Assembly: GCA_947478865.1 (NCBI GenBank)
Contig: CANJXF010000011.1
Location: forward strand, 1 to 64,000
Direction of reading: 5' to 3'
Source of the DNA: Verrucomicrobiales bacterium
GTDB lineage: Bacteria > Verrucomicrobiota > Verrucomicrobiia > Limisphaerales > CANJXF01
DNA: 64,000 nt
Part shown: positions 1 to 64,000 of the stretch, piece by piece
Numbering within the stretch: position 1 is the first letter of the stretch
Layout: the number at the start of each line of letters is the position of its first letter
Notes under the pieces: generated by a model
What the model was told of the DNA's origin: nothing
Databases searched by the model: none
Seen by the model: the letters and a program-made list of their open reading frames with translations, nothing else
Position numbers and translations under genes: made by a program

Positions 1-290
1 GGAGGGGTTGTAATACCGATAACCATAATAAAGCATCCCCGATTCATTGTCGGTGAACTTGGCGCTGAATCGGAACGGGTTGTTTGTAGCGAAGGTTCCC
101 GTTTGCCGAATCGTTTCTCCAAACGGTCCGTATTCGTATCGGGTTTCCGTCCCATCTCGGGCGCTCAACGATGCCGAGACATTTCCATTGCCGTCGAACG
201 CAGCAAAGTGAGCACTCACGACTGATCCAGAGGTGAATTCTGCAATCCACATCAAGCCGCCCACGCCGACGGACGTTGATGGATTGGAAA
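1..290 (-). pseudogene. Rhs-family protein, C-terminal core fragment (5'-truncated, runs off left edge)
   Basis: Read on the minus strand in the frame whose last codon is bases 3-1, this encodes a typical RHS repeat-associated core. It shows a VGVGG..W segment, then HFAAFDGNGNVSA, then RYEYGPFGETIRQTG, NPFRFSAKFTDNESG and finally LYYGYRYYNPS at the window edge. The ORF track shows only a shifted-frame shadow here. Rhs proteins are very large (often more than 1000 residues). Here the matching frame loses Rhs character above about base 290 and meets a TGA near base 400, so the long YD-repeat shell is absent and the copy looks 5'-truncated. Any variable C-terminal tip, toxin or otherwise, would lie beyond base 1. 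The RHS core call is firm. Decay versus a silent donor fragment is inference. Confidence 0.7.
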
Positions 291-299
291 CCGTCAGCT

Positions 300-768
300 C
301 TGTGCGGAAAACCTCTCCCTTGCGATCGCCAGGTTTTGCGGGTTGACGTTCCATTTGAACCATTCGGGGCACACGCCCATCATCCCGCTTCCACCTGCGC
401 TGTCAATCCTGGTTCAACGGCCCGTTTGGCGGGGCAATGCTCCGGAAGAGCCACAACGGTTTCCCATGGCACGGACAGGCGTATTGTTATCCTGGTTCGG
501 AATCTTTTTGAAATGGGGAAAATGGGCGAAGCGGCAGCTTTGCCCTACTGCTTGGCTCAATCATGGGCAGAACGGCGTTGCTGCGCCGCCCTGGCGTCCC
601 GGCAAAGCCGACGCTTTGCCCTACCAATGGAAGAAATTCGGGACGCGGCTTGTCGGGAGCCCTGCCTGCCCCACCGGGAAAAAATCCAACTTGTCGCGCA
701 AGGCGGCCATTTGTATTCTCGCCGTTCTCTGAGCAACGTTGCTCGGAAAATTAACCAATAAAATTATT
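300..768. other. gene-free stretch between Rhs fragment and peroxiredoxin
   Basis: About 470 bases with overlapping short ORFs on the plus strand that show no recognisable domain and differ in every frame. I see no gene. It contains a perfect 8-bp palindrome around base 610 and a second partial copy of the same core near 535-548. The last ~60 bases are AT-rich and probably carry the peroxiredoxin promoter. Confidence 0.5.
601..620. repeat. small palindromic repeat (GGCAAAGC/GCTTTGCC)
   Basis: Perfect inverted repeat GGCAAAGC-cgac-GCTTTGCC, followed by CTACC. The core GCTTTGCCCTAC also occurs at about 537-548, so it is repeated within 80 bases in non-coding DNA. It resembles a short REP-type intergenic palindrome. 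Genome-wide copy number cannot be seen here. Confidence 0.5.
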
Positions 769-1404
769 ATGGCACTGAGATTAGGCGACGAAGCTCCAAA
801 TTTTACAGCGGTCACCACCGAAGGCACGATTGATTTCCACCAGTGGCTCGGCGGCGGCTGGGGCATTCTCTTTTCTCATCCGAAGGATTACACGCCGGTC
901 TGCACGACGGAGCTGGGTGCGGTCGCCAAAATGCGGGACGAATTTGACAAGCGCGGGGTCAAGGTGATCGCGGTGAGCGTTGATGCAATCGAGTCGCACC
1001 ACGGCTGGATTTGCGACATCAACGAGACGCAAAACACGCGCATGAACTTCCCGATCATCGCCGACCCGGATCGCAAGGTCTCGACAGCCTACGACATGAT
1101 TCATCCGAACGCCGACGACACCTTCACAGTGCGATCAGTTTTCATCGTGGGACCGGATAGAAAGATCAAATTGACCCTGACTTATCCGGCATCGACGGGA
1201 CGCAACTTTTTCGAATTGCTCCGCGTGATTGACTCATTGCAATTGACCGCGAAGCATCGCGTGGCCACCCCCGCGAACTGGGAAGACGGGCAGGATTGCA
1301 TCATCACTCCAGCGGTGAAGGATGACGAAGCCGCGACGCTGTTTCCCAAGGGAATGCGGAAAATCAAACCGTATCTCCGCTACACGCCGCAGCCGAATAA
1401 ATAA
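769..1404 (+). CDS. 1-Cys peroxiredoxin (Prx6-type)
   Basis: 211-residue thiol peroxidase that reduces H2O2 and organic hydroperoxides in the cytosol. The peroxidatic cysteine is Cys45 in the motif YTPVCTTELG, preceded by the conserved SHPKD. Length and the long C-terminal domain (ending near LRYTPQP) match the Prx6/1-Cys branch rather than the shorter AhpC or BCP types. The ORF track begins at an upstream ATG (739), but conserved N-terminal sequence starts at MALRLGDEAPNF, so I use 769. No AhpF-like reductase lies beside it. Together with oxyR/katA at 28-30 kb it shows aerobic peroxide defence. Confidence 0.93.
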   Translation: MALRLGDEAPNFTAVTTEGTIDFHQWLGGGWGILFSHPKDYTPVCTTELGAVAKMRDEFDKRGVKVIAVSVDAIESHHGWICDINETQNTRMNFPIIADPDRKVSTAYDMIHPNADDTFTVRSVFIVGPDRKIKLTLTYPASTGRNFFELLRVIDSLQLTAKHRVATPANWEDGQDCIITPAVKDDEAATLFPKGMRKIKPYLRYTPQPNK

Positions 1405-1422
1405 CTTGAGAGATCGGCCAGC

Positions 1423-1581
1423 CTAGTGCGTGGCGCAGCCGATCTTTCCAACGGCAACAATAAAAGCGACGGCGGAAACGGCCAGCAGCCACGGGCTGCC
1501 TTTGACGGCGGCCAGAAAAACGCCGAGGCCTAAAACGGTTCCGATTGCAATCCAGGCGAGGGAAGCTAAGAGGAATTTCAT
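1423..1581 (-). CDS. small membrane protein (52 aa)
   Basis: Not in the ORF track. The minus strand from an ATG at 1581 gives MKFLLASLAWIAIGTVLG..., with two hydrophobic stretches (about residues 2-24 and 30-47) around a KGSPW turn, ending in GKIGCATH and a TAG stop. That is a two-helix inner-membrane hairpin of unknown function. The 80-aa track ORF over the same bases is the wrong frame: it is Arg/Pro-rich with no membrane pattern. The gene converges on the peroxiredoxin gene with an 18-base gap. The protein looks real by composition; its function is unknown. Confidence 0.65.
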   Translation of the reverse strand: MKFLLASLAWIAIGTVLGLGVFLAAVKGSPWLLAVSAVAFIVAVGKIGCATH

Positions 1582-1638
1582 GCCCGGAGCATAGTCGGGC
1601 GGACAAGCGTTACAAGACTTCTGCGCGAGGGACGCGAT

Positions 1639-2499
1639 TTACTTTCGGCCCGCACCAAATTGAATCGGGACTTCGTTCAAGCTGCCGCGACGGTAGCCCT
1701 GCAAATCCAGCGTGACGTGGGCGTAACCAATTTTCTTCAACGCACTGGCCAGCTCGGCGAATAGATTGTTCGCAAACACCTTCGCCATTTCATCGGCACC
1801 AACTTCGATTCGCGCCAGATGGCCAGGCGCCGCGGCCTGCTGCCCCTTTGAACCCAGCTCGTGATGCCGCACGCGCACGTCGTAAAACCCGGCGTCGCGC
1901 AGAACATATTCCGCCTCCTCGATCATGCGAAGCTTCTCCGGCGTGACGGATTCGCCGTAAGGAATGCGGGAGCTGAGGCAGGCCATTTGCGGTTTGTCGG
2001 CGGTCGGCAAACCAAGCTGCGCGGAGAGTTCGCGGATTTCGACTTTGGTTAAGCCAGCCTCCTTCAACGGAGCGCGGATCGCAAATTCCGCCGCGGCCTT
2101 GGCACCCGGACGATGATCGCCGATGTCACTCGCGTTTTCGCCGTAGGCAATCACGGCGAATTTTTCGTCGCGCGCGATCGGTTCCAGCTCGGTGAATAAT
2201 TCGTGTTTGCAGAAATAGCAGCGGTTGTTCGGGTTCGCGAGATAGGATTCGTTTTGAAATTCGTTCGTGCGGACGACGCGAACGGGAAAAGAAAATCTCT
2301 CCGCAATTTCCATGGCTTCCTGAAATTCGCGACGCGGCAAGCTCGGCGAATCCGCAATCACCGCCAAAGACTTGCGGCCCAGAACTTCATGAGCAACGTG
2401 CGCGAGAAAAACGGAATCCACGCCGCCGGAATAAGCGACGAGACAGGAAACATAAGAGCGCAGCAAGGCGCGAAGTTGTTCGAGTTTGTTGTCCGACAC
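1639..2499 (-). CDS. larE: LarE-family ATP-dependent sacrificial sulfur transferase
   Basis: 286 residues from a GTG start. PP-loop ATPase of the LarE family, which in lactobacilli adenylates a carboxylated nicotinic-acid dinucleotide and donates sulfur from its own cysteine to build the nickel-pincer cofactor. Visible marks are the PP-loop YSGGVDS at residues 23-29, NRCYFCKHEL, the YGENASDIGDHRPG region and CLSSRIPYGE near the C-terminal half. The track's ATG at 2589 adds residues encoded by a palindromic repeat with no homology, so I choose GTG (MSDNKLEQL). No larB, larC or larA lies nearby, so the cofactor link rests on family membership only. Confidence 0.85.
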   Translation of the reverse strand: MSDNKLEQLRALLRSYVSCLVAYSGGVDSVFLAHVAHEVLGRKSLAVIADSPSLPRREFQEAMEIAERFSFPVRVVRTNEFQNESYLANPNNRCYFCKHELFTELEPIARDEKFAVIAYGENASDIGDHRPGAKAAAEFAIRAPLKEAGLTKVEIRELSAQLGLPTADKPQMACLSSRIPYGESVTPEKLRMIEEAEYVLRDAGFYDVRVRHHELGSKGQQAAAPGHLARIEVGADEMAKVFANNLFAELASALKKIGYAHVTLDLQGYRRGSLNEVPIQFGAGRK

Positions 2500-2567
2500 G
2501 GGAAAAAAGTGCCATCGCAGCAATCGAAAGTCGAGGAGCAGCCCGCGAAAACAGAGGCCGGATTTCA

Positions 2568-2643
2568 AACAGGGATAAACAGGATTCACAGGATTTCTGA
2601 GGGCTGGACAACGATCATCCTGTAAATCCTATCGATCCCTGTT
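2568..2643. repeat. imperfect inverted repeat upstream of larE and yggU
   Basis: Left arm AACAGGGATAAACAGGATTC (continuing ACAGGAT) and right arm ATCCTGTAAATCCTATCGAT (continuing CCCTGTT) are nearly reverse complementary (about 22 of 27 positions). They enclose ~22 bases and fill the whole larE-yggU intergenic region. This looks like a dispersed palindromic element rather than a simple operator. Confidence 0.55.
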
Positions 2644-2654
2644 AAAAAGTCCCC

Positions 2655-2945
2655 GTGTCGTCACCAACCTTTATTCGCACGCACGCCAACGGAGTTTATC
2701 TCGCCGTGAAATTGCAGCCGCGCGCTTCGACCAACGAAATCGGCGCACCGCTCGGCGACGAATTGAAAATCAAAGTGACCGCGCCGCCCGTCGATGCCGC
2801 CGCGAACCAGGCGCTCGTCGATTTGCTCGCGGACAAGTTGGATTGTTCACGCGGCAAGATCCAAATCGTGCGCGGCCAAACCTCGCGCCACAAAACCGTT
2901 TGGATTGAAGGAAAAACGGTTGAGGAAGTTTTGACGTGTTTGTGA
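2655..2945 (+). CDS. yggU: YggU/DUF167 family protein
   Basis: 96 residues from a GTG start. It matches the DUF167 (UPF0235) fold: VKLQPRASTNEI near the N-terminus, then LKIKVTAPPVDAAANQAL, and IVRGQTSRHKTVWI near the C-terminus. Family length is about 95-100 residues, so it is complete. The molecular role of the family is unknown. It is divergent from larE across a palindromic repeat, and a 146-base gap follows before the next gene. Confidence 0.88.
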   Translation: MSSPTFIRTHANGVYLAVKLQPRASTNEIGAPLGDELKIKVTAPPVDAAANQALVDLLADKLDCSRGKIQIVRGQTSRHKTVWIEGKTVEEVLTCL

Positions 2946-3091
2946 ATACGCGCTTGCAGCAAAACTGGTTTCTGCGAAGGTTTTCCTCATGCCGTCCGTC
3001 ATTACTAACCTCAAGAGTTGTGACCTAATGTCTCCTAATAAATTAGTGCAACATCGGCTGTCGCATAATTATAGTTGGACATAGCGATCCC

Positions 3092-3226
3092 ATGCGCGTC
3101 CGGTTCACATCTCTTGTCGGTCTGGTGTTTTTGCTGTTTACCGACTGCGCTGGCCACCACGACTCACAAGAGCCCAGGCGCAGCAGATTTGACCAAAAAC
3201 CCGCAGTTTGGGTTTCAAGCGCATGA
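3092..3226 (+). CDS. short putative lipoprotein (44 aa)
   Basis: Too short for the ORF track. MRVRFTSLVGLVFLLFTDCAGHHDSQ has a basic N-terminus, a hydrophobic core and a lipobox-like LFTDC, followed by a short polar tail. Its TGA stop overlaps the ATG of the next gene (ATGA), which implies translational coupling and supports the start chosen there. Function is unknown. It may be a small lipoprotein or a leader that couples translation of the membrane protein. Confidence 0.5.
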   Translation: MRVRFTSLVGLVFLLFTDCAGHHDSQEPRRSRFDQKPAVWVSSA

Positions 3227-4776
3227 AACGCATCTTTCCCATAAGCAAACTCCTCCTCGCGAACGTCATAATCCTCCTCGTTATTCTCGGGAGAATTCTC
3301 CTGGTTGAGTCCGGACCTGAACATTGGCTCGACTCCGAAAAGGTCTTTATGGCCCGGCTGCACAACAGCCTTGGCTATCTGGATCGCGCTAAATATGAAT
3401 GGGCGACGGCAAACAACAAGCCCGAGGACGCCGTCCCCACTTTCGACGACCTGGCGCCGTATTTGGGCGAAAGGAAAAAAGCTATTGAGAACCTCCAAGC
3501 GCTCGGAATTGAATACACGATCACTTCAACAGAAACAAACCAATCCGACGTCGCCACACTGACCCGAGGCATGCGGTTCCGCGCGGCCATCTGTCCTTAC
3601 TACCGAGCCGGAACCACACTCTGTCTTCATACTGGCTGGCACAACCCGCCGCCGGGCGCTTCTCCGGTAACGCTTCGAATCCGACTCACCTGGCTGCGTG
3701 CGGACTTTTTTCTCAAAGCTGCTCTTTTTATTTTGGTCCTGGCAAATTCAATCATTTTCCTGGTGCGGAAAGTCACGAGTTCCTCACATTCGCCTGAAAT
3801 CCAGGACACCCCTTCCGCGGCAACTTCATCCAATGCGTCAACGCCTGCCGGGATAAGAGCAAGAGACCTCTATGTTCTGATTTTTGGGTGCCTTTTTTGC
3901 CTGCTCGGATTGGGGTTCCTTTCACTGATATCTCTCCCAGGCGACTATTTGATCGAAACAATGGGCAATGGGCTGGGGCTGTTTCTCGCGGGGGGAGCCT
4001 TGTTGCTGCCGATTCTGTGCCGTCGTTTTTTGATGATCAAGCCGGTGGCCGGGTCCAAACGCATCCTGCTTTTCTCCGGGTTCCTCGTCTCGTTTTTGCC
4101 GGCCGCTTGCATACTTTGGTCGCTTTTGTCGGCATGGTTCGTTCCGCTCCCCTGCCATGTAAAAGAAAGCGACACGAAACGCATCACCAACGGGATGACC
4201 GAGGCACAGGTTCGCCAGGCGATAGGGTCTCCCCGTGGTTCCTCCTCGGGAGATCGTAAGACGCGGCTTACTTATGATTTGCAGATCGCCTGGGGACGTT
4301 CCGGTCGGCAGTTTTTTGTGGATCTCATCGACGACAAGGTGGTCGCCGCAAAAATTGTCCGATATGGGGGAGAACTGAATGATGAGTTTTGGGAAAGTGA
4401 TTTTCTTAAGGACTTGAAAGCGGGGACGGCATTGCCCGGCAAGGAGGAGGTTGAGCAAGCCTGCCTGGTTATTTGCCAGAAGGAGCTTCCGGGCACTGTC
4501 GGGGTGGCGGTATCGGACATGAATCTTTGTCTGCTGGGCGCTGGAAGTGCGCAGGCTACCGGGCGGGTTGTTGAGAAATACGCCGAGGGCGCTGTCTCCA
4601 ATATCTTGAGCAAGCCGTTTACCATAGTGCTGGCCAAGGGCCCGGCGGGCTGGCATCCGACAGAGTACGTTTTGATGAGCGCCCGAGGAATCGTCCAAGA
4701 CAGTGCAGCGAACGGGAGCCAGCCGATTCGCTCAGAGACGAATCGAACGTCATCGGCGGCTGGCTCCGGTCGCTGA
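3223..4776 (+). CDS. hypothetical membrane protein with SmpA/BamE-like segment
   Basis: 517 residues, family not recognised. An N-terminal signal anchor (about residues 8-27) is followed by a mainly soluble segment to ~150, a membrane helix near 170-190, then three helices spanning about residues 220-325. After these comes a soluble domain beginning ITNGMTEAQVRQAIGSP, which resembles the short BamE/SmpA-type motif seen in many envelope proteins, continuing with TRLTYDL. The C-terminal ~150 residues have no clear motif. I start at 3223 rather than the track's 3208 because of the ATGA overlap with the upstream lipoprotein gene. Likely an inner-membrane/periplasmic protein of unknown role. Confidence 0.6.
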   Translation: MKRIFPISKLLLANVIILLVILGRILLVESGPEHWLDSEKVFMARLHNSLGYLDRAKYEWATANNKPEDAVPTFDDLAPYLGERKKAIENLQALGIEYTITSTETNQSDVATLTRGMRFRAAICPYYRAGTTLCLHTGWHNPPPGASPVTLRIRLTWLRADFFLKAALFILVLANSIIFLVRKVTSSSHSPEIQDTPSAATSSNASTPAGIRARDLYVLIFGCLFCLLGLGFLSLISLPGDYLIETMGNGLGLFLAGGALLLPILCRRFLMIKPVAGSKRILLFSGFLVSFLPAACILWSLLSAWFVPLPCHVKESDTKRITNGMTEAQVRQAIGSPRGSSSGDRKTRLTYDLQIAWGRSGRQFFVDLIDDKVVAAKIVRYGGELNDEFWESDFLKDLKAGTALPGKEEVEQACLVICQKELPGTVGVAVSDMNLCLLGAGSAQATGRVVEKYAEGAVSNILSKPFTIVLAKGPAGWHPTEYVLMSARGIVQDSAANGSQPIRSETNRTSSAAGSGR

Positions 4777-4785
4777 ACCTTTACG

Positions 4786-5595
4786 TCAGAAAAGTCTCCT
4801 AAAGAACTCCTTCGCCGTCGCACACGTCACTTCGCTTAATTCTTCCAGCGAACAATTTTTCACCTGCGCGGCGACTTCGGAAATTTCTTTTACGTAAGCC
4901 GGTTCGCATCGTTTGCCGCGATACGGAATCGGCGCGAGATGCGGGCAATCAGTTTCCAGCATGAATTGATCGAGCGGCGTGGCGGCGAGGGTATCGCGGA
5001 TGTTTTGCCCATTCTTGAAAGTCAAAATGCCGGTGAAACTCACGAGCGACCCCATCGCGATGATGCGCTGCATGGCGGCGACGTCATTTGCGAAGCAATG
5101 GAAAACGCCGCGCACGCGCCCGATGAACGGTTGCATTTGCGCGATCGTATCTTCAAGCGCGCTGCGCTGGTGAACGACGCAGTTCAATCCAAATTCGGCA
5201 GCGACCTCCATTTGTTGCCGGAAGATTTCAGCCTGCTTTTGTTTGTAACGCTCATCGTCGGCTGGAGTAAATCCGGGCTTCTCGCTGGGCAAATGATGGT
5301 AATCCAAACCGGTTTCTCCAATCGCGACAACTCTCGGGTGCGCCGCCATTTTGCGCAGCGGCTCGCGCAAATCGTCCGGCGCCTCAAGCGCATTTGTCGG
5401 GTGCCAGCCAACGGCGGCGTAAATGGAGTCGTATTTCTCCGCCAGCTCAATTGCCCGCGCGCTGCTTTCCAAGTCGGTGCCGATGGAAACCATCTTCGTG
5501 ATGCCCGCCGCGTGAGCGCGTTCGATCAATTGTGGAAAGTCGGCCGCGAATTCGGGATAATCGAGATGCGCGTGGGTGTCGTAAAAAGTCGCCAT
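4786..5595 (-). CDS. tatD: TatD-family metal-dependent DNase
   Basis: 269 residues from MATFYDTHAHLD; the track start adds six unlikely residues. Amidohydrolase-fold nuclease with the family metal ligands: DTHAHLD at the N-terminus, GETGLDYH near residue 95, the mid-protein VVHQR and FHCF histidines, and ETDCPHLAP toward the C-terminus. The full set is present, so it should be active as a 3'-5' DNase/RNase. It converges on the membrane-protein gene with only 9 bases between stops. Confidence 0.92.
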   Translation of the reverse strand: MATFYDTHAHLDYPEFAADFPQLIERAHAAGITKMVSIGTDLESSARAIELAEKYDSIYAAVGWHPTNALEAPDDLREPLRKMAAHPRVVAIGETGLDYHHLPSEKPGFTPADDERYKQKQAEIFRQQMEVAAEFGLNCVVHQRSALEDTIAQMQPFIGRVRGVFHCFANDVAAMQRIIAMGSLVSFTGILTFKNGQNIRDTLAATPLDQFMLETDCPHLAPIPYRGKRCEPAYVKEISEVAAQVKNCSLEELSEVTCATAKEFFRRLF

Positions 5596-5637
5596 GCCAA
5601 AATTCTCACGCAAAGGCGCAAGACCCGCAAAGTTAAA

Positions 5638-8600
5638 TTAAGGCGAACGCAACTGGTAAAAGCGCTGGGAGGAATTCGCGTTGGTGTCGGTAAACCAATT
5701 CGACCCCGGCGAGATTTGCGCAGCGAGGCCCACGAACGTCCAGTTCAGCAGATTGCTGGAGGTATAGACGCTGTAACTTTGGAAGCCGCTGTTGGTGTAG
5801 GAAAACTGAAACGTCCCGTTGCCGAGCCTGGCAAAATTCGCCAGCGTCGGAAGCAAAACAGACGTCACTTCGGCCCATGTTTTGCCAATGCGCAATTCAT
5901 CCGCCCGCATGATCGCCGGCTCGCTCGTGGAGCGCTGAACGAAGATAAAACTCGCGATCTGGCTGGCGGAAATGTCAGCACCACTCGCAGTCAAGAGCGT
6001 GACCGCCGGCTCGGTGGCCGCCGCAAAGCTGGCCGGGTTGGGATTAATCCACATTCTGGAAAGGTCATCGCTCGTCGTGGCCGCGCCGAATGTGTAGCTG
6101 CCAACGATAAATAGAACGTCATTCGTCGTAAAATTGCGGGAGTCCCAGACCCAGTCGCTCGCAGTCGATGAAGCCTTGGAAAGGCCGAGGTTAAATCCGT
6201 TGGCCGTGGAACGAAGATAAACGCGCGTTCCAATCACCGTCGGCTGGCCCGTTTGCGTGCCGACAGAATTATTAAAGCCACCAATGAATATCCCCGAGGA
6301 AGTCAGGCCGTTGGTGTCCAGCACCTGTAAGGCGAAAGAGTAATAAAGAGTTCCAGTTGTCACGGGATTTCCGGCAGGAAAGGAGAAGCGCGCACTTTTG
6401 CCCAAGCCACCAAATTGGAGGCCATTGCCCAGTGATGGCTTTAGGCCAGGAACCGATAAGTTGTGGCTCTGCACCGTAACGTATGGACCCGCCGTGGAGG
6501 TGCCGATGTCCGACCAGAGGAGATAATCGCCATTGATCTGGCCGCCGATATTGGACCCTGCTCCATAGGCGAACGGATCGTAATAGGGCATGGGATAGAC
6601 GACGGTCAGGGTTGCATTAGAGCTCACCTGAAAATTTCCCGCATTGAAAACCCTTACGCTGTAGCTACCCGCATTGGCAGTGGCCACGCCAGTCAAGACG
6701 AGCGTGGAGGTGGCTGAACCGGCCACGCTTCCGCCATCAGACAGATCAACGCCGTTCTTCATCCATTGGTAGAACAGCGGGGCGGTGCCTTCCGCCGCCA
6801 CGCTGAAGGTAGCAGTTGTCATCGGGTAGTTGGTCCGGCTTTGTGGCTGAAAAGTGATGGCGGGACTTTGATTGGTATTCACCGTCAGCGTTGCGGGCGC
6901 ACTCGTTAAACTGCCAAAGCCAGTGACAACTGCTTCGTAGCTGCCAGCGTCCGACAGCGACACGCCCGCTAAAGTTAACCCAGATGTTTTTGCGCCGGAA
7001 ACATTGCCGCCGTCGGTCAAATCAGAACCATTCCTTTTCCATTGGTAAAAGAGCGGGCCGCTGCCGATTGCCGTGACGTTGAAAGTAGCGATCGAAGTGA
7101 GGCTGTTGGTCTGGCTTTGCGGCTGGGCAGTGATGATCGGGCTTTGGTCGGTGATCACCGTCAACATCGCAGGAGGAGCGCTGGTCAAACTACCCAGGCC
7201 CGAGATAACGACGTCGTAGTTCCCGACATCGGATTGGGTCACGCCCGACAAACTCAAACTGGAAGCTGTGGCACCGGAAACATTCCCACTATTCGATAGA
7301 GTTAAACCGTTCTTTCTCCATTGGTAGGAAAGTGGGCCGGTGCCGCCTGCCGTCACGCTGAAGGTTGCGGTTGTTCCGGAATAGTTCGTGAGACTTTGCG
7401 GCTGGGAAATGATGAAGGGACTTTGATTGGTAAGGGTGAAGCGATAGACATGGACATCCCAGGGAGCGAACGAATCCGTGAACTGGCCGTTCTGCGCCGT
7501 GACGGTCCGGGGCGATTCGTAAAGAAGGTCGCCCATCACGGCCGATGCCGGCAGGCCGCTAAACGTGACGTTGGTCGTCGCGCCTTCCCGCTTAGAAGCG
7601 AGAATGTAGATATAGGGCGGAACCTCGCGCACGCAGAATTCCACGTCGGGCGCGGTCGTTCCAGTCATCGTGATCGGCAGCGTGGAAACCGGCGCAACCA
7701 GCGCATCGGCGAGCAGCCCCTTGTCGCCCAGTTGTTGGACCACCGGTTTGAGCACGTCGTTCCAGAATGTCCAATTCCAGCCCAGCGACGTGTCCTGGGC
7801 ATTCAAGGTCGCAGCAACATTGCCGCCGAAAAACATCAGCCCACGCGCCCCATTGATCACAGCCTGATAGGCCATGAATCGGGATTGGACATAAGTCGGG
7901 AAGACGAGCACGTGGGCTGGCGGCGTCGTCCCGCTGAAGGCAATCTGTTCGATTATCCAGTAGGTTTTCTCGCCGTTGGCCACCTGGGAAAGGGCTTTTG
8001 TCCAATCCCCCACCTGGCTGACCTGCGTGTTGGTGATCGGCGGATTGCTGGCGGATCCCACAGCCGTCACGGGATAGATGTCCACGGCCAAAACATCCGC
8101 CACCGAATTATAAGGCTGAAGGTCCGCCACGGTCCCGCGCGGCGCATGCGTCTGCTCCACGGGATGATTGGTGTCCTCTTGCCTAATGACGTCGTAACCG
8201 CGCTTTAAATCGGCGACCGACACCCCGCCCCACCACGCTTCGTCTTTGTTTTTCCACACGCCCATGGCGGGATGGTTTTTGAATTGATTGACGAGATTGC
8301 GCAGAGCGGCCTCGGTCGCCGCGTCGCCGGCCGCGAAATATGACAGCTCCCGCAAGTTGAGCAGGCAATACATCCCATGTTGCTCGCCCCAATCGAGTGC
8401 GGCCAGCTGGTCGGCGATCAGCTGGCTGTTCCAGTTGTTGGTCTGGGCAATCCGAAACAGGAGCGCGCCGGCATCTCGAAGTTCCTGCAACCCGTCGCCA
8501 CCGGCCGGCGTTTTTCCACCGGTAGGCGGTCCGGGAGAAAGCGTGATCGGAAAAACTTTCCGCCCGTTGATCAAGAGTACCTTGTCCGCGTCGATCGTGA

Positions 8601-8706
8601 CGACAGAACCCGCCTGCGCGCTTGGTGCAGAAGGCCTCATCAATGCCAAAAGCATGATGAAGGCCCGCAGAACCGCGAACAAAGCGGAGGCTCGAATGGA
8701 TTTCAC
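5638..8706 (-). CDS. large secreted protein: glycosidase-like domain, three Ig-like domains, LamG-like domain
   Basis: 1022 residues from a GTG that begins a clear signal peptide (KSIRASALFAVLRAFIMLLALM...SAQA). The track's ATG adds ~40 residues with no homology. Residues ~35-420 look like a TIM-barrel glycoside hydrolase (LLNLRELSYF, WKNKDEAWWGG, VLAVDIYP), although I cannot name the GH family. Three tandem Ig-like units follow, each with FxxQPQS, a central YQW and DVGNY/DAGSYxxxV. A LamG/concanavalin-like region starts near YDPFAYGAGS, and the C-terminal ~60 residues are of the STSNLLNWTFV...RFYQL type common in secreted verrucomicrobial proteins. Probably extracellular and polysaccharide-related, by inference. 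Confidence 0.75.
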   Translation of the reverse strand: MKSIRASALFAVLRAFIMLLALMRPSAPSAQAGSVVTIDADKVLLINGRKVFPITLSPGPPTGGKTPAGGDGLQELRDAGALLFRIAQTNNWNSQLIADQLAALDWGEQHGMYCLLNLRELSYFAAGDAATEAALRNLVNQFKNHPAMGVWKNKDEAWWGGVSVADLKRGYDVIRQEDTNHPVEQTHAPRGTVADLQPYNSVADVLAVDIYPVTAVGSASNPPITNTQVSQVGDWTKALSQVANGEKTYWIIEQIAFSGTTPPAHVLVFPTYVQSRFMAYQAVINGARGLMFFGGNVAATLNAQDTSLGWNWTFWNDVLKPVVQQLGDKGLLADALVAPVSTLPITMTGTTAPDVEFCVREVPPYIYILASKREGATTNVTFSGLPASAVMGDLLYESPRTVTAQNGQFTDSFAPWDVHVYRFTLTNQSPFIISQPQSLTNYSGTTATFSVTAGGTGPLSYQWRKNGLTLSNSGNVSGATASSLSLSGVTQSDVGNYDVVISGLGSLTSAPPAMLTVITDQSPIITAQPQSQTNSLTSIATFNVTAIGSGPLFYQWKRNGSDLTDGGNVSGAKTSGLTLAGVSLSDAGSYEAVVTGFGSLTSAPATLTVNTNQSPAITFQPQSRTNYPMTTATFSVAAEGTAPLFYQWMKNGVDLSDGGSVAGSATSTLVLTGVATANAGSYSVRVFNAGNFQVSSNATLTVVYPMPYYDPFAYGAGSNIGGQINGDYLLWSDIGTSTAGPYVTVQSHNLSVPGLKPSLGNGLQFGGLGKSARFSFPAGNPVTTGTLYYSFALQVLDTNGLTSSGIFIGGFNNSVGTQTGQPTVIGTRVYLRSTANGFNLGLSKASSTASDWVWDSRNFTTNDVLFIVGSYTFGAATTSDDLSRMWINPNPASFAAATEPAVTLLTASGADISASQIASFIFVQRSTSEPAIMRADELRIGKTWAEVTSVLLPTLANFARLGNGTFQFSYTNSGFQSYSVYTSSNLLNWTFVGLAAQISPGSNWFTDTNANSSQRFYQLRSP

Positions 8707-8870
8707 GGTAAAACTATCTAGCAGAAAGAAATTCGCACGGCTAGGCGATAACGCGGGATTACGGTTCCGTCTGGAGATTTTAGGGAGGCAACTTGAAGCA
8801 GATTTCCGATTGCAATCCGAACGTGACATCGCTATTGCTCAAGCCGTTAAACAACAAATAATTAAAACCT

Positions 8871-9902
8871 ATGGCACAACCTCTTTTCCATCCGAGCATC
8901 GAAGGAGCTCAACACGGCAACAAATCTCTCGCTGAATTTTTGGCTTATGCCAAGAAATCGGGGGCGACCGGCGCGCAACCGTCCAACTTCATGTTGCACG
9001 ACAACAAGGGCCTGCGCAGCGCGAAGGAGATCAAACAAATTTTTGGCAAAGCCAAGATGACTTTGGACGGCATTTCCGCGCATTGCCCGTTCTGGGTTCA
9101 CACCACGGCCTGGACCGGTAGCCCGACGATTCGGCCCTTCATTCCGGCCGATGTGGCGAAAAAATCCCCCGAACAAATCGAACGATGGGCGGAAGATTAT
9201 TTGCTCGGCCTGCTGGATTTGTGCGCCGAATTGAACATGAATATCCTGCCGATGTTTTGGGGCGTCGCGTTCGGCTGGGAAGTGGCGACCGGTTATCCCT
9301 GGGGATTCTGGAAGGGCGGCGATTACGATTTGATCGCAGAAGGCAAGGAACGCTTCGTGAAGAAGACGGCAAAAATCCGCAAGCACGCCAACAAGCTCGG
9401 AATTTTTCTCGCGCACGAAATTCACGGCGGGACCGCCGCGATGACCGCCGATGATTTTAATATCCTGGTAGAAACTTGCGATGGGGATAAATGCCTTGGG
9501 GTCAACGCCGACCCGTCGCACTGCTGGGAAGGGGAAGATTTTGAAACGCGCTTCCTGAAAGTCGCCCCGCGCATTTACGGTTGCCATGTGAAAAACTTCG
9601 CCATCCGAAAGGGCGTCCCGGTCCGCATGATGGAACCGAACTGGCAGAAGCGCGGCATGCAATTCTGCGATATTCCCTCGGGCGATTTAAATATGACCCG
9701 GTATGCCGAGTTGATGATCCAATGCGGTTATCCGCAGCGATATCGACAGATAATGGGCACCCCGACAGCACCGCTCGTGGTCGAAGCCGAGAGCGCCTAC
9801 CGCGACCTCGATGCGACCAGCGCAAATGCGATTCAGTTCGTGCGCGATAATCTCTGCTTCCCCATTGCGGCAGGATCATTTGAGGATGGAATGGGCGCGT
9901 AG
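8871..9902 (+). CDS. sugar phosphate isomerase/epimerase-like protein (xylose isomerase-type TIM barrel)
   Basis: 343 residues of the AP-endonuclease-2/xylose-isomerase-like TIM barrel. Visible features are GISAHCPFW in the N-terminal third, LAHEIHGG with a likely metal-binding Glu/His near residue 185, GVNADPSHCWEGED near residue 215, and a C-terminal VVEAE. No signal peptide, so it is cytosolic. It is probably an aldose/ketose isomerase or epimerase in sugar catabolism; the substrate cannot be read from sequence. It is divergent from the large secreted protein with about 160 bases between starts, consistent with joint control of a carbohydrate locus (inference). Confidence 0.8.
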   Translation: MAQPLFHPSIEGAQHGNKSLAEFLAYAKKSGATGAQPSNFMLHDNKGLRSAKEIKQIFGKAKMTLDGISAHCPFWVHTTAWTGSPTIRPFIPADVAKKSPEQIERWAEDYLLGLLDLCAELNMNILPMFWGVAFGWEVATGYPWGFWKGGDYDLIAEGKERFVKKTAKIRKHANKLGIFLAHEIHGGTAAMTADDFNILVETCDGDKCLGVNADPSHCWEGEDFETRFLKVAPRIYGCHVKNFAIRKGVPVRMMEPNWQKRGMQFCDIPSGDLNMTRYAELMIQCGYPQRYRQIMGTPTAPLVVEAESAYRDLDATSANAIQFVRDNLCFPIAAGSFEDGMGA

Positions 9903-9929
9903 GCATTCACATCGAAAAAACTTCTGACC

Positions 9930-9959
9930 AGCCGAAATCGTGGAAACATGATTTCGGCT
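9930..9959 (+). terminator. hairpin after isomerase gene
   Basis: Perfect 10-bp stem AGCCGAAATC / GATTTCGGCT with a 10-base loop, 28 bases after the stop. There is no strong T-tract after it, so it may be a weak terminator or an mRNA-stabilising hairpin. Confidence 0.4.
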
Positions 9960-10067
9960 GCGTCATTTGTGGGCGACGCAATTCATTTTGTGACAACGTA
10001 TTTTTGTTGTTTAGAGCAAACAGCCCGATCGCCATTGCGTCAATTTCTGACGCCGTAATCCCCTGAA

Positions 10068-10108
10068 ATAAAAATGCAGAGAACGGTCATGGAAAACCAT
10101 TCTCTGCA
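10068..10108 (-). terminator. rho-independent terminator of the Ala/Lys-rich gene
   Basis: On the minus strand the stem TGCAGAGAATGGT pairs with ACCGTTCTCTGCA (12 of 13), followed by TTTTTA. It lies 34 bases past the stop of the gene at 10142. Confidence 0.7.
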
Positions 10109-10141
10109 ATCCCTTGCTTAACTTAGCTGGGAAGAAACTGA

Positions 10142-10525
10142 CTAGAGGCCCTTCTTGCCCGCAGCTTTGACCTTTGCCCATCGGGCCTTCGCCAAGGCGG
10201 AGAGCTTAGCTTTTGCAGCGGCACTCATTGGCTTGCTCTTCGTGGCAGGCCCTGCTTTAACAGGGGCCTTCGCCTTAGCAGCCGGGGCAGCCTTCGCGGG
10301 CGCTTTGTTGCCAGCTTTGATCTTGGCCCAACGAGCCTTTGCCATAGCTGAGAGCCGGGCTTTAGCGGCGGCTGACATACCCGAGGGTTTTGCGGCAGCC
10401 GGTGGAGCCGACGGAGCGGACCCGAGCAGGGTAGACAGTTCAGTCTGGAGCTTGGCGATCTGCTCCTTGAGCTGCACCGCCTGTTTGAGTTCAGACAACG
10501 ATAAATCTGATATATTATTTGCCAT
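10142..10525 (-). CDS. basic Ala/Lys-rich protein with two AKARWAK repeats (possible nucleoid protein)
   Basis: 127 residues from MANNISDLSLSELKQ; the track adds seven. Residues 1-35 form a likely coiled coil (LSELKQAVQLKEQIAKLQTEL). The rest is a low-complexity Ala/Lys/Pro linker holding two near-identical units, MSAAAKARLSAMAKARWAKIKAG and MSAAAKAKLSALAKARWAKVKAAG, one in the middle and one at the C-terminus. The composition recalls histone H1-like and AT-hook-type bacterial proteins, so DNA or RNA binding through the repeats with coiled-coil oligomerisation is plausible but inferred. It stands alone with its own terminator. A low-complexity structural protein is the alternative. Confidence 0.7.
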   Translation of the reverse strand: MANNISDLSLSELKQAVQLKEQIAKLQTELSTLLGSAPSAPPAAAKPSGMSAAAKARLSAMAKARWAKIKAGNKAPAKAAPAAKAKAPVKAGPATKSKPMSAAAKAKLSALAKARWAKVKAAGKKGL

Positions 10526-10731
10526 AGGAGCTGAAACTAGTTTCAACGAGTAGATGAGTCAATCAAAAGTGAAACCGTCATCCCCTATCATAGTCCCCTG
10601 TTAAACCCTATTTGACTGCTGGATAGCCGACGATTCAACAGGGCATACCCTGCTCTACCCTGCTCCGGTTTCAATCTCTCAGACTTATCCTGGCACAAAG
10701 AAAAGATGTTCCACTGAATACGAGAAGTTTT

Positions 10732-12309
10732 TCAATTGTCGACGTTGCAACTCGGGCTCTTTTCACGCAGCGGTTGTTCCTTGAACCCCGTTGCTGTGAA
10801 CCTGGTAACAATCCAAGCGATGCCTAGCGTTACAAATGTGCCTATCATGGTAAACCATGGCCAGGCCACCTTGCCAAAAACGGGTTCGCCACTGGGCGCA
10901 GAACCGGTCTGCCATTTCAGCCAGAAGTGGATGCAACTCATGACCAGAATGGATGCAGTCATCCCGCTGAATACCGCCAGGCTCCCGACCTTCCTCCGCC
11001 GGATTGCCAGGATCAGGCTTCCAAGCAACGCTCCACTGGTTACCCCGCGCAAAGCAAAAGAAAGATTCAGGACCGAGTCTTGGGCACGGCTCAGGTAAGC
11101 CACAATCACCAGGGCCAAAGCCCAAAAGACAGTGGACCAACGGCTGAACTGCAAATAGAAACTCTCGTCCCTGCCTTTAAGAAATCGTTTCAGCAGGTCC
11201 ATGGTCGAAACAGAAGACAGCGAGGTGAGCGCTGAACTGATGGACGACATGGCAGCGGAAAGGATCGCGACAATCAAAAACCCTTTTACGACGTGCGGAA
11301 CTTCGGTGACCATGAAAATTGGAAAGATAAAATCGTTCGCTTTGATCCCCGGCTTGGGTTCGGGAAGAGGAATTTGCATCGCGTGCGCCTGGTAGAAGGC
11401 CCAAAGAAAAACGCCGCACAAAAGGAAAATCAGGAATAGCGGGAAGATCAAAATTGCGCTGGTCACGAGCGCCTTCCTCCCATCGGCGATATTCTTGCAG
11501 GCCAGCACCCGCTGCACGATGAGCTGTTCAGCGCCATGTGTGGAAAGCACGACGAAGGTTCCTCCAATAACTCCCATCCAGATGTTAAAGGGCAGAGACA
11601 TAGAAAATTGGCCATTGAACCAATGCAGTTTGCCGTGGTCGTAGGCATTGCTTAAAGCTGCGCTCACCCCACCGTCGATGAGGGTCGGAATATAAAGCAA
11701 AGTGAAAATTCCTCCGGCCAGAAAAAGACAGAATTGAACTGCGTCCGTCCAGATGACCGCTTTAACCCCTCCGAAAAATGTGTAAATCAGTGATAGAAAA
11801 ACAAAGAGGATGATCGATCCCAGAATTGGATCACCCGTCCCCAATCCAAGGAGTTTGTCGTTTAAAATCAGCTTCACCGGTATCGATGCGACATATACCC
11901 GGACACCTGCCGCCAAGGTCTCCGTCACCAGAAATATCCCTGCCGCCCACCGGCGCGTCCCCACTCCAAAGGCTTGTTCAAGCAGCTGGTAGGGCGAATA
12001 GATTTCTCCTTTGAGATAATGCGGCACCATCACAATCGCCAGAATGATGCGAGCAATGACGTAACCGAAAATTACCTGGATGAAAGAGATATTGTCACCA
12101 AACGCCATGGCGGGGACACCGATGATGGTCAAGGCGCTGGTTTCTGCAGCGACGATGGACAGGCCTATTCCAAGCCATCCGATATTTTTATTTCCCAGAA
12201 AATAATCGCGGGTGCTTTTTTGTCCGCGGGCAGCCCACATTCCGACGCCAATAATCACGGCGAGATAAACCGAGATCACGATCCAGTCTGCTGTGTTGAG
12301 GAAGCTCAT
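10732..12309 (-). CDS. sodium:solute symporter (SSS family)
   Basis: 525 residues from MSFLNTADWIVISVYLAVI; the track's ATG at 12462 reads through the divergent promoter. Multi-pass Na+-coupled symporter of the SSS family (sugars, sialic acid and similar substrates). Marks are DYFLGNKNIGWLGIGLSIVAAETSALT in the first two helices, the AxxSSISSALTSLSSVSTMDL segment near residue 365, and about 13 hydrophobic segments. Divergent from an MFS carrier that is followed by a sulfatase, so a glycan-derived sugar is a reasonable guess for substrate. Confidence 0.88.
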   Translation of the reverse strand: MSFLNTADWIVISVYLAVIIGVGMWAARGQKSTRDYFLGNKNIGWLGIGLSIVAAETSALTIIGVPAMAFGDNISFIQVIFGYVIARIILAIVMVPHYLKGEIYSPYQLLEQAFGVGTRRWAAGIFLVTETLAAGVRVYVASIPVKLILNDKLLGLGTGDPILGSIILFVFLSLIYTFFGGVKAVIWTDAVQFCLFLAGGIFTLLYIPTLIDGGVSAALSNAYDHGKLHWFNGQFSMSLPFNIWMGVIGGTFVVLSTHGAEQLIVQRVLACKNIADGRKALVTSAILIFPLFLIFLLCGVFLWAFYQAHAMQIPLPEPKPGIKANDFIFPIFMVTEVPHVVKGFLIVAILSAAMSSISSALTSLSSVSTMDLLKRFLKGRDESFYLQFSRWSTVFWALALVIVAYLSRAQDSVLNLSFALRGVTSGALLGSLILAIRRRKVGSLAVFSGMTASILVMSCIHFWLKWQTGSAPSGEPVFGKVAWPWFTMIGTFVTLGIAWIVTRFTATGFKEQPLREKSPSCNVDN

Positions 12310-12354
12310 TTGAAACGAATAAGTAAATCGCGCCGTTTGCGGGAGGCGAGCAAA

Positions 12355-12390
12355 ATCAACGGAGTCGCGATGGATGAAGTCTCCGTTGAT
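12355..12390. promoter_or_regulatory. inverted repeat in divergent SSS/MFS promoter region
   Basis: Perfect 10-bp arms ATCAACGGAG and CTCCGTTGAT separated by 16 bases, midway between the two divergent transporter starts. A shared operator is plausible. A hairpin followed by an A-run is the alternative. No local regulator gene is seen. Confidence 0.4.
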
Positions 12391-12460
12391 CAAAAAAATC
12401 ACCAACCATTCGGCCGGATTTATTCTGGACAATTTTCTTTCAGAGATAAAACCTGAATTC

Positions 12461-13783
12461 ATGTCCCAACCCCAGATTTTAATGGTGCCCCCATCCGCTG
12501 CGGCGCGCCCTGCCTACAAATGGTGGGCGGTCGCGATGCTCTGGTTCATCTGTTTTTTCAATTACGCCGACCGTCAAGCTATCTCAGCCGTATTCCCCGC
12601 GTTGGAAAAAGAATTCGGCTTCAACAAGGAACAGCTTGGACTCATCGGGTCAGCATTTATGTGGGTCTATGCAGGAGGCGCTCTCTTCGCCGGCCTGGTC
12701 GTAGATCGATTTCGTCGCAAGGATTTGATTCTGGGCGGGTGTCTCTTTTGGAGTTTTGTGACGGTGACGACAGGGTGGTGCTCAAAGCTCTGGCACTTCG
12801 TAACGGTTCGCGCCCTGGAAGGTTTGGGCGAAACGTTTTATTTCCCTGCCTCGATGTCGATGACCAGTGATTACCATTCCAAGAAAACCCGTTCGCGCGC
12901 ATTAGCGTTTCATCAATCGAGCGTTTATGTCGGGACGATTCTCGGCTCGTGGTTGGGAGCTTTGCTGGCCATGCATTATGGCTGGAGGGTGGGATTTTAT
13001 ATTTTCGGGATTGCCGGAATGGTGCTGGCGATTGTGCTCTATAAGTTTTTGCGCGAACCCGTTCGAGGTGAGTCTGAATCCGTAGAACTTCAGCAGCACG
13101 GTATTTTTGTGGAGAAACCCCTCGGTGTTATGGAGACATTCCGGGTTATTTTCCGAGCCCCCTCGGTCATTTTATTGATGCTTGCATTCGTTTGCGCCAA
13201 TGCGGTCGCAACAGTTTTTCTAGTCTGGACCCCGAGTTTTCTCAAAGATAAATTCCATTATGATCTTGCGACCGCCGGCTTAAGCGCAACCGTCTTTATC
13301 CATTCAGCGAGCTTCATCGCCGTGCCGATTGCAGGCTGGCTGGCGGACAAGATTTCCAGTCGTTTTGCGGGAGGTCGGATTCTGATCCAGGCCATGGGAT
13401 TGCTGGGTGGGGCAACCTTTGTTTTCCTGGTCGGCAACACGCAAAGCCAAACCACTTTGATCATCGCGATGACAATTTTCGGTCTTTGCAAAGGTTTCTA
13501 TGACTCGGGAATATTTGCGTCGCTTTTCGACACGATCGAGCCCCGGGCGCGAGGCACGGCGGCTGGCATCATGAATACCGTTGGCTGGGGTGGCGGCGCT
13601 TTTGGTCCCTGGTTCGTCGGGCGTATGGCTGAACGCGGGTCCAGGCCAACCAAAGTCGAAAATATGAGCGACGCCATTGCCTGGGGTGGAGGCCTTTATC
13701 TAATCGGTGCGGCTCTTCTCATTGGGGCAATATTTCTAGCCCGGCGAACCGCGTCGCGCAAGGTGGATAATGGCATGCCTTAG
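12461..13783 (+). CDS. MFS transporter, ACS (anion:cation symporter)-like
   Basis: 440 residues, 12 predicted helices. After WWAVAMLWFICFFNYADRQAIS comes the MFS motif-A-like loop GLVVDRFRRKD, then TGWCSKLWHFVTVRALEGLGETFYFPASMSM, which is typical of the ACS family importing hexuronates, galactonate and related sugar acids. The start is the ATG at 12461 rather than the track's 12374, because the upstream residues are promoter sequence. Followed after 129 bases by a sulfatase gene on the same strand. Uptake of an acidic sugar released from sulfated glycans is the inferred role. Confidence 0.87.
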   Translation: MSQPQILMVPPSAAARPAYKWWAVAMLWFICFFNYADRQAISAVFPALEKEFGFNKEQLGLIGSAFMWVYAGGALFAGLVVDRFRRKDLILGGCLFWSFVTVTTGWCSKLWHFVTVRALEGLGETFYFPASMSMTSDYHSKKTRSRALAFHQSSVYVGTILGSWLGALLAMHYGWRVGFYIFGIAGMVLAIVLYKFLREPVRGESESVELQQHGIFVEKPLGVMETFRVIFRAPSVILLMLAFVCANAVATVFLVWTPSFLKDKFHYDLATAGLSATVFIHSASFIAVPIAGWLADKISSRFAGGRILIQAMGLLGGATFVFLVGNTQSQTTLIIAMTIFGLCKGFYDSGIFASLFDTIEPRARGTAAGIMNTVGWGGGAFGPWFVGRMAERGSRPTKVENMSDAIAWGGGLYLIGAALLIGAIFLARRTASRKVDNGMP

Positions 13784-13912
13784 CCCTGTTCCACCTGGAA
13801 AAACTGCCAGGATATCCGTTTGGCGCCGTTCACTTTTCTACAATCCAATTGGATTAAATGCTTTGAAATGAGATGCGAATTCGTTTGGCTCTCTGATAAC
13901 TTTTTACGCGTC

Positions 13913-15385
13913 ATGAAAATTGTTTTCAACCAATGGTTCGGATTGATTTTTACCTTGGTCATTATCGGAGCTTTTGAGGGCAATGCGGCTAGTCCCAAAT
14001 ACAATGTCCTTTTCATCGCTGTGGATGATCTGCGCCCGGAACTGGGTTGCTATGGACATCCGCTGGTGAAGTCGCCGAACATCGATCGCTTCGCCGCGAG
14101 CGGATTGCAATTCAATCGCGCCTATTGCCAGTTTGCCCTGTGCAATCCATCGCGCTCGTCTTTGCTGTCCGGACGCCGACCGGAAACATTGAAGGTCTTT
14201 GATCTCGCCACCTTTCTGCGCAAAAACAATCCCGACCTCATTACATTGCCGCAGTTGTTCAAGCAGAACGGTTACGAATCGCGCAGTTACGGAAAGGTTT
14301 TTCACATCACCAATGGAAACCATGAGGACGACGAATCGTGGAGTGTTCCGGCATGGCATTCCTTGCGAGATGACGTGAAGAAATCATCCGCGACAAAACC
14401 GGCCGCGAAGCCAAAAAAAATCGAAATTGATCCCGACGGAGCGGACCACAAAGACGAGCTGCCTTATGAATCGCCGGACGTGGCGGATGACAAAATGGTG
14501 GATGGGCAAATTGCCAATGCGGCGATTCGTGCCTTGCGCGAACTAAAGGATAAGCCCTTCTTTCTAGGGGTCGGTTTTCATCGTCCGCATTTGCCATTCA
14601 TTGTCCCGAAAAAATATTGGGATCTTTACGATCCGAAGACCATTCGTCTGGCGCCTAATCCCTTTCTGCCCAAGGACGCGCCTGCCTTTGCCAGCAATGA
14701 CGCAGGCGAATTGCGCCGCTACAAAGGCGTTCCCGCGGAAGGCCCCATTTCGGAAGCCGAAGCCCTTAAGTTGGTTCAAGGGTATTATGCGAGCGTGAGT
14801 TTCACGGATGCACAATTCGGAAAGTTATTGAATGAGCTGGAGAACCTCGGGTTGCGCGAAAAGACGATCGTCATTTTGTGGGGCGATCATGGTTATCAGC
14901 TCGGCGAACACGCGACCTGGACCAAGAGAACGAATTGGGAAATTGCCACCCGGGTTCCCCTGCTCTTTTCTGCGCCAAATCAGAAGGCGACGAATCGCAG
15001 GACAGATGCGCTCATCGAATTCGTGGATATTTTCCCGACTTTGAGCGAGCTTTGCAGATTACCAATTCCGGCTGGCCTTGAGGGCACCAGCTTTGTTCCA
15101 TTGTTGAATAATCCCCAGCGGACCTGGAAGTCCGCAGCGTTTAGCATTTATGCCAAACCAATTCCTGAGTTGGGCAAAGGGTTTGGTCGCGCGATGCGGA
15201 CCGAACGATACCGGTTCATTGAATGGAGCGCGCCAGGGAACGAGAAGCGGGTTTACGAATTATACGATCATCAGTCCGATCCACAGGAGAACGTGAACAT
15301 CGCCAATCTGCCGAAGAATAAGGACCTTATCGCCACTCTATCGAAACAGCTTCAGGCCGGGTGGAAGGGTGCGTTGCCGAAATAG
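13913..15385 (+). CDS. sulfatase, iduronate-2-sulfatase-like
   Basis: 490 residues with an N-terminal signal peptide (MKIVFNQWFGLIFTLVIIGAFEGNAAS). Alkaline-phosphatase-fold sulfatase: VLFIAVDDLRPELGCYG supplies the first metal Asp pair, and Cys77 in CNPSRSSLLSGRRP is the residue converted to formylglycine. FHRPHLPFIVPKKYWDLY and WGDHGYQLGEH follow, and the DDLR plus KVF..NG pattern is that of iduronate-2-sulfatase relatives. Exported, so it should remove sulfate from extracellular or periplasmic polysaccharide. No sulfatase-maturing enzyme is seen in the window. The adjacent MFS and SSS carriers suggest uptake of the desulfated sugars. Confidence 0.92.
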   Translation: MKIVFNQWFGLIFTLVIIGAFEGNAASPKYNVLFIAVDDLRPELGCYGHPLVKSPNIDRFAASGLQFNRAYCQFALCNPSRSSLLSGRRPETLKVFDLATFLRKNNPDLITLPQLFKQNGYESRSYGKVFHITNGNHEDDESWSVPAWHSLRDDVKKSSATKPAAKPKKIEIDPDGADHKDELPYESPDVADDKMVDGQIANAAIRALRELKDKPFFLGVGFHRPHLPFIVPKKYWDLYDPKTIRLAPNPFLPKDAPAFASNDAGELRRYKGVPAEGPISEAEALKLVQGYYASVSFTDAQFGKLLNELENLGLREKTIVILWGDHGYQLGEHATWTKRTNWEIATRVPLLFSAPNQKATNRRTDALIEFVDIFPTLSELCRLPIPAGLEGTSFVPLLNNPQRTWKSAAFSIYAKPIPELGKGFGRAMRTERYRFIEWSAPGNEKRVYELYDHQSDPQENVNIANLPKNKDLIATLSKQLQAGWKGALPK

Positions 15386-15398
15386 CCTGCGGCAAGGA

Positions 15399-16568
15399 TT
15401 ACACCTCTTGCCCGGCGGCAAATCCGGAAGCCCAGGCCCATTGAAAATTGTAACCGCCGAGCCAACCGGTGAGGTCGACGACTTCGCCGATGAAAAACAA
15501 TCCCGGCACGCTCCGCGCTTCCATGGTCTTCGAAGAAAGCTCGTTGGTATCGATGCCGCCAAGCGTAACCTCGGCCTTGGCGTAACCTTCGTCTCCGGCT
15601 GGCTGGATTTTCCACGCGTGCAACTGGGAGGCAATCGCATCCAGCTCGCGAGGTGAATACCGTTTCACCGGCTGCGTTTTCACATTCTGTTCGCACCAGG
15701 TCTGGACAAATCTCTGCGGCAACCATTGGCAGAGCACAGTGGATAGCTCCTTGCTCTCAGCGCGGTGTTGTTCGAGCAATTGCCGCACATTCTTTCCAGG
15801 AAATAAATTGAGCAAAACGGCTTCGTCAGCGACGCGGTAATTAGAGATCTGGAGAATAGCGGGCCCGCTGACCCCGCGATGCGTGAACAAAATGTTTTCG
15901 CGAAATTCAGCGCTCGCCACTCGGGCAACGACATCAAGAGATATCCCGCTCAACTCGGAACAAAAACTTCGATCGCGCTCCGCAAAAGTCAGTGGCACCA
16001 GACCGGGTTTGCGCGCAACCATTTTGAGTTCAAACCGCTCGGCAACCCGGTAGCCAAAATCGGTCGCACCAAGATTCGGAAATGAGAGTCCACCGGTCGC
16101 GAGCACCACAGAGTCAGCGGTCAGGACTCCGACGCTTGTATCGACTTGGAACCGGTCGCTTTTTTGAACTTCGGCCACGCGGCAGTTCAATCGGATCTCG
16201 ACCTTGGCCGCCGCACATTCCGCTTCCAGCATCGCCACGATTTCGCGGGAACTGGTGTCGCAGAACAGTTGCCCGAGTTTTTTCTCGTGATAAGCAATGC
16301 GATGTTTTTCAACCAACGCAATAAAGTCCGCTGGGGCAAATCGGGCCAGTGCCGACTTGCAAAAGTGCGGGCTGCCTCTGGTGATATAGTTAGCTGCCGT
16401 CGCCCCGACGTTCGTAAAATTGCAACGGCCTCCGCCGGAAATTAGAATTTTTTTTCCAATCCGTTCTGCATGCTCAAGCACGACGACGCGCCGTCCGCGT
16501 TTGCCCGCTTCAATTGCGCACATCAATCCCGCTGCGCCGCCGCCAATGACGATTACGTCGTAATTCAT
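15399..16568 (-). CDS. NAD(P)/FAD-dependent oxidoreductase, HI0933/YhiN family
   Basis: 389 residues, starting with the Rossmann motif VIVIGGGAAGLMCAIEAG and followed by the family signature GKKILISGGGRCNFTN. VVLATGGLSFPNLGATDFGYRVAE lies in the middle, and VGGIDTNELSS... is represented by LGGIDTNELSSKTMEAR near the C-terminus, ending GYNFQWAWASGFAAG. It is full length for the HI0933 flavoprotein family, whose substrate is not established. It converges on the sulfatase gene with a 13-base gap. Confidence 0.92.
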   Translation of the reverse strand: MNYDVIVIGGGAAGLMCAIEAGKRGRRVVVLEHAERIGKKILISGGGRCNFTNVGATAANYITRGSPHFCKSALARFAPADFIALVEKHRIAYHEKKLGQLFCDTSSREIVAMLEAECAAAKVEIRLNCRVAEVQKSDRFQVDTSVGVLTADSVVLATGGLSFPNLGATDFGYRVAERFELKMVARKPGLVPLTFAERDRSFCSELSGISLDVVARVASAEFRENILFTHRGVSGPAILQISNYRVADEAVLLNLFPGKNVRQLLEQHRAESKELSTVLCQWLPQRFVQTWCEQNVKTQPVKRYSPRELDAIASQLHAWKIQPAGDEGYAKAEVTLGGIDTNELSSKTMEARSVPGLFFIGEVVDLTGWLGGYNFQWAWASGFAAGQEV

Positions 16569-16720
16569 TTTGCGGCGTCAAAGATGCGGAGAGCGGAGAA
16601 GAAGTCGAGCAATCGTGACAATTTTCGGCTGAACGAGTGGCACTTCCCAACTCTTCCAACGATCGTCCAGCTTGACGTTAGGGTTCATTGGCTCAAATTT
16701 TATTCAGGAGCAGCGACGAT

Positions 16721-17380
16721 ATGAAGAAACAAAAAATTTCCACATTTTTCACGGCAATCATCATTGTGACAGCTTTGACGTCGGCAGGGCCATTGGCCGC
16801 ACAGGATTCCCCTGCCGCTTCCACCACCGTAACGACCGACCATACCGCTCCGGCCCTGGCTTACGGAACGGCGAACGTTTTGAAATTAGCGGAAGCGAAA
16901 GTTGGCGATGAAACTATTATTGCTTACATCGAAAAGTCCGGGGAGGGCTACGGCAGTTTGGGCGCGTCGGAAATTATTTATTTGCGGGACCATGGCGTTT
17001 CAGACCGCGTGCTGAAGACGATGCTCACGCAAGAAAAGAACGCGCGCGACGCGACTCTCGCACAATCAGCGGCCCAACCCGTCGCAGCCGCTGCGGCACC
17101 AGCGGCGGTGATCGCCGCGCCGCAATACCAGCAAGCCTATGCGCCGCCGCCCTTCACGTATGTTCAAACTGCGCCCGCTCCATTGATTGTTATGCGCGAT
17201 TCGTCACCACGTTTGGCGGATTATGGAATCTATCCGCGTTACGGCTACGGATACAGTTATGGCTACGGCTGCTATCCGGGTTACGGCTATCGGAGCTATG
17301 GCTATTATTATCCGCAAGCGTCGTTTTCCATGGGGTTTGGCGGACATCACGGCGGATTCCGCGGCGGATACTGTCGCTAA
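16721..17380 (+). CDS. secreted Tyr/Gly-rich protein, unknown function
   Basis: 219 residues from MKKQKISTFF, preceded by AGGAG at a suitable distance. A signal peptide ends near GPLAAQDS. Residues ~45-105 form a small helical module (NVLKLAEAKVGDETIIAYIEKSG...LRDHGVSDRVLKTML) seen in secreted proteins of this phylum. Then comes an Ala/Pro linker and a C-terminal low-complexity tail rich in YGYGYSYGYG and GGHHGGFRGGYC. It is probably periplasmic or surface-exposed. The Tyr/Gly tail could be adhesive or matrix-forming, but nothing in the sequence proves that. Confidence 0.7.
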   Translation: MKKQKISTFFTAIIIVTALTSAGPLAAQDSPAASTTVTTDHTAPALAYGTANVLKLAEAKVGDETIIAYIEKSGEGYGSLGASEIIYLRDHGVSDRVLKTMLTQEKNARDATLAQSAAQPVAAAAAPAAVIAAPQYQQAYAPPPFTYVQTAPAPLIVMRDSSPRLADYGIYPRYGYGYSYGYGCYPGYGYRSYGYYYPQASFSMGFGGHHGGFRGGYCR

Positions 17381-17445
17381 CCTTCTGACATCAAGACCGC
17401 GATAACGGAACGTTAACGCGCTTCATTGAAATGGCGCGAACAAAG

Positions 17446-17478
17446 AAAAAGGCGAACGGACATTCCGTTCGCCTTTCG
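17446..17478. terminator. bidirectional terminator between secreted protein and ahcY
   Basis: Perfect stem AAAGGCGAACGGA-cat-TCCGTTCGCCTTT, A-rich on the left and T-rich on the right, between two convergent genes. It can serve both strands. Confidence 0.85.
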
Positions 17479-17498
17479 TGTTTAAGATTTGAATTCGC

Positions 17499-19001
17499 TT
17501 AGTAGCGGTAATGTTCGGCTTTGTAAGGACCGTCAGGCGAGATGCCGAGGTAATCCGCTTGCTTTTTCGTGAGCTTGGTCAGCTTCACACCGATTTTTTC
17601 GAGGTGCAAACGGGCCACTTCTTCGTCGAGTTTCTTCGGCAAGCGATAAACGCCGACTTTGTAACTGTCTTTGTTTTTCCAAAGGTCAAGTTGAGCGAGC
17701 ACCTGATTGGAAAACGAATTCGACATCACGAAACTCGGATGGCCAGTGGCGCAACCAAGGTTCACCAGGCGACCTTCCGCGAGCAGATAAATCTGGCGAC
17801 CGTTCGGAAGCGCATAACGATCCACTTGCGGTTTGATGTTCAATTTCTCCACGCCTTTGGCTGTGTTCAATCGATCGACCTGAATTTCATTGTCGAAGTG
17901 GCCGATGTTACAAACAATCGCCTGATCCTTCATTTTGAGAATGTGTTCGAGCGTGATCACGTCGCAATTGCCGGTGGTCGTGACGTAGAGATCAGCTTTA
18001 CCCAACGTATCTTCGAGCGTGGTGACCTGGAAGCCTTCCATGGCCGCCTGCAAGGCGTTGATCGGATCGATTTCCGTGACGATAACGCGAGCGCCGAATC
18101 CACGAAGCGAATGCGCTGAACCTTTGCCAACGTCGCCGTAACCGCAAACCACCGCGACTTTTCCAGCGACCATCACGTCGGTGGCGCGCTTGATTCCGTC
18201 AGCGAGGGATTCGCGACAGCCGTAGAGGTTGTCGAACTTTGATTTCGTGACCGAGTCATTGACGTTGATCGCAGGAATCAAAAGCTTTCCCGCTTCCAAC
18301 ATTTGATACAAACGATGGACGCCGGTGGTCGTTTCCTCCGAAACACCGCGCCATTCCTTCACGACATTATGCCAGAAATTCGGGCGCTCTTTCGCGACGC
18401 GTTTCAACAAGTTCTTGATCACCTGTTCTTCGTGTGAACCACTGGGCGAATTAACCCAATTATCACCCTGCTCCAATTGATAACCCTTGTGGATTAGCAA
18501 AGTCACGTCGCCGCCGTCATCTACGACGAGCTGCGGACCTTTGCCGTTCGGAAAGGTCACGGCGTCCAGGGTGCAATCCCAATATTCTTCAAGTGTCTCG
18601 CCCTTCCAGGCGAAGACCGGCACGCCGGCTTTGGCGATCGCTGCGGCGGCGTGGTCTTGCGTGGAGAAAATATTGCAACTCGCCCAGCGCACCTGCGCGC
18701 CGAGATCGACAAGCGTCTCGATGAGGATCGCCGTCTCGATGGTCATGTGCAACGAACCGGTGACGCGCACGCCTTGCAGCGGTTTGCTGGCCGCATATTT
18801 TTTGCGAATCGACATCAAGCCCGGCATTTCGTGCTCGGACACCGTGATGTTCTTGCGGCCCCAATCCGCGAGCGAAAGGTCCTTGACCTTGAAATCCTGG
18901 CTCCCGTTTCCATTTGATTTCGCGGAACCGTTTTTTGCGATAACAGCCTTGGCGGTTTTGCCCGCTTTAACTCGTGCCGGTGAAAGTTTGATTTTAGCCA
19001 T
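17499..19001 (-). CDS. ahcY: S-adenosylhomocysteine hydrolase
   Basis: 500 residues. Splits S-adenosylhomocysteine into adenosine and homocysteine with tightly bound NAD+, closing the activated methyl cycle. Conserved pieces are [51 protein letters not shown], the NAD motif [13 protein letters not shown], and the C-terminal [11 protein letters not shown], whose Lys-Tyr pair reaches the neighbouring subunit's cofactor. The first ~40 residues are a Lys/Ala-rich extension not needed for catalysis; the start could lie slightly downstream. It follows metK by 22 bases on the same strand, so the two form one operon. Confidence 0.97.
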
Positions 19002-19023
19002 ATTCTTTTTTTCCTGTTTCTAA

Positions 19024-20196
19024 TTATTTCGCTGCGCGTTTCAATGCCGCTGCTTTGTCGGTTTTTTCCCAAGTGATTTCTGGATCGTTTTTCCCAAAGT
19101 GTCCGTAATTGGTCGTCTTCCCGTAAATCGGTCGCAGCAGATTCAATTGTTTGATGATGGCGGCCGGTTTGAAACTGAAGACTTCCTTCACTGCATTTTC
19201 GATCGCCTCGTCGCTCACGACGCCGGTTCCAAACGTATCGACGCAAATCGAAACGGGATCAGGATGACCAATGGCGTAGGCGAATTGGATTTCAGCACGC
19301 GTCGCCAAACCTGCGGCAACAATGTTCTTTGCCACGTAGCGACCCATGTAAGCGGCGCTGCGGTCGACCTTACTTGGATCCTTGCCTGAGAATGCGCCGC
19401 CACCGTGACGTCCCATGCCGCCGTAGCTATCGACGATGATTTTTCGCCCTGTCAAACCGGTATCACCTTGAGGTCCGCCGACCACAAAGTTGCCGGTTGG
19501 GTTGATCAGGCACTCGGTTTTTTTATCAAGCATTTCGGCAGGCAAAACTTTCCTGACAATTTCTTTGATGATGAAATTTTCAATCTCTTTGTGTTTTACA
19601 TCAGCGCTATGCTGCGTTGAAACAACCACGTTCACAATGCGCACTGGTTTGCCGTTTTCGTATTTAACAGAAACCTGGCTTTTCGCATCGGGGCGCAGCC
19701 ATTTCACTTTTCCGGACTTGCGAATGCGCGTCAGTTCGCGACCCAAGCGATGGGCGAACATAATCGGCGCGGGCATCAACTCCGGCGTCTCATCACAGGC
19801 AAAACCAAACATCAAACCTTGATCGCCCGCACCCTGCTCCGCCGTTTTCTTTCCTTCCGCGGAACGCGCGTCGACCCCTTGAGCAATGTCTGCACTTTGT
19901 GTCGTAATGACATTCGTGATGAAAACTTTATCAGCGTGGAAAACGTCGTCGTCATTCACATAACCAATTTCGCGAATGGCTTCCCGGACGGTTTGATTAT
20001 GATTCAACTTGGCTTTTGTCGTGATTTCACCGCCAACCACAACGATGTTACTCTTCGCGTAAGTTTCGCAAGCAACGCGACTGTATTTATCCTGCGCTAA
20101 ACAGGCATCGAGAATCGCGTCAGAAATTGTATCGCAAACTTTATCCGGGTGGCCTTCGCCGACAGATTCTGAAGAAAAGATGTAATTTTTGCTCAT
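19024..20196 (-). CDS. metK: S-adenosylmethionine synthetase
   Basis: 390 residues. Makes S-adenosylmethionine from methionine and ATP. Diagnostic motifs are the N-terminal [34 protein letters not shown], the phosphate-binding [21 protein letters not shown], and [19 protein letters not shown]. Full family length. It is the first gene of the metK-ahcY pair and is transcribed away from an ArsR-methyltransferase regulator through a 115-base shared promoter region that contains a perfect palindrome. I saw no SAM riboswitch-like structure in that short leader, so transcriptional control is more likely. Confidence 0.97.
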
Positions 20197-20253
20197 TTAA
20201 GTTTTAGTTGCTCAATGGTTTTCAAACACACGTATTGACGTATCTCGATGCGA

Positions 20254-20263
20254 TGATATATCA
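20254..20263. promoter_or_regulatory. TGATATATCA palindrome in metK/ArsR-MT divergent promoter
   Basis: Perfect 10-bp palindrome 58 bases upstream of the metK start and 49 bases upstream of the regulator start. On the minus strand it sits 14 bases after a TTGACC -35-like hexamer and so overlaps the expected metK -10 region, a position suited to repression. Candidate operator for the adjacent regulator (inference). Confidence 0.45.
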
Positions 20264-20311
20264 CATAGACATCCGGTCAACCTGATTTTCGAAATAATTG
20301 CCCCAAAAAAT

Positions 20312-21241
20312 ATGTCTTCCACTTTGAAATCTCTTCGCGCCCTATCTGACCCGACCCGTCTCCGCATTGTTGCGCTGCTAGAGAAGGAAGAATTGTCTGT
20401 GAATGAACTTCAGGAAATCACGCGTCTCGGACAATCACGCATCTCGACGCACCTCGGACTTTTGCAGGAATCGAGCCTTGTCCAGTCTCGACGCGAAGGG
20501 AAACGCACTTACTACAAACTCAACGAACGCGCAGACTCGGTAACCAGTGAATTCATTCAGCTCGCGATTCGCGGCGCGAAGGAGATGCCAGGATATTCCG
20601 CCGACCAAATCAATCTCAAACGCATTCTCGGTCGCCGCCAGGAACAGGCGCAGGTTTACTTTAATCAGGTCGCAGGGCGATTTGATCGCAGCTACGGCCC
20701 GGGTCGCTCGTGGCAGGCGTTCGGGCATTTGCTCCTGCGAATTATTCCACCCATCGTCGTCGCCGATTTGGGTTCAGGCGAAGGATTGATCAGCGAACTT
20801 CTGGCTCGCCGGGCGAAAAAGGTGATCGCCGTCGACAACTCGGAAAAGATGGTGACGTTCGGGGCGAACAAGGCGAAAAAGAACGGTCTCAAGAATTTAG
20901 AATTTCGGCTGGGCGATTTAGAGAATCCGCCAATCGAAGCGAACAGCGTCGACCTGGCGATCTTGAGTCAAGCCCTCCATCACGCCGCGGATCCAGCGAA
21001 AGCACTCGCCAGCACTTACAAAATTCTTCGCGCGGGCGGACAGATTCTCCTGCTGGATTTACTTAAACATAATTTTGAAGAGGCGCGCGAACTCTACGGC
21101 GACCGCTGGCTCGGTTTTGCCGAAAGCGATTTGCATCGCTGGCTGGAAGAGGCTGGCTTCAAGAAGATTGAAATCAGCATTGTTGCCAGCGAAGAACAGC
21201 CGCCGCATTTCCAAACCATTCTCGCGAGCGGACAGAAATAA
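20312..21241 (+). CDS. ArsR-family regulator fused to SAM-dependent methyltransferase domain (SahR-like)
   Basis: 309 residues. Residues 1-90 are an ArsR winged helix (LRALSDPTRLRIVALLEKEELSVNELQEI, QSRISTHLGLLQESSLVQSRREGKRTYYKL) without the metal-binding ELCVCDL box. Residues ~140-300 are a class I methyltransferase (VVADLGSGEGLISELLA, VIAVDNSEKMV, LSQALHHAADPAKAL). This architecture, next to metK and ahcY, matches SahR, the S-adenosylhomocysteine-responsive repressor of methionine-cycle genes described in Proteobacteria, where the methyltransferase-like domain senses SAH. The glycine-rich SAM loop is intact, so catalytic methylation remains possible. A sensor role is the more likely reading. 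Confidence 0.85.
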   Translation: MSSTLKSLRALSDPTRLRIVALLEKEELSVNELQEITRLGQSRISTHLGLLQESSLVQSRREGKRTYYKLNERADSVTSEFIQLAIRGAKEMPGYSADQINLKRILGRRQEQAQVYFNQVAGRFDRSYGPGRSWQAFGHLLLRIIPPIVVADLGSGEGLISELLARRAKKVIAVDNSEKMVTFGANKAKKNGLKNLEFRLGDLENPPIEANSVDLAILSQALHHAADPAKALASTYKILRAGGQILLLDLLKHNFEEARELYGDRWLGFAESDLHRWLEEAGFKKIEISIVASEEQPPHFQTILASGQK

Positions 21242-21263
21242 TAATAGGCGACGGAATCGCACG

Positions 21264-23222
21264 CTATTTCAGCTTGGCGATCCATTCGAAAATCTGTTCA
21301 GCCGCAGCGCGATCAGACTGTATCTTGATGGCCTGCGCCGACTTCATCGATCCGTAGACATCGCTCAACCAGATCGTTGAGAACTTGCCACCGGTATTGT
21401 TCACAAAAAGAGGGTGCGGTGCCGCGAGACTCGCAACCCCTTCAAACGCGCCAATCTTTCGCAGGCCGGGAACGAACACATCCGTCTTCAGCAAACGAAC
21501 GTCGGAAGAAACGTCAACCCCCTCGCAATCCGCAACCACCGCATCAGCGGCAGGTGCGGCCAGGAGTGCCCATAAGCCAGCTTGGCCGATCCCGCAGAGA
21601 ACCACTTTTCCGTCAGATTTTTTCGCCCAGGAACACGCATTCACCAGATCAGCCACGCGCTCTTGCGCAAACGTCCGATTGTAAGTCGTGAAAAATAGAT
21701 CCGCTTGATTCGTCTTCGCTTCCGAGATATCCGGCAGCTTGAGGACGAGCACCTTAAAACCTTGATCGAACAAAGATTTGGCCAAGCCGCGCGGTTGACG
21801 ATTGGCGCTCACAAACGTCTCTGTTCCGGAAGAATCCGCCAGAATCACCACGCCGCGCGCTTTCGGTTTCGCGGGCGAAAACAGAAACTCAAGACTCGGG
21901 GTTTCGGATCGCCCAAGCTGCATCGAATGTTTCCAGGCGGGCGTTAGAAACTCCTTAAATTTAGCGAACGACTTTTTGTTCGTCGGCTTGATTGACTCCA
22001 GTTGCACTCGATTGCTCTGAATCATCGCGCTAACCAAACCTTCCGCCGTCACCGCATCGGCTGGCAATTCACCATTTGGCCAAATGTGCAATTCTTCGTC
22101 GGACTCCTTTTTGTAAGGAGATTCCTTGCTGGCGGGGGAAACTGGTTTCAAAATCTTGCCGAAGAAATCGTAAACCGCTTCGCGGCTTGTTTGATTGTAG
22201 TTGTGGCCGAAGTCAAAGATTTTGTAACGCAAGTTGTCTTGGGCATTCAGCAGGCGATAAACACTTTCAACACCCGGACCTTCCACTGTCATCATGGTTT
22301 TCGTCCAGTCGCCCGTCGCTCCCACCATGATTTGCGGACGTGGAGCCGCTGCCGCTGCAATTTCCATGTTAGAATATTCCACGCGAAGTCCAGGAGCATT
22401 CTCGCACGAGCAACCTCCCTGCATGGAATGGGAAACCATCACAATGGGCGCCTGCACCACGAGACGGTCATCAATCGCCCCGAGCATAAAGGTTTGTGTG
22501 CCGCCGCCAGATTCACCCGTGCAAGCAAGACGCGACTTATCAACGTCAGGAAGTGCCGCTAAAAAATCGAGTGCGCGAATGCTGTTCCATGTTTGCAGCC
22601 CCATGAGGTTGATGTTCCACAGCAAGTTGGCTTCATTGGTCGCAAAGCGGCGGTGGCGCTTATAGAGATTCACCTTATCCAAACTGCCCTTTGGGTTCTC
22701 CGCGAAAAATGTGTCGTTGTATCCAACCATGTCATAGGTAAAGGCGACCATCCCCTGCTTGGCGAAATTAATGCAGCGAGCCGCCGTGCTACCGTTCGTG
22801 GTATCAGTCAGGCGGCCATTTTCCCAATGACCGTGCGGATTGATTATCCCGGGAAACGGACCGATTCCTTTGCCAACAGGTCGGTAAAGGTTTCCCGCCA
22901 CGTAAAACCCAGGATAGCTTTGGAAGTAAACTTTTTCCACGCTGTAGCCGTCACGCAGAATTTTTCCAAATATCTGGGCGCGCAACGCGGTCTTCTCAGG
23001 CATCGGCCAGAGACCGCAACTCACCAAAGCCTGCGTGCGAATCGCCTGCGCGCGTTCTTGCCATTCCCGCTTGGATTCGATCTTCGGGAAGACCCACGGC
23101 GTGTTCAAATCCTTGCGTCCCACCTCAGCAGCAGAACTGGGCGTCGTAAGACAGAGGACTAGTGATAGCGCTGCAAAACAGCTTTTCCAACGCTGAGGAA
23201 CAAAGTCGTTTTCGATTGACAT
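21264..23222 (-). CDS. secreted alpha/beta-hydrolase (acetylxylan-esterase-like)
   Basis: 652 residues from MSIENDFVPQRWKS with a signal peptide ending near PSSAAE. The first ~350 residues are an alpha/beta-hydrolase: INPHGHWENG (oxyanion region), YDMVGYNDTFF, the nucleophile elbow CTGESGGGTQTF, then VGATGDWTKT, with FDFGHNYN supplying the likely catalytic His. A second, weaker hydrolase-like half follows (RGVVILADSSGTETF, VVLCGIGQAGLWALLA) that lacks a clear nucleophile elbow, so it may be a non-catalytic repeat. Probably releases acetyl or acyl groups from plant or algal glycans, by family analogy. Converges on the SahR-like gene. Confidence 0.75.
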   Translation of the reverse strand: MSIENDFVPQRWKSCFAALSLVLCLTTPSSAAEVGRKDLNTPWVFPKIESKREWQERAQAIRTQALVSCGLWPMPEKTALRAQIFGKILRDGYSVEKVYFQSYPGFYVAGNLYRPVGKGIGPFPGIINPHGHWENGRLTDTTNGSTAARCINFAKQGMVAFTYDMVGYNDTFFAENPKGSLDKVNLYKRHRRFATNEANLLWNINLMGLQTWNSIRALDFLAALPDVDKSRLACTGESGGGTQTFMLGAIDDRLVVQAPIVMVSHSMQGGCSCENAPGLRVEYSNMEIAAAAAPRPQIMVGATGDWTKTMMTVEGPGVESVYRLLNAQDNLRYKIFDFGHNYNQTSREAVYDFFGKILKPVSPASKESPYKKESDEELHIWPNGELPADAVTAEGLVSAMIQSNRVQLESIKPTNKKSFAKFKEFLTPAWKHSMQLGRSETPSLEFLFSPAKPKARGVVILADSSGTETFVSANRQPRGLAKSLFDQGFKVLVLKLPDISEAKTNQADLFFTTYNRTFAQERVADLVNACSWAKKSDGKVVLCGIGQAGLWALLAAPAADAVVADCEGVDVSSDVRLLKTDVFVPGLRKIGAFEGVASLAAPHPLFVNNTGGKFSTIWLSDVYGSMKSAQAIKIQSDRAAAEQIFEWIAKLK

Positions 23223-23296
23223 AATTAGAATGCTTAGTAGGGTTCGTGGCACACATATCTCCTGCGGGCAAATTCATTAATTGGAAAGCAAAAAAT

Positions 23297-25960
23297 ATGA
23301 AAACGGAAAAAGGGATGGGGTCGTCCAAACTTGGCTGGCTGGTTTTTCTCACCTGTGGATTACTGTTTTGCGAGCGGTCGCATGCCGTGCTAGTGAACGG
23401 AAGTTTTGAACAAGGGCTGATTGGCTGGACAGCAAACAACGCGGGTGTAGCGATTAATCCGAGTGGCGCCAATGCATCAGATGGCACCAACTTTGTTACT
23501 TTGGGAGCAGGAAATATTTCCGGATCAACTCTCGCCCAAAGCTTTTTTGTTTCCGCTGGTGCAACGTATTCCCTTTCGTTTGATGTGACATTCTTTGGCA
23601 TTGTGGGCAGTACGGGCATCGTTCGCACCGAGCTTTCAACCATTCTCGGAACCTTGGTATCCCAAACCTTCACCAACAGCGGCACCCCTACCCTGCCAAA
23701 AACCTATCAGACCGTCGTCCTAGCCTTTACAGTACCCCTGAACGAAACCAACCTTACCCTTAAATTCAGCGACCTGTCGCCCAATGGCGGAACTGCTATT
23801 GATCCACTCATTGATAATGTTAAAATCAACCTTAGTTTGTCGTCGACAAATCTACCGTCACCACCTCTGATCACGAGCCAACCACAGAGTCTAACTGTGA
23901 TTGCGGGAACAAATGTGACGTTTACTGTTGAGGCATCAGGAGGAACACCGATTTTACCTACAGTTTCCAGCGGCACAATGAAGCTCTGGTTGAAAGCAGA
24001 TGCAGGAGTTATTATGACGAGCAACAGGGTTAGCGAATGGCGCGATCAATCGACTAACGCAAATCATGCATCTCAGGAGGATACCAATAAACAGCCTGTA
24101 GCGGTAAATGGTGGAGCACAATTTAACAATAAACCTGTTGTGAGGTTTGACGGAATCAGATCGGCCACTGTGGGGGATTTCATGCATGGCAACGGCAATT
24201 TGAGTCTCAGTAACGCCTACACCTCGTTTCTGGTATATTTGGAGGCGGAAACAAACGTTATTGAACAGTTGCCCTCACTTATTGGAACGCCAGGAACTTA
24301 CAATTCTGTACGAAGTTATTATATCCGCGGCAGCTCAGGCATAACGAACGAAATGGCTTTTGCAACATGGGCGAATGATTATGGCTCGGGATTTCGAATT
24401 CCCATTAACAAATCCAGGATTTGGACGCTGCGGTTGAATGAAACAAAAACGCAAATAGAATACTTCGACGCCGATGGACTCACTAATTTTACGACAAGCC
24501 GGACTACCCAGGAACTGATTACGCCCGCAGCAGGATATTATGTAGGGGGTGTAAATTTCCCATCCACGCAGCTCTACCATTTGAAAGGTGACATCGCCGA
24601 ACTAATTTATTTCCAAGGAAAACTGACAGATGCGGAGCGGATCGCGGTTGAAAATTATTTGAGACAGAAATATTTTTCTGCTCCGATTACGGGTGGGCTT
24701 TTTTATCAATGGAGCTTTAATGGCCTGCCTATTGTGGGCGCTACTAATTCGTCACTAACGCTGAATCATGTCCAATCGACGAATGCTGGGGCTTACTCAG
24801 TCATTGTCAGCAATCTATTTGGCGCAACAATCAGCTCGAATGCTCTATTAACGGTCATCCAGCCCAATCGCGCCCCGGTTGCTGTGCCACAATCGCTTTC
24901 CGTCGATGAAGACAATGCCTTGCCGATTAAATTGCTGGCAGCAGACGCCGATGGAGATTTATTAAGCTACACAATTGGAATCCCTACGAATGGGACGGTA
25001 ACAGGCACGGCGCCAAATCTGATCTATCAGCCAAATTCAAATTTTCACGGAGCCGACAGCTTCACGTTCAAGGTCAACGATGGAAAAACGGACTCAACCA
25101 TCGCAACAATCAGCATCACAGTTGTTCCGGTCAACGACCCGCCGGTGGCCCAATCTCAATCCGCTTCTGTCGATGAAGATCATTCATTATCATTAACTTT
25201 GGTCGCCGCGGATGTTGATGGAGATATTTTAACCTACACGTTCACTGCCCCGACTCATGGGGTTTTAACTGGCACACCACCGAACCTGACCTACAAACCA
25301 AGCACGAATTATTTCGGGACGGATAGCTTTACTTTCACAGCCAAGGACGCACAGGTCGATTCTGCGGCAGCGACAGTCAGCATTACGATCGTTTCGGTGA
25401 ATGACGCTCCAATTGCAATCGCGCAAGCCAAACCCTCATTCTTGTTTTCGTCCAATGAGATTAGCACGGTGATTATTTCTCCGAATGGAAGCAACGCGGC
25501 GGTCGTTTTAGATGGATCCCTTTCTTACGACATTGAGAGTAATGCATTAGATTACGCATGGTCGGAAGGAACAAACCTCTTGGCGAATGGAGAGATCGTC
25601 ACGAATTCCCTGGCTGTCGGCACACACACCATCACGTTGGTGGTCAACGATGGCGCGGATAGTGGCGCGGACACGATCGTTGTAGATGTGATTACCCCTG
25701 CGGACGCGATCGCAGAACTGGTCGCTTTCCTCGATGCTTCCGCGCTTCCGCAGAAACGGAAACAGCCATTGCTCTCAACTTTAAGCGCCGCCATTCGATC
25801 CTTTTCGCGAGATCAAGCCAAGGCCGGCATCAATCAATTGAAAGCGTTCGCAAAGCAAGTGGATGCCCAGGTCGATTACGCAGATCCAGAGCTGGCAGCG
25901 GATTTATTGCATATTCTCAATGAGATCCTCGCCGTAATCGATGCTCCGCCTGCACCGTAA
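23297..25960 (+). CDS. secreted surface protein: carbohydrate-binding-like, Ig with nested LamG, cadherin-like repeats
   Basis: 887 residues from MKTEKGMGSS; the signal peptide ends near ERSHA. Residues ~30-190 resemble a DUF642/CBM-type jelly roll (LVNGSFEQGLIGW...LIDNVKI). An Ig-like domain begins at LITSQPQSLTVIAGTNVTFTVEA, is interrupted by a ~240-residue LamG/concanavalin-like domain (MKLWLKADAGV...LKGDIAELIYFQGKL), and resumes at GGLFYQWSFNGLP. Two cadherin-like repeats follow, with VDEDNALPIKLLAADADGD, FHGADSFTFKVNDG and a second unit of the same kind, and then a PKD-like domain with LVVNDGADSG. A helical C-terminal ~85 residues closes it. No anchor is seen, so it is presumably released or matrix-bound. 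Confidence 0.78.
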   Translation: MKTEKGMGSSKLGWLVFLTCGLLFCERSHAVLVNGSFEQGLIGWTANNAGVAINPSGANASDGTNFVTLGAGNISGSTLAQSFFVSAGATYSLSFDVTFFGIVGSTGIVRTELSTILGTLVSQTFTNSGTPTLPKTYQTVVLAFTVPLNETNLTLKFSDLSPNGGTAIDPLIDNVKINLSLSSTNLPSPPLITSQPQSLTVIAGTNVTFTVEASGGTPILPTVSSGTMKLWLKADAGVIMTSNRVSEWRDQSTNANHASQEDTNKQPVAVNGGAQFNNKPVVRFDGIRSATVGDFMHGNGNLSLSNAYTSFLVYLEAETNVIEQLPSLIGTPGTYNSVRSYYIRGSSGITNEMAFATWANDYGSGFRIPINKSRIWTLRLNETKTQIEYFDADGLTNFTTSRTTQELITPAAGYYVGGVNFPSTQLYHLKGDIAELIYFQGKLTDAERIAVENYLRQKYFSAPITGGLFYQWSFNGLPIVGATNSSLTLNHVQSTNAGAYSVIVSNLFGATISSNALLTVIQPNRAPVAVPQSLSVDEDNALPIKLLAADADGDLLSYTIGIPTNGTVTGTAPNLIYQPNSNFHGADSFTFKVNDGKTDSTIATISITVVPVNDPPVAQSQSASVDEDHSLSLTLVAADVDGDILTYTFTAPTHGVLTGTPPNLTYKPSTNYFGTDSFTFTAKDAQVDSAAATVSITIVSVNDAPIAIAQAKPSFLFSSNEISTVIISPNGSNAAVVLDGSLSYDIESNALDYAWSEGTNLLANGEIVTNSLAVGTHTITLVVNDGADSGADTIVVDVITPADAIAELVAFLDASALPQKRKQPLLSTLSAAIRSFSRDQAKAGINQLKAFAKQVDAQVDYADPELAADLLHILNEILAVIDAPPAP

Positions 25961-26026
25961 AATGTGGCTCACGCGGCCAAAGAATCGACTTGATTGCTGA
26001 GCGCCGGTGGCTGCTATTTGCGGGAT

Positions 26027-26716
26027 ATGATTTCAGCCATCATCGTCGCGGCGGGAAAGGGCACTCGAATGGGTGCAAACATCGACAAACTTTTCCTCGA
26101 CCTATCCGGGCGCCCGGTGGTCGCTCATACCTGGCAACGAGTCGAAGAATCCGAATGCATCGACGAAATCATATTAGTCGTTCGCGATGGAATGCAGCCT
26201 ACGTTCACCGAACTCGCCAGGGAGTTTAATTTCAAAAAACCATTCCGGTTTGCTTTGGGAGGAAAGGAACGCCAGGACTCGGTTTGGAATGGGCTCCTCC
26301 AACTATCATCAGCATCGGAAATTGTTGCCATTCAGGACGGAGCCAGGCCGCTTACTGCTGCAAAGGTGTTTAAGGATACCGTTGCAGCGGCTCGCCAAAT
26401 TGGCGCTGCCGTCGCCGCTCAACGCGTAACCGACACGATCAAAGAATCAAAAGACGGGATTACCGTTTCGGGCCACTTGCAGCGCGATCGTCTTTGGGCC
26501 GTGCAAACACCCCAGACGTTTCGCGTTGATGTTATTCGTCGGGCACTGCTGGTGGTGCGCGAGAAAAACCTGCAAGTAACAGACGATACCGCAGCGTGTG
26601 AACTGATCGGCCAAGCAGTGAAACTGGTTGAATGCACCTCTCCAAATCCAAAAATTACCACACCAGCGGATTTGCATTATGCCGCTACCCTGCTCTCCTT
26701 GCGATCATCCAACTGA
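26027..26716 (+). CDS. ispD: 2-C-methyl-D-erythritol 4-phosphate cytidylyltransferase
   Basis: 229 residues from MISAIIVAAGKGTRMG; the track's ATG adds 11 residues without homology. Third step of the non-mevalonate isoprenoid pathway, making CDP-methylerythritol. The CTP-binding loop AAGKGTRMG, GGKERQDSVWNGL, the catalytic region QDGARPL, DTIKES and WAVQTPQTF are all present, as is TDDTAACE near the C-terminus. Complete. IspF is not adjacent. Confidence 0.95.
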   Translation: MISAIIVAAGKGTRMGANIDKLFLDLSGRPVVAHTWQRVEESECIDEIILVVRDGMQPTFTELAREFNFKKPFRFALGGKERQDSVWNGLLQLSSASEIVAIQDGARPLTAAKVFKDTVAAARQIGAAVAAQRVTDTIKESKDGITVSGHLQRDRLWAVQTPQTFRVDVIRRALLVVREKNLQVTDDTAACELIGQAVKLVECTSPNPKITTPADLHYAATLLSLRSSN

Positions 26717-26758
26717 ATTCAAACGCAAATTCTGACAAAAACAAATCTCTACTCTAAG

Positions 26759-26768
26759 CAAACGTTTG
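26759..26768. promoter_or_regulatory. CAAACGTTTG palindrome upstream of desaturase
   Basis: Perfect 10-bp palindrome 26 bases before the desaturase start, in the only intergenic DNA there. It could be a TetR- or LacI-type operator. A chance match is also possible at this length. Confidence 0.25.
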
Positions 26769-26793
26769 TTGATATTTTCCGGCCTTGAAAATT

Positions 26794-27807
26794 ATGAACG
26801 AAACAAGCGTTCACCCGCGTTCTGGAGTTTTGGTCAAGCCCACCTACGGTTATGTGGGACCGTCACCCATGAGGCCGACCCTCAAAGAAGTTCTCGTGGA
26901 ATGGATCGACTCCATCAACTTTGTCAAAGACGCAACCCGTATCTTGCCGGCTGCTTACGCCTTCTACCATTTCGTCACGTTCGGCGTTTTTATTTTCTTC
27001 CTGACGCGCTATTTTTCCGTTGTCTCGATAGCTGCCGTGACCACGATCGGCGTATTTATCGGCACCGTTTATAATACGGTTTGGTATCATCGCTTTTGCT
27101 CACATCAGGCGTACCGGTTCCGCAGCATCTGGTTCACCAGGCTTTTTCTCTGGTCGAATCCAATTTGTTTCCGGGAAGAAAGCTATGTCATTCCACATCG
27201 CATTCATCATTCCAAGTCGGATGAACCCGGCGATCCGTATGGTCCGCATCTAGGCTGGCTGGGCAGCTATCTGGCCACAGAAACTCAACAAAAGATGAAC
27301 CGCAACATTAGTCGCGCCGAATTCGATCGAGTCGCTCGCAGCCTCGATCACATCGGTTTTGTGAAGAATTCCTACGCACAGTTTCAGAAGACCGGTTCGG
27401 TGGAAAACATCTGGCACTACGGCGCACGCGTTTTGTGCGCGAACCTGGCATGGTCCGCCCTGGCCTTTGCATTCGCTGGTTGGCCCGGAGTCCTGGCATG
27501 GATTTCCGGCGTATTCCTGTTCACATTTGTGGTGCGTGATTTTAATTTCCGCGGACACGCCAGCCTTTTCGGCACAGATAAACATGGAATGCCGGTGAAT
27601 CAATTCATCTACGGAATTATTGCGGGCGAATGGCATGAAAATCATCATCGATTCCCCCGTTGGGCCAGGAGCGGACTCAGTTGGTGGCAAATCGATCTGC
27701 CCTATTTGATCATTCGTGGGATGAAACTATGCGGCGTCGTCACTCAGTATAATTCCAGTGATGCCGACGCTGTATCAAAGGCCCACGATTTTGATGACCT
27801 GGCCTAG
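26794..27807 (+). CDS. fatty acid desaturase
   Basis: 337 residues from ATG (the track uses an upstream TTG). Integral-membrane di-iron acyl desaturase with the three histidine boxes in order: HRFCSH (HxxxxH), HRIHH (HxxHH) and HENHH. Hydrophobic hairpins lie before the first box and between the second and third. DPYGPHLGWLGS and FNFRGHASLF also fit acyl-CoA/acyl-lipid delta-9-type relatives. Introduces a double bond into membrane fatty acids and so adjusts fluidity. Its last four bases overlap the end of the convergent oxyR gene. Confidence 0.9.
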   Translation: MNETSVHPRSGVLVKPTYGYVGPSPMRPTLKEVLVEWIDSINFVKDATRILPAAYAFYHFVTFGVFIFFLTRYFSVVSIAAVTTIGVFIGTVYNTVWYHRFCSHQAYRFRSIWFTRLFLWSNPICFREESYVIPHRIHHSKSDEPGDPYGPHLGWLGSYLATETQQKMNRNISRAEFDRVARSLDHIGFVKNSYAQFQKTGSVENIWHYGARVLCANLAWSALAFAFAGWPGVLAWISGVFLFTFVVRDFNFRGHASLFGTDKHGMPVNQFIYGIIAGEWHENHHRFPRWARSGLSWWQIDLPYLIIRGMKLCGVVTQYNSSDADAVSKAHDFDDLA

Positions 27808-28691
27808 CGCTTGGTTTTTTTGAGCGAAAGCTGCCGCAAGAATTCAGCGGCGGAACGACTCGGCGGGCGTTGCTTCGGCCACAGCGCCACAATTTTTCGT
27901 TCGGGACGCGGCCCTTGAAACGTTCGATAAACTGGCGCGTCGATCCGGTTAGCCTTTCCCGCCATGGCAGGAACCAATGAAATTCCCAGTCCGGCCCGCA
28001 CGAGCGATTGAATTGTTTCCATCTGTGCGCTGCGAAAACTGATATGGGGATGGACATCGCGCCGCTCGCAAAATCCCAAAACCTGATCGCCAAGACAGTG
28101 CCCCTCCTTCATCAAGATGAGGCGTTCCGTCGCGAGGTCCTCTGCTTTGACCTTCTTCTTTCGCACCAGCGGATGATCGGGAGGCAATGCCAGCATCAGT
28201 TCCTCCGTGAACAGCACCTGCACCTCCACCCGTTCATCACGAATGGGGCAACTGGCAATCGCGAAATCAATCTCATAAGCCAGCGCCAGCTTGAGCAACT
28301 GCAGCGTGGTATCTTCGTGCACGACGATTTTCACATTGGGAAATTGCGCCATGAATCCAGCCATGGCCTCGGGCAAGAGATAAGGGGCAATCGTTGGCAA
28401 CACGCCAATTGAGATTTCGCCTCGGAGCAATTGGCGCGAATCATTGGCTTCACGCTTCGCTGCGTCCACTTCCTCCAGGATGCGGACAGCCCGCCGCAGA
28501 AACAGTTCGCCGGCAGGAGTTAATCGCGCGGTGCGTTTCAGGCGATCGAAAATCCGCTCGCCCAAACCTTCCTCCAGTTTTTGAATCTGTTGGCTCAGCG
28601 AGGGCTGCGAAACGTGGCATTGCTCCGCGGCCCGCGAGAAATTTCCCGTGCGCGCCACGGCGACGACGTAACGAAGTTGCTGCATTTCCAT
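27804..28691 (-). CDS. oxyR: OxyR, peroxide-sensing LysR-type regulator
   Basis: 295 residues. The N-terminal LysR helix-turn-helix (MQQLRYVVAVARTGNFSRAAEQCHVSQPSLS) is followed by an effector domain in which EGHCLGDQVLGFC places cysteines at residues 199 and 208, the same numbers and spacing as the H2O2-reactive disulfide pair of E. coli OxyR. IPT is replaced by LPTIAPYLLP at the start of the effector domain, as usual. It is divergent from katA. A near-consensus OxyR operator lies between them and touches this gene's own start codon, so autorepression is likely. The start may be the second Met (28685). Confidence 0.94.
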   Translation of the reverse strand: MEMQQLRYVVAVARTGNFSRAAEQCHVSQPSLSQQIQKLEEGLGERIFDRLKRTARLTPAGELFLRRAVRILEEVDAAKREANDSRQLLRGEISIGVLPTIAPYLLPEAMAGFMAQFPNVKIVVHEDTTLQLLKLALAYEIDFAIASCPIRDERVEVQVLFTEELMLALPPDHPLVRKKKVKAEDLATERLILMKEGHCLGDQVLGFCERRDVHPHISFRSAQMETIQSLVRAGLGISLVPAMAGKANRIDAPVYRTFQGPRPERKIVALWPKQRPPSRSAAEFLRQLSLKKTKR

Positions 28692-28726
28692 AGGCAGCTC
28701 CTATCGTAACCAGAGGAAAGAAGTAT
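28690..28726. promoter_or_regulatory. OxyR binding site between oxyR and katA
   Basis: Reads ATAG-N7-CTAT-N7-AGAG-N7-GTAT. The left half is a perfect match to the OxyR consensus (ATAG-N7-CTAT), and each quarter of the right half is off by one base, with all three spacers exactly 7. It sits ~57 bases before katA and overlaps the oxyR start, matching both activation of katA and autorepression. Confidence 0.75.
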
Positions 28727-28782
28727 TTCAACAATGCGACATTTGATGGTTAAGTTGCTTCAAACAAAGCACAAAGAATTTT

Positions 28783-30246
28783 ATGAACGAAAAAAACAAC
28801 CCACCTCTCCTCACGACCACCGGCGGCAATCCGGTCAGCGACAACCAGAACTCTCTCACCGCCGGCCCGCGCGGCCCGCTGCTGATGCAGGATTATCAAC
28901 TGCTCGAAAAGCTCGCGCATCAGAATCGCGAGCGCATTCCCGAGCGCACCGTTCACGCCAAGGGCACCGCGGCTTACGGCACCCTGACCATCACGCACGA
29001 CATCACGAAGTTTTCCAAAGCCGCCGTCTTCAAGCCCGGCGCCAAAACCGAGGGGCTCCTGCGCTTTTCCACCGTGGCCGGCGAGCGCGGCGCGGCGGAT
29101 GCCGAGCGAGATGTGCGCGGGTTTGCGCTGAAGTTTTACACGGAGGAAGGCAACTGGGATCTCGTCGGCAACAACACGCCGGTTTTTTTCATCCGCGATC
29201 CGCTCAAGTTCCCCGACTTCATCCACACGCAGAAGCGCCACCCCAAATCCAACCTCCGCAGCACCACCGCCATGTGGGATTTCTGGTCACTCTCGCCCGA
29301 GTCGCTGCACCAAGTCACGATCCTCATGTCCGATCGTGGCCTCCCCAAGAGCCTGCGCCACGTCAACGGCTATGGCAGCCACACCTTCAGCCTGATCAAC
29401 GCGGCGAACGAACGCTTCTGGGTGAAATTCCATTTTAAAACCTTGCAAGGCATCCAGACCATGACCAACGCGGAAGGCGATGCCGTCATCGCCAAGGATC
29501 GCGAAAGTTCGCAGCGCGATTTGTTCGAGGCCATCGAACGCGGCGAGTTTCCCAAGTGGCGTTTCTGCGTGCAGATCATGCCGGAGAAGGACGCCGAGAC
29601 GTATCGCTGGAATCCGTTCGACCTCACAAAAGTCTGGCCGCACAAGGATTATCCGCTGATTGACGTCGGCGTGTTGGAACTGAACCGCAACCCGGAAAAT
29701 TATTTCGCCGAGGTCGAGCAGTCCGCCTTCAGCCCATCGAACATCGTGCCCGGCATCGGCTTCTCGCCCGACAAAATGCTCCAGGCGCGCATCTTCTCCT
29801 ACGCCGACGCGCATCGTTATCGTGTCGGGACGCACTACGAAATGCTTCCGGTCAACCGGCCCAAGAACGCCGTGCATACCTATCACGCCGATGGCCCGAT
29901 GCGCTTCGACGCACCGAAAGGCACGAACGCCTACTACGAGCCCAACAGTTTTGGCGGACCGAAGGAAGACAAGCGCTTCGCCGAGCCGCCGTTGAAAATC
30001 TCCGGCGATGCCGACCGCTATAATCATCGCGACGGCAACGATGACTACACGCAGCCGGGCGACCTCTTCCGCTTGATGACGCCAGGCCAGCAGCAACAAT
30101 TGTTCGGCAATGTTGCCGCCGCCATGGCGGGCGTTCCGGAAGAAATTATCCAGCGCCAGTTGGTGCATTTCCACAAAGCCGATCCCGCTTACGCTGAAGG
30201 TGTGGCCAAAGCGGTCGGCGTGAAGAACGGCGCCGCAGTCCGCTAG
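28783..30246 (+). CDS. katA: monofunctional haem catalase
   Basis: 487 residues, the size of small-subunit clade 3 catalases. Converts H2O2 to water and oxygen. The distal His lies in [14 protein letters not shown], the distal Asn in [13 protein letters not shown], and the proximal haem-ligand Tyr in [14 protein letters not shown]. No N-terminal signal peptide, so it is cytosolic. Third codon positions are conspicuously C/G-rich compared with neighbours such as oxyR or ispD, which may reflect high expression or acquisition from a GC-richer donor. Controlled by the adjacent OxyR site and followed 24 bases later by an ankyrin gene. Confidence 0.97.
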
Positions 30247-30270
30247 TTCACCTTCGGCAACGACTAAGCC

Positions 30271-30798
30271 ATGATCCACGCCATTACCGAGAGCGAAGAA
30301 CAGCGCTACGCGGAATTGCAATTGATCGCGCTCGATTTCGCGCGCCATGGCGAAACCGCCTCTCTGGCGGCCATGCTTCGGCATGGCCTGCCCGTGAATC
30401 TCGCCGATGCAAAAGGCAACACGCTCTTAATGCTCGCCAGTTACAATGATCAGGCGCAAACCGTCCGCATGCTCCTGGAACAGGGCGCCAATCCCGACGC
30501 ACGAAATGATCGCGGGCAAACCCCCTTGGGTGGCGTGGCGTTTAAAGGCTATCCAGAAATCGCAACCCTGCTTCTCGAGCACGGCGCGGACATCGATGCG
30601 GATAACGGTGGCGGCATGACCCCGATCATGTTCGCCTCGATGTTTGGGCGCGTTGCCGTGGTAGAGCAATTGAAGAAGCACGGCGCATCGCTTGATCGCC
30701 GCAATCGGCTCGGCGTGTCGGCGCGGTTCATGGTTCGCCTGTCGCGTTGGATCAACCGGTTCTTCGGTAAAAAAAGGGCGCAGGCCGGCGCGTCCTGA
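30271..30798 (+). CDS. ankyrin-repeat protein linked to catalase
   Basis: 175 residues with about four ankyrin units (DAKGNTLLMLASYNDQAQTVRMLLEQGANP, DRGQTPLGGVAFKGYPEIATLLLEHGAD, GGMTPIMFASMFGRVAVVEQLKKHGAS), preceded by a helical N-terminus and ending in a basic tail. No signal peptide is visible. An ankyrin gene directly downstream of a catalase gene is a recurring arrangement (for example ankB with katB in Pseudomonas), where the ankyrin protein supports catalase activity. The same link is inferred here from position (24-base gap, same strand). Confidence 0.88.
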   Translation: MIHAITESEEQRYAELQLIALDFARHGETASLAAMLRHGLPVNLADAKGNTLLMLASYNDQAQTVRMLLEQGANPDARNDRGQTPLGGVAFKGYPEIATLLLEHGADIDADNGGGMTPIMFASMFGRVAVVEQLKKHGASLDRRNRLGVSARFMVRLSRWINRFFGKKRAQAGAS

Positions 30799-30816
30799 GC
30801 CTTGCCCGCCGCGAGG

Positions 30817-32085
30817 TTATTCGTTCTCGATGCGAAACAATTCGGTCCGGCTGCGCAGGTAAAGGGCTTTTCCATCGACGGCGGCGGATGCCATGAAGCC
30901 GTCTCCCAATTGGTTCTCGGAAACAATTTTAAATTCCCGCGCGGCATTGATCACCGTCGCTTTTCCCTCCTCGTTGAAAAAATAAACGCGCCCTTCCGCG
31001 TAGAGCGGCGACGCGGAAAAGTTTCCCCCGATCCGTTCGCGCCAGATTTCTTTTCCCGTCTTCGCCTCCATGCAGGTGGCGATTCCTCCGTCGTCGATCA
31101 TGAAAAGCAATTCCTCCACCAGCAAGAGCGATGGGCGCGTCGGGACGTTGCGCGACACCTTCCACACGATGTTCGATTCGTTCAGAATCCCCTGCCCGCC
31201 CGGCCGGATCGCCACCACTTCTCCATGACCATTTCCGGAGCAGAGATAAATTAATCCGTTCCCAAAAACCGGCGTCGTGCTGGCGGAATAGGTCTTCGTA
31301 TCCTCCACGCGCCAGATTTCTTTTCCCGTGAGCGGATCGTAGGCGTAGGCGGCTTTCGATCCTTGACTGATCAGGATTGGTTTGCCGTCAATTTTGAAAA
31401 CGCGCGGGGTGGAGAACGCCTTGCGCCAGTCGCCTTCGCGTTCCGGTTTGCCGTCGGGACCGGCATCTTTGTAATCCACCGAACGTTCCGTGCGCCAAAC
31501 TGTTTTCCCCGTTTGTTTGTCGAGAGCCACAACGAACTGGTGGTCGCTCCCGTCAAAATGATGGATCAATAGATTTCCGAAAATGCAAACGGAGGAACCC
31601 GCGCCGCGATAATGATTGCAGACGAAATCGCGCCGCGCCCAAATCACTTTGGCGGTCCCGGCATCAATGCACGCCACGCCCGGCGAGCCCCAGCTGACGT
31701 AAAGCCGTCCCGCCTCGATGACTGGCGTCGGCGAACCGTAGGTGTTGAAACGATGCGCAAACTGCGGCGCTTCGACATCAAAAATTTTCTCGTTGTGCAC
31801 GATTTTTCCGGTTTCGCGATCGACACAAACCACGGATAGCTGCGAGCCGTTTTCGGATGCAGAGGTCATCCAGATTTGATTTTTCAGAATCACGGGCGAA
31901 GACCATGCGCGCCCGGGAATGGCGCTTTTCCACTTCACATTTTTCCCGGCGCTCCACGTGATGGGCAAATTCCTCGCCTCAGAAATCCCATCGCCGCCGG
32001 GACCGCGAAACTGCGGCCATTCCGCGAACGAGATTGAAGTCAGCAGCGGCAAGCCAGCCAGGCCTAGGAAAAATTTGGATCGCAT
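30817..32085 (-). CDS. exported PQQ-like beta-propeller protein
   Basis: 422 residues from MRSKFFLGLAGLPLLTSISFAEWPQFRG, a clear signal peptide; the track start adds 35 residues. Beta-propeller of the PQQ-like/BamB type with repeated W-docking blades (VVCVDRETGKIV, YVSWGSPGVACIDAGTAKVIWARR, VVALDKQTGKTVWR, AYDPLTGKEIWR, CMEAKTGKEIWRE). The opening WPQFRGPGGDGIS is typical of planctomycete/verrucomicrobial members. There is no haem domain and no obvious catalytic PQQ ligand set, so it is probably a periplasmic scaffold or sensor rather than an alcohol dehydrogenase. Converges on the ankyrin gene. Confidence 0.85.
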   Translation of the reverse strand: MRSKFFLGLAGLPLLTSISFAEWPQFRGPGGDGISEARNLPITWSAGKNVKWKSAIPGRAWSSPVILKNQIWMTSASENGSQLSVVCVDRETGKIVHNEKIFDVEAPQFAHRFNTYGSPTPVIEAGRLYVSWGSPGVACIDAGTAKVIWARRDFVCNHYRGAGSSVCIFGNLLIHHFDGSDHQFVVALDKQTGKTVWRTERSVDYKDAGPDGKPEREGDWRKAFSTPRVFKIDGKPILISQGSKAAYAYDPLTGKEIWRVEDTKTYSASTTPVFGNGLIYLCSGNGHGEVVAIRPGGQGILNESNIVWKVSRNVPTRPSLLLVEELLFMIDDGGIATCMEAKTGKEIWRERIGGNFSASPLYAEGRVYFFNEEGKATVINAAREFKIVSENQLGDGFMASAAVDGKALYLRSRTELFRIENE

Positions 32086-32281
32086 TCCGGGAATTTTGCG
32101 CAAGCGAATGCACAAATCCAAGCCTCCTTTGACACCAGCAGCTTCTCCGCGGACATCGCTGAATCGCCGTCCACCATTTGTCTCCGGCATTTACAATCAG
32201 GTGAAATCGGCGAACATGCCCATCCCTTCGGAGAAACTAATATGCCGCAGGTGAATTAACCGCAGTAGAAAGATAAAAATC

Positions 32282-32407
32282 ATGGGCGATAAATCCCCGA
32301 AATCGAATCAGAAGAAAACTTCACAGAAACAAGCCGTCGCGAAAAGCGCCAATCAGAAGAAAACTCAAGCCGTCGCCGCCAAGGCCGCTTCCGCCAAGAA
32401 ACGATAA
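32282..32407 (+). CDS. very small Lys-rich basic protein (41 aa)
   Basis: Too short for the track. MGDKSPKSNQKKTSQKQAVAKSANQ..., then a Lys/Ala-rich tail ending ASAKKR. Composition is almost wholly Lys, Ala, Gln and Ser with no hydrophobic core, so it is disordered and likely to bind nucleic acid or ribosomes (inference). It has a clean ATG and a TAA stop, stands alone between the beta-propeller gene and the accessory region, and its wording (MGDKSPKS) looks like a conserved family rather than random sequence. Confidence 0.6.
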   Translation: MGDKSPKSNQKKTSQKQAVAKSANQKKTQAVAAKAASAKKR

Positions 32408-32489
32408 TCACCCCACTTCTATCTTCCCTGGTTTAAACATTGGGGAAGACAGATTCCGCCCCGGCGCGGGCGATTTCCCGGCCCGCTTC

Positions 32490-32759
32490 TCACCCCTTCA
32501 CCCCTTCTTTCAACAACCCGTCCAGATCCAGGTGGCGCGTAAACATCGCCATGTTTCCATTGCCGTCCCGCGGCCATTCTTCACGCGGACGATCCCAGTA
32601 AAGTTCCACCCCGTTCTCATCCGGGTCCCGCAGGTAAAGCGCCTCGCTCACGCCGTGGTCCGAAGCGCCGTCCAGCTCGATGCCTGCCGCCAGCACGCGA
32701 TGCAACGCATCGGCCAGTTCCGCGCGGGTCGGGTACCGCCGCGCCCATTGACTCATCAT
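32490..32759 (-). pseudogene. truncated VOC-family (CatE/glyoxalase-like) gene
   Basis: The C-terminal ~85 residues match extradiol-dioxygenase/glyoxalase-like (VOC) proteins: YPTRAELADALHRVLAAGI, DGASDHGVSEALYLRDPDENG, VELYWDRPREEWP, LDLDGLL. Family members have ~280 residues with two VOC modules. Here the homology starts abruptly at about codon 70 of the track ORF. The upstream part encodes a Ser/Arg/Thr-rich run from a 42-bp tandem repeat, so the 5' two-thirds is gone. A partial remnant is far more likely than a functional short protein. It marks the left border of the accessory region. Confidence 0.72.
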
Positions 32760-32783
32760 CCGCGTCGATTGATTGGCTGATCG

Positions 32784-32909
32784 CGGACTTCGCGGTCGTG
32801 CAAGTTGTCTTCGATCCACTGTTACCGGACTTTGCAGTCGTGTAATCCGGGCTCGATCGGCGGTTCGAGAACTCTGAAGTCGTGTATCTGTCGAATGATT
32901 GATGGTTAG
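32784..32909. repeat. 42-bp tandem repeat, three degenerate copies
   Basis: Units start at 32784, 32826 and 32868, exactly 42 bases apart. The best-kept part is CGGACTTTGCAGTCGTGTAA, represented as cggacttcgcggtcgtgcaa and agaactctgaagtcgtgtat in the other copies. The array directly abuts the truncated VOC gene. Confidence 0.7.
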
Positions 32910-33026
32910 CGAACCATGCCGTTCGGTAATCCTTCGATTTTCCATGGATTGGGCCGGATTCAAGGTGAAAACTCTCCAAAATCATCAGATTTAATCAGCG
33001 GTGGCTACAAGTCATCGCATAAATAC

Positions 33027-33127
33027 CGGAGCGCGGCTGTGTCGTCCTGGACCAGCCGCAGCGGATGGCGCATTTCATTGGTATTCGAGTCCGCTGCGGC
33101 TGGTCCTTGGGACACAGCCGCGCTCCG
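33027..33127. repeat. REPIN-like long hairpin element
   Basis: Arms at 33027-33065 and 33089-33127 are nearly perfect inverted copies. Both begin CGGAGCGCGGCTGTGTC and end GGACCAGCCGCAGCGGA, with small differences between these blocks, around a 23-base loop. Two REP-like units in inverted orientation is the structure of a REPIN, which in other bacteria is mobilised by RAYT transposases. A related copy lies at 47421. ORFs across it (for example 33005..33364) are artefacts. The following 285 bases contain only a small TTCCGCC/GGCGGAA hairpin at 33197. Confidence 0.75.
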
Positions 33128-33412
33128 TTCGCTATTTATGAGCTGCGTTCTAGAGAGAGGAAGCGCCGCGACTGGCACCGTGGTCAGGTCGATAAGTTCC
33201 GCCGCAAGGCGGAATGAACTCACGCATATCAGCAGGATCAACCAGCATCCGCGATCAGCGGTGCAATCGATAATATGTTCTAACTTCGTTGATGGTGGCG
33301 TCTGCCAACTCCTCAGTCCATTGCGCAAGGTCGGAAAGAAGAACCGTGAAAAAAACGGAACCAAATCCTATTGCCCGCTTGACAAAAATTGAGCCATATC
33401 AACGATGCGGGT

Positions 33413-33505
33413 CACCTACCGCCGCCGGGACAGTAGGTGGAGCTCAAAAAGAATACCCAAGCTCGCGCAGAGCCGCGAACGGATGGCGCGGGCGGCGGTT
33501 AGGTG
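33413..33505 (-). other. attC-like site after cassette gene 1
   Basis: Arms CACCTACCGCCGCC (33413) and GGCGGCGGTTAGGTG (33491) pair perfectly except for one extra base, the extrahelical base typical of attC. On the minus strand it opens with ACCTAAC (RYYYAAC). The partner end, GGTAGGT, deviates from GTTRRRY by one base, so it may be a decayed site. Its 93-bp length is within the attC range. It lies just downstream of the first minus-strand cassette gene, where an attC belongs. Confidence 0.5.
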
Positions 33506-33516
33506 AACCCGCCGGG

Positions 33517-33939
33517 TTAGCCCATGCATGTTTCATAGTAGCCTCTGGCTGTCCGACGAAAATATAGATAAAGGCCTGGGAGGAGTGCGAGCATCACGAA
33601 GGCAAGCACAGTGTCAATGCTAACCCGCCCCACAGAGAGGGTGCCCACCATGACTAGCCCACAACCTCCAAGCACGAGCATAGGGCGCGACCAACGCCGT
33701 GCACGAATCAATCCGTAGCTCACCACCGAAAAATATGCACCCACGCAACAGAACACCAGACCTCCTCCCCGACGCCAGAACTCCGCAAACGAAACGGGCT
33801 CCCCGGCAATCCGGAAATCCATGCCCGGCACGAATGCCAAAGGAAGCGGCGAGGAAAGCAGAAGGCAGCAAGCCGTGAGAATGCGAAGGCCGGTGGGCAT
33901 TCGCTTGAGCGCTCCTATGGTGGCCCCAAAAATAGTCAT
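33517..33939 (-). CDS. cassette gene 1: hypothetical membrane protein
   Basis: 140 residues with about four hydrophobic helices (ILTACCLLLSSPLPLAFV, GLVFCCVGAYFSVVSYGLI, PMLVLGGCGLVMVGTL, VLAFVMLALLPGLYLYF) and an Arg-rich C-terminus. No family recognised. The gene starts just downstream of GTTAAGC plus CATACGGTCTAG, the same leader that precedes cassette genes 3 and 4, and its TAA stop lies in GGGCTAAC. No promoter is seen in front of it, as is usual for integron cassettes. Confidence 0.65.
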   Translation of the reverse strand: MTIFGATIGALKRMPTGLRILTACCLLLSSPLPLAFVPGMDFRIAGEPVSFAEFWRRGGGLVFCCVGAYFSVVSYGLIRARRWSRPMLVLGGCGLVMVGTLSVGRVSIDTVLAFVMLALLPGLYLYFRRTARGYYETCMG

Positions 33940-33960
33940 ACGAAACGGCTAGACCGTATG

Positions 33961-34279
33961 GCTTAACAAAGAGAAGAAGAGGGTGTTTGATTTGGAGCGT
34001 GGGTTATCCGCCGGAGCGGACCTATCCACAATGTTAAAGTCCCGGCATAAAGCCGGGCCGTTGCTAACCATGTAAAACCAAACACCCATGAACAAAACAG
34101 TGCATCACATCGGTTGAGCCGTCCACCAAGAAACGATCGCCACGCAATCGCCCCGGCCAGGCCGGAAAAGAAAACCGCATAGAAGACTTCAGGTAAGTTC
34201 GACCGGGCTTGTTCAACAACGGCGCTTCGACGCTCCTTCGCTGCGCTTAGTCGGTCAAAGCTAGTCTTGGAGGTTAGGC
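33961..34279 (-). repeat. composite attC-like repeat with decayed IS110 start (copy A)
   Basis: On the minus strand it opens with GCCTAAC, which contains the stop codon of gene 2, and closes with GTTAAGC just before gene 1. The half next to gene 2 (34211-34279, 69 bp) has attC ends (GTTCAAC and GTTAGGC) and a partial inner stem. The rest contains, on the plus strand at 34089, ATGAACAAAACAGTGCATCA, encoding MNKTVHHIG-stop-AVHQETIA, an IS110-type transposase N-terminus broken by a TGA. The whole unit is over 90% identical by eye to copy C at 35283, including that stop codon. Confidence 0.65.
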
Positions 34280-34618
34280 CACTGGTGTCTCATGCTCTCC
34301 AACAAATCGTCCGTCTGGATTCATGATAAAACTGTCGGTCACGTCCGGAGTGTAAACCGGAATGAACCCCAATAACGGCCTCTGCGGCTCTGCCGAAAGG
34401 TCACCGCAAACACGGACATCGCCGTGCGGCTTGTCGTCCCACAACGCCTGAAACTCCATCTGATACTCAGTGCCGTCGGGAGCAGTGCCCTCGATGTGCT
34501 CCAGGCAATCGTGCGCTTTTCGGTCGCGCTCGACTTGCTCCGCAAGCTGCGCGTAACTCCAAGTGCGAAACTTCGCCAAGTGCTCTGACAGAATCTTGTG
34601 CATCTCGTCTTTGCTCAT
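34274..34618 (-). CDS. cassette gene 2: hypothetical soluble protein
   Basis: 114 residues, no membrane segment. A helical N-terminus (MHKILSEHLAKFRTWSYAQLAEQVERD) leads to an alpha/beta part with CLEHIEGTAPDGTEYQMEFQALWDD, VRVCGDLSAEPQRPLLG and VTDSFIMNPDGRFVGE. The fold looks complete and well conserved in style, but I cannot name a family. GTTAGGC lies just before its ATG, and its TAA stop is embedded in GCCTAAC, the classic overlap of a cassette gene with the attC R'' box. Expected to be expressed from outside the cassette, since no promoter is visible in the short leader. Confidence 0.7.
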   Translation of the reverse strand: MSKDEMHKILSEHLAKFRTWSYAQLAEQVERDRKAHDCLEHIEGTAPDGTEYQMEFQALWDDKPHGDVRVCGDLSAEPQRPLLGFIPVYTPDVTDSFIMNPDGRFVGEHETPVA

Positions 34619-34631
34619 GGCGTGCGAAGTG

Positions 34632-34990
34632 GCCTAACAGGTATTCGGGAGCAGATTGCGGTATTTCCCGGTTGGCATATACGGTGGTTAATTCACCCTT
34701 TCGCTCGTGTCAACAAGGGATTACAGTTTTTCTCTCCATGAATATTGAACCGGGAAAAACCGCAGGCCGGATCGGCCAGAAATCCTTCCGCTGCCCAAGT
34801 GCCATCGGCACGAAATAGTCGCAGCCCAGGGTCGAGCGAAGCGACCACCCTGGGAATCAAGCCTCAATACACGCAGTCATTCTGCCGAAGGCGCGAACGC
34901 CGTGAGCTCGACCGGGCTTGTTCAACAACGGCTCACTTCGACGCTCCTTCGCTGCGCCCAGTCGGTCAAAGCTTGCCTTGGAGCTTAGGC
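34632..34990 (-). repeat. composite attC-like repeat (copy B, diverged)
   Basis: Lies between cassette genes 2 and 3. The inner hairpin 34920-34990 is clearly related to copies A and C (GTTCAACAACGG..., then GTCGGTCAAAGCTTGCC), but its outer box is CTTAGGC rather than GTTAGGC. The other end is GCCTAAC at 34632 (GTTAGGC on the minus strand). The middle differs from copies A and C and instead carries a palindromic element at 34799. Confidence 0.5.
34799..34854. repeat. double-palindrome repeat (GTGCC-GGCAC plus CCCAGGGT-ACCCTGGG)
   Basis: GTGCC-atc-GGCAC is followed by CGAAATA and then by CCCAGGGT...ACCCTGGG around a 14-base loop. A related copy (GTGCC-agc-GGCAC, then CGAAATA and an eroded second palindrome) is at 36318. 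It is non-coding and looks like a dispersed structured repeat that inserted in the cassette region. Confidence 0.55.
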
Positions 34991-34997
34991 GGCGTTG

Positions 34998-35255
34998 TCA
35001 TGGTGCTGGGACAAGGTGAACTGTGACTGCGCTGACGATAGCCGAAAGCGCGAGAATGACACCAGCTGCAATCCATGCCGGAAAGATGCCTCCGTGTGGG
35101 CCGATCTCAATGTCGCGACGGACAAGAAAGAAGATGAATGCGGCGAGCGCAGGAGTGAGAGCGACAGCGACCGCAAACATCTTCGGGCGGCCAAGCCGAC
35201 GGACAACAGTGCTCAGCACCACAGCGAGAACAAGAGCGAGTGTGAGAATGATCAT
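34998..35255 (-). CDS. cassette gene 3: small membrane protein
   Basis: 85 residues with three hydrophobic helices (ILTLALVLAVVLSTVV, MFAVAVALTPALAAFIFFLV, WIAAGVILALSAIVSAVTV) and no recognised family. Its ATG follows GTTAAGC-CATACGGTCTAGGC, the leader shared with genes 1 and 4. The TGA stop lies a few bases before the diverged R'' box GCCTAAG. Like gene 1 it encodes a short hydrophobic protein, common among cassette genes of unknown role. Confidence 0.6.
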   Translation of the reverse strand: MIILTLALVLAVVLSTVVRRLGRPKMFAVAVALTPALAAFIFFLVRRDIEIGPHGGIFPAWIAAGVILALSAIVSAVTVHLVPAP

Positions 35256-35282
35256 GACGTCTGATGATGCCTAGACCGTATG

Positions 35283-35600
35283 GCTTAACAAAGTGAAGAA
35301 GAGGGTGTTTGATTTGGAGCGTGGGTTATCCGCCGGAGCGGACCTATCCACAATGTTAAAGTCCCGGCAAAAAGCCGGGCCGTTGCTAACCATGTAAAAC
35401 CAAGCCCCCATGAACAAAACAGTGCATCACATCGGTTGAGCCGTCCACCAGGAAACGATGGCCGGCGCAGCGCCCTTGTCAGGCCGGAAAAGAAAACCGC
35501 ATAGAAGACTTCAGTAGTTCAACCGGGCTTGTTCAACAACGGCTAGCTTCGACGCTCCTTCGCTCCGCTCAGTCGGTCAAAGCTAGCCTGAAGGTTAGGC
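35283..35600 (-). repeat. composite attC-like repeat with decayed IS110 start (copy C)
   Basis: Best-preserved unit. The 70-bp inner site 35531-35600 has GTTCAAC and GTTAGGC ends and a 13-bp stem, GGCTAGCTTCGAC against GTCAAAGCTAGCC, with one mismatch, matching the short-attC plan. The other end, GTTAAGC on the minus strand, precedes gene 3. Between them is the same interrupted IS110 transposase start as in copy A (35411) and the hairpin GCCCGGC...GCCGGGC. Confidence 0.68.
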
Positions 35601-36065
35601 CGAATTCGGTATTGGTTTTCTTGAAAGCCGTGCATAAATAATTAGCCAAGCGACAATACAGGAAATCAAAAGTGGCAGCCTCGCGAGAGTGAGCCAATGA
35701 CCATTGAACTGCCACCAGCCGTGCAATGCTCCAAGAAGCGAGCCGTCGCCGACCGGGGGACGAAATAGGACGCTGAGCCCCGAAACATGCATCCGCCAGA
35801 AGAATGCGGCTCCAAGGCAGGCCAGCGTGATGGCGGTCCATGCCTTGGGCCGGAGCCACATCAGAACAGACAGTGCTACACTGGCCGCAATGAAGGCGAA
35901 TAGTTCCAAACTCGCGGTAACGCGGTATCGCTGGGCGAATTCGCTAACGTGGTCTGCGGCGGGTTCTGGCAGGGGCACACTCCACAGCAACGGAATCTGG
36001 ACAAGTAAGATGCCCCAGAACACCGCGTTCAAAACCGCTATCAACTTAATGCGCTGGTTGCTCAT
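35595..36065 (-). CDS. cassette gene 4: hypothetical membrane protein
   Basis: 156 residues, four predicted helices (LIAVLNAVFWGILLVQIPLLW, LELFAFIAASVALSVLMWL, AWTAITLACLGAAFFW, LPLLISCIVAWLIIYARL). No family recognised. The TAA stop is inside GCCTAAC of copy C, and the ATG follows GTTAAGC-CATACGGTCTAGGC. It is the first cassette in reading order. In a complete integron the attI site and integrase would lie to its right, where only an IS110 remnant is found. Confidence 0.65.
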   Translation of the reverse strand: MSNQRIKLIAVLNAVFWGILLVQIPLLWSVPLPEPAADHVSEFAQRYRVTASLELFAFIAASVALSVLMWLRPKAWTAITLACLGAAFFWRMHVSGLSVLFRPPVGDGSLLGALHGWWQFNGHWLTLARLPLLISCIVAWLIIYARLSRKPIPNSA

Positions 36066-36084
36066 AAGTCGCCTAGACCGTATG

Positions 36085-36311
36085 GCTTAACGAAGGGTTT
36101 AAGAGGACGTTTGGATCCGGTAGAACGCGGGTGGCCGGGCGTGAGCCAGGCCGAGCCGGAAGGTGAAAGGCCCGTCGTCGAAACAATGAATCATTCATCA
36201 CAGCAGAAAGGAACCAAACGCCCATGAACGAAACAGTGCATCACATCGGATTGGACGTCCACAAGGAAAGCAGCGCCGTGACCATCGCCCCGGAGAAGCC
36301 CGATGCTCCTT
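36085..36311 (+). mobile_element. truncated IS110-family insertion sequence (left end and transposase start)
   Basis: Starts directly after GCTTAAC (an attC R' box on the minus strand). A ~130-base leader precedes the ATG at 36224, encoding MNETVHHIGLDVHKESSAVTIAPEKP, which is the DEDD transposase N-terminus of IS110/IS1111 elements (G-hydrophobic-DVHK with the first catalytic Asp). The reading frame then runs into unrelated repeat DNA near 36312, so ~90% of the transposase is lost. Unlike copies A and C, its frame is still open at the GLDVHK position. Confidence 0.75.
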
Positions 36312-36317
36312 CCCCTT

Positions 36318-36386
36318 TCCCAGTGCCAGCGGCACGAAATATAACAGCCCCGGTTCGAGCGCCGGCGAACACCCGAGGTTCATGCC
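36318..36386. repeat. second copy of the double-palindrome repeat
   Basis: GTGCC-agc-GGCAC-GAAATATAACAGCCC parallels the element at 34799; the second palindrome is eroded (CCCCGGTTCGAGC...ACCCGAGG). It truncates the IS110 remnant. The following ~190 bases to the next start hold no gene that I can support. Confidence 0.5.
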
Positions 36387-36578
36387 TCCATTCCGTTGAT
36401 CACTTTGCCAAAGGCGCGAGCGCAGCCGTGCTTCATCCACGATGCGCCGGTTGGCTTGATTTTTTCCCAAAATCTCTCAGTTACAGCTTTGAACTCCGAG
36501 CCTGCCTCTTGAGGTTCTATCGTTGGTTCGCTCGTCTTCACTCTGGACATCCGAGCCGAATTTGTCGTTGATTTACGC

Positions 36579-38432
36579 GTGATTTTCATACCGACCTTCC
36601 TTTGCCTAGCTCGCCTGAGCGGAAGCCTGCGTCGGTTTGCCGTTCTGGTTGCGCTGGCGGCGCTGTCCATTCCCGCAACGACTCAGGCCGCCCTGCCCGC
36701 GCGACTGGTGCTGCTGGTGGACGGTGTTTCTTATCGTGACATGAAAGCGTTGCAGGAGGGAATCACCTACCAAGATCGCAAAGGCCGGTCGTTGTATCGC
36801 CAGGGATTTCATCAGGATTATTTTCCGGTCAGCCGCCTGGTATCAACCTTTCCGTCGGTCAGCGATCCGGCGTGGACGGAGATACTCGGGAACCGCCCGC
36901 CGCCCGGCTATCAGCGCACTTATTTCAACGCGATCGAGGGTTCGGAAATCTATCTCAACGGCCTCACTAGCTCGGGGGATTACGAGCGGCAGATGACGTG
37001 GCAGATGGACGGCGATTTCCGCCGGATGATGAGTTACGTCTTCCCGCTCAGCGCGTTTAATTACGAGATCAACGCATTCGCCGAGAACTTCCTCCAGACC
37101 CGCGGCGTTACGAACTATTACGCCCTGATTCATTCCACGGATGTCGCCCAGCATTTGTCCGGCGATATTTACGACATGCTTTGCGCGCTTGACGCCAAGC
37201 TTCAGGAGCTGCGCGCCATTTATCGAGCCCGCGAAGGGAAGGATCTCGAAATCCTGCTTCTGTCCGACCACGGGAATAACCACGCCGGCGGAGGCAAGCG
37301 GGTCGCCGTCGGAAGTTTTCTAAAAGCGGCCGGATACCGGATGGTGAAGTCGATCAAGGATTCGAAGGACGTTGTTCTCCCAACGGCTGGAATTGAGTCG
37401 TGGGTGGAGATCCATAATTCACCGGCGGAAACGGAACGGCTCGTCGGATTGCTCTCCAAAATGGAAGGGGTGGATATTTTGACCGCGCGGGACCCGGATC
37501 AAACCAACCGATTCATCGTCGTGAATTCAAAAGGCGAACGCGCCGTCATCGACTGGAACGCCGCAAAGAATTCGTTTCGCTATTCAAGCGAGACGGGCGA
37601 CCCGATCAATTACCGTCCCGCGGCCGAAGCGCTCACCCGGAAGAACGCGCTGGACGCCGATGGATTTGCCACCGCCGCGGCATGGTTGGCTGAAACCCTG
37701 GCGCATCGGTATCCCCTCGCACTGGAACGAATCGTCCGCGGCCATACCCAGGCGGCGCTCAACCCGGCATCCATTCTCATCAGCCTTAAGAATGATTATG
37801 TGCATTGCGAATGGCTGATCAGAAGGGGCGTTGCCCTCGTGACCTCCGGCGGCACCCATGGAGGCCTCGATGAGATCAATTCGAATGGAATTCTCCTGAG
37901 CAGTTTTGCGCCGACGGCGGACACATCGACCAGCCGTGTGGCCGCGCTGTTTGATGGATTTCAAGGGCTGCGCGATTATCGCGCGGAAGAAAACGGCGCC
38001 GAATGGGTTTCCAGAAAAGGCGAAGACATCCGAACGATGGCCCAGGCGACGCTCGACGGGTCCGCCGGGAGACCCGCGATTGAGAATCTTTTCCTGCGCA
38101 TCTGGACGCCAGCGTTTACCCGGCTCGGCATCGAAGCTCCGGTTAATGTCGTGATTGAAAAGGCTTCGCAATTCTCGTCGGCGCAAATTCGCCGAACTGA
38201 TCCCAAGCCCGCCAAACCCTTTCAACGCTATCTTCGACTTGAGCGCCCGGTTTCCATTCCAAACCGGCTGCCTTACGAACGAATTTACGGCTGCCCTGCG
38301 GAAAGCGTCGTCCTTGAGCCACAAAAAGTTTACCGGATTTCAGGGCAGATTCAGGACTTGAAGAAAAAGATTCAGATCTTCCATCTCACATTCCGCACGG
38401 ATCAAAACGGGTTGCCGCTGGTGCGCGATTAA
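36579..38432 (+). CDS. exported alkaline-phosphatase-superfamily enzyme (phosphodiesterase/pyrophosphatase-like)
   Basis: 617 residues from GTG with a signal peptide (RRFAVLVALAALSIPATTQAA). Alkaline phosphatase fold: metal Asp in VLLVDGVSYRDM, Thr/Ser nucleophile region in VSTFPSVSDPAWTE, then IHSTDVAQH and LLSDHGNNHAGG carrying the remaining Asp/His ligands. A mobile-type C-terminal domain of ~250 residues has no clear family (VTSGGTHGGLDEINSNGILLSSF recalls the conserved third His region). Likely hydrolyses phosphodiesters or nucleotides outside the cytoplasm; the substrate is unknown. It is the first normal gene after the accessory region. Confidence 0.8.
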   Translation: MIFIPTFLCLARLSGSLRRFAVLVALAALSIPATTQAALPARLVLLVDGVSYRDMKALQEGITYQDRKGRSLYRQGFHQDYFPVSRLVSTFPSVSDPAWTEILGNRPPPGYQRTYFNAIEGSEIYLNGLTSSGDYERQMTWQMDGDFRRMMSYVFPLSAFNYEINAFAENFLQTRGVTNYYALIHSTDVAQHLSGDIYDMLCALDAKLQELRAIYRAREGKDLEILLLSDHGNNHAGGGKRVAVGSFLKAAGYRMVKSIKDSKDVVLPTAGIESWVEIHNSPAETERLVGLLSKMEGVDILTARDPDQTNRFIVVNSKGERAVIDWNAAKNSFRYSSETGDPINYRPAAEALTRKNALDADGFATAAAWLAETLAHRYPLALERIVRGHTQAALNPASILISLKNDYVHCEWLIRRGVALVTSGGTHGGLDEINSNGILLSSFAPTADTSTSRVAALFDGFQGLRDYRAEENGAEWVSRKGEDIRTMAQATLDGSAGRPAIENLFLRIWTPAFTRLGIEAPVNVVIEKASQFSSAQIRRTDPKPAKPFQRYLRLERPVSIPNRLPYERIYGCPAESVVLEPQKVYRISGQIQDLKKKIQIFHLTFRTDQNGLPLVRD

Positions 38433-38497
38433 GCCGCGCGTTTCCCGGCGTAATTTTGAATTGGCTCGTCAATGGGTATGCCGTTCGCGCAAAAATC

Positions 38498-39970
38498 TTA
38501 GGAGAGAATTCCCCGGATCACCTCGCCGTGCACATCGGTCAAGCGGCGTTCCGCGCCGTTATGATAGTAGTTCAACCGCTGATGATCGAGTCCGAGCAGA
38601 TGCAGGAGGGTCGCGTGCAAATCGTAAATGGTCGTGACGTTCTCGACCGCTTTGTAGCCAAATTCGTCAGTCGCGCCGTAGCTGAAACCTCGTTTCACCC
38701 CGGCGCCGGTGAGCCAGACGGTGAAGCCATGCGGATTGTGATCTCGACCGCTCGCCCCTTTTTGAAAGGTCGGCATGCGACCAAATTCGGTGACGAACAC
38801 AACGAGCGTGTCTTCCAAAAGTCCGCGTTGCTTGAGGTCGTTGATCAACGCAGCGCAAGGCTGGTCGAGGATCGTGCGATGGACGTCGTATTGTGATTTG
38901 AGCGTTCTGTGCCCGTCCCAGTTCCCCACCCCTTCCCCCATGGCGTAAGCGCCGTTGAAAAGTTGCACGAAGCGCACGCCGCGCTCGACGAGACGTCGCG
39001 CCAGAATGCAGTTGCGGGCGAATCCCGCCTTCACTTTGTTGCTGTCGTTGGCGCCGTACATTTCCAGGGTGGCGACGCTTTCCTTTTTCAAATCGGCCAC
39101 CTCCGGAGCGCTGAGCTGCATCTTGGCGGCAAGCTCGTAGCTGGCGATGCGCGCGCTCAAATCCGTGTCGCCCGGATGCTGAGCGAGATGCCGGTCGTTG
39201 AGGAATTTCAGAAATTCGCGCGTGTTCTTCTCGCCCGAGGACGAAATTTCCCTGGGCGTTTCGAGGTTGGGAATTCCTTTTTCAGTGTTGAATGCCGTTC
39301 CTTGAAACACAGCCGGAAGAAATCCAGCGCTCCAATGATTGGGCCCCATCTGCGGCACGCCGCGGGGATCGGGAATCGCCACGAACGCGGGCAGATTCTG
39401 ATTCTCGCTGCCCAGCGCATACGTCGCCCATGCGCCCATGCTTGGAAAACCGTCGAGAATGAACCCGGTGCTCATCTGATTCTCGGCGGGGCCGTGCGTG
39501 TTGGACTTCGCCGTCATTGAATGGATGAAACAAAAGTCATCCGCCATGTCGGCGAGATTCGGCAGGAGATCAGAGATCATTTTCCCGGATTGTCCGCGCG
39601 GATGGAAATCCCAGATCGGCTTGACCAGGTTTCCATTCTCGCCCTGGAAGGTGACGAGTCCGGCGGAACCGGGCATCGGCTGGTCGTGGCGCTTGATCAA
39701 CTCCGGTTTGTAATCCCAAGCATCCAAATGGCTCAGCGCGCCGGAGCAAAAGATGACCACGACGTTTTTGGCTTTTGGCTTGAAATGCGGCGCCCGCGGA
39801 GCAAACGGTTTTTCAGGCGACCATTGCAACGGAGTTTTGTCCGCCAGCAATTCCTGCCCTCGCAACAACGAAAGCAACGCGACCGCGCTAAGGCCGGTGC
39901 CGCCATGGCGAAGGAAATCGCGGCGATTGAGCATCCACCGGCCAGCGTTTGAAATAGTGTTCTCGTCCAT
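38498..39970 (-). CDS. DUF1501 protein (TAT-exported, sulfatase-like fold)
   Basis: 490 residues. The N-terminus has a twin-arginine signal ([23 protein letters not shown]). The family core shows [53 protein letters not shown] and [26 protein letters not shown], with conserved His/Asp in the positions of alkaline-phosphatase-type metal ligands. DUF1501 genes are paired with DUF1553 genes throughout Planctomycetes and Verrucomicrobia, as here, with 2 bases between them. Function is not established. Coupled export and polysaccharide breakdown are often suggested. Confidence 0.92.
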
Positions 39971-39972
39971 GA

Positions 39973-42480
39973 TTAAAAAACGAAAATGAATTCATTCGCA
40001 TTCAGCATCGCCCGGCAAAACGAGGAGAGCCCTTCAGCGCGAACGAATTTTCTCGAGGCGGAAATTTCTTTGCGATCAGGTTCACGCTGAAAGGTGAGGG
40101 CGAAGGCGCGACGGATTTGCGCAGTGGAATCAGCGCCCGCCTCCCTCTGCAAGCGTTCGGCGAAGAACCCGGCTTGCTGCATGATGAACGAACTATTCAG
40201 CAGATTCAGCGCCTGCAAAGGAGTCGTGCTCGTGCCGCGCTTTGGCGCGATTTGCCCGGCGTCGGGACAATCAAAAACGCCGAACACGCCATCCGTGCGT
40301 TGGCGGACGATGGTTCCATAAACCATTCGGCGAAAGGTTTCCGGCGGCCATTCGCGGCGCGGAGAGTAAACGCGCACATAGTTTTCATTCGCCTCAAAAA
40401 AGCTGAAGCCCGGCCCGCCCATCCTGAGGTCGAGCTTTCCGGTCACGGCGAGAATCGAATCGCGAATCACTTCCGCATCGCTTCGGCGCGGCGGAAAACG
40501 CCAGAGCAGTTTCGTGTTCGCATCCACGGCGACACACTCTCTGCGCGCGGCGCTCGCCTGCCGATACGTCGCTGAATTCACGATGAGCCGCTGAATATGT
40601 TTCATGCTCCAGCCGTGATCGATGAATTCGGAGGTGAGCCAATCGAGCAATTCGGGGTGGGTAGGTTTTGCGCCATTTTTTCCAAAGTCGCTCGGCGTGG
40701 CGATCAGGCCGGTTCCAAAATGATATTGCCACAACCGATTCACCATCACGCGCGCCGTCAGCGGATTGTTGGGATTCCCAATCCACTGGGCCAGCGCGAG
40801 GCGACGCTGCTGGTCGTCGGTCAAGTCTTTGGGAATCTTCGCCGCAGGACCGGCGTTCGTGTTGAGCGCGAACGCCACGGGAATCGCGCTCAGGGCGTTG
40901 GGTTTAACCTCCTCACGTTTCTGCATCGCCTCGCCGCGATAGAGCAGATGCGTGATCTCTGGTTTTCCATCCAACGTCCCCGCATAAATCATCGGGCCAT
41001 TCGACAGCTCTGCGATGCGTGATTTCAAATCGGCGCGTTCAGACAAAAGCTTTTTCGCGGCTTCGTTGGACGCGAGCGCAGGCGAGTCCGCTTTCTTTTC
41101 CGCGTCATATTTCTGGCGATCCACAGAGGAGGCCACGACGTGGTAAACGTTGGATTCCGTGGCGACTTCAATTTTGTAATCCACCGCGAGGCGATCAACG
41201 AAGCGCTGCTCGCGGTCGCGCCCCCACACTACTTTCGCGATCGTGACCACTTCAGGAAACTCCAACTCGACCCAACCTTTCCCGCCCTCGTTGGAAATCC
41301 AGCTGCGCCCGTTGCCGTAGCGCCCGTCGTTGATGTGTTCCGTCCGATGAATCTCTGAATTCGGATAAACGCTCGACGCGGTCGGCTTCGTGCCGTTAGA
41401 CGCGAGCGCGATATTCCTCGGGGTTTTTTCCGCGGTGAAAACCTCCAGCTCATCCAGGCACGGCTCGGCTTGAGTCGTTTGGGCAATTGTAAAACGGAGG
41501 CGCTTTGCCTGCACCGGGGCAAAGCGCTCCAGGTTCTTGCGCGCATTCACCGGGAGCCGCACCGCATTGGTCGCAAGTGGATTGGCCAGCGGCTCAAAAT
41601 TTTCCAGCTCCGTTTCCACTTCTCCCAATCGCGCCTTCTTGGCGGCAAGCTCCTTGTTGCGAGCCTCCATGTCCGAAACCCGCAGCGGGCGTTCACCGTG
41701 CTTGACCCCTTCAAACACCGCCTTCATCGCGAAATAATCTTTCTGCGGTATCGGATCAAATTTGTGATTGTGACAGCGTGCGCAGCCCACGGTCAGACCG
41801 AGGAAGGTTGAGCCGGTGACGCCCACCATGTCGTGCAGCTCATCCACCCGCTGGTTTGCGGTCAGGACTGGGTCAGGACTTTTCACCTGGTCCCACGGTC
41901 CGCCCACCAGGAAACCCATGGCTTCATCCACGCCAAAAATATCCCCAGCGATTTGTTCGGTAACGAATCGATCGAACGGTTTATCCTCGTTGAACGCGCG
42001 GATCACGTAATCCCGGTACGGCCAAGCGTTGGGCCGCGGCTGATTCATTTCAAACCCGTTTGATTCTGCGAACCGCACCGTGTCGAGCCAGTGCCGCCCC
42101 CATTTTTCGCCATATCGGGGGGACGCGAGCAACCTCTCCACAACCTCTTCGTAGGCTCCGGGCGATTTATTTTTCTCGAACGCGGCCAGTTCCTCTGGCG
42201 TCGGGGGCAATCCAGTTAAATTCAAATAAAGACGCCGCAACAACGTGCGCCGATCCGCTTCGCGCGAGGGAGACAGGCCGTCTTTCCGCAATTCTGCGGC
42301 AACAAAGGAGTCGATGGGATTGCGGGCGGGTAAACCGACTTGCGCCGACGGCACCTGCGGACGTTTGACCGGTTTCAAACTCCACCACGCGTTGTCATTG
42401 GTCGAATCCGCCATGCCACCTAGAACGGAAGCAAACAGGGCGGCAATGACCCATAATGTTCGATGGCGAAACGCTGGCAT
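39973..42480 (-). CDS. DUF1549/DUF1553 protein with inserted discoidin-like domain
   Basis: 835 residues with a signal peptide ([19 protein letters not shown]). DUF1549 is first ([38 protein letters not shown], and a [12 protein letters not shown] motif like a single c-type haem or metal site). A ~150-residue F5/8-type-C-like region follows ([43 protein letters not shown]), and then DUF1553 ([59 protein letters not shown]). First gene of the pair with DUF1501. No fused N-terminal cytochrome domain is present, unlike many PSCyt1 members. Confidence 0.92.
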
Positions 42481-42555
42481 GGAGGGAGATTATTAGCACG
42501 CTGCGCTGCGGGCAAGGTGTTCTCGAGCGAGGCTACCCGCTTCTTCCCAATCCTT

Positions 42556-44025
42556 TCAGCGAATCAAACGAGCGCGGAAACCCTTGGGCTTCGGCTCGCG
42601 CACTCTGGAATTCAAAGCCGCCAAGAAACCTGCGGCTTTCGCCAGCGTTTCCTCATATTCCGCTTCGGGATTTGAATCGGCAACGATTCCCGCGCCGACT
42701 TGAAAATACGCGATGCCTTCTTTGCAGATGGCAGTGCGGATCAGAATGCTCAACTGGCTCTCGCGATTGAATCCCAGATAACCGAGCGCGCCGGTATAGG
42801 GCCCGCGCGTGATCGGCTCGAGCTCATCGATGATTTCCATCGCTCGGATTTTTGGTGCGCCGGTGATGCTGCCGCCGGGAAAACTGGAGGCGAACGCGGC
42901 GAAATGCGCGATGCCGGAACGAAGTCGTCCTTCAATGGTGGAAACAAGGTGTTGCACTTGCGGATAACGTTCGAGACGGACGAGTTCAGGCACTTGCACG
43001 GAACCGTATTCACAAACTTTGCCCAGATCGTTGCGGAGCAAATCGGTGATCATGACCAGCTCCGACATTTCTTTCGCGCTGGTTTGGAGTTCGTAGGTGA
43101 GCTGCGCGTCGCGATTCGCATCGGAGGAACGAGGTCGGGTGCCTTTGATGGGCCGGGTTCGAATCTGCGAACCGCTCATGCGCAAAAAGGATTCGGGCGA
43201 GGAGGAGGCGATTTGAAATTCGCCGCAATCCAGATAGGCGGAGAATGGCGCGGGCGATGCCGAGGAAAGCCGTTGAAACAATTCCCAGCCGGACAAGCAA
43301 CATTCAACTGCGAGTCGCTGCGAAAGGTTGACCTGATAAATATCCCCGGCGCAAATGTAGCGCTGGGCCTTTTCGACTTTGGCGATGAACTCCGCGCGAG
43401 AGAGGTTTGATGAATGATCCGGAGAAGTTCCTGAGTCGGCACGCTCGCAGTGCGCTGCTGATGCCAAGCCCGGCGCTTCGGCGGTATTTTCATCGAGAAG
43501 ACTCTGCCAAAAAGCAAGTTGCGCGCGGGCTTTGCTCTCGTTGCGCGAACCGTCCGCTTCGAGACCGGTGGAAATGATCCACGTTTTTTCAAGCCGATGA
43601 TCGAAGACAACCAGGCTGTCGTAAAAACCAACCGCGCAATCCGGCAATTCCAAATCGTTGACTGCGGCCCGCGGCAGTTTTGGTTCAACAAAATTCTTCA
43701 GGTCATAGCCCCAATAGCCAAAGCAACCGCCGAGTGGAAAGGGCGAATCGATTTCTTCGAGCAATTCGTAGCGGGCCATCAATCCATCCAGGATATGCCA
43801 TGGATCGCCAAATTGAACGTGGCGGACCTGGCCTGAAACGATCTCGCAGCGCGCTCCGAACGAATGCAGGGTCAAGAACGGTCGCGCCGCGATGAAGGAG
43901 TAGCGGGCTTGCTGTGACTCAAAAAAAGCGCTGCGCAACAGCACGACGCCACAGTGGCTCTGAACCTGTTCGACGAGCGATTCAGGCGTGTGCGCGGTCA
44001 GGATTGATTCGATGAGCGGACGCAT
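42556..44025 (-). CDS. pabB: aminodeoxychorismate synthase component I
   Basis: 489 residues of the chorismate-utilising family. The active-site segment reads RPIKGTRPR. The Lys in PIKGT is the mark of PabB, while TrpE has Ala (PIAGT), so I call folate-pathway 4-amino-4-deoxychorismate synthesis rather than anthranilate. Also visible: GDIYQVNLSQRL, ELVMITDLLRNDLGKVCE, SSFPGGSITGAPKIRAMEII and QVGAGIVADSNPEAEYEET. No glutaminase (PabA) or lyase (PabC) gene is adjacent. It lies 111 bases downstream of infA on the same strand. Confidence 0.92.
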   Translation of the reverse strand: MRPLIESILTAHTPESLVEQVQSHCGVVLLRSAFFESQQARYSFIAARPFLTLHSFGARCEIVSGQVRHVQFGDPWHILDGLMARYELLEEIDSPFPLGGCFGYWGYDLKNFVEPKLPRAAVNDLELPDCAVGFYDSLVVFDHRLEKTWIISTGLEADGSRNESKARAQLAFWQSLLDENTAEAPGLASAAHCERADSGTSPDHSSNLSRAEFIAKVEKAQRYICAGDIYQVNLSQRLAVECCLSGWELFQRLSSASPAPFSAYLDCGEFQIASSSPESFLRMSGSQIRTRPIKGTRPRSSDANRDAQLTYELQTSAKEMSELVMITDLLRNDLGKVCEYGSVQVPELVRLERYPQVQHLVSTIEGRLRSGIAHFAAFASSFPGGSITGAPKIRAMEIIDELEPITRGPYTGALGYLGFNRESQLSILIRTAICKEGIAYFQVGAGIVADSNPEAEYEETLAKAAGFLAALNSRVREPKPKGFRARLIR

Positions 44026-44136
44026 TTACTTGGCTGAAAGACTCTCGCCCGTCCAGCAATCTATGCGCAAGGGTAATGGAGGAAAAAACGGGGCGCGGAT
44101 CTGGGTTAGATCACCGGCGCGCCAAAGAAAAACCAA

Positions 44137-44349
44137 TCAACCAAGGCGCCAAACGATGCGAGCCTTATTCAAGTCGTATGGGGACATTTCCATTTTGACC
44201 CGATCCCCGACCGTGAGGCGCACGAAGCGCTTGCGCATTTTGCCAGAAATGGTCGCGAGGACCTGGTGCTTGTTGTCCAGCTCGACGCGGAACATTGTTC
44301 CCGCTAATACCGTGAAAATCCGACCTTCAACTTCAATGTGTTCTTCCAT
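44137..44349 (-). CDS. infA: translation initiation factor IF-1
   Basis: 70 residues, single S1/OB domain: [23 protein letters not shown], then [33 protein letters not shown]. This is the standard IF-1 length and order, although the usual first residues (MAKEE) and the C-terminal GRI(TV)YR ending are modified to ARIVWRLG. It binds the 30S A site during initiation. Placed alone between an RRM protein gene and pabB rather than in the ribosomal-protein operon; a second infA may exist elsewhere. Confidence 0.93.
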
Positions 44350-44393
44350 GAGCGATGTTTACTATATACCAAACCATCTAAAATTCTTCATCC

Positions 44394-44430
44394 AAAAAAA
44401 GCGAGGCCCGGCGATAGACCGAGCCTCGCG
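44394..44430 (-). terminator. rho-independent terminator of the RRM protein gene
   Basis: On the minus strand GCGAGGCTCGG-tctat-CGCCGGGCCTCGC forms a strong stem followed by TTTTTTT, 19 bases after the stop of the gene at 44449. It separates that gene from infA. Confidence 0.88.
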
Positions 44431-44448
44431 TGACTTAAAATTTAAAAA

Positions 44449-44787
44449 TTAATAGCGACCACGACCGCCGCCGCCGCCGCCGCCACCGCCGCCGTAATCA
44501 CGACGACCACCACCGCCGCCGCCGCCGGGAGGACGCTCTTCGCGGGGTTTGGCAATGTTCACGGTCAAGGCGCGACCATCGAGGTCGGTGCCATTCAAAG
44601 CGTCGATCGCTTTTTGAGCTTCTTCGGCTGTGCTCATTGTGACGAAAGCAAAACCACGGGGACGGCCGCTCATGCGGTCCATCATCAGGTTGGCTTCAAC
44701 CACGGTGCCGTGTGCGGCAAAGGTGTCTTGCAGTTGGTTCTCGGAGATGTTGAAGGAAAGATTTCCAACAAATAATTTCGTACTCAT
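44449..44787 (-). CDS. glycine-rich RRM RNA-binding protein
   Basis: 112 residues. One RNA recognition motif with RNP2 (LFVGNL) at residues 5-10 and RNP1 (RGFAFVTM) near residue 44, followed by an Arg/Gly-rich tail ([19 protein letters not shown]..., ending GRGRY). This is the bacterial Rbp type, known in cyanobacteria and other phyla and often cold-inducible. It probably acts as an RNA chaperone. It has its own strong terminator and a long gene-free region upstream that could include a regulatory 5' UTR. Confidence 0.95.
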
Positions 44788-45283
44788 GTGATGTTTACTC
44801 TACTAGACTAACCGTTCTTTCTCGAGACTGTTCCCGACTATCGGGTCTAAAAATCATCACTGAACCGAGTTCACTTGAAGATTTACCATGCCTTGAAAGT
44901 GACAAGCTATCTATCTGAGCGGTTAAGATGCCCACTTTTAAAGCCTTGGCAACCGATTTTCTTCGAAGTGCCAGCGCTGCCCGAACCGAATTTCTCTGCC
45001 AACATGACTTCAAAATCGAATTAAAACTTCCGCCCGCCTTGGAAAAACAAGGGAAAATCTGAATTTTCAAAACAATCCGGGCCTTTCTGATTCTGGAAAA
45101 ACTCGCCTCTTCATCTTTTCCCCGTTTTTATCCTAATGAAAACTCAGGCTTGTTAAACCCCTTCCACGAATTGCCTGATTTGACATTCATTCCCGGGATA
45201 AATAATTCATGACAACGGGTCTCGCGCACCTCGATTGACAACCAACCGAACCGCGATAATTTTGAAATAAGGAAAGGGGGTTT
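44788..45283. other. gene-free region between RRM and ferritin-like genes
   Basis: About 495 bases, AT-richer than its surroundings. The short ORFs (such as 44795..45070) have no domain and no ribosome-binding context. It should hold the divergent promoters, and the RRM side may be a long 5' leader. A small hairpin CCCGA-cta-TCGGG lies near 44837. GGAAAGGGGG directly precedes the ferritin-like start and serves as its ribosome binding site. No other structure found. Confidence 0.45.
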
Positions 45284-45748
45284 ATGGCTGAGCACACTGA
45301 ACTCATCGAAATTCTCAACGAAGCAATCTCTTTGGAATACACTGCCGCCGTTCAATACAATCAGCAGAGCACGCTGCTCTCTGGACGCGACCGGATGTTG
45401 TTTGAAGATTTCCTCAAGGACAGCGCCAAGGAAGCGCTGTCGCATGCGCGCATGTGGAGCAGCCGCATCGTTTACCTTGGCGGAATTCCCAGGCCGGAAG
45501 TTGGCGGGATTCGTCAATCCACCGACGCCATTGAAATGCTGCAATTTGATTTGGAGATCGAACAACGCGCCGTCGATACCTACACGCGCGCACACCGCGT
45601 CTGCCATCACGAACCCACCCGTTACATGCTCGAGAACCATATCCTCGACGAAGATAAAGATGTAGAGGAAATCCAAAAGCTTCTCGGACGCGTGCGCCCA
45701 AGAGAGCTGGGGCGGATCGAGGAACGGCTCGCCGCCGCACATCGCTAA
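45284..45748 (+). CDS. ferritin-like / bacterioferritin-related protein
   Basis: 154 residues forming a four-helix bundle: ELIEILNEAISLEYTAAVQYNQQ (first ligand Glu), FLKDSAKEALSHARMW (E-x-x-H), IEMLQFDLEIEQRAVDTYTRAHRV and ENHILDEDKDVEEIQKLL, with Glu/His at the four di-iron positions. Length and order match bacterioferritin relatives, but the haem-binding Met region of true Bfr is not obvious. Likely iron storage or oxidative protection in the cytosol. Preceded by a strong purine-rich ribosome binding site; convergent with nadC 10 bases away. Confidence 0.85.
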   Translation: MAEHTELIEILNEAISLEYTAAVQYNQQSTLLSGRDRMLFEDFLKDSAKEALSHARMWSSRIVYLGGIPRPEVGGIRQSTDAIEMLQFDLEIEQRAVDTYTRAHRVCHHEPTRYMLENHILDEDKDVEEIQKLLGRVRPRELGRIEERLAAAHR

Positions 45749-45758
45749 AGCGGGATTT

Positions 45759-46616
45759 TCAAGTCGTCTCGAAATCGAGCGCGATGTCCATGGCGCGGGC
45801 AGAATGGGTCAATGCGCCGACCGAAATGAAATCCACGCCGGTCTCCGCGATGGCGCGCACGGTTTGCAGATTCACCCCGCCGCTTGCTTCTGTTTTCGCG
45901 CGATCCTTCACCCAAAACACCGCCGTGCGCATTTCTTCCAAACTCATATTATCGAGCAATATCACATCTGCTCCGGCGAACACCGCCTGCTCGACCTGCG
46001 CTGGCGTGTCGGCCTCCACCTCGACTTTTAGCGCCGGAAACATTTCGCGGGCGCGCCGCACCGCTGCTTCGATGGCGTTTGGCAATTCGTTTTGCAACGC
46101 GACGAGGTGATTATCTTTAATCAAAACCATGTCGAACAAACCGATGCGATGATTCTGCCCGCCGCCGCAAGCCACCGCGTATTTCTCCAACAAACGCAAA
46201 CCCGGCGTCGTCTTGCGCGTATCCAGAATCCTTGCGCGCGTCCCTTTGACCGCTTCCACGAACTGCGCCGTCAACGTTGCCACGCCGGAAAGCCGCTGCA
46301 CAAAATTCAGCGCGACCCGTTCCGCCGTGAGCACAGCGCGGGCTGGCCCGACAATATTCAAAAGCGTGTCACCTTTTCCAACCCGCTGTCCGTCCGAGGC
46401 GATTCTGGCAATCTGCACGGCGGAATTGATTTCACGAAATGCCGCCTCGGCGACGGCGAGACCGCAAACCACCAGCGACTCGCGCGCCACCATTTTCGCG
46501 GAGGCCGTCGCGTGCTCGGGAACCGTGGACAACGTGGTCACATCACCGCTACCGACGTCCTCGGCTAACGCGGCTTGGACGACTCGGCGAATCTCGTTTT
46601 CGGGCGGAACTTGCAT
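45759..46616 (-). CDS. nadC: nicotinate-nucleotide pyrophosphorylase (quinolinate phosphoribosyltransferase)
   Basis: 285 residues. Converts quinolinate and PRPP to nicotinate mononucleotide in NAD synthesis. Signature segments are EDVGSGDVTTLSTVP, ERVALNFVQRLSGVATLT, ILDTRKTTPGLRLLEKYAVACGGGQNHRIGLFDMVLIKDNHL, VEADTPAQVEQA and EASGGVNLQTVRAIAETGVDFISVGALTHSA. Complete. nadA and nadB are not in the window. Confidence 0.97.
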   Translation of the reverse strand: MQVPPENEIRRVVQAALAEDVGSGDVTTLSTVPEHATASAKMVARESLVVCGLAVAEAAFREINSAVQIARIASDGQRVGKGDTLLNIVGPARAVLTAERVALNFVQRLSGVATLTAQFVEAVKGTRARILDTRKTTPGLRLLEKYAVACGGGQNHRIGLFDMVLIKDNHLVALQNELPNAIEAAVRRAREMFPALKVEVEADTPAQVEQAVFAGADVILLDNMSLEEMRTAVFWVKDRAKTEASGGVNLQTVRAIAETGVDFISVGALTHSARAMDIALDFETT

Positions 46617-46856
46617 CGTGCAGGAAAGTAAAGCGGCCTTGGGAATTTAAAACAAAAAGTTTCCGAAGCGGCAAGCGCGTGCTTCACTCATCCCGCCGCC
46701 ATGAACGAAGAACAGGAAGATCCAAATTTCGGCCAGTGTCCCAATGTTTGCGAAGTTGTTTAATTATTATCGCGACTCGTCAGGAAAAAATGTGTGGCGT
46801 GACACGAAAAACTTTCCTAGACAAAAACTCCATCCAGCCGCGTCATTCATCCGAGC

Positions 46857-47369
46857 ATGGCAGCGCCACTTAATCTGGAACGTCTTTACGACGAACATTC
46901 GCAAGCGCTCTTTGCTTTCCTGCTGAACTTCACCCGGAGCGAGGCCGATACCCGCGATCTGCTTCAGGAAATTTTCATCAAACTCGCGCGGCAACCCGAC
47001 TTGATCAAAGCCGCCCGCGACGAAAGGGCTTTTCTCGTCCGGCTCGCGCACAACGCCGCGATTGATCTGATGCGGCGGCGCGGCACGCGTAATAAAAATT
47101 ATTCTCAACTCGCCAGCGAATCCGAATCGGTTTTTGCGCACAGCGACAATCCCGATGAAACGGAATTTCGCAAAGCCTTGTCCGAAGCGCTGGCCGATTT
47201 GCCGATGGAGCAACGCAGCGTCGTCCACCTGAAACTGTGGGAAGGATTGACCTTTGAAGCGATTGCCGACGCGTTGGAAATTCCGCCGAACACCGCCGCG
47301 AGCCGGTTTCGCTACGGCTTAGACAAATTGCGCGAGCGGCTGCGTCCACTTTACGAGGAAATAAAATGA
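46857..47369 (+). CDS. ECF-type RNA polymerase sigma factor
   Basis: 170 residues. Region 2 (LYDEHSQALFAFLLNFTRSEADTRDLLQEIFIKLAR, then RAFLVRLAHNAAIDLMRRR) and region 4 (LSEALADLPMEQRSVVHLKLWEGLTFEAIADALEIPPNTAASRFRYGLDKLRE) with no region 3, the ECF layout. Followed by two membrane-protein genes on the same strand; the first is a likely partner, giving a sigma/anti-sigma type unit. A REP-like element sits between this gene and the next. The 240 bases upstream contain no gene that I can support. Confidence 0.92.
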   Translation: MAAPLNLERLYDEHSQALFAFLLNFTRSEADTRDLLQEIFIKLARQPDLIKAARDERAFLVRLAHNAAIDLMRRRGTRNKNYSQLASESESVFAHSDNPDETEFRKALSEALADLPMEQRSVVHLKLWEGLTFEAIADALEIPPNTAASRFRYGLDKLRERLRPLYEEIK

Positions 47370-47420
47370 ATTTTATAAACCGCGAATGGACACGAATCGA
47401 CGCGAGCCAACACCGGCATT

Positions 47421-47523
47421 GGAGCGCGGTTGTGTCGTCCGCGACCGGCCGCAGCACATCACTAAGTCTCTGCGCCTCGGTTAATTCCTGCGCCCTGAAC
47501 GCTGCGACCCAGTCGCGCTCCGT
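47421..47523. repeat. REP/REPIN-like element, second copy (degenerate)
   Basis: GGAGCGCGGTTGTGTCGTCC...GACCGGCCGCAGC matches the left arm of the element at 33027. A shorter inverted arm (GCTGCGACCCAGTCGCGCTCC) lies ~47 bases on. It fills most of the gap between the sigma factor and its downstream gene. Confidence 0.65.
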
Positions 47524-47555
47524 CAGTGATAATGTTCCGTCCTAGCACTACAATT

Positions 47556-47975
47556 ATGAACTCTGACGATTTTGAAAAGCGACTTGAACGGCAAGCCATT
47601 CGACCCATTCCCGGCGAATGGCGGCGAGAGATTTTGCAAAATGCAAACGGCGCCTCCGCTTCACCAACCAATATTCAAAATTCAAAGTTTAAAACCTTTG
47701 TCAGCGAATTGTTGTGGCCGTGCCCGGAGGCGTGGGCGGGATTGGCCGCAGTTTGGCTGGCGATTTTGACCGTTAATTTTTTTACGGCCGACAGATCACC
47801 CGTGATTGCGCAAAAAGCGTCGCCGAATTCTCCGGAAACACTCATGGCCCTCCGACAGCAGGAATGGATTTTCGCCGAACTCAACGAGCCACCTGAAGCG
47901 CCGGTCGCAGAACGTCCGAAACCGCAGCAGCCGCGGCCGCACAGCGAACGGCGTGAGGAGTTTTTAGCCGCCTGA
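47556..47975 (+). CDS. single-pass membrane protein downstream of ECF sigma (candidate anti-sigma partner)
   Basis: 139 residues from MNSDDFEKRLERQ; the track starts earlier at a GTG inside a repeat. A short N-terminal cytoplasmic part contains RPIPGEWRREIL, then a membrane helix near residues 63-82 (AWAGLAAVWLAILTVNFFT), then a Pro-rich periplasmic tail. There is no zinc-binding HxxxCxxC anti-sigma motif, so the anti-sigma role is inferred only from position and topology. It is followed by the next gene after 4 bases. Confidence 0.6.
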   Translation: MNSDDFEKRLERQAIRPIPGEWRREILQNANGASASPTNIQNSKFKTFVSELLWPCPEAWAGLAAVWLAILTVNFFTADRSPVIAQKASPNSPETLMALRQQEWIFAELNEPPEAPVAERPKPQQPRPHSERREEFLAA

Positions 47976-47979
47976 TTTT

Positions 47980-49770
47980 ATGAATGAAAAATCAAAAAGC
48001 ATCTGGCAGAAATCGTGGAAAGGGCCGGGCGCGCTTCTCGCTGGATTCCTGATCATCGGCTTCGCAAGTTTCGTGGCGATATTTGCGCTGGAATTGGTAT
48101 CCGCAAAAAACAATTCGGCCAAAGAGTTGCTGCTGTTCGCGTTCCTCATCGCGCTCAGTATCGCGACCGCGCTGACGCTTTTGTTCGCTTTTCTCCGCTG
48201 GCTGTGTTGCTGGCGTAATTTTCGCCGAACCCTGTTCGCCCTCGCCTGTCTCGCCACACTGTTTGCACTTTTTTACGCGGAGGAAAATTGGCGCGGCAAA
48301 CACGCCTGGGAGAAATACAAACGCGATCAGGAAGCCAAGGGCGAGAACTTTGATCTCAAGAGCATTGCCCCACCGCCCGTGCCGGACGATCAAAACTTCG
48401 CGATGAGCCCGCTTTGGGTCGAGGAGGTAAGTGCGCAGATGGGGTTGGAAAGGGCCAAGGTCTGGTATGGAGAGAAAGTGGCCGCGCTGGGCCATACAAA
48501 TTTTATTCGCCCTCTGGCCATGCCGGCAGAACTTAACGTAAAAGGAGTGGACTTCACCAATGGAACTAACTCGTGGCAAAAGGGAGAAAAATTCGATTTA
48601 AAACTGTGGCAGGACTATTATCGGAGGCTCGCTGCGGTCACCAATTTCTTCCCCGTCGCGCCTCAGCCGCAAACACCCGCCGCCGATGTCTTGCTGGCCT
48701 TGAGCAAATACGATTCGAACATCGAGAAATTGCGCACCGCAAGCAAACTTCCCTACTCGCGCTTTCCTTTGGGCTACGACGACGACAATCCCTCCGGGAT
48801 ATTGCTCCCGCACCTGGCTTCGTTCAAAGGGTGCGTAACGACGTTGCAATTGCGCGCCAATGCCGAACTCGAAGCAGGCCAGGCCGAAAAAGCGTTGGAG
48901 GATATAAGGCTGATGTTGCGTTTGACCGAGGCGATTCGTAACGAGCCGATCACCATTTCACATTTGGTCCGGGTGTCCATGTTGCAAATTGAGTTGCAGG
49001 CAATTTGGGAAGGGCTGGCCGGACACAGCTGGAATGACGCGCAACTCGCCGCGCTCGACGCAGAGCTTGCCAAACTCGATTTCCTGGCTGACTACAGTTT
49101 TTTCATGCGCGGCGAGCGTGCGTTTGGAGTGGGAATAATTGATTATTTGCGACGCAACCGAAACGCCCTTCAAAACATCGGAGCACCCGAGCGTGAAGAT
49201 GGGCGCCCGGAAAACAAATTAGAACAGACAATGAAAAATCTACCCGGTCAACTCATTCCCGGCGGCTGGTTCGAGCAAAACAAAATCGCCATAGGTCAAA
49301 TGCACATTGATTACCTTTTACCGATCGTGAATCTAGAAACGCGCACCGTTTCGCCATCGGCTCAGAAACGTGCATCCGATGCCTGTGCCGGGATAAAATT
49401 GACTCCTTATAACTGGTTCACCCGCCTGCTCTTGTCATCATTGAGCAAGATTTCGCAAAAGCTTGCTCGCGCACAGACGTCCACCGACCTGGCGCGAATC
49501 GCCTGCGCACTGGAACGCTACCGTCTTGCGAATGGAAAATTTCCCGAAACACTCGCAGCGCTTGCCCCACAATTTATGCAGAAGATTCCGCACGACGTTA
49601 TCAATGGCAGACCGCTGAATTACCACCTCACCAATGACAAACAATTCATTCTGTATTCCGTCGGATGGAATGAAACGGACGACGGCGGATCGGTCGTCCT
49701 TGGAACAGGGAAAACCCCCAGCGTGGACATAAACCAGGGCGATTGGGTTTGGAAATATCCCAAGGAATAA
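47980..49770 (+). CDS. membrane protein with C-terminal pseudopilin-G-like segment, ECF cluster
   Basis: 596 residues. Three helices lie in the first ~100 residues (ALLAGFLIIGFASFVAIFAL, ELLLFAFLIALSIATALTLLFAF, TLFALACLATLFALFY), followed by a large soluble, presumably periplasmic, region rich in helices. Near the C-terminus LARIACALERYRLANGKFPETLAAL, then IPHDVINGRPLNYHLT and ILYSVGWNETDDGG resemble the soluble domain of type II secretion pseudopilins but without the pilin N-terminal helix. Occurs third in a sigma-factor cluster with a 4-base gap, so probably co-expressed. Function unknown. Confidence 0.65.
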   Translation: MNEKSKSIWQKSWKGPGALLAGFLIIGFASFVAIFALELVSAKNNSAKELLLFAFLIALSIATALTLLFAFLRWLCCWRNFRRTLFALACLATLFALFYAEENWRGKHAWEKYKRDQEAKGENFDLKSIAPPPVPDDQNFAMSPLWVEEVSAQMGLERAKVWYGEKVAALGHTNFIRPLAMPAELNVKGVDFTNGTNSWQKGEKFDLKLWQDYYRRLAAVTNFFPVAPQPQTPAADVLLALSKYDSNIEKLRTASKLPYSRFPLGYDDDNPSGILLPHLASFKGCVTTLQLRANAELEAGQAEKALEDIRLMLRLTEAIRNEPITISHLVRVSMLQIELQAIWEGLAGHSWNDAQLAALDAELAKLDFLADYSFFMRGERAFGVGIIDYLRRNRNALQNIGAPEREDGRPENKLEQTMKNLPGQLIPGGWFEQNKIAIGQMHIDYLLPIVNLETRTVSPSAQKRASDACAGIKLTPYNWFTRLLLSSLSKISQKLARAQTSTDLARIACALERYRLANGKFPETLAALAPQFMQKIPHDVINGRPLNYHLTNDKQFILYSVGWNETDDGGSVVLGTGKTPSVDINQGDWVWKYPKE

Positions 49771-49826
49771 ATCGCTTTCCACAGAACCCGATTGAGCGAC
49801 AGCGTGATTCCCCCTAAGCTCGGCGC

Positions 49827-50390
49827 GTGAGTGAAAATCAAAACGCGTTTCAGGAAGTCCGGTTGCTGCTGAATGCAAAAGAGTTGGCTTCGCTTGGTCC
49901 AGAACCGCGGCAGGGTCGCGAGCCGTTGGAAATCCTGGATGAGAAAATCGCGCACGCATTTTCCAAGATCAACCTTTCGCCATCGTCGCAACAACTAATT
50001 CGCTCGCTCGTTTTGCTTTGGCACGATCACCTCGACGAATCGCACTCCATTTCGCAAAATCTGCACAGCGCGGACGGAAGTTTTCTGCATGGGATTATGC
50101 ATCGACGCGAACCGGATTATGGCAATGCGAAGTATTGGTTCCACCGCGTTGGCGAGCATCCCTGCTATCCAGCCCTCGCGATCAAAGCAGCCGCTCTGAT
50201 CGACCGCGCCGAGAACGGCGCCCTGAAATCACAACTCCTTCCCGGAGGAGATTGGGACGCATTCGGCTTTGTCGATGCGTGTGAAAAGGCGCTGCGGCGC
50301 AAAGACGCCAAAGCCATCGCGACCTTGCAAGCCGCGCAGGAAATTGAATTCAAAATGCTGCTCGATCATTTCCTCGGTTCGCTTGGCTGA
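49827..50390 (+). CDS. conserved hypothetical protein (cytosolic, 187 aa)
   Basis: GTG start. Mostly helical, no signal or membrane segment. The central part has a conserved look: LLWHDHLDESHSISQ, SFLHGIMHRREPDYGNAKYW and RVGEHPCYPAL, dense in His, Asp and Glu and suggestive of a metal or ligand site. I do not recognise the family. The last ~60 residues are helical with DWDAFGFVDACEKALRR. Followed after 9 bases by the AEC transporter gene, so the two may be co-transcribed. Confidence 0.65.
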   Translation: MSENQNAFQEVRLLLNAKELASLGPEPRQGREPLEILDEKIAHAFSKINLSPSSQQLIRSLVLLWHDHLDESHSISQNLHSADGSFLHGIMHRREPDYGNAKYWFHRVGEHPCYPALAIKAAALIDRAENGALKSQLLPGGDWDAFGFVDACEKALRRKDAKAIATLQAAQEIEFKMLLDHFLGSLG

Positions 50391-50399
50391 ACAAATCTC

Positions 50400-51341
50400 A
50401 TGAACGAATTTCAAACTGTGCTGCTCGCCGTCCTGCCGGTTTTCGCCATCACCTTCGCCGGTGTGCTGATGCGAAAATTGAACTGGCTGACCGAGGAATC
50501 CGACCAGAGCCTTTTACGTGTCACGGTCAACGTTCTGGCTCCGTGCCTGATTTTCAGTTCGATTCTGCAAAACCACGCGCTGCGCAATGTAGGCAATGTC
50601 GTCCTTCCGCCCATCATTGGTTTTGGAACCGTCTCGCTCGGCATGATCGTGGCCTCGGGGCTGACTCGGATCTCTGGCCTGCGAGAGCGTAAATCGCTTG
50701 CCACATTCATCCTCTGCGTCGGTCTCTACAACTACGGCTACATCTCCGTCCCGCTGGCCAATTCGTTGTTTGACCGCGAAACGATCGGCGTTCTGTTCGT
50801 GCACAATCTCGGCGTTGAAATCGCGCTTTGGACCGTTTGCCTGATGGTGCTGAATGAAGGCCGGGGCGGCTGGAAGAAAATTTTCAATCCGCCCGTGCTC
50901 GCAGTTCTGCTCAGCCTGCCGCTGAATTTTCTGCACGGCGACCAATGGATTCCGAAGTTCGTTCTCGTCACCGCAAAAATGTTGGGCGAATGCGCCATCC
51001 CGATGGGGATCATCCTGATCGGCGCCACCATGGGCGATCATTTGCACGAATTTCATTCGGCTTCGGGCTGGCGGGTGATCTTCAGCTTATGCGCGCTGCG
51101 GGTTGGGCTCATGCCGCTGCTGTTTCTTTTACTGGCGAAGTTCCTCCCCTGCTCGCTCGAATTGAAACGCGTCATCGTGCTCCAATCCGCCATGCCGACG
51201 GCGACCTTCAGCATCGTTATGGCGCGCCATTACGGCGGAGATACACCCACCGCGTTGCGGGCCGTGATCGCCACGTCGGTTCTCGGGCTCATTACGATTC
51301 CACTTTGGATACGTTTTGGCCTGAAATTTGTCGGGCTGTAA
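50400..51341 (+). CDS. AEC-family transporter (auxin efflux carrier-like)
   Basis: 313 residues, ten predicted helices in two halves. ILPVFAITFAGVLMRKLNWLTEES at the N-terminus, NVLAPCLIFSSIL, FILCVGLYNYGYISVPLANSLF, LPLNFLHGDQWIPK and the C-terminal VLQSAMPTATFSIVMARHYGGD are typical of AEC permeases, which export or exchange carboxylates, amino acids or malate-like substrates. The specific substrate is unknown. Confidence 0.9.
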   Translation: MNEFQTVLLAVLPVFAITFAGVLMRKLNWLTEESDQSLLRVTVNVLAPCLIFSSILQNHALRNVGNVVLPPIIGFGTVSLGMIVASGLTRISGLRERKSLATFILCVGLYNYGYISVPLANSLFDRETIGVLFVHNLGVEIALWTVCLMVLNEGRGGWKKIFNPPVLAVLLSLPLNFLHGDQWIPKFVLVTAKMLGECAIPMGIILIGATMGDHLHEFHSASGWRVIFSLCALRVGLMPLLFLLLAKFLPCSLELKRVIVLQSAMPTATFSIVMARHYGGDTPTALRAVIATSVLGLITIPLWIRFGLKFVGL

Positions 51342-51375
51342 TTCGGGCCGGAAGCGACGATGGAAATCCGCGCCG

Positions 51376-52899
51376 CTATTTTTTAACCGCGGTCTCCAGC
51401 ACTTTCACCAATGCCTCGATCGTGTGCGGTTTGGCCTCGAGGTGCGCCTTCAAACCCAGCGCCACGATCGCTTTCGATGTTTCGGGGCCAATGGAAACCA
51501 GCTTCATCCCGGGAAATTTTTTCAAAAGGGCCGGCAGGTTGAATCGCGCGTGAAAATTCTCCACCGTGGAGGCGCTCGTAAACGTGATCCAATCCGCGCC
51601 TGATTCATTCAAGCTGGCCGCGGCGCCACTGATGTCTTCGCTTTCGGGAATGGTCTTGTAGCAGGCGACGTCATCCACAATTGCGCCCAGCTCTTCCAAT
51701 TTCTGCGGCAGCTCGCGGTTGGCCACCTCCGCGCGCAGCAGCAGCATCTTGAGATTCTCAACGCTTTCGTATTTCTTGAATGCGTCGGCGATTTTCTTGG
51801 TGACGTATTCTTCCGGCATCAAATCGACTTTGAGATGGAGTTCCTTCAACTTCGCCGCCGTCGCAGGACCGATCGCCGCAATGCGCACGCCGCCAATGTC
51901 GCGCAGATCTTCGAATGCCTTGAAGAACATCTCGAAAAAGGTCGTGACTCCGTTCGGGCTGGTGAAGATGAGCCAATCATAGGAATTTAGGTCGAGCAAC
52001 ACTTCCGCGAATTGCAGTTGCTCGGTCGGCGGAACAATCTTGATCGTTGGGATTTCCAGAACCTCGGCGCCGCGATCCAGCAACTGCTTGGAAAGTTGGC
52101 TCGCCTGGTCACGGGTGCGCGTCACCACGATTCGCCTGCCGAACAGAGGACGTTTTTCAAACCAGTTTAATTTCTTCCGCAGCTTCACGACGTCGCCGAC
52201 GACGGTGACCGCCGGCGCCGAGAACTTTGCTTTCTCCGCCTCATCCGAAATCGTTGCCAGCGTTCCTTCGATGGATTGCTGCTGGCCCGTGGTGGCCCAA
52301 CGCACCATCGCAACGGGAGTCCCCGCGGCAAGTCCGTGGGAAATCAATGCGGCGGTGATATCGCGAATGCGTTGAACGCCCATCAGAATAACCTTCGTGC
52401 CGGGAATCTTCGCGACTTTTGACCAGTCCACGTTGGTTCCGTCTTTCGCGGGATTTTCATGGCCGGTGATGACGGTGTAGGAGGAGGAATGTTCACGATG
52501 CGTCATCGGAATCCCGGCGTAATTTAGCGCCGCGATGCTCGAGGAAATCCCGGGCACGACCTCAAATGAAATCTCCGCATCGAACAATTCCTCAGCCTCT
52601 TCGCCGCCACGGCCGAACACGTAAGGATCGCCACCCTTCAGCCGCACCACGCATTTGCCTTCCCGCGCTTTGGTCACGAGCAGGCCGCTAAGTTCTTCCT
52701 GCGACATCGCGTGATCTTTGCAGCGTTTTCCCGCGTAAATAATTTCCGCCTTCGGCGCAAGCCGCAGCAGATCGGTATTCACGAGCGCATCGTAGATCAC
52801 CACGTCGGCGCGACCCAACAACTCCGCGCCACGCAACGTGAGCAATCCCGCGTCGCCCGGGCCGGCACCGATCAAATAAACAATTCCTTTGGACTTCAT
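51376..52899 (-). CDS. cobA/hemD: fused uroporphyrinogen-III C-methyltransferase and uroporphyrinogen-III synthase
   Basis: 507 residues. Residues 1-245 are SUMT (YLIGAGPGDAGLLTLRGAELL, VRLKGGDPYVFGRGGEEAEEL, VVPGISSSIAALNYAGIPMTHRE, HENPAKDG), making precorrin-2/sirohydrochlorin precursors. Residues ~253-505 are HemD (RIVVTRTRDQASQLSKQLLDRGAEVLEIPTI, WLIFTSPNGVTTFFE, RIAAIGPATAAKL, WITFTSASTVENF), closing hydroxymethylbilane to uroporphyrinogen III. The fusion puts synthesis and methylation of uroporphyrinogen III in one polypeptide at the siroheme branch point. Last gene of the hem operon; its start overlaps the hemC stop by one base. Confidence 0.95.
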   Translation of the reverse strand: MKSKGIVYLIGAGPGDAGLLTLRGAELLGRADVVIYDALVNTDLLRLAPKAEIIYAGKRCKDHAMSQEELSGLLVTKAREGKCVVRLKGGDPYVFGRGGEEAEELFDAEISFEVVPGISSSIAALNYAGIPMTHREHSSSYTVITGHENPAKDGTNVDWSKVAKIPGTKVILMGVQRIRDITAALISHGLAAGTPVAMVRWATTGQQQSIEGTLATISDEAEKAKFSAPAVTVVGDVVKLRKKLNWFEKRPLFGRRIVVTRTRDQASQLSKQLLDRGAEVLEIPTIKIVPPTEQLQFAEVLLDLNSYDWLIFTSPNGVTTFFEMFFKAFEDLRDIGGVRIAAIGPATAAKLKELHLKVDLMPEEYVTKKIADAFKKYESVENLKMLLLRAEVANRELPQKLEELGAIVDDVACYKTIPESEDISGAAASLNESGADWITFTSASTVENFHARFNLPALLKKFPGMKLVSIGPETSKAIVALGLKAHLEAKPHTIEALVKVLETAVKK

Positions 52900-53843
52900 T
52901 AAGTTCTTAATTCACTCGCCAGCTGCTCGCCTAATTCGGCCGCTTGATTCAGCGGACCCCGGCGCTCGCCGCGCCGGACAATTTTTGATAGATAGGAAAC
53001 CGCGCGCAGCCAGATCTCGTTTCCGACAATTTCCGCATAAGCTGCCACAGCACTTTGGCAACCGCCACCCATCCCTCGCAGAAAGGCGCGTTCCGCCGTG
53101 ACGCAATGCCACGTCGCGCTGTCGTTCAGCTTTTCGCAAACCGCGTCAATCCGCGGATCATTTTCGCGCGACTCAATTCCGATCGCGGCTTGGCCAACGC
53201 ATGGCAGCATATCCGCCGCTTCAATCGGCGTGGCGAAAACTCCCTCGGGAATTCCTTCGCCGGACAGAACTCCATTTGCGTCGATTTGAAATTTCAGCCG
53301 ATGCAAACCCGCAGCGGCCAAAATGGTTCCGTGCAGCTCGGGATTGCTCGCGAGCTTTTGCAGCCGCGTCCCGACATTTCCGCGAATCGGAACAATCTTT
53401 AAGTCCGGACGGCGCTCGAGCAGTTGCGCGCTGCGCCGCGTGCTGCTTGTGGCAATCGTCGCGCCCTGCGGCAAATCAGCGACGTGCATTTTGGTTTTGC
53501 CAATCAGAACATCGCGGACATCCACGCGCTTTCCCGCCGCGCCGAGCTTCAATCCGTCCGGCAAAATCGTGGGCAAATCCTTCAAGCTATGAACGGCGAA
53601 ATCGGCTTCGCCACTCAGCATCGCGTCTTCTAGCTCCTTCGTGAAAAGTCCGCGCGGCAGCGTGGCATCAATGCGCGCCATCGACGCCTTTTGCAATTTG
53701 TCGCCGGTGGTTTTGATGATCTTTAATTCGAAGCTTTGCTCCGGAAACTGCGAGCGGCAGAAGGCCAGCACCGCGTTGGATTGTGCGAGTGCCAGCGCGC
53801 TGCCGCGCGTGGCGATGTAAATGGTTTTATCGGTTGAGCTCAT
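52899..53843 (-). CDS. hemC: hydroxymethylbilane synthase (porphobilinogen deaminase)
   Basis: 314 residues. Polymerises four porphobilinogens into hydroxymethylbilane. YIATRGSALALAQSNAV at the N-terminus, FTKELEDAMLSGEADFAVHSLKDLP with the catalytic-site Asp, [10 protein letters not shown] and RGNVGTRLQKL follow, and the dipyrromethane-cofactor cysteine lies in MGGGCQSAVAAYA near residue 243. Complete. Lies 58 bases after hemA and overlaps the next gene by one base. Confidence 0.97.
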   Translation of the reverse strand: MSSTDKTIYIATRGSALALAQSNAVLAFCRSQFPEQSFELKIIKTTGDKLQKASMARIDATLPRGLFTKELEDAMLSGEADFAVHSLKDLPTILPDGLKLGAAGKRVDVRDVLIGKTKMHVADLPQGATIATSSTRRSAQLLERRPDLKIVPIRGNVGTRLQKLASNPELHGTILAAAGLHRLKFQIDANGVLSGEGIPEGVFATPIEAADMLPCVGQAAIGIESRENDPRIDAVCEKLNDSATWHCVTAERAFLRGMGGGCQSAVAAYAEIVGNEIWLRAVSYLSKIVRRGERRGPLNQAAELGEQLASELRT

Positions 53844-53901
53844 TTATTTTGAAAGGTGAACGGAGCGGGAAAACCTTCGCCCGCGCGCCGCCGCTTTGAC
53901 T

Positions 53902-54954
53902 TCATTCGTAGGCTAGCTTGGAGCCAGAGTGCGACACGTTGGAAGAGGAAAATTGCAGGAGCGCTTTGGCTTTTTCGCTGATAATCTTTTCGCACTGCAC
54001 CACTTCGCTGCGGCGTTGTTCAAGGTAATCGGCGGCGATCGCCTGGAGATCATCAATATTGTAAAGATAGACGTTTTCCAAAAAGTTGACCTCGGGATCA
54101 ATGTCGCGCGGCACGGCAATATCGATGAGCAAGAGCGAACGGTTTTTGCGCAGCTTCATCAGCGGCTCCAGTTTGGCGCGGTCCAGAATGTGATGCGGCG
54201 CGGCGGTGCTGCTGATGACAATGTCCACATTGGCAAACTCGCTGGCCCAATTATCAAAATGCACGGCGCGTCCGTTCAACTCTGCCGCAAGCGCCACCGC
54301 GCGGTCATGGGAGCGATTTGAAACGAGAATGCTGTTTGCCCCGCGGGAGAGAAGGGCGCGCGCCGTTTTCTCGCTGGTCTCGCCCGCGCCAATCACCATG
54401 ACCTGGCGATCGCCGAGCGAATTGAAAATCTTCTGCGCCAGTTCCACCGCAACGGATCCCACCGAGACGCTGCCGCGCTGGATATTCGTTTCCGTGCGGA
54501 TTTGCTTGGAGACATTAAAGGCGCGCTGGAACGCTTTGTTGAGCCGGCCGCCGGTGTGTTTGTGGTTCAATGCGAGATCGTAAGCCTTTTTCAACTGGCC
54601 GAGGATTTCCGTCTCGCCGAGCACCATGGAATCGAGGCCGCATGCGACTTTGAAGAGATGTTCCAAACTCTTTGGTTCGCCGAGGGTGTAGATTTCCCCA
54701 TTGAGCGGCTCGCGGTAGTTGTGGTGGTCGATCAGGAAATTGTGCAGCGCCGGAAACGCCTGGCGTGGATCGAGTTGGGTTGCGACATAGATCTCCACCC
54801 GGTTGCAGGTGGAAAGAATCACCGCCTCCTCCGCGATTCCCGCCGTGCGCAGTTTCTGCAGGGTTTCGGGGATAATGGTCTCAGAAAAAGCAAACCGTTC
54901 CCGCACCGTGACGGGCGAGGAATGATGGCTTAATCCAATGACAACAATGGGCAT
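53902..54954 (-). CDS. hemA: glutamyl-tRNA reductase
   Basis: 350 residues, somewhat shorter than the ~420 usual for the family because the C-terminal dimerisation helices are reduced. First committed step of C5-pathway haem synthesis: glutamyl-tRNA to glutamate-1-semialdehyde with NADPH. The nucleophile is Cys50 in ILSTCNRVEIYVA. LGETEILGQLKKAY, RTETNIQRGSVSVGSVAVELA, VMVIGAGETSEKTA and the IDIAVPRDIDPEV segment are all in place. Three bases separate it from the upstream ccsA/hemX gene. Confidence 0.96.
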   Translation of the reverse strand: MPIVVIGLSHHSSPVTVRERFAFSETIIPETLQKLRTAGIAEEAVILSTCNRVEIYVATQLDPRQAFPALHNFLIDHHNYREPLNGEIYTLGEPKSLEHLFKVACGLDSMVLGETEILGQLKKAYDLALNHKHTGGRLNKAFQRAFNVSKQIRTETNIQRGSVSVGSVAVELAQKIFNSLGDRQVMVIGAGETSEKTARALLSRGANSILVSNRSHDRAVALAAELNGRAVHFDNWASEFANVDIVISSTAAPHHILDRAKLEPLMKLRKNRSLLLIDIAVPRDIDPEVNFLENVYLYNIDDLQAIAADYLEQRRSEVVQCEKIISEKAKALLQFSSSNVSHSGSKLAYE

Positions 54955-54957
54955 GAG

Positions 54958-55860
54958 CTAAGGTTCGGCTGGCGGGTTGTAGTTGGCGAACTGTTCGATG
55001 GCCGCTTTTTTGAGCATGGACCCGCGCTCCGCTTTGGCGTTGGGAGAATGCAGCGGCGACATCAAACTGGACCCCCAGAATGTCAGCGCAACGAAAATAA
55101 ATAATCCGATTGTTCCCCAGGCAAAGCGGCGTCCGCGCTGCGAGAATTTCCAGCGCATTAAAATCAAACCCAGGCACATCAACCAGACGAGCGCGGACCA
55201 AAGAATTTTCGGAGCATCCTGGGCGAAGTCACCACGGATCTGATTGAACCAAACCGCGCTCACCAACAATCCAACGCTCAGCATGACGAAGCCGCCGAGG
55301 AGGAGGCGGCCCATGACGAGTTCCAGTCGTTGAATCGGCGGCAGCAGCGAAACGACCGCGCGAAGTTTATGGAACTTCAGATTGTGCTCCTGGGTGAGAT
55401 ACATCATTCCGGCCACCGAACTGAGGCCGAACGCACCATACGAAAGGGCAAACAGCGCCACATGAAGACTCAGCCAACCGCCGGTGAATTGCGGCACGGT
55501 CGTCTGCACATCGAGACCGGGCATAAGCGCAAAGACGCCGATCGCGAAAAGGATGGGCGAGGCGAACGCGCCGAGAAAACGAAGGCGCGACCAAATGCCG
55601 AGCAAAAGGTAAGAGGCGACCATCGTCCAGGTGACAAACATGGTGGCTTCAAAGAGGTTGTGGACCGGGCAGCGTTCGAGGGAAAAACCCCTTTTCACCA
55701 TTGCCGTTGTGTGAAAAACCGAGGCAATCAGAAGCAGGCTGTAGTTGACGCGGTTGTCCTGACGAAATCCTTTTCGCCAAAGAAAAAAGGAGTAAACCAT
55801 GCTGATTCCGTAGAAGAGCACAGCCAGAGCGAAAGAAGTTTTATCAGTCAGCCAAACCAC
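54958..55860 (-). CDS. CcsA/HemX-type cytochrome c assembly membrane protein
   Basis: 300 residues with eight or nine helices. The haem-handling WWD-like segment reads GGWLSLHVALFALSYGAFGLSS; conserved His residues in FHTTAMVKRG, PVHNLFEATMF and LSLHV are present as in CcsA/ResC/HemX. Such genes stand next to hemA in many bacteria, either delivering haem for cytochrome c maturation or modulating HemA. First gene of the haem operon here. The other cytochrome c maturation proteins are not in the window. Confidence 0.88.
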   Translation of the reverse strand: MVWLTDKTSFALAVLFYGISMVYSFFLWRKGFRQDNRVNYSLLLIASVFHTTAMVKRGFSLERCPVHNLFEATMFVTWTMVASYLLLGIWSRLRFLGAFASPILFAIGVFALMPGLDVQTTVPQFTGGWLSLHVALFALSYGAFGLSSVAGMMYLTQEHNLKFHKLRAVVSLLPPIQRLELVMGRLLLGGFVMLSVGLLVSAVWFNQIRGDFAQDAPKILWSALVWLMCLGLILMRWKFSQRGRRFAWGTIGLFIFVALTFWGSSLMSPLHSPNAKAERGSMLKKAAIEQFANYNPPAEP

Positions 55861-55917
55861 GACAACAGGTTAATGCAGGTGAACATCGCCGCAAGCTGGA
55901 TTTCCAACCCCGCGCCG

Positions 55918-57303
55918 TTAGGGCTTGAAGGGGACGGCGTTGCGAAAGGTGGTTTCCACCTGGCCGGGAGGGCGCCCTGAATTGTAAGCCAGTCCCGCCA
56001 TCATGCCGCTGGCCAGCGCCGTGGAAACGGAGGTGCCATTGACGTAATAACTGGTTCCAGCATACGAAATCACCGTGGCTCCGGGAAGAATGACATCCAC
56101 GAAATCACCGCGGTTGGCGTAGGGGGCAACCGCGCCGGTTCGATCTCCAGCCGAGGTAACAGCGATGACCGTGGGGTAAGCCGCCGGATAGGTCGGCGTC
56201 GTCACGGGCTGATTTCCGGCTGCCGCGAAAATCGGGATGTTTTTCTGCGAAACCTGCTGGATCAAATTCGCGAGGAATGCGCTATCCCCTTCGCTGCCCA
56301 GGCTGAGCGAGAGAATATTTGCGCCCCCGTTGACCGCTGCCGTGATTCCTTGCGCCACGTTGAAGGTGGTAGTCGTCGGATTCGGGCCGTAAACGTCCAC
56401 TGGCAGGATTTTGATCGAGGCGGACTGCCCGGTAATGGTGCTGTTGAGACCGAGCAACATCGATTCCGCCATGCTCGTGCCGTGCATTGGCACATCCCCG
56501 TTGACGTTCGCTTCACCGGCAACCGATAGGCTCGAGAGCATAAACCCCTGCATGTTTTCGTTTAACCGCTGGACCGCCGTATCGATCAGGCCGATCACAA
56601 TTTGTTTTCCATCACCCGGCCCGGCCTCCGCCTTGAGATTGAAGGGCGAACTCCCATTGACCGAGGCCATGGCGAATGGGCTTGGTTTTTCCAGCGAATA
56701 ATTGGAATCGATCGAAGCCACGCTGTCCACGTGCGAAAGCTGTTCGCGCGCCGCGTTCGCAGCCACTTCATCGGGAAACTCGAGCAAATACGAATTGGTT
56801 CCCTCCAGTTTGCCGATGATTTTGCCGCCGAGCTGCTGCGCCAGCGCGTCGATGTTCATGGAGGAACCGGGCTTCAGCGTCACGATGAGATGATTCTTGA
56901 TCACCTTGTTTTTGCCGAGAATGACTTTATTTTTCTCGGTTCGGATCAGTTGCGTCGCTTTTGCTGCCTCGCTGCGAAACACCAGCAGGCGCGGCACCGA
57001 GTTGCTTTGGGGAGAGATTTCAAAACTGAGTTTGCCGAGCAGGAAGCGCAGGGCATCGCTGGTTGGCAGATTTTTAAATGTTGCCGAAGCCGAACTTGAG
57101 CTGCCCGGTTCAATGTAAATTTCCCAACCGGTCAGAGCGCCAATTTTCTGGAGCAACGGCTGGAGTTCAACCCCCGCCAAGTCCGCATCGAAAGTCTTTT
57201 TATCGGCGTGCCAGACCAGGGATTCCTTCGCCGCGCAGGCGGTCCATGCGAAAAGAAAGAGCGCGAGGCAGGACGCGCCAAATTGCACAAAGCATTTTCT
57301 CAT
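55918..57303 (-). CDS. exported subtilisin-like protease with N-terminal STN-like domain
   Basis: 461 residues with a signal peptide (QFGASCLALFLFAWTACAAK). Residues ~30-115 resemble a secretin/TonB short N-terminal (STN) domain: FDADLAGVELQPLLQKIGALTGWEIYIEPG, then ATFKNLPTSDALRFLLGKL. Residues ~135-205 look like an I9-type propeptide (HLIVTLKPGSSMNIDALAQQLGGKIIG). The S8 catalytic domain follows with Asp in IGLIDTAVQ, His in PMHGTSMAES and Ser in NGTSVSTALASGMMAG; the oxyanion Asn lies in AAAGNQ. The triad is intact, so it should be active in the periplasm or outside. The STN fusion is unusual. Confidence 0.85.
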   Translation of the reverse strand: MRKCFVQFGASCLALFLFAWTACAAKESLVWHADKKTFDADLAGVELQPLLQKIGALTGWEIYIEPGSSSSASATFKNLPTSDALRFLLGKLSFEISPQSNSVPRLLVFRSEAAKATQLIRTEKNKVILGKNKVIKNHLIVTLKPGSSMNIDALAQQLGGKIIGKLEGTNSYLLEFPDEVAANAAREQLSHVDSVASIDSNYSLEKPSPFAMASVNGSSPFNLKAEAGPGDGKQIVIGLIDTAVQRLNENMQGFMLSSLSVAGEANVNGDVPMHGTSMAESMLLGLNSTITGQSASIKILPVDVYGPNPTTTTFNVAQGITAAVNGGANILSLSLGSEGDSAFLANLIQQVSQKNIPIFAAAGNQPVTTPTYPAAYPTVIAVTSAGDRTGAVAPYANRGDFVDVILPGATVISYAGTSYYVNGTSVSTALASGMMAGLAYNSGRPPGQVETTFRNAVPFKP

Positions 57304-57413
57304 GACAGTTTCAATATACTACCATTGACAGGCAAAGCGATGAAAACGTTCGCCCGCAAGTCACCACCTTTTCCATCTCCAGATCTGCCTGATGGAATCC
57401 CGTTCGAATACAA

Positions 57414-57600
57414 TTAGGGGACGAAACTAGCCCGGTAGCGAGCGCCGGTATTCGCGGGCGATGGGTCAACAATCCGCGTTGTCCCGGATCTGTTCGCAAT
57501 CGTTTTCCAGTGCGTCCATTGGCTCAGATTGGTCGAGGTCTGAATTTCGCAAACACTTTCGAGCGTCCCGCTCCGGAGAAATTCAAAGGTGCTGGCGGCC
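57414..57600 (-). pseudogene. possible remnant of a secreted-protein C-terminal module
   Basis: The minus-strand frame reads CEIQTSTNLSQWTHWKTIAN...PANTGARYRASF, which has the pattern of the short C-terminal module found on secreted verrucomicrobial proteins (compare the end of the protein at 5638). The track ORF starts inside the neighbouring rRNA methyltransferase gene and has no signal peptide, so this looks like the orphaned tail of a lost gene. Weak call. Confidence 0.35.
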
Positions 57601-57639
57601 CTCAACAGGTTCACCGGGACGGCGGCGGCACTTCGCCCT

Positions 57640-58518
57640 TCACCCGCGCTGCCGCGTCGCTTCGTAAAGGAACACGCCGGTGGCAACAGCCACGTTCAGC
57701 GAATTCATGTGCGACGGCATTGGGATTTCCACCGCGTCATCGCAGGCCGCCAGAACAGGCGACGTCAGTCCCGGCCCTTCCGCGCCGAACACCAGGCAGC
57801 AGTCGGCGCGCAGATCCACGGCGGATAATTTTTTTGCGCCCGGTCTGGGATGCGCCGCCACACAGCGCACATCACGCGCGCGCAAGGCGGTCAATGTTTC
57901 CACCAGGTTCTCCACCTGCACCACCGGTTGCTCGAAGACGGTGCCCATCGAACCGGAGACGGCGCGACGCTGGAATGGACTGCAAGAGGTCTCGCCCACA
58001 ATCAGAACATGCACGCCAAAGGCGGCGCAACTTCGGACGATGGCGCCGAAATTCTCCGCGCTGGCAATCCCTTCCACCGCTGCGAGCAGCATGGGGCGCG
58101 ACACGTTTTGCAGAAGCGTTTCCAGGTCCGGTTGCGACGGGATTTTGCCCACGGCCAGCGCGCCTTGATGCAGCGTGTAGCCGGTGATGGTTTCCAACAC
58201 ACTTTGTTCGGCGACGTAAACGGTGATTTCATCTTCCGGTCGCGCGCGCAGGAGCGGTTCAAGTTGCGTAAACCACGCCGGCGTGAGCAACGCGGACACC
58301 ACCGCGAACCGGCTCGCCAACAAACGTTTAACCACCTTGACGTTCGTCGCCACCAATACCCCTGCCCGCTCGTGTTCCTCCGTGCGCCGGAGGGTTGAAT
58401 ACAACGCCAGCTCCGGCAAATCGAGTGATTGAATGGATTGAATGCGCAAAGTCGCCACGCGGGAATTTAAGCGGTGGGAAGCAGCAATGAAAAGCGCCGA
58501 AGCAAAACGCATCGACAC
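57640..58518 (-). CDS. SpoU/TrmH-family rRNA 2'-O-methyltransferase
   Basis: 292 residues; the true start may be ~20 codons later, near VATLRIQSIQ. N-terminal substrate-binding part (LRRTEEHERAGVLVATNVKVVKRLL), then the SPOUT knot: LLAAVEGIASAENFGAIVRSCAAFGV (motif 1, E-NxGA-R-A), GPGL in LVFGAEGPGLTSPVLAACDDAVEIPM (motif 2) and SLNVAVATGVFLYEA (motif 3). All three motifs are intact. Modifies a ribose 2'-OH in rRNA or tRNA; the exact site cannot be told. Confidence 0.92.
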   Translation of the reverse strand: MSMRFASALFIAASHRLNSRVATLRIQSIQSLDLPELALYSTLRRTEEHERAGVLVATNVKVVKRLLASRFAVVSALLTPAWFTQLEPLLRARPEDEITVYVAEQSVLETITGYTLHQGALAVGKIPSQPDLETLLQNVSRPMLLAAVEGIASAENFGAIVRSCAAFGVHVLIVGETSCSPFQRRAVSGSMGTVFEQPVVQVENLVETLTALRARDVRCVAAHPRPGAKKLSAVDLRADCCLVFGAEGPGLTSPVLAACDDAVEIPMPSHMNSLNVAVATGVFLYEATRQRG

Positions 58519-58807
58519 AAATTACCGCAAATTTAAAACGCGTTGAATTCTGACAGTCTGCTTGGATTCAAAAGGAAGGATCGCCTAAAAACCGTTTTAG
58601 ATATTCAAATCGTGGATCGCTAACAATATCTACTCGATGATGAGTCGCTAAAAAAATCCTTCTCCTCGCATTATCCAAACTGTGCATCCCTGTTTGAATA
58701 ATTCTGAACTAACCCTTGGGACGGGCCATCTTGCCACTCAGACGCGACGACATGGAGTCACAAATTTTTAACAGGGATAGGGCGGATGTTCAGAATCGGA
58801 TTTTCGA

Positions 58808-60361
58808 CTAGGGAGCGGAGAGTCGGAAGAATTGCGCGGCAGCAGCCATCGGGATTGTGACCCGGTTTTGATTGTTCGTAACCACAACGGTGTTGGTCAC
58901 GACGGTCCAGGCCATGGGAGGATTCAGGTCCGGCGCGGCTTGGAGAGAAAAGCCGCTGGGTAGAATTGGCCATTCCAAAATCGCCTGATTTCCCGAACGC
59001 GTCACTTGCAGGGGCAACGTGAAGAAATGGAAGGCCATCGCGTAGCTCTCGCCATTGGAGACTTTCCCCATGCCGCCCTTTTTGAAGACTTGCAGGTCGT
59101 ATCGCCCCGGAGCCAGACCGGTCGCGAAGAGGTGTTCGACGTTATCCACCGTGCTCGTGCTGGCCGCAATCAGATTGGTAGTGGCCACGCGGTAGAGGAA
59201 AAGATCGAGGTTGTTAATATTCGTTTTTAGCGTCTGCCGGTTCCAAACCAAGGTCGCATTGACCGTGAGCCCGGCGGGAACGTTAAAATAATAGTGGTTC
59301 ACGGTTTCCGCCATGACGCTGCTGCTGATCGAGTTAAAATCCCATCCGATGAGCGTGGAGAGGTTCGAGGTGCTGTTGCCGGGCGGGTGCGCGGCGTCCA
59401 AGCCGATCGAACTCGATTCCACGAAAGCGAATTTGCCCGCCGCGAGTTGTTTGTAGGAATTGAAAACGTTGAGAATGCCCGCGCCAAACCGCGGATCGAG
59501 CGGAGCGGTGGCGGTATGAGTCCAATTGCTCGGCTTCACCGCGCCATTGAGCAGGAGCGCCTTGATCGTGCGAATGTCATTCGCGGCGTTGGTGGTGCCG
59601 GTGCCGGCATCGCCGCGAAGTCCGGCCTGCACCAGGATCGCCCCGGCTCCAGCGACCTGCGGAGTCGAAAAACTGGTCGCGCCAGCCGGTGCGGTGATGT
59701 CGGGTTTGGAGCGGCTGTTATCCAAGGTCGGGCCGACGCTGGAATCGCCGCCGAACGCGCCGACGCCGATTCCATTGTAAGCCGTGGCGGGGGCGTTCGG
59801 CGGGCCGCTGTTGCCCGCGCCGGAAACGAAGAGCGTATTTTTTTGCGCGGCATAATCGTCGTAATCAGAATCGAGGGTGGTCTGCGGCGGTGATGCGCCA
59901 AAGTTAAAGCTTTGATTGACGATTTTGGCCTGGATCGCCGTGCCAAGGGTAATAAACGGTTCGTAAAAATAATTGGCGTCGTAGTTATCCACGTGCGCCA
60001 CGCCGGGAGCGACACCCAGCGACGTTCCATAAAAATATCCGCCCACCGCGTCGGCGTGATCGGAGTCGGTGCCCAAAGCGTTGGGAAAAGCCGAAGAGGT
60101 TCCGTCTTGCGAGATGTAGCTAAAGAGACTGACCGGCTGGCCGACGATGGATGGAGTCACTTCCCAGGCCGTGGCCGCGTAATAGGGCGCTTCCGGCTGC
60201 GCCACCTTCACCCCGGTGCCGATCAAGGTGGGATCCGTAGAACGCAACAAGCTCACGCCGGTGGCATCGAGGGTGGTCGCACGGGCAGAAACGAAAGGGG
60301 CGGCGATTAAAATTAAGCAGAGCGCGGCTCGGTTTTTGACAGTCATTCGAGTGGGAGCCAT
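58808..60361 (-). CDS. secreted S8-like subtilase with altered catalytic Asp
   Basis: 517 residues from MAPTRMTVKNRAAL with a signal peptide ending near SARATT. The family Ser lies in GATSFSTPQVAGAGA, a His in GTDSDHADAVGGY and the oxyanion Asn in SGAGNSGPP. At the position where subtilases read V(A/G)(V/I)(L/I)DTG, this protein reads GVKVAQPEAP, with Glu instead of Asp. That is either a changed triad or loss of activity. The region after ~320 is a P-domain-like/jelly-roll part (TVNATLVWNRQTLKTNINNLDLFLY), with a C-terminal module ending FFRLSAP. Extracellular. Confidence 0.75.
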   Translation of the reverse strand: MAPTRMTVKNRAALCLILIAAPFVSARATTLDATGVSLLRSTDPTLIGTGVKVAQPEAPYYAATAWEVTPSIVGQPVSLFSYISQDGTSSAFPNALGTDSDHADAVGGYFYGTSLGVAPGVAHVDNYDANYFYEPFITLGTAIQAKIVNQSFNFGASPPQTTLDSDYDDYAAQKNTLFVSGAGNSGPPNAPATAYNGIGVGAFGGDSSVGPTLDNSRSKPDITAPAGATSFSTPQVAGAGAILVQAGLRGDAGTGTTNAANDIRTIKALLLNGAVKPSNWTHTATAPLDPRFGAGILNVFNSYKQLAAGKFAFVESSSIGLDAAHPPGNSTSNLSTLIGWDFNSISSSVMAETVNHYYFNVPAGLTVNATLVWNRQTLKTNINNLDLFLYRVATTNLIAASTSTVDNVEHLFATGLAPGRYDLQVFKKGGMGKVSNGESYAMAFHFFTLPLQVTRSGNQAILEWPILPSGFSLQAAPDLNPPMAWTVVTNTVVVTNNQNRVTIPMAAAAQFFRLSAP

Positions 60362-60484
60362 TGTTTCAGACCGGCGGGAATTTTGCAATTGGTTGATCGT
60401 CGATTCCAGACGGCTTCGGGGGGATTGAACCCGCCGCAGAGATTTTCCCGATAAAGGCATCGTCCGCGAAAGTGCATGTAAGGA

Positions 60485-61525
60485 TTGAAACAGGACGAAA
60501 ATTGTTTAGCTTACGCGCCACTGTGCTGCGACGAAACGAATGAGTCGCCCGCGCGCAAAGCTGTTTTGAAAACGTTTTTAAATACGAAGAAGCGAGTGGA
60601 CCATGCCGCTTGGATCGGCCGGCAAGCCATTCTCGGGGGCCTGATTGTGATCTGTTGCGCCAGCAGCGGCTGCTCGATTCGCCGTTATGCGATGAACAAG
60701 GCGTCCGATGCGCTGGCCGCCAGCGGCAATACCTTTGCCAGCGACGATGATCCTGAACTGATCAAAGCCGCCGCGCCCTTCAGCTTGAAGCTGATGGAAA
60801 GTTTTCTCGCCGAGAATCCGAAGCACGGCGGCTTGTTGACCGCCACGGCGAGCGGTTTTACCAAATACGCATTTGCCTTCGTGCAGCAGGACGCGGATGA
60901 ATTGGAAGAACGCGATCTCGCCGCCGCCGAGGCGCTGCGCAACCGGGCGCGGAAACTCTATTTGCGCGCGCAGAGATATGGCTTGCGCGGACTCGAAGTG
61001 AAGCATGCCGGGTTCGCGAATGCGTTGCTGGCCAATCCGAAGGCCGCCGTTCGCCAAATCAGAAAGGACGAAGTTCCCCTGCTCTATTGGACGGCGGCAG
61101 CCTGGGGTTCGGCGATTTCCCTGTCCAAAAACAACCCCGAACTCATCGCGCAGATCCCGGCGATGGAAGCCTTGATCGATCGCGCTTTGGAGCTGAACGA
61201 AAGCTACGAGAGCGGGGCAATTCATGGATTCCTGATTTCCTACGAAATGAGCCGCCAGGGTATAATGGGCGATCCCGCCGCACGTTCCCGCCAGCACTTT
61301 GCGCGCGCGCTGGAATTGTCCGGCGGAAAAGATGCCTCGCCGCTGGTTGCGCTGGCCGAAGCGGTCACGATCAAGAAGCAGGACGCGAAGGAATTTGAAT
61401 CCTTGTTGAACCGGGCTTTGGCCATCAATCCCGACGCCAATCCCGATACGCGCCTCGTCAACACCATTATGCAACGGCGAGCGCGTTGGCTATTGTCGCG
61501 CAAGTCCGATTTGTTTTTAGAATAG
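60485..61525 (+). CDS. TatT, TRAP-transporter-associated lipoprotein
   Basis: 346 residues. A hydrophobic stretch (AILGGLIVICCASSGCS) ends in a lipobox Cys and is followed by IRRYAMNKASDALAAS, the recognisable start of TatT-family proteins. The mature part is helical with TPR-like repeats (PFSLKLMESFLAENPKHGGLLTATASGF, LYLRAQRYGLRG). TatT trimers bind the DctP-type receptor of the same operon, and here dctP follows directly (20 bases). The start could be an internal GTG closer to the signal; no Met lies between. Confidence 0.88.
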   Translation: MKQDENCLAYAPLCCDETNESPARKAVLKTFLNTKKRVDHAAWIGRQAILGGLIVICCASSGCSIRRYAMNKASDALAASGNTFASDDDPELIKAAAPFSLKLMESFLAENPKHGGLLTATASGFTKYAFAFVQQDADELEERDLAAAEALRNRARKLYLRAQRYGLRGLEVKHAGFANALLANPKAAVRQIRKDEVPLLYWTAAAWGSAISLSKNNPELIAQIPAMEALIDRALELNESYESGAIHGFLISYEMSRQGIMGDPAARSRQHFARALELSGGKDASPLVALAEAVTIKKQDAKEFESLLNRALAINPDANPDTRLVNTIMQRRARWLLSRKSDLFLE

Positions 61526-61545
61526 AGAGAATTATCACCAACGAA

Positions 61546-62580
61546 ATGAAACGTAAGAATCACAAACAATTTTCCGCCACCATTTTCCTTCTCGCGCTCT
61601 TCGCTATGACGAGCATTACGTTCGCCGCGCCGGTGAAGATTCGACTCGGCACGCTCGCCCCGAACGGTTCGTCCTATTACAAGCACCTTCAAGCCATGGG
61701 CGAGAAATGGAAACAAACGCCCGGCGGTGGCGTGTCGCTCACCATTTATCCCGACGGCACGATGGGCAGCGAAGCCGACATGGTCCGCCGCATGAAGCTG
61801 GGGCAGCTCCAGGCGGGCATGGTCACGACCACCGGGCTTTCGGAAATCGAGCCTGCCGTGGCCGGCTTGCAAAGCATGCCGATGGCCTTCCGCACGCTGG
61901 AAGAGGTTGATTACGTAGGCGAAAAACTGCAGCCGATCCTGGAAAAGCGGCTCGCGGAAAAAGGTTTCGTCGTGCTGTTTTGGTCGGACACCGGCTGGGT
62001 TCGTTTCTTTTCCAAACAGCCGGTGGTCAGCCCGGATGATCTGAAGAAAACAAAACTATTCGTCGCTGCCAATCGGCCGAGCGAAGAAAACATTTATCGA
62101 TCAGCCGGATGCAATCCGGTGCCGCTCGAAGTCACCGACATTTTGCCGAATCTGCAAACCGGCTTGATCAATGCCGTCCCCTTGCCACCGAGCATCGCGT
62201 TGGCCATTCAAGTCGATAACGCCGCGCCCAACATGCTCGACCTGAATTGGGTTCCGCTTGTCGGCGCCGCCATCGTCACGAAAAAAACCTGGGATTCCAT
62301 TCCGCCGGAGGGACGGGACGCCCTGCGCAAAGCGGCGGTGGAAGCAGGAAAATTAATCAAGGCTGACGGCCGCCGCGAAGGGATGGAATCGGTTGAGGCC
62401 ATGCGCAAACGCGGATTGAAAGTAAACCTGATCACTCCGGCGATCGAAGCCCAGTGGTTGCAAATCGCGGAATCGGTTTACCCGAAAATTCGCGGAATCA
62501 CCGTTCCCACCGATATTTTTGACGAGGTGATGGGCCAGTTGAAGACCTTCCGCGGGACGCAGGCAGGAGCAAAGAAGTGA
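61546..62580 (+). CDS. dctP: TRAP transporter substrate-binding protein (DctP family)
   Basis: 344 residues from MKRKNHKQF, with a signal peptide ending near TFAA. Mature protein: IRLGTLAPNGSSYYKHLQAMGEKW, YPDGTMGSEADMVRRMKLGQLQAGM, VLFWSDTGWVRFFSKQPV, and the lobe-2 Arg/Asn ligand region FVAANRPSEENIYRSAGCNPVPL. Periplasmic receptor for a carboxylate or related solute. The ligand-clamping Arg seen in DctP is not unambiguous here, so the substrate is open. Overlaps the permease gene by 4 bases (GTGA). Confidence 0.92.
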   Translation: MKRKNHKQFSATIFLLALFAMTSITFAAPVKIRLGTLAPNGSSYYKHLQAMGEKWKQTPGGGVSLTIYPDGTMGSEADMVRRMKLGQLQAGMVTTTGLSEIEPAVAGLQSMPMAFRTLEEVDYVGEKLQPILEKRLAEKGFVVLFWSDTGWVRFFSKQPVVSPDDLKKTKLFVAANRPSEENIYRSAGCNPVPLEVTDILPNLQTGLINAVPLPPSIALAIQVDNAAPNMLDLNWVPLVGAAIVTKKTWDSIPPEGRDALRKAAVEAGKLIKADGRREGMESVEAMRKRGLKVNLITPAIEAQWLQIAESVYPKIRGITVPTDIFDEVMGQLKTFRGTQAGAKK

Positions 62581-64000
62581 GCAGCGACGTCTGCCTGGAT
62601 CCCGCCGCAGCCCTTCACCCGAGCGAGGAACTCTCCGGCTGGCGGCGCTGGATTCGTGATGGCGAAAATCTCGTCATTGCGATCGCGCTCGCCATCCTGA
62701 TGCTGCTGCCGCTGGTGGAAATTTTTCTGCGCAAATCATTTCACAGCGGGCTGACCGGCTCGACGGCATTCCAACAACATCTGGTTCTCATCATCGGTTT
62801 GCTCGGCGGAATGTTTGCCGCGCGCGACGGCCGTTTGCTGGCCCTTTCCACTTTGACGAATTTCCTGCGCGGTGGCTGGCAGACGTTTGCCCGAATCTTC
62901 AGCAGCGCGTTCGCCGCAGGTGTCACCGTTTTCCTTTGCCTCGCGGCCATTCAGCTGGTCCAGTCCGAGCGCCAAGGCGGAAAAATCCTCGCCTACGGAA
63001 TTCCGGTCTGGGCAATTCAACTAATCATGCCAATCGGCTTTTGCATTATCGCCGCACGCTTAATCCGGCATTCATCCGACGCCTGGCGCGGTCGCATCGT
63101 CACCCTCCTGCTTGCCGCAGGAATGGTCTGGATTGGATTTCATCCGCCGCTTGCGCCCGATAAATTAGTTGTGCCCGGGCTGATCACGTTGCTCATTGCC
63201 GTGGTTTTGGGCGCGCCCATTTTCGTGATGCTCGGCGGTGCTGCCCTGATATTATTCTGGGGCGAAGATCTCCCGATCGCGTCGATTTCCCTGACCCATT
63301 ATTCGATGGTGACCAATCCCACGCTGCCCACGGTGCCGCTGTTCACGCTGGCGGGATATTTCCTGGCGGAAGGTGGAGCCTCGAAACGCTTGATCCGCGT
63401 TTTCCAGGCGTTACTCGGTTCGATGCGCGGCGGTCCAGCCATCGTCACGGTGTTGCTCTGTGCGTTTTTCACTTCGTTCACCGGTGCATCGGGCGTGACG
63501 ATTCTCGCGCTCGGCGGCCTGCTCATGCCAGTGCTGATGGGCGCGGGCTATTCCGAACGCTCCACGCTCGGCCTGCTCACCGGCTCGGGTGGACTTGGTT
63601 TGCTTTTCCCGCCTTCGCTGCCGCTGATTCTGTATGCGATCGTCGCCAGCTCGAATTCCAAAGGCTCCGGCGTGACGATTGAAAAAATGTTCCTGGGCGG
63701 CCTCGGGCCTGCCTTGCTGCTGGTTGGAATGTCGATCTGGCTCGGAGTTCGGCTTGGGCCAAAAGCGCAGACGGACAACCGCCCTAAGTTTGATCGGGCT
63801 GAAGCCTGGCGCGCGCTCATGGCGGCGAAGTGGGAATTGCTCCTGCCCATCGTGGCGCTGGTCGCCTTGTTCGGCGGATTCGCCACCCCGGTGGAAGCTG
63901 CGGCAGTCACGGCGTTCTACGCCTTTGTCGTCGAGACCTTCGTTTATCGCGACTTCAAAAAGCCCGGAGACATTCCCCGCGTCATGGCAGAATGCGGCGT
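62577..64000 (+). CDS. TRAP transporter fused permease DctQM (partial, runs off right edge)
   Basis: Not in the track because it is open at the window end. The GTG at 62577 overlaps the dctP stop and gives a continuous frame of 474 codons. Residues ~30-190 are the small DctQ-type subunit (four helices, VEIFLRKSFHSG, MFAARDGRLLAL). From ~200 onward it is the DctM subunit: VVLGAPIFVMLGGAALILFW, PTLPTVPLFTLAGYFLAEGG, FTSFTGASGVTILALGGLLMPVL and GLLTGSGGLGLLFPPSLPLILYA, followed by ATPVEAAAVTAFYAF. The Q-M fusion matches TRAP systems that carry TatT. The missing 3' end should hold the last few helices. Confidence 0.92.
   Translation, partial: MSSDVCLDPAAALHPSEELSGWRRWIRDGENLVIAIALAILMLLPLVEIFLRKSFHSGLTGSTAFQQHLVLIIGLLGGMFAARDGRLLALSTLTNFLRGGWQTFARIFSSAFAAGVTVFLCLAAIQLVQSERQGGKILAYGIPVWAIQLIMPIGFCIIAARLIRHSSDAWRGRIVTLLLAAGMVWIGFHPPLAPDKLVVPGLITLLIAVVLGAPIFVMLGGAALILFWGEDLPIASISLTHYSMVTNPTLPTVPLFTLAGYFLAEGGASKRLIRVFQALLGSMRGGPAIVTVLLCAFFTSFTGASGVTILALGGLLMPVLMGAGYSERSTLGLLTGSGGLGLLFPPSLPLILYAIVASSNSKGSGVTIEKMFLGGLGPALLLVGMSIWLGVRLGPKAQTDNRPKFDRAEAWRALMAAKWELLLPIVALVALFGGFATPVEAAAVTAFYAFVVETFVYRDFKKPGDIPRVMAECG

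Follow-up and report, generated by a model that had tools for sequence, protein, structure and literature searches.

Background

Outside the proteins described here, the N0-type domain is known from the pores of bacterial secretion systems and from iron receptors. Subtilases of the S8 family such as Fervidolysin, pro-Tk-subtilisin and pro-subtilisin E combine a propeptide with a catalytic domain, the arrangement also found in the protein described here; we know of no protein of this type in which an N0 domain precedes the propeptide. In other systems, N0 domains make up assembly rings (PMC3093366), and STN domains pass on signals, as in cell-surface signalling (PMC11637429, PMC7186176). The literature searched yielded no description of an STN/N0-subtilase fusion.

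Gene and domain organisation

The gene lies on the minus strand of the window, the whole 64,000-nucleotide stretch of DNA analysed. Its open reading frame, 55918-57303, starts with ATG and encodes a product of 461 aa, in which the following features are distinguished, with their basis in brackets.

55918..57303, minus strand: whole gene, N0/STN-propeptide-S8 subtilase, 461 aa (ORF and full-length orthologs)
57229..57303, minus strand: signal peptide, residues 1-25, Sec type, with TACAA before KES (sequence; AF2 helix 2-22)
56974..57222, minus strand: predicted N0/STN-type domain, residues 28-110, beta-beta-alpha-beta-beta-alpha-beta-beta (profiles, AF2, Foldseek, hhalign)
56911..56973, minus strand: variable linker, residues 111-131 (13-26 aa among relatives; pLDDT down to 59)
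56689..56910, minus strand: Fervidolysin_NPro/I9-type propeptide, residues 132-205, beta-alpha-beta-beta-alpha-beta (Pfam, AF2, conservation, Foldseek)
56611..56688, minus strand: variable junction, residues 206-231, the presumed autoprocessing region (22-27 residues among relatives)
55984..56610, minus strand: S8 catalytic domain, residues 232-440, with D241, H274, N364 and S425 (Pfam, alignment)

This order of signal peptide, N0/STN domain, linker, I9-type propeptide, junction and S8 domain is almost certainly correct. The full-length AF2 model (pLDDT 92.2) assigns residues 28-109 to the strands and helices of N0, drops to low confidence at 121-130, and continues with a separate unit at 134-205 followed by the S8 domain, its top PDB neighbours in Foldseek being unautoprocessed pro-subtilisins. 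Mean pairwise identity among relatives is 46% in N0, 47% in the propeptide and 51% in the catalytic domain, against 26-27% in both linkers, which also vary in length, a pattern that points to three constrained globular domains and two loose tethers. The subtilase is an exported pro-protease with three globular domains joined by flexible linkers. Reading it as a lipoprotein was rejected, with a lipobox-like pattern in just 6/81 relatives.

In the window protein, Pfam matches Peptidase_S8 at residues 232-438 (E 3.7e-25, 89.3 bits vs a cut-off of 21.8) and Fervidolysin_NPro PF22148 at residues 130-196 (E 1.5e-6, 29 bits vs a cut-off of 21), with the Fervidolysin-type propeptide matched in 52/53 family members (E up to 1) and a conserved N201-Y202 at its end. 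A propeptide after the STN-like domain, as originally proposed, is confirmed by this match and by the separate AF2 unit 134-205. The claim of an intact S8 triad also holds: D241, N364 and S425 are invariant in 81 aligned relatives, and H274 is present in 80 of them, the remaining one being a masked X. By its sequence, with the Asp-His-Ser triad and the oxyanion Asn intact, the protein belongs to the S8 peptidases, and its catalytic part is small and thermitase-like. Membership of the Type VII mycosins was rejected (NCBIfam TIGR03921, 70.8 vs a cut-off of 278.75 bits), as was that of PatA and QhpE, whose NCBIfam matches are weak and far under the curated cut-offs. Pfam finds neither the secretin pore domain PF00263 nor the plug or beta-barrel of a TonB-dependent transducer in the window protein or in family members.

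The N-terminal domain

The window sequence alone gives no match to Pfam STN, and routine annotation would therefore miss the N-terminal domain; nor does any match in the window's own genome exceed the gathering cut-off. At the family level, Pfam STN matches 16/53 full-length proteins (best E 1.9e-4; best score an estimated ~22 bits, below the cut-off of 28.4) and half of the isolated N-domains (40/80, best E 2.0e-4, likewise below the curated cut-off by estimate), with type_II_gspD_N0 and DotD also matched. The practical rule for annotation is that Pfam run on single sequences overlooks the N0 domain of these subtilases.

Profile comparisons point to the same family. Searched against PDB sequences, a profile of 80 N-domains retrieves the BfpG lipoprotein best (1.9e-4), then PilQ, GspD and PulD, with secretins or BfpG making up 11 of the 13 matches, all but BfpG and one PilQ having E > 0.05. 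The same kind of profile, made solely of protease N-domains, retrieves proteins of sister genomes confirmed to be secretins (L242-L244, L246, L247) at E of about 1e-7 to 2e-3. In hhalign, the N-domain matches 20 Verrucomicrobiota STN domains from secretins and TonB receptors at 97.2% (E 4.7e-11) and the secretin STN domains alone at 97.1%, while the TonB-receptor STN domains, a small local set of four, reach 14.1%. The AF2 model built on 80 relatives has a pLDDT of 92.8, and its first 15 Foldseek matches in the PDB are all N0 or N-terminal domains of secretins (GspD, XcpQ, PilQ, LspD), individually moderate and mutually consistent (probability 0.91-1.00, E 0.003-0.07, TM 0.45-0.55). BfpG and PupB come next, and the list also includes PupR, FecA and FpvA.

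At the profile level the N-domain is homologous to secretin N0, and an N0 fold is predicted for it. The original prediction of an STN-like fold after the signal peptide is borne out by the family profiles, AF2/Foldseek and order-wide conservation, and the comparison it had proposed with STN and secretin models, by HMM and structure, supports N0 (hhalign 97%, Foldseek top 15).

Distribution and modularity

Full-length relatives occur in 85 of 97 genomes, a set made up of the genome of the window and further members of its order, mostly at 36-50% identity with a lowest value of 30%; several others hold contig-edge fragments, and the two genomes with no match at all are 57% and 71% complete. The N0-propeptide-S8 architecture is nearly universal in Limisphaerales, with a domain order common to the aligned relatives. 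A scan of public genomes with a 12-row alignment as query, a single-protein query having given no match, returned 80 loci, nearly all labelled Verrucomicrobia, subdivision 3, Pedosphaera or Limisphaerales. Across the phylum, 51/241 sampled genomes contain an S8 relative with E no higher than 1e-20. The plasmid search returned just ordinary S8 peptidases, none spanning 80% of the query.

The loci retrieved include about 20 proteins of genomes outside the class that show the order STN-like domain, fervidolysin propeptide, S8, with Pfam STN detected in 3/20 and two (L168 and L169) assigned by eye at profile E > 1; relatives retrieved within the class but from different orders have no STN. In the catalytic-domain tree, the Limisphaerales group has a support of 99, the second STN clade 98 (one member truncated) and the STN-less group 97. 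The presence of STN amounts to one change on this unrooted tree, which fits one gain alone as well as one gain and one loss, and the second STN-S8 clade is distant and placed within the same phylum. The census of STN-S8 fusions that had been suggested thus gives, for Verrucomicrobiota, near-universality in one order and a second clade.

The N-domain is also found in other company. It stands alone in two short exported proteins of 219 and 233 aa whose tails are rich in Gly, Pro and Ser (L052:2755-3411 and L054:2215-2913), precedes an EF-hand-like tail in another small exported protein (L250:834-1556), and is fused to a metzincin-like protease in L051:2336-3451 on the minus strand (motif HEMGHSLSLPH, weak Peptidase_M10 match, E 0.0011). 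These occurrences suggest that it is more than a folding helper for the S8 domain. A further candidate for a stand-alone N-domain, L053, was discarded as an ortholog cut by the contig end, and further weak N-domain matches on other contigs, considered as STN-S8 paralogs, turned out to be secretins, secretin-like or STN-like membrane proteins.

Two membrane-anchored proteins (L248:511-1629 and L249:803-1783) carry an STN-like stretch after a single transmembrane helix. Genome G071 holds a second, possibly decaying STN-S8 copy (L251:1221-2429), in which an in-frame TAA interrupts the match.

Gene neighbourhood

Downstream of the protease gene, on the same strand and after a 57 bp gap, lie ccsA, hemA, hemC and a cobA/hemD fusion (run at 51376-55860, minus strand). 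The linkage to the heme operon is real, yet the ccsA-hemA-hemC order recurs downstream in 8/80 related loci, and an operon-based partner was rejected on this ground. No conserved partner gene was found beside the protease in the 80 loci, and the genes adjoining it include no sigma or anti-sigma gene. The window's genome encodes three secretins, each matching the N-domain profile weakly and none close in sequence.

A second S8-like protein is encoded at 58808-60460 on the minus strand of the window. Its catalytic-Asp stretch reads GTGVKVAQPEA, without the Asp, the His- and Ser-like motifs are kept, and VAQPEA recurs in relative L102; judged from these motifs, it is possibly an inactive or altered subtilase. 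In L083, L102 and L150, a relative of this protein is encoded immediately upstream of the STN-S8 gene.

Proposed mechanism and alternatives

The explanation we favour as a whole, at a probability of roughly 55%, is an N0 docking domain joined to an I9-type propeptide and an S8 protease, giving a zymogen that is positioned in the envelope. The mechanism of zymogen docking, taken by itself, falls a little short of even odds. After Sec export, the propeptide would fold and inhibit the S8 protease, while the N0 domain would bind an envelope partner and hold the zymogen there. Autocleavage within the junction 206-231, expected from the S8 family, would then separate the N0-propeptide part from the protease, which could be freed or could stay bound without a covalent link, in a complex that is inhibited and locally anchored. 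In this way N0 would position the inhibitor or zymogen and set the site of activation. Since N0 and the propeptide lie together on one side of the expected cleavage junction, N0 would place the zymogen or the inhibited complex and would not tether the mature enzyme covalently, a tether that would exist only if processing does not happen.

A tethering or docking role of the N0 domain is plausible by analogy. The original prediction held that STN could attach the protease to a machine of the envelope or sense a partner; this agrees with N0 roles elsewhere, whereas most genomes offer no adjoining partner gene, and the idea of tethering the protease itself is weakened by the position of N0 before the propeptide, as autoprocessing would part it from the mature enzyme.

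The nearest competitor makes the N0-like domain a second pro-domain, serving folding, inhibition or zymogen oligomerisation and then discarded, without any outside partner. The position of N0, N-terminal to the propeptide with which it would be removed, suits this account, as does the equal conservation of the two; its own fold and variable linker, and the occurrence of N0-type domains alone and with an unrelated metalloprotease, speak against it and leave it rather unlikely. Distinctly less probable is regulated proteolysis, in which STN would bind or sense an anti-sigma factor of the FecR/PupR type or a TonB-transducer and bring the protease there. STN domains act so in cell-surface signalling (PMC11637429, PMC7186176), and PupB, PupR, FecA and FpvA are among the Foldseek matches; yet the profile agrees far better with secretin N0 (97.1%) than with the four local TonB-receptor STN domains (14.1%), and sigma and anti-sigma genes are absent from the adjacent genes.

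That the N-terminal part is simply an extended propeptide of the subtilase that resembles STN by chance, the reading named beforehand as fatal to the fusion, is very improbable. The single sequence does lack a Pfam STN match and both folds are small and alpha/beta, but a complete propeptide follows the N-domain in both Pfam and AF2, and structure prediction finds two separate domains. In hhalign, the N-domain scores 1.9% against its own propeptide and 0.1% against the catalytic domain, with the propeptide at 0.7% against STN, as opposed to 97% for the N-domain against secretin N0, and Foldseek also argues against the reading. With N0 and propeptide both present, it is refuted computationally.

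Beyond the docking of this one zymogen, Verrucomicrobiota might possess a family of exported proteases addressed by N0, S8 in type and metzincin-like in one genome, with the zymogen anchored at a secretion or pilus complex, as an order-wide core system of local envelope proteolysis; we regard this extension as speculative and doubtful.

Comparison with known systems

The presence of a soluble pro-protease with N0 in nearly every Limisphaerales genome widens the set of N0 proteins and offers a handle on the docking or control of such proteases in the cell envelope. An N0 domain on a pro-protease also predicts a docking partner, for which the domain could serve as bait. Mycosins, QhpE and PatA are likewise S8 subtilases and serve a defined machine or pathway, but the subtilase here scores far under all their curated cut-offs. 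The N-domain resembles secretin N0 (STN PF07660 / type_II_gspD_N0 PF21305, as in GspD, XcpQ and PilQ) in predicted fold, strand-helix order and sequence profile, whereas here it sits on a soluble protease without N1-N3 or a pore domain, and individual subtilase N-domains, unlike secretin N0, appear to fall under the Pfam cut-off. Closest in organisation are BfpG, which is also the best PDB sequence match, DotD and Xanthomonas VirB7, each a stand-alone N0 module that is exported and linked to a further part (PMC3093366); these belong to secretion or pilus complexes as lipoproteins, in contrast to the subtilases described here, which mostly lack a lipobox and have a protease attached.
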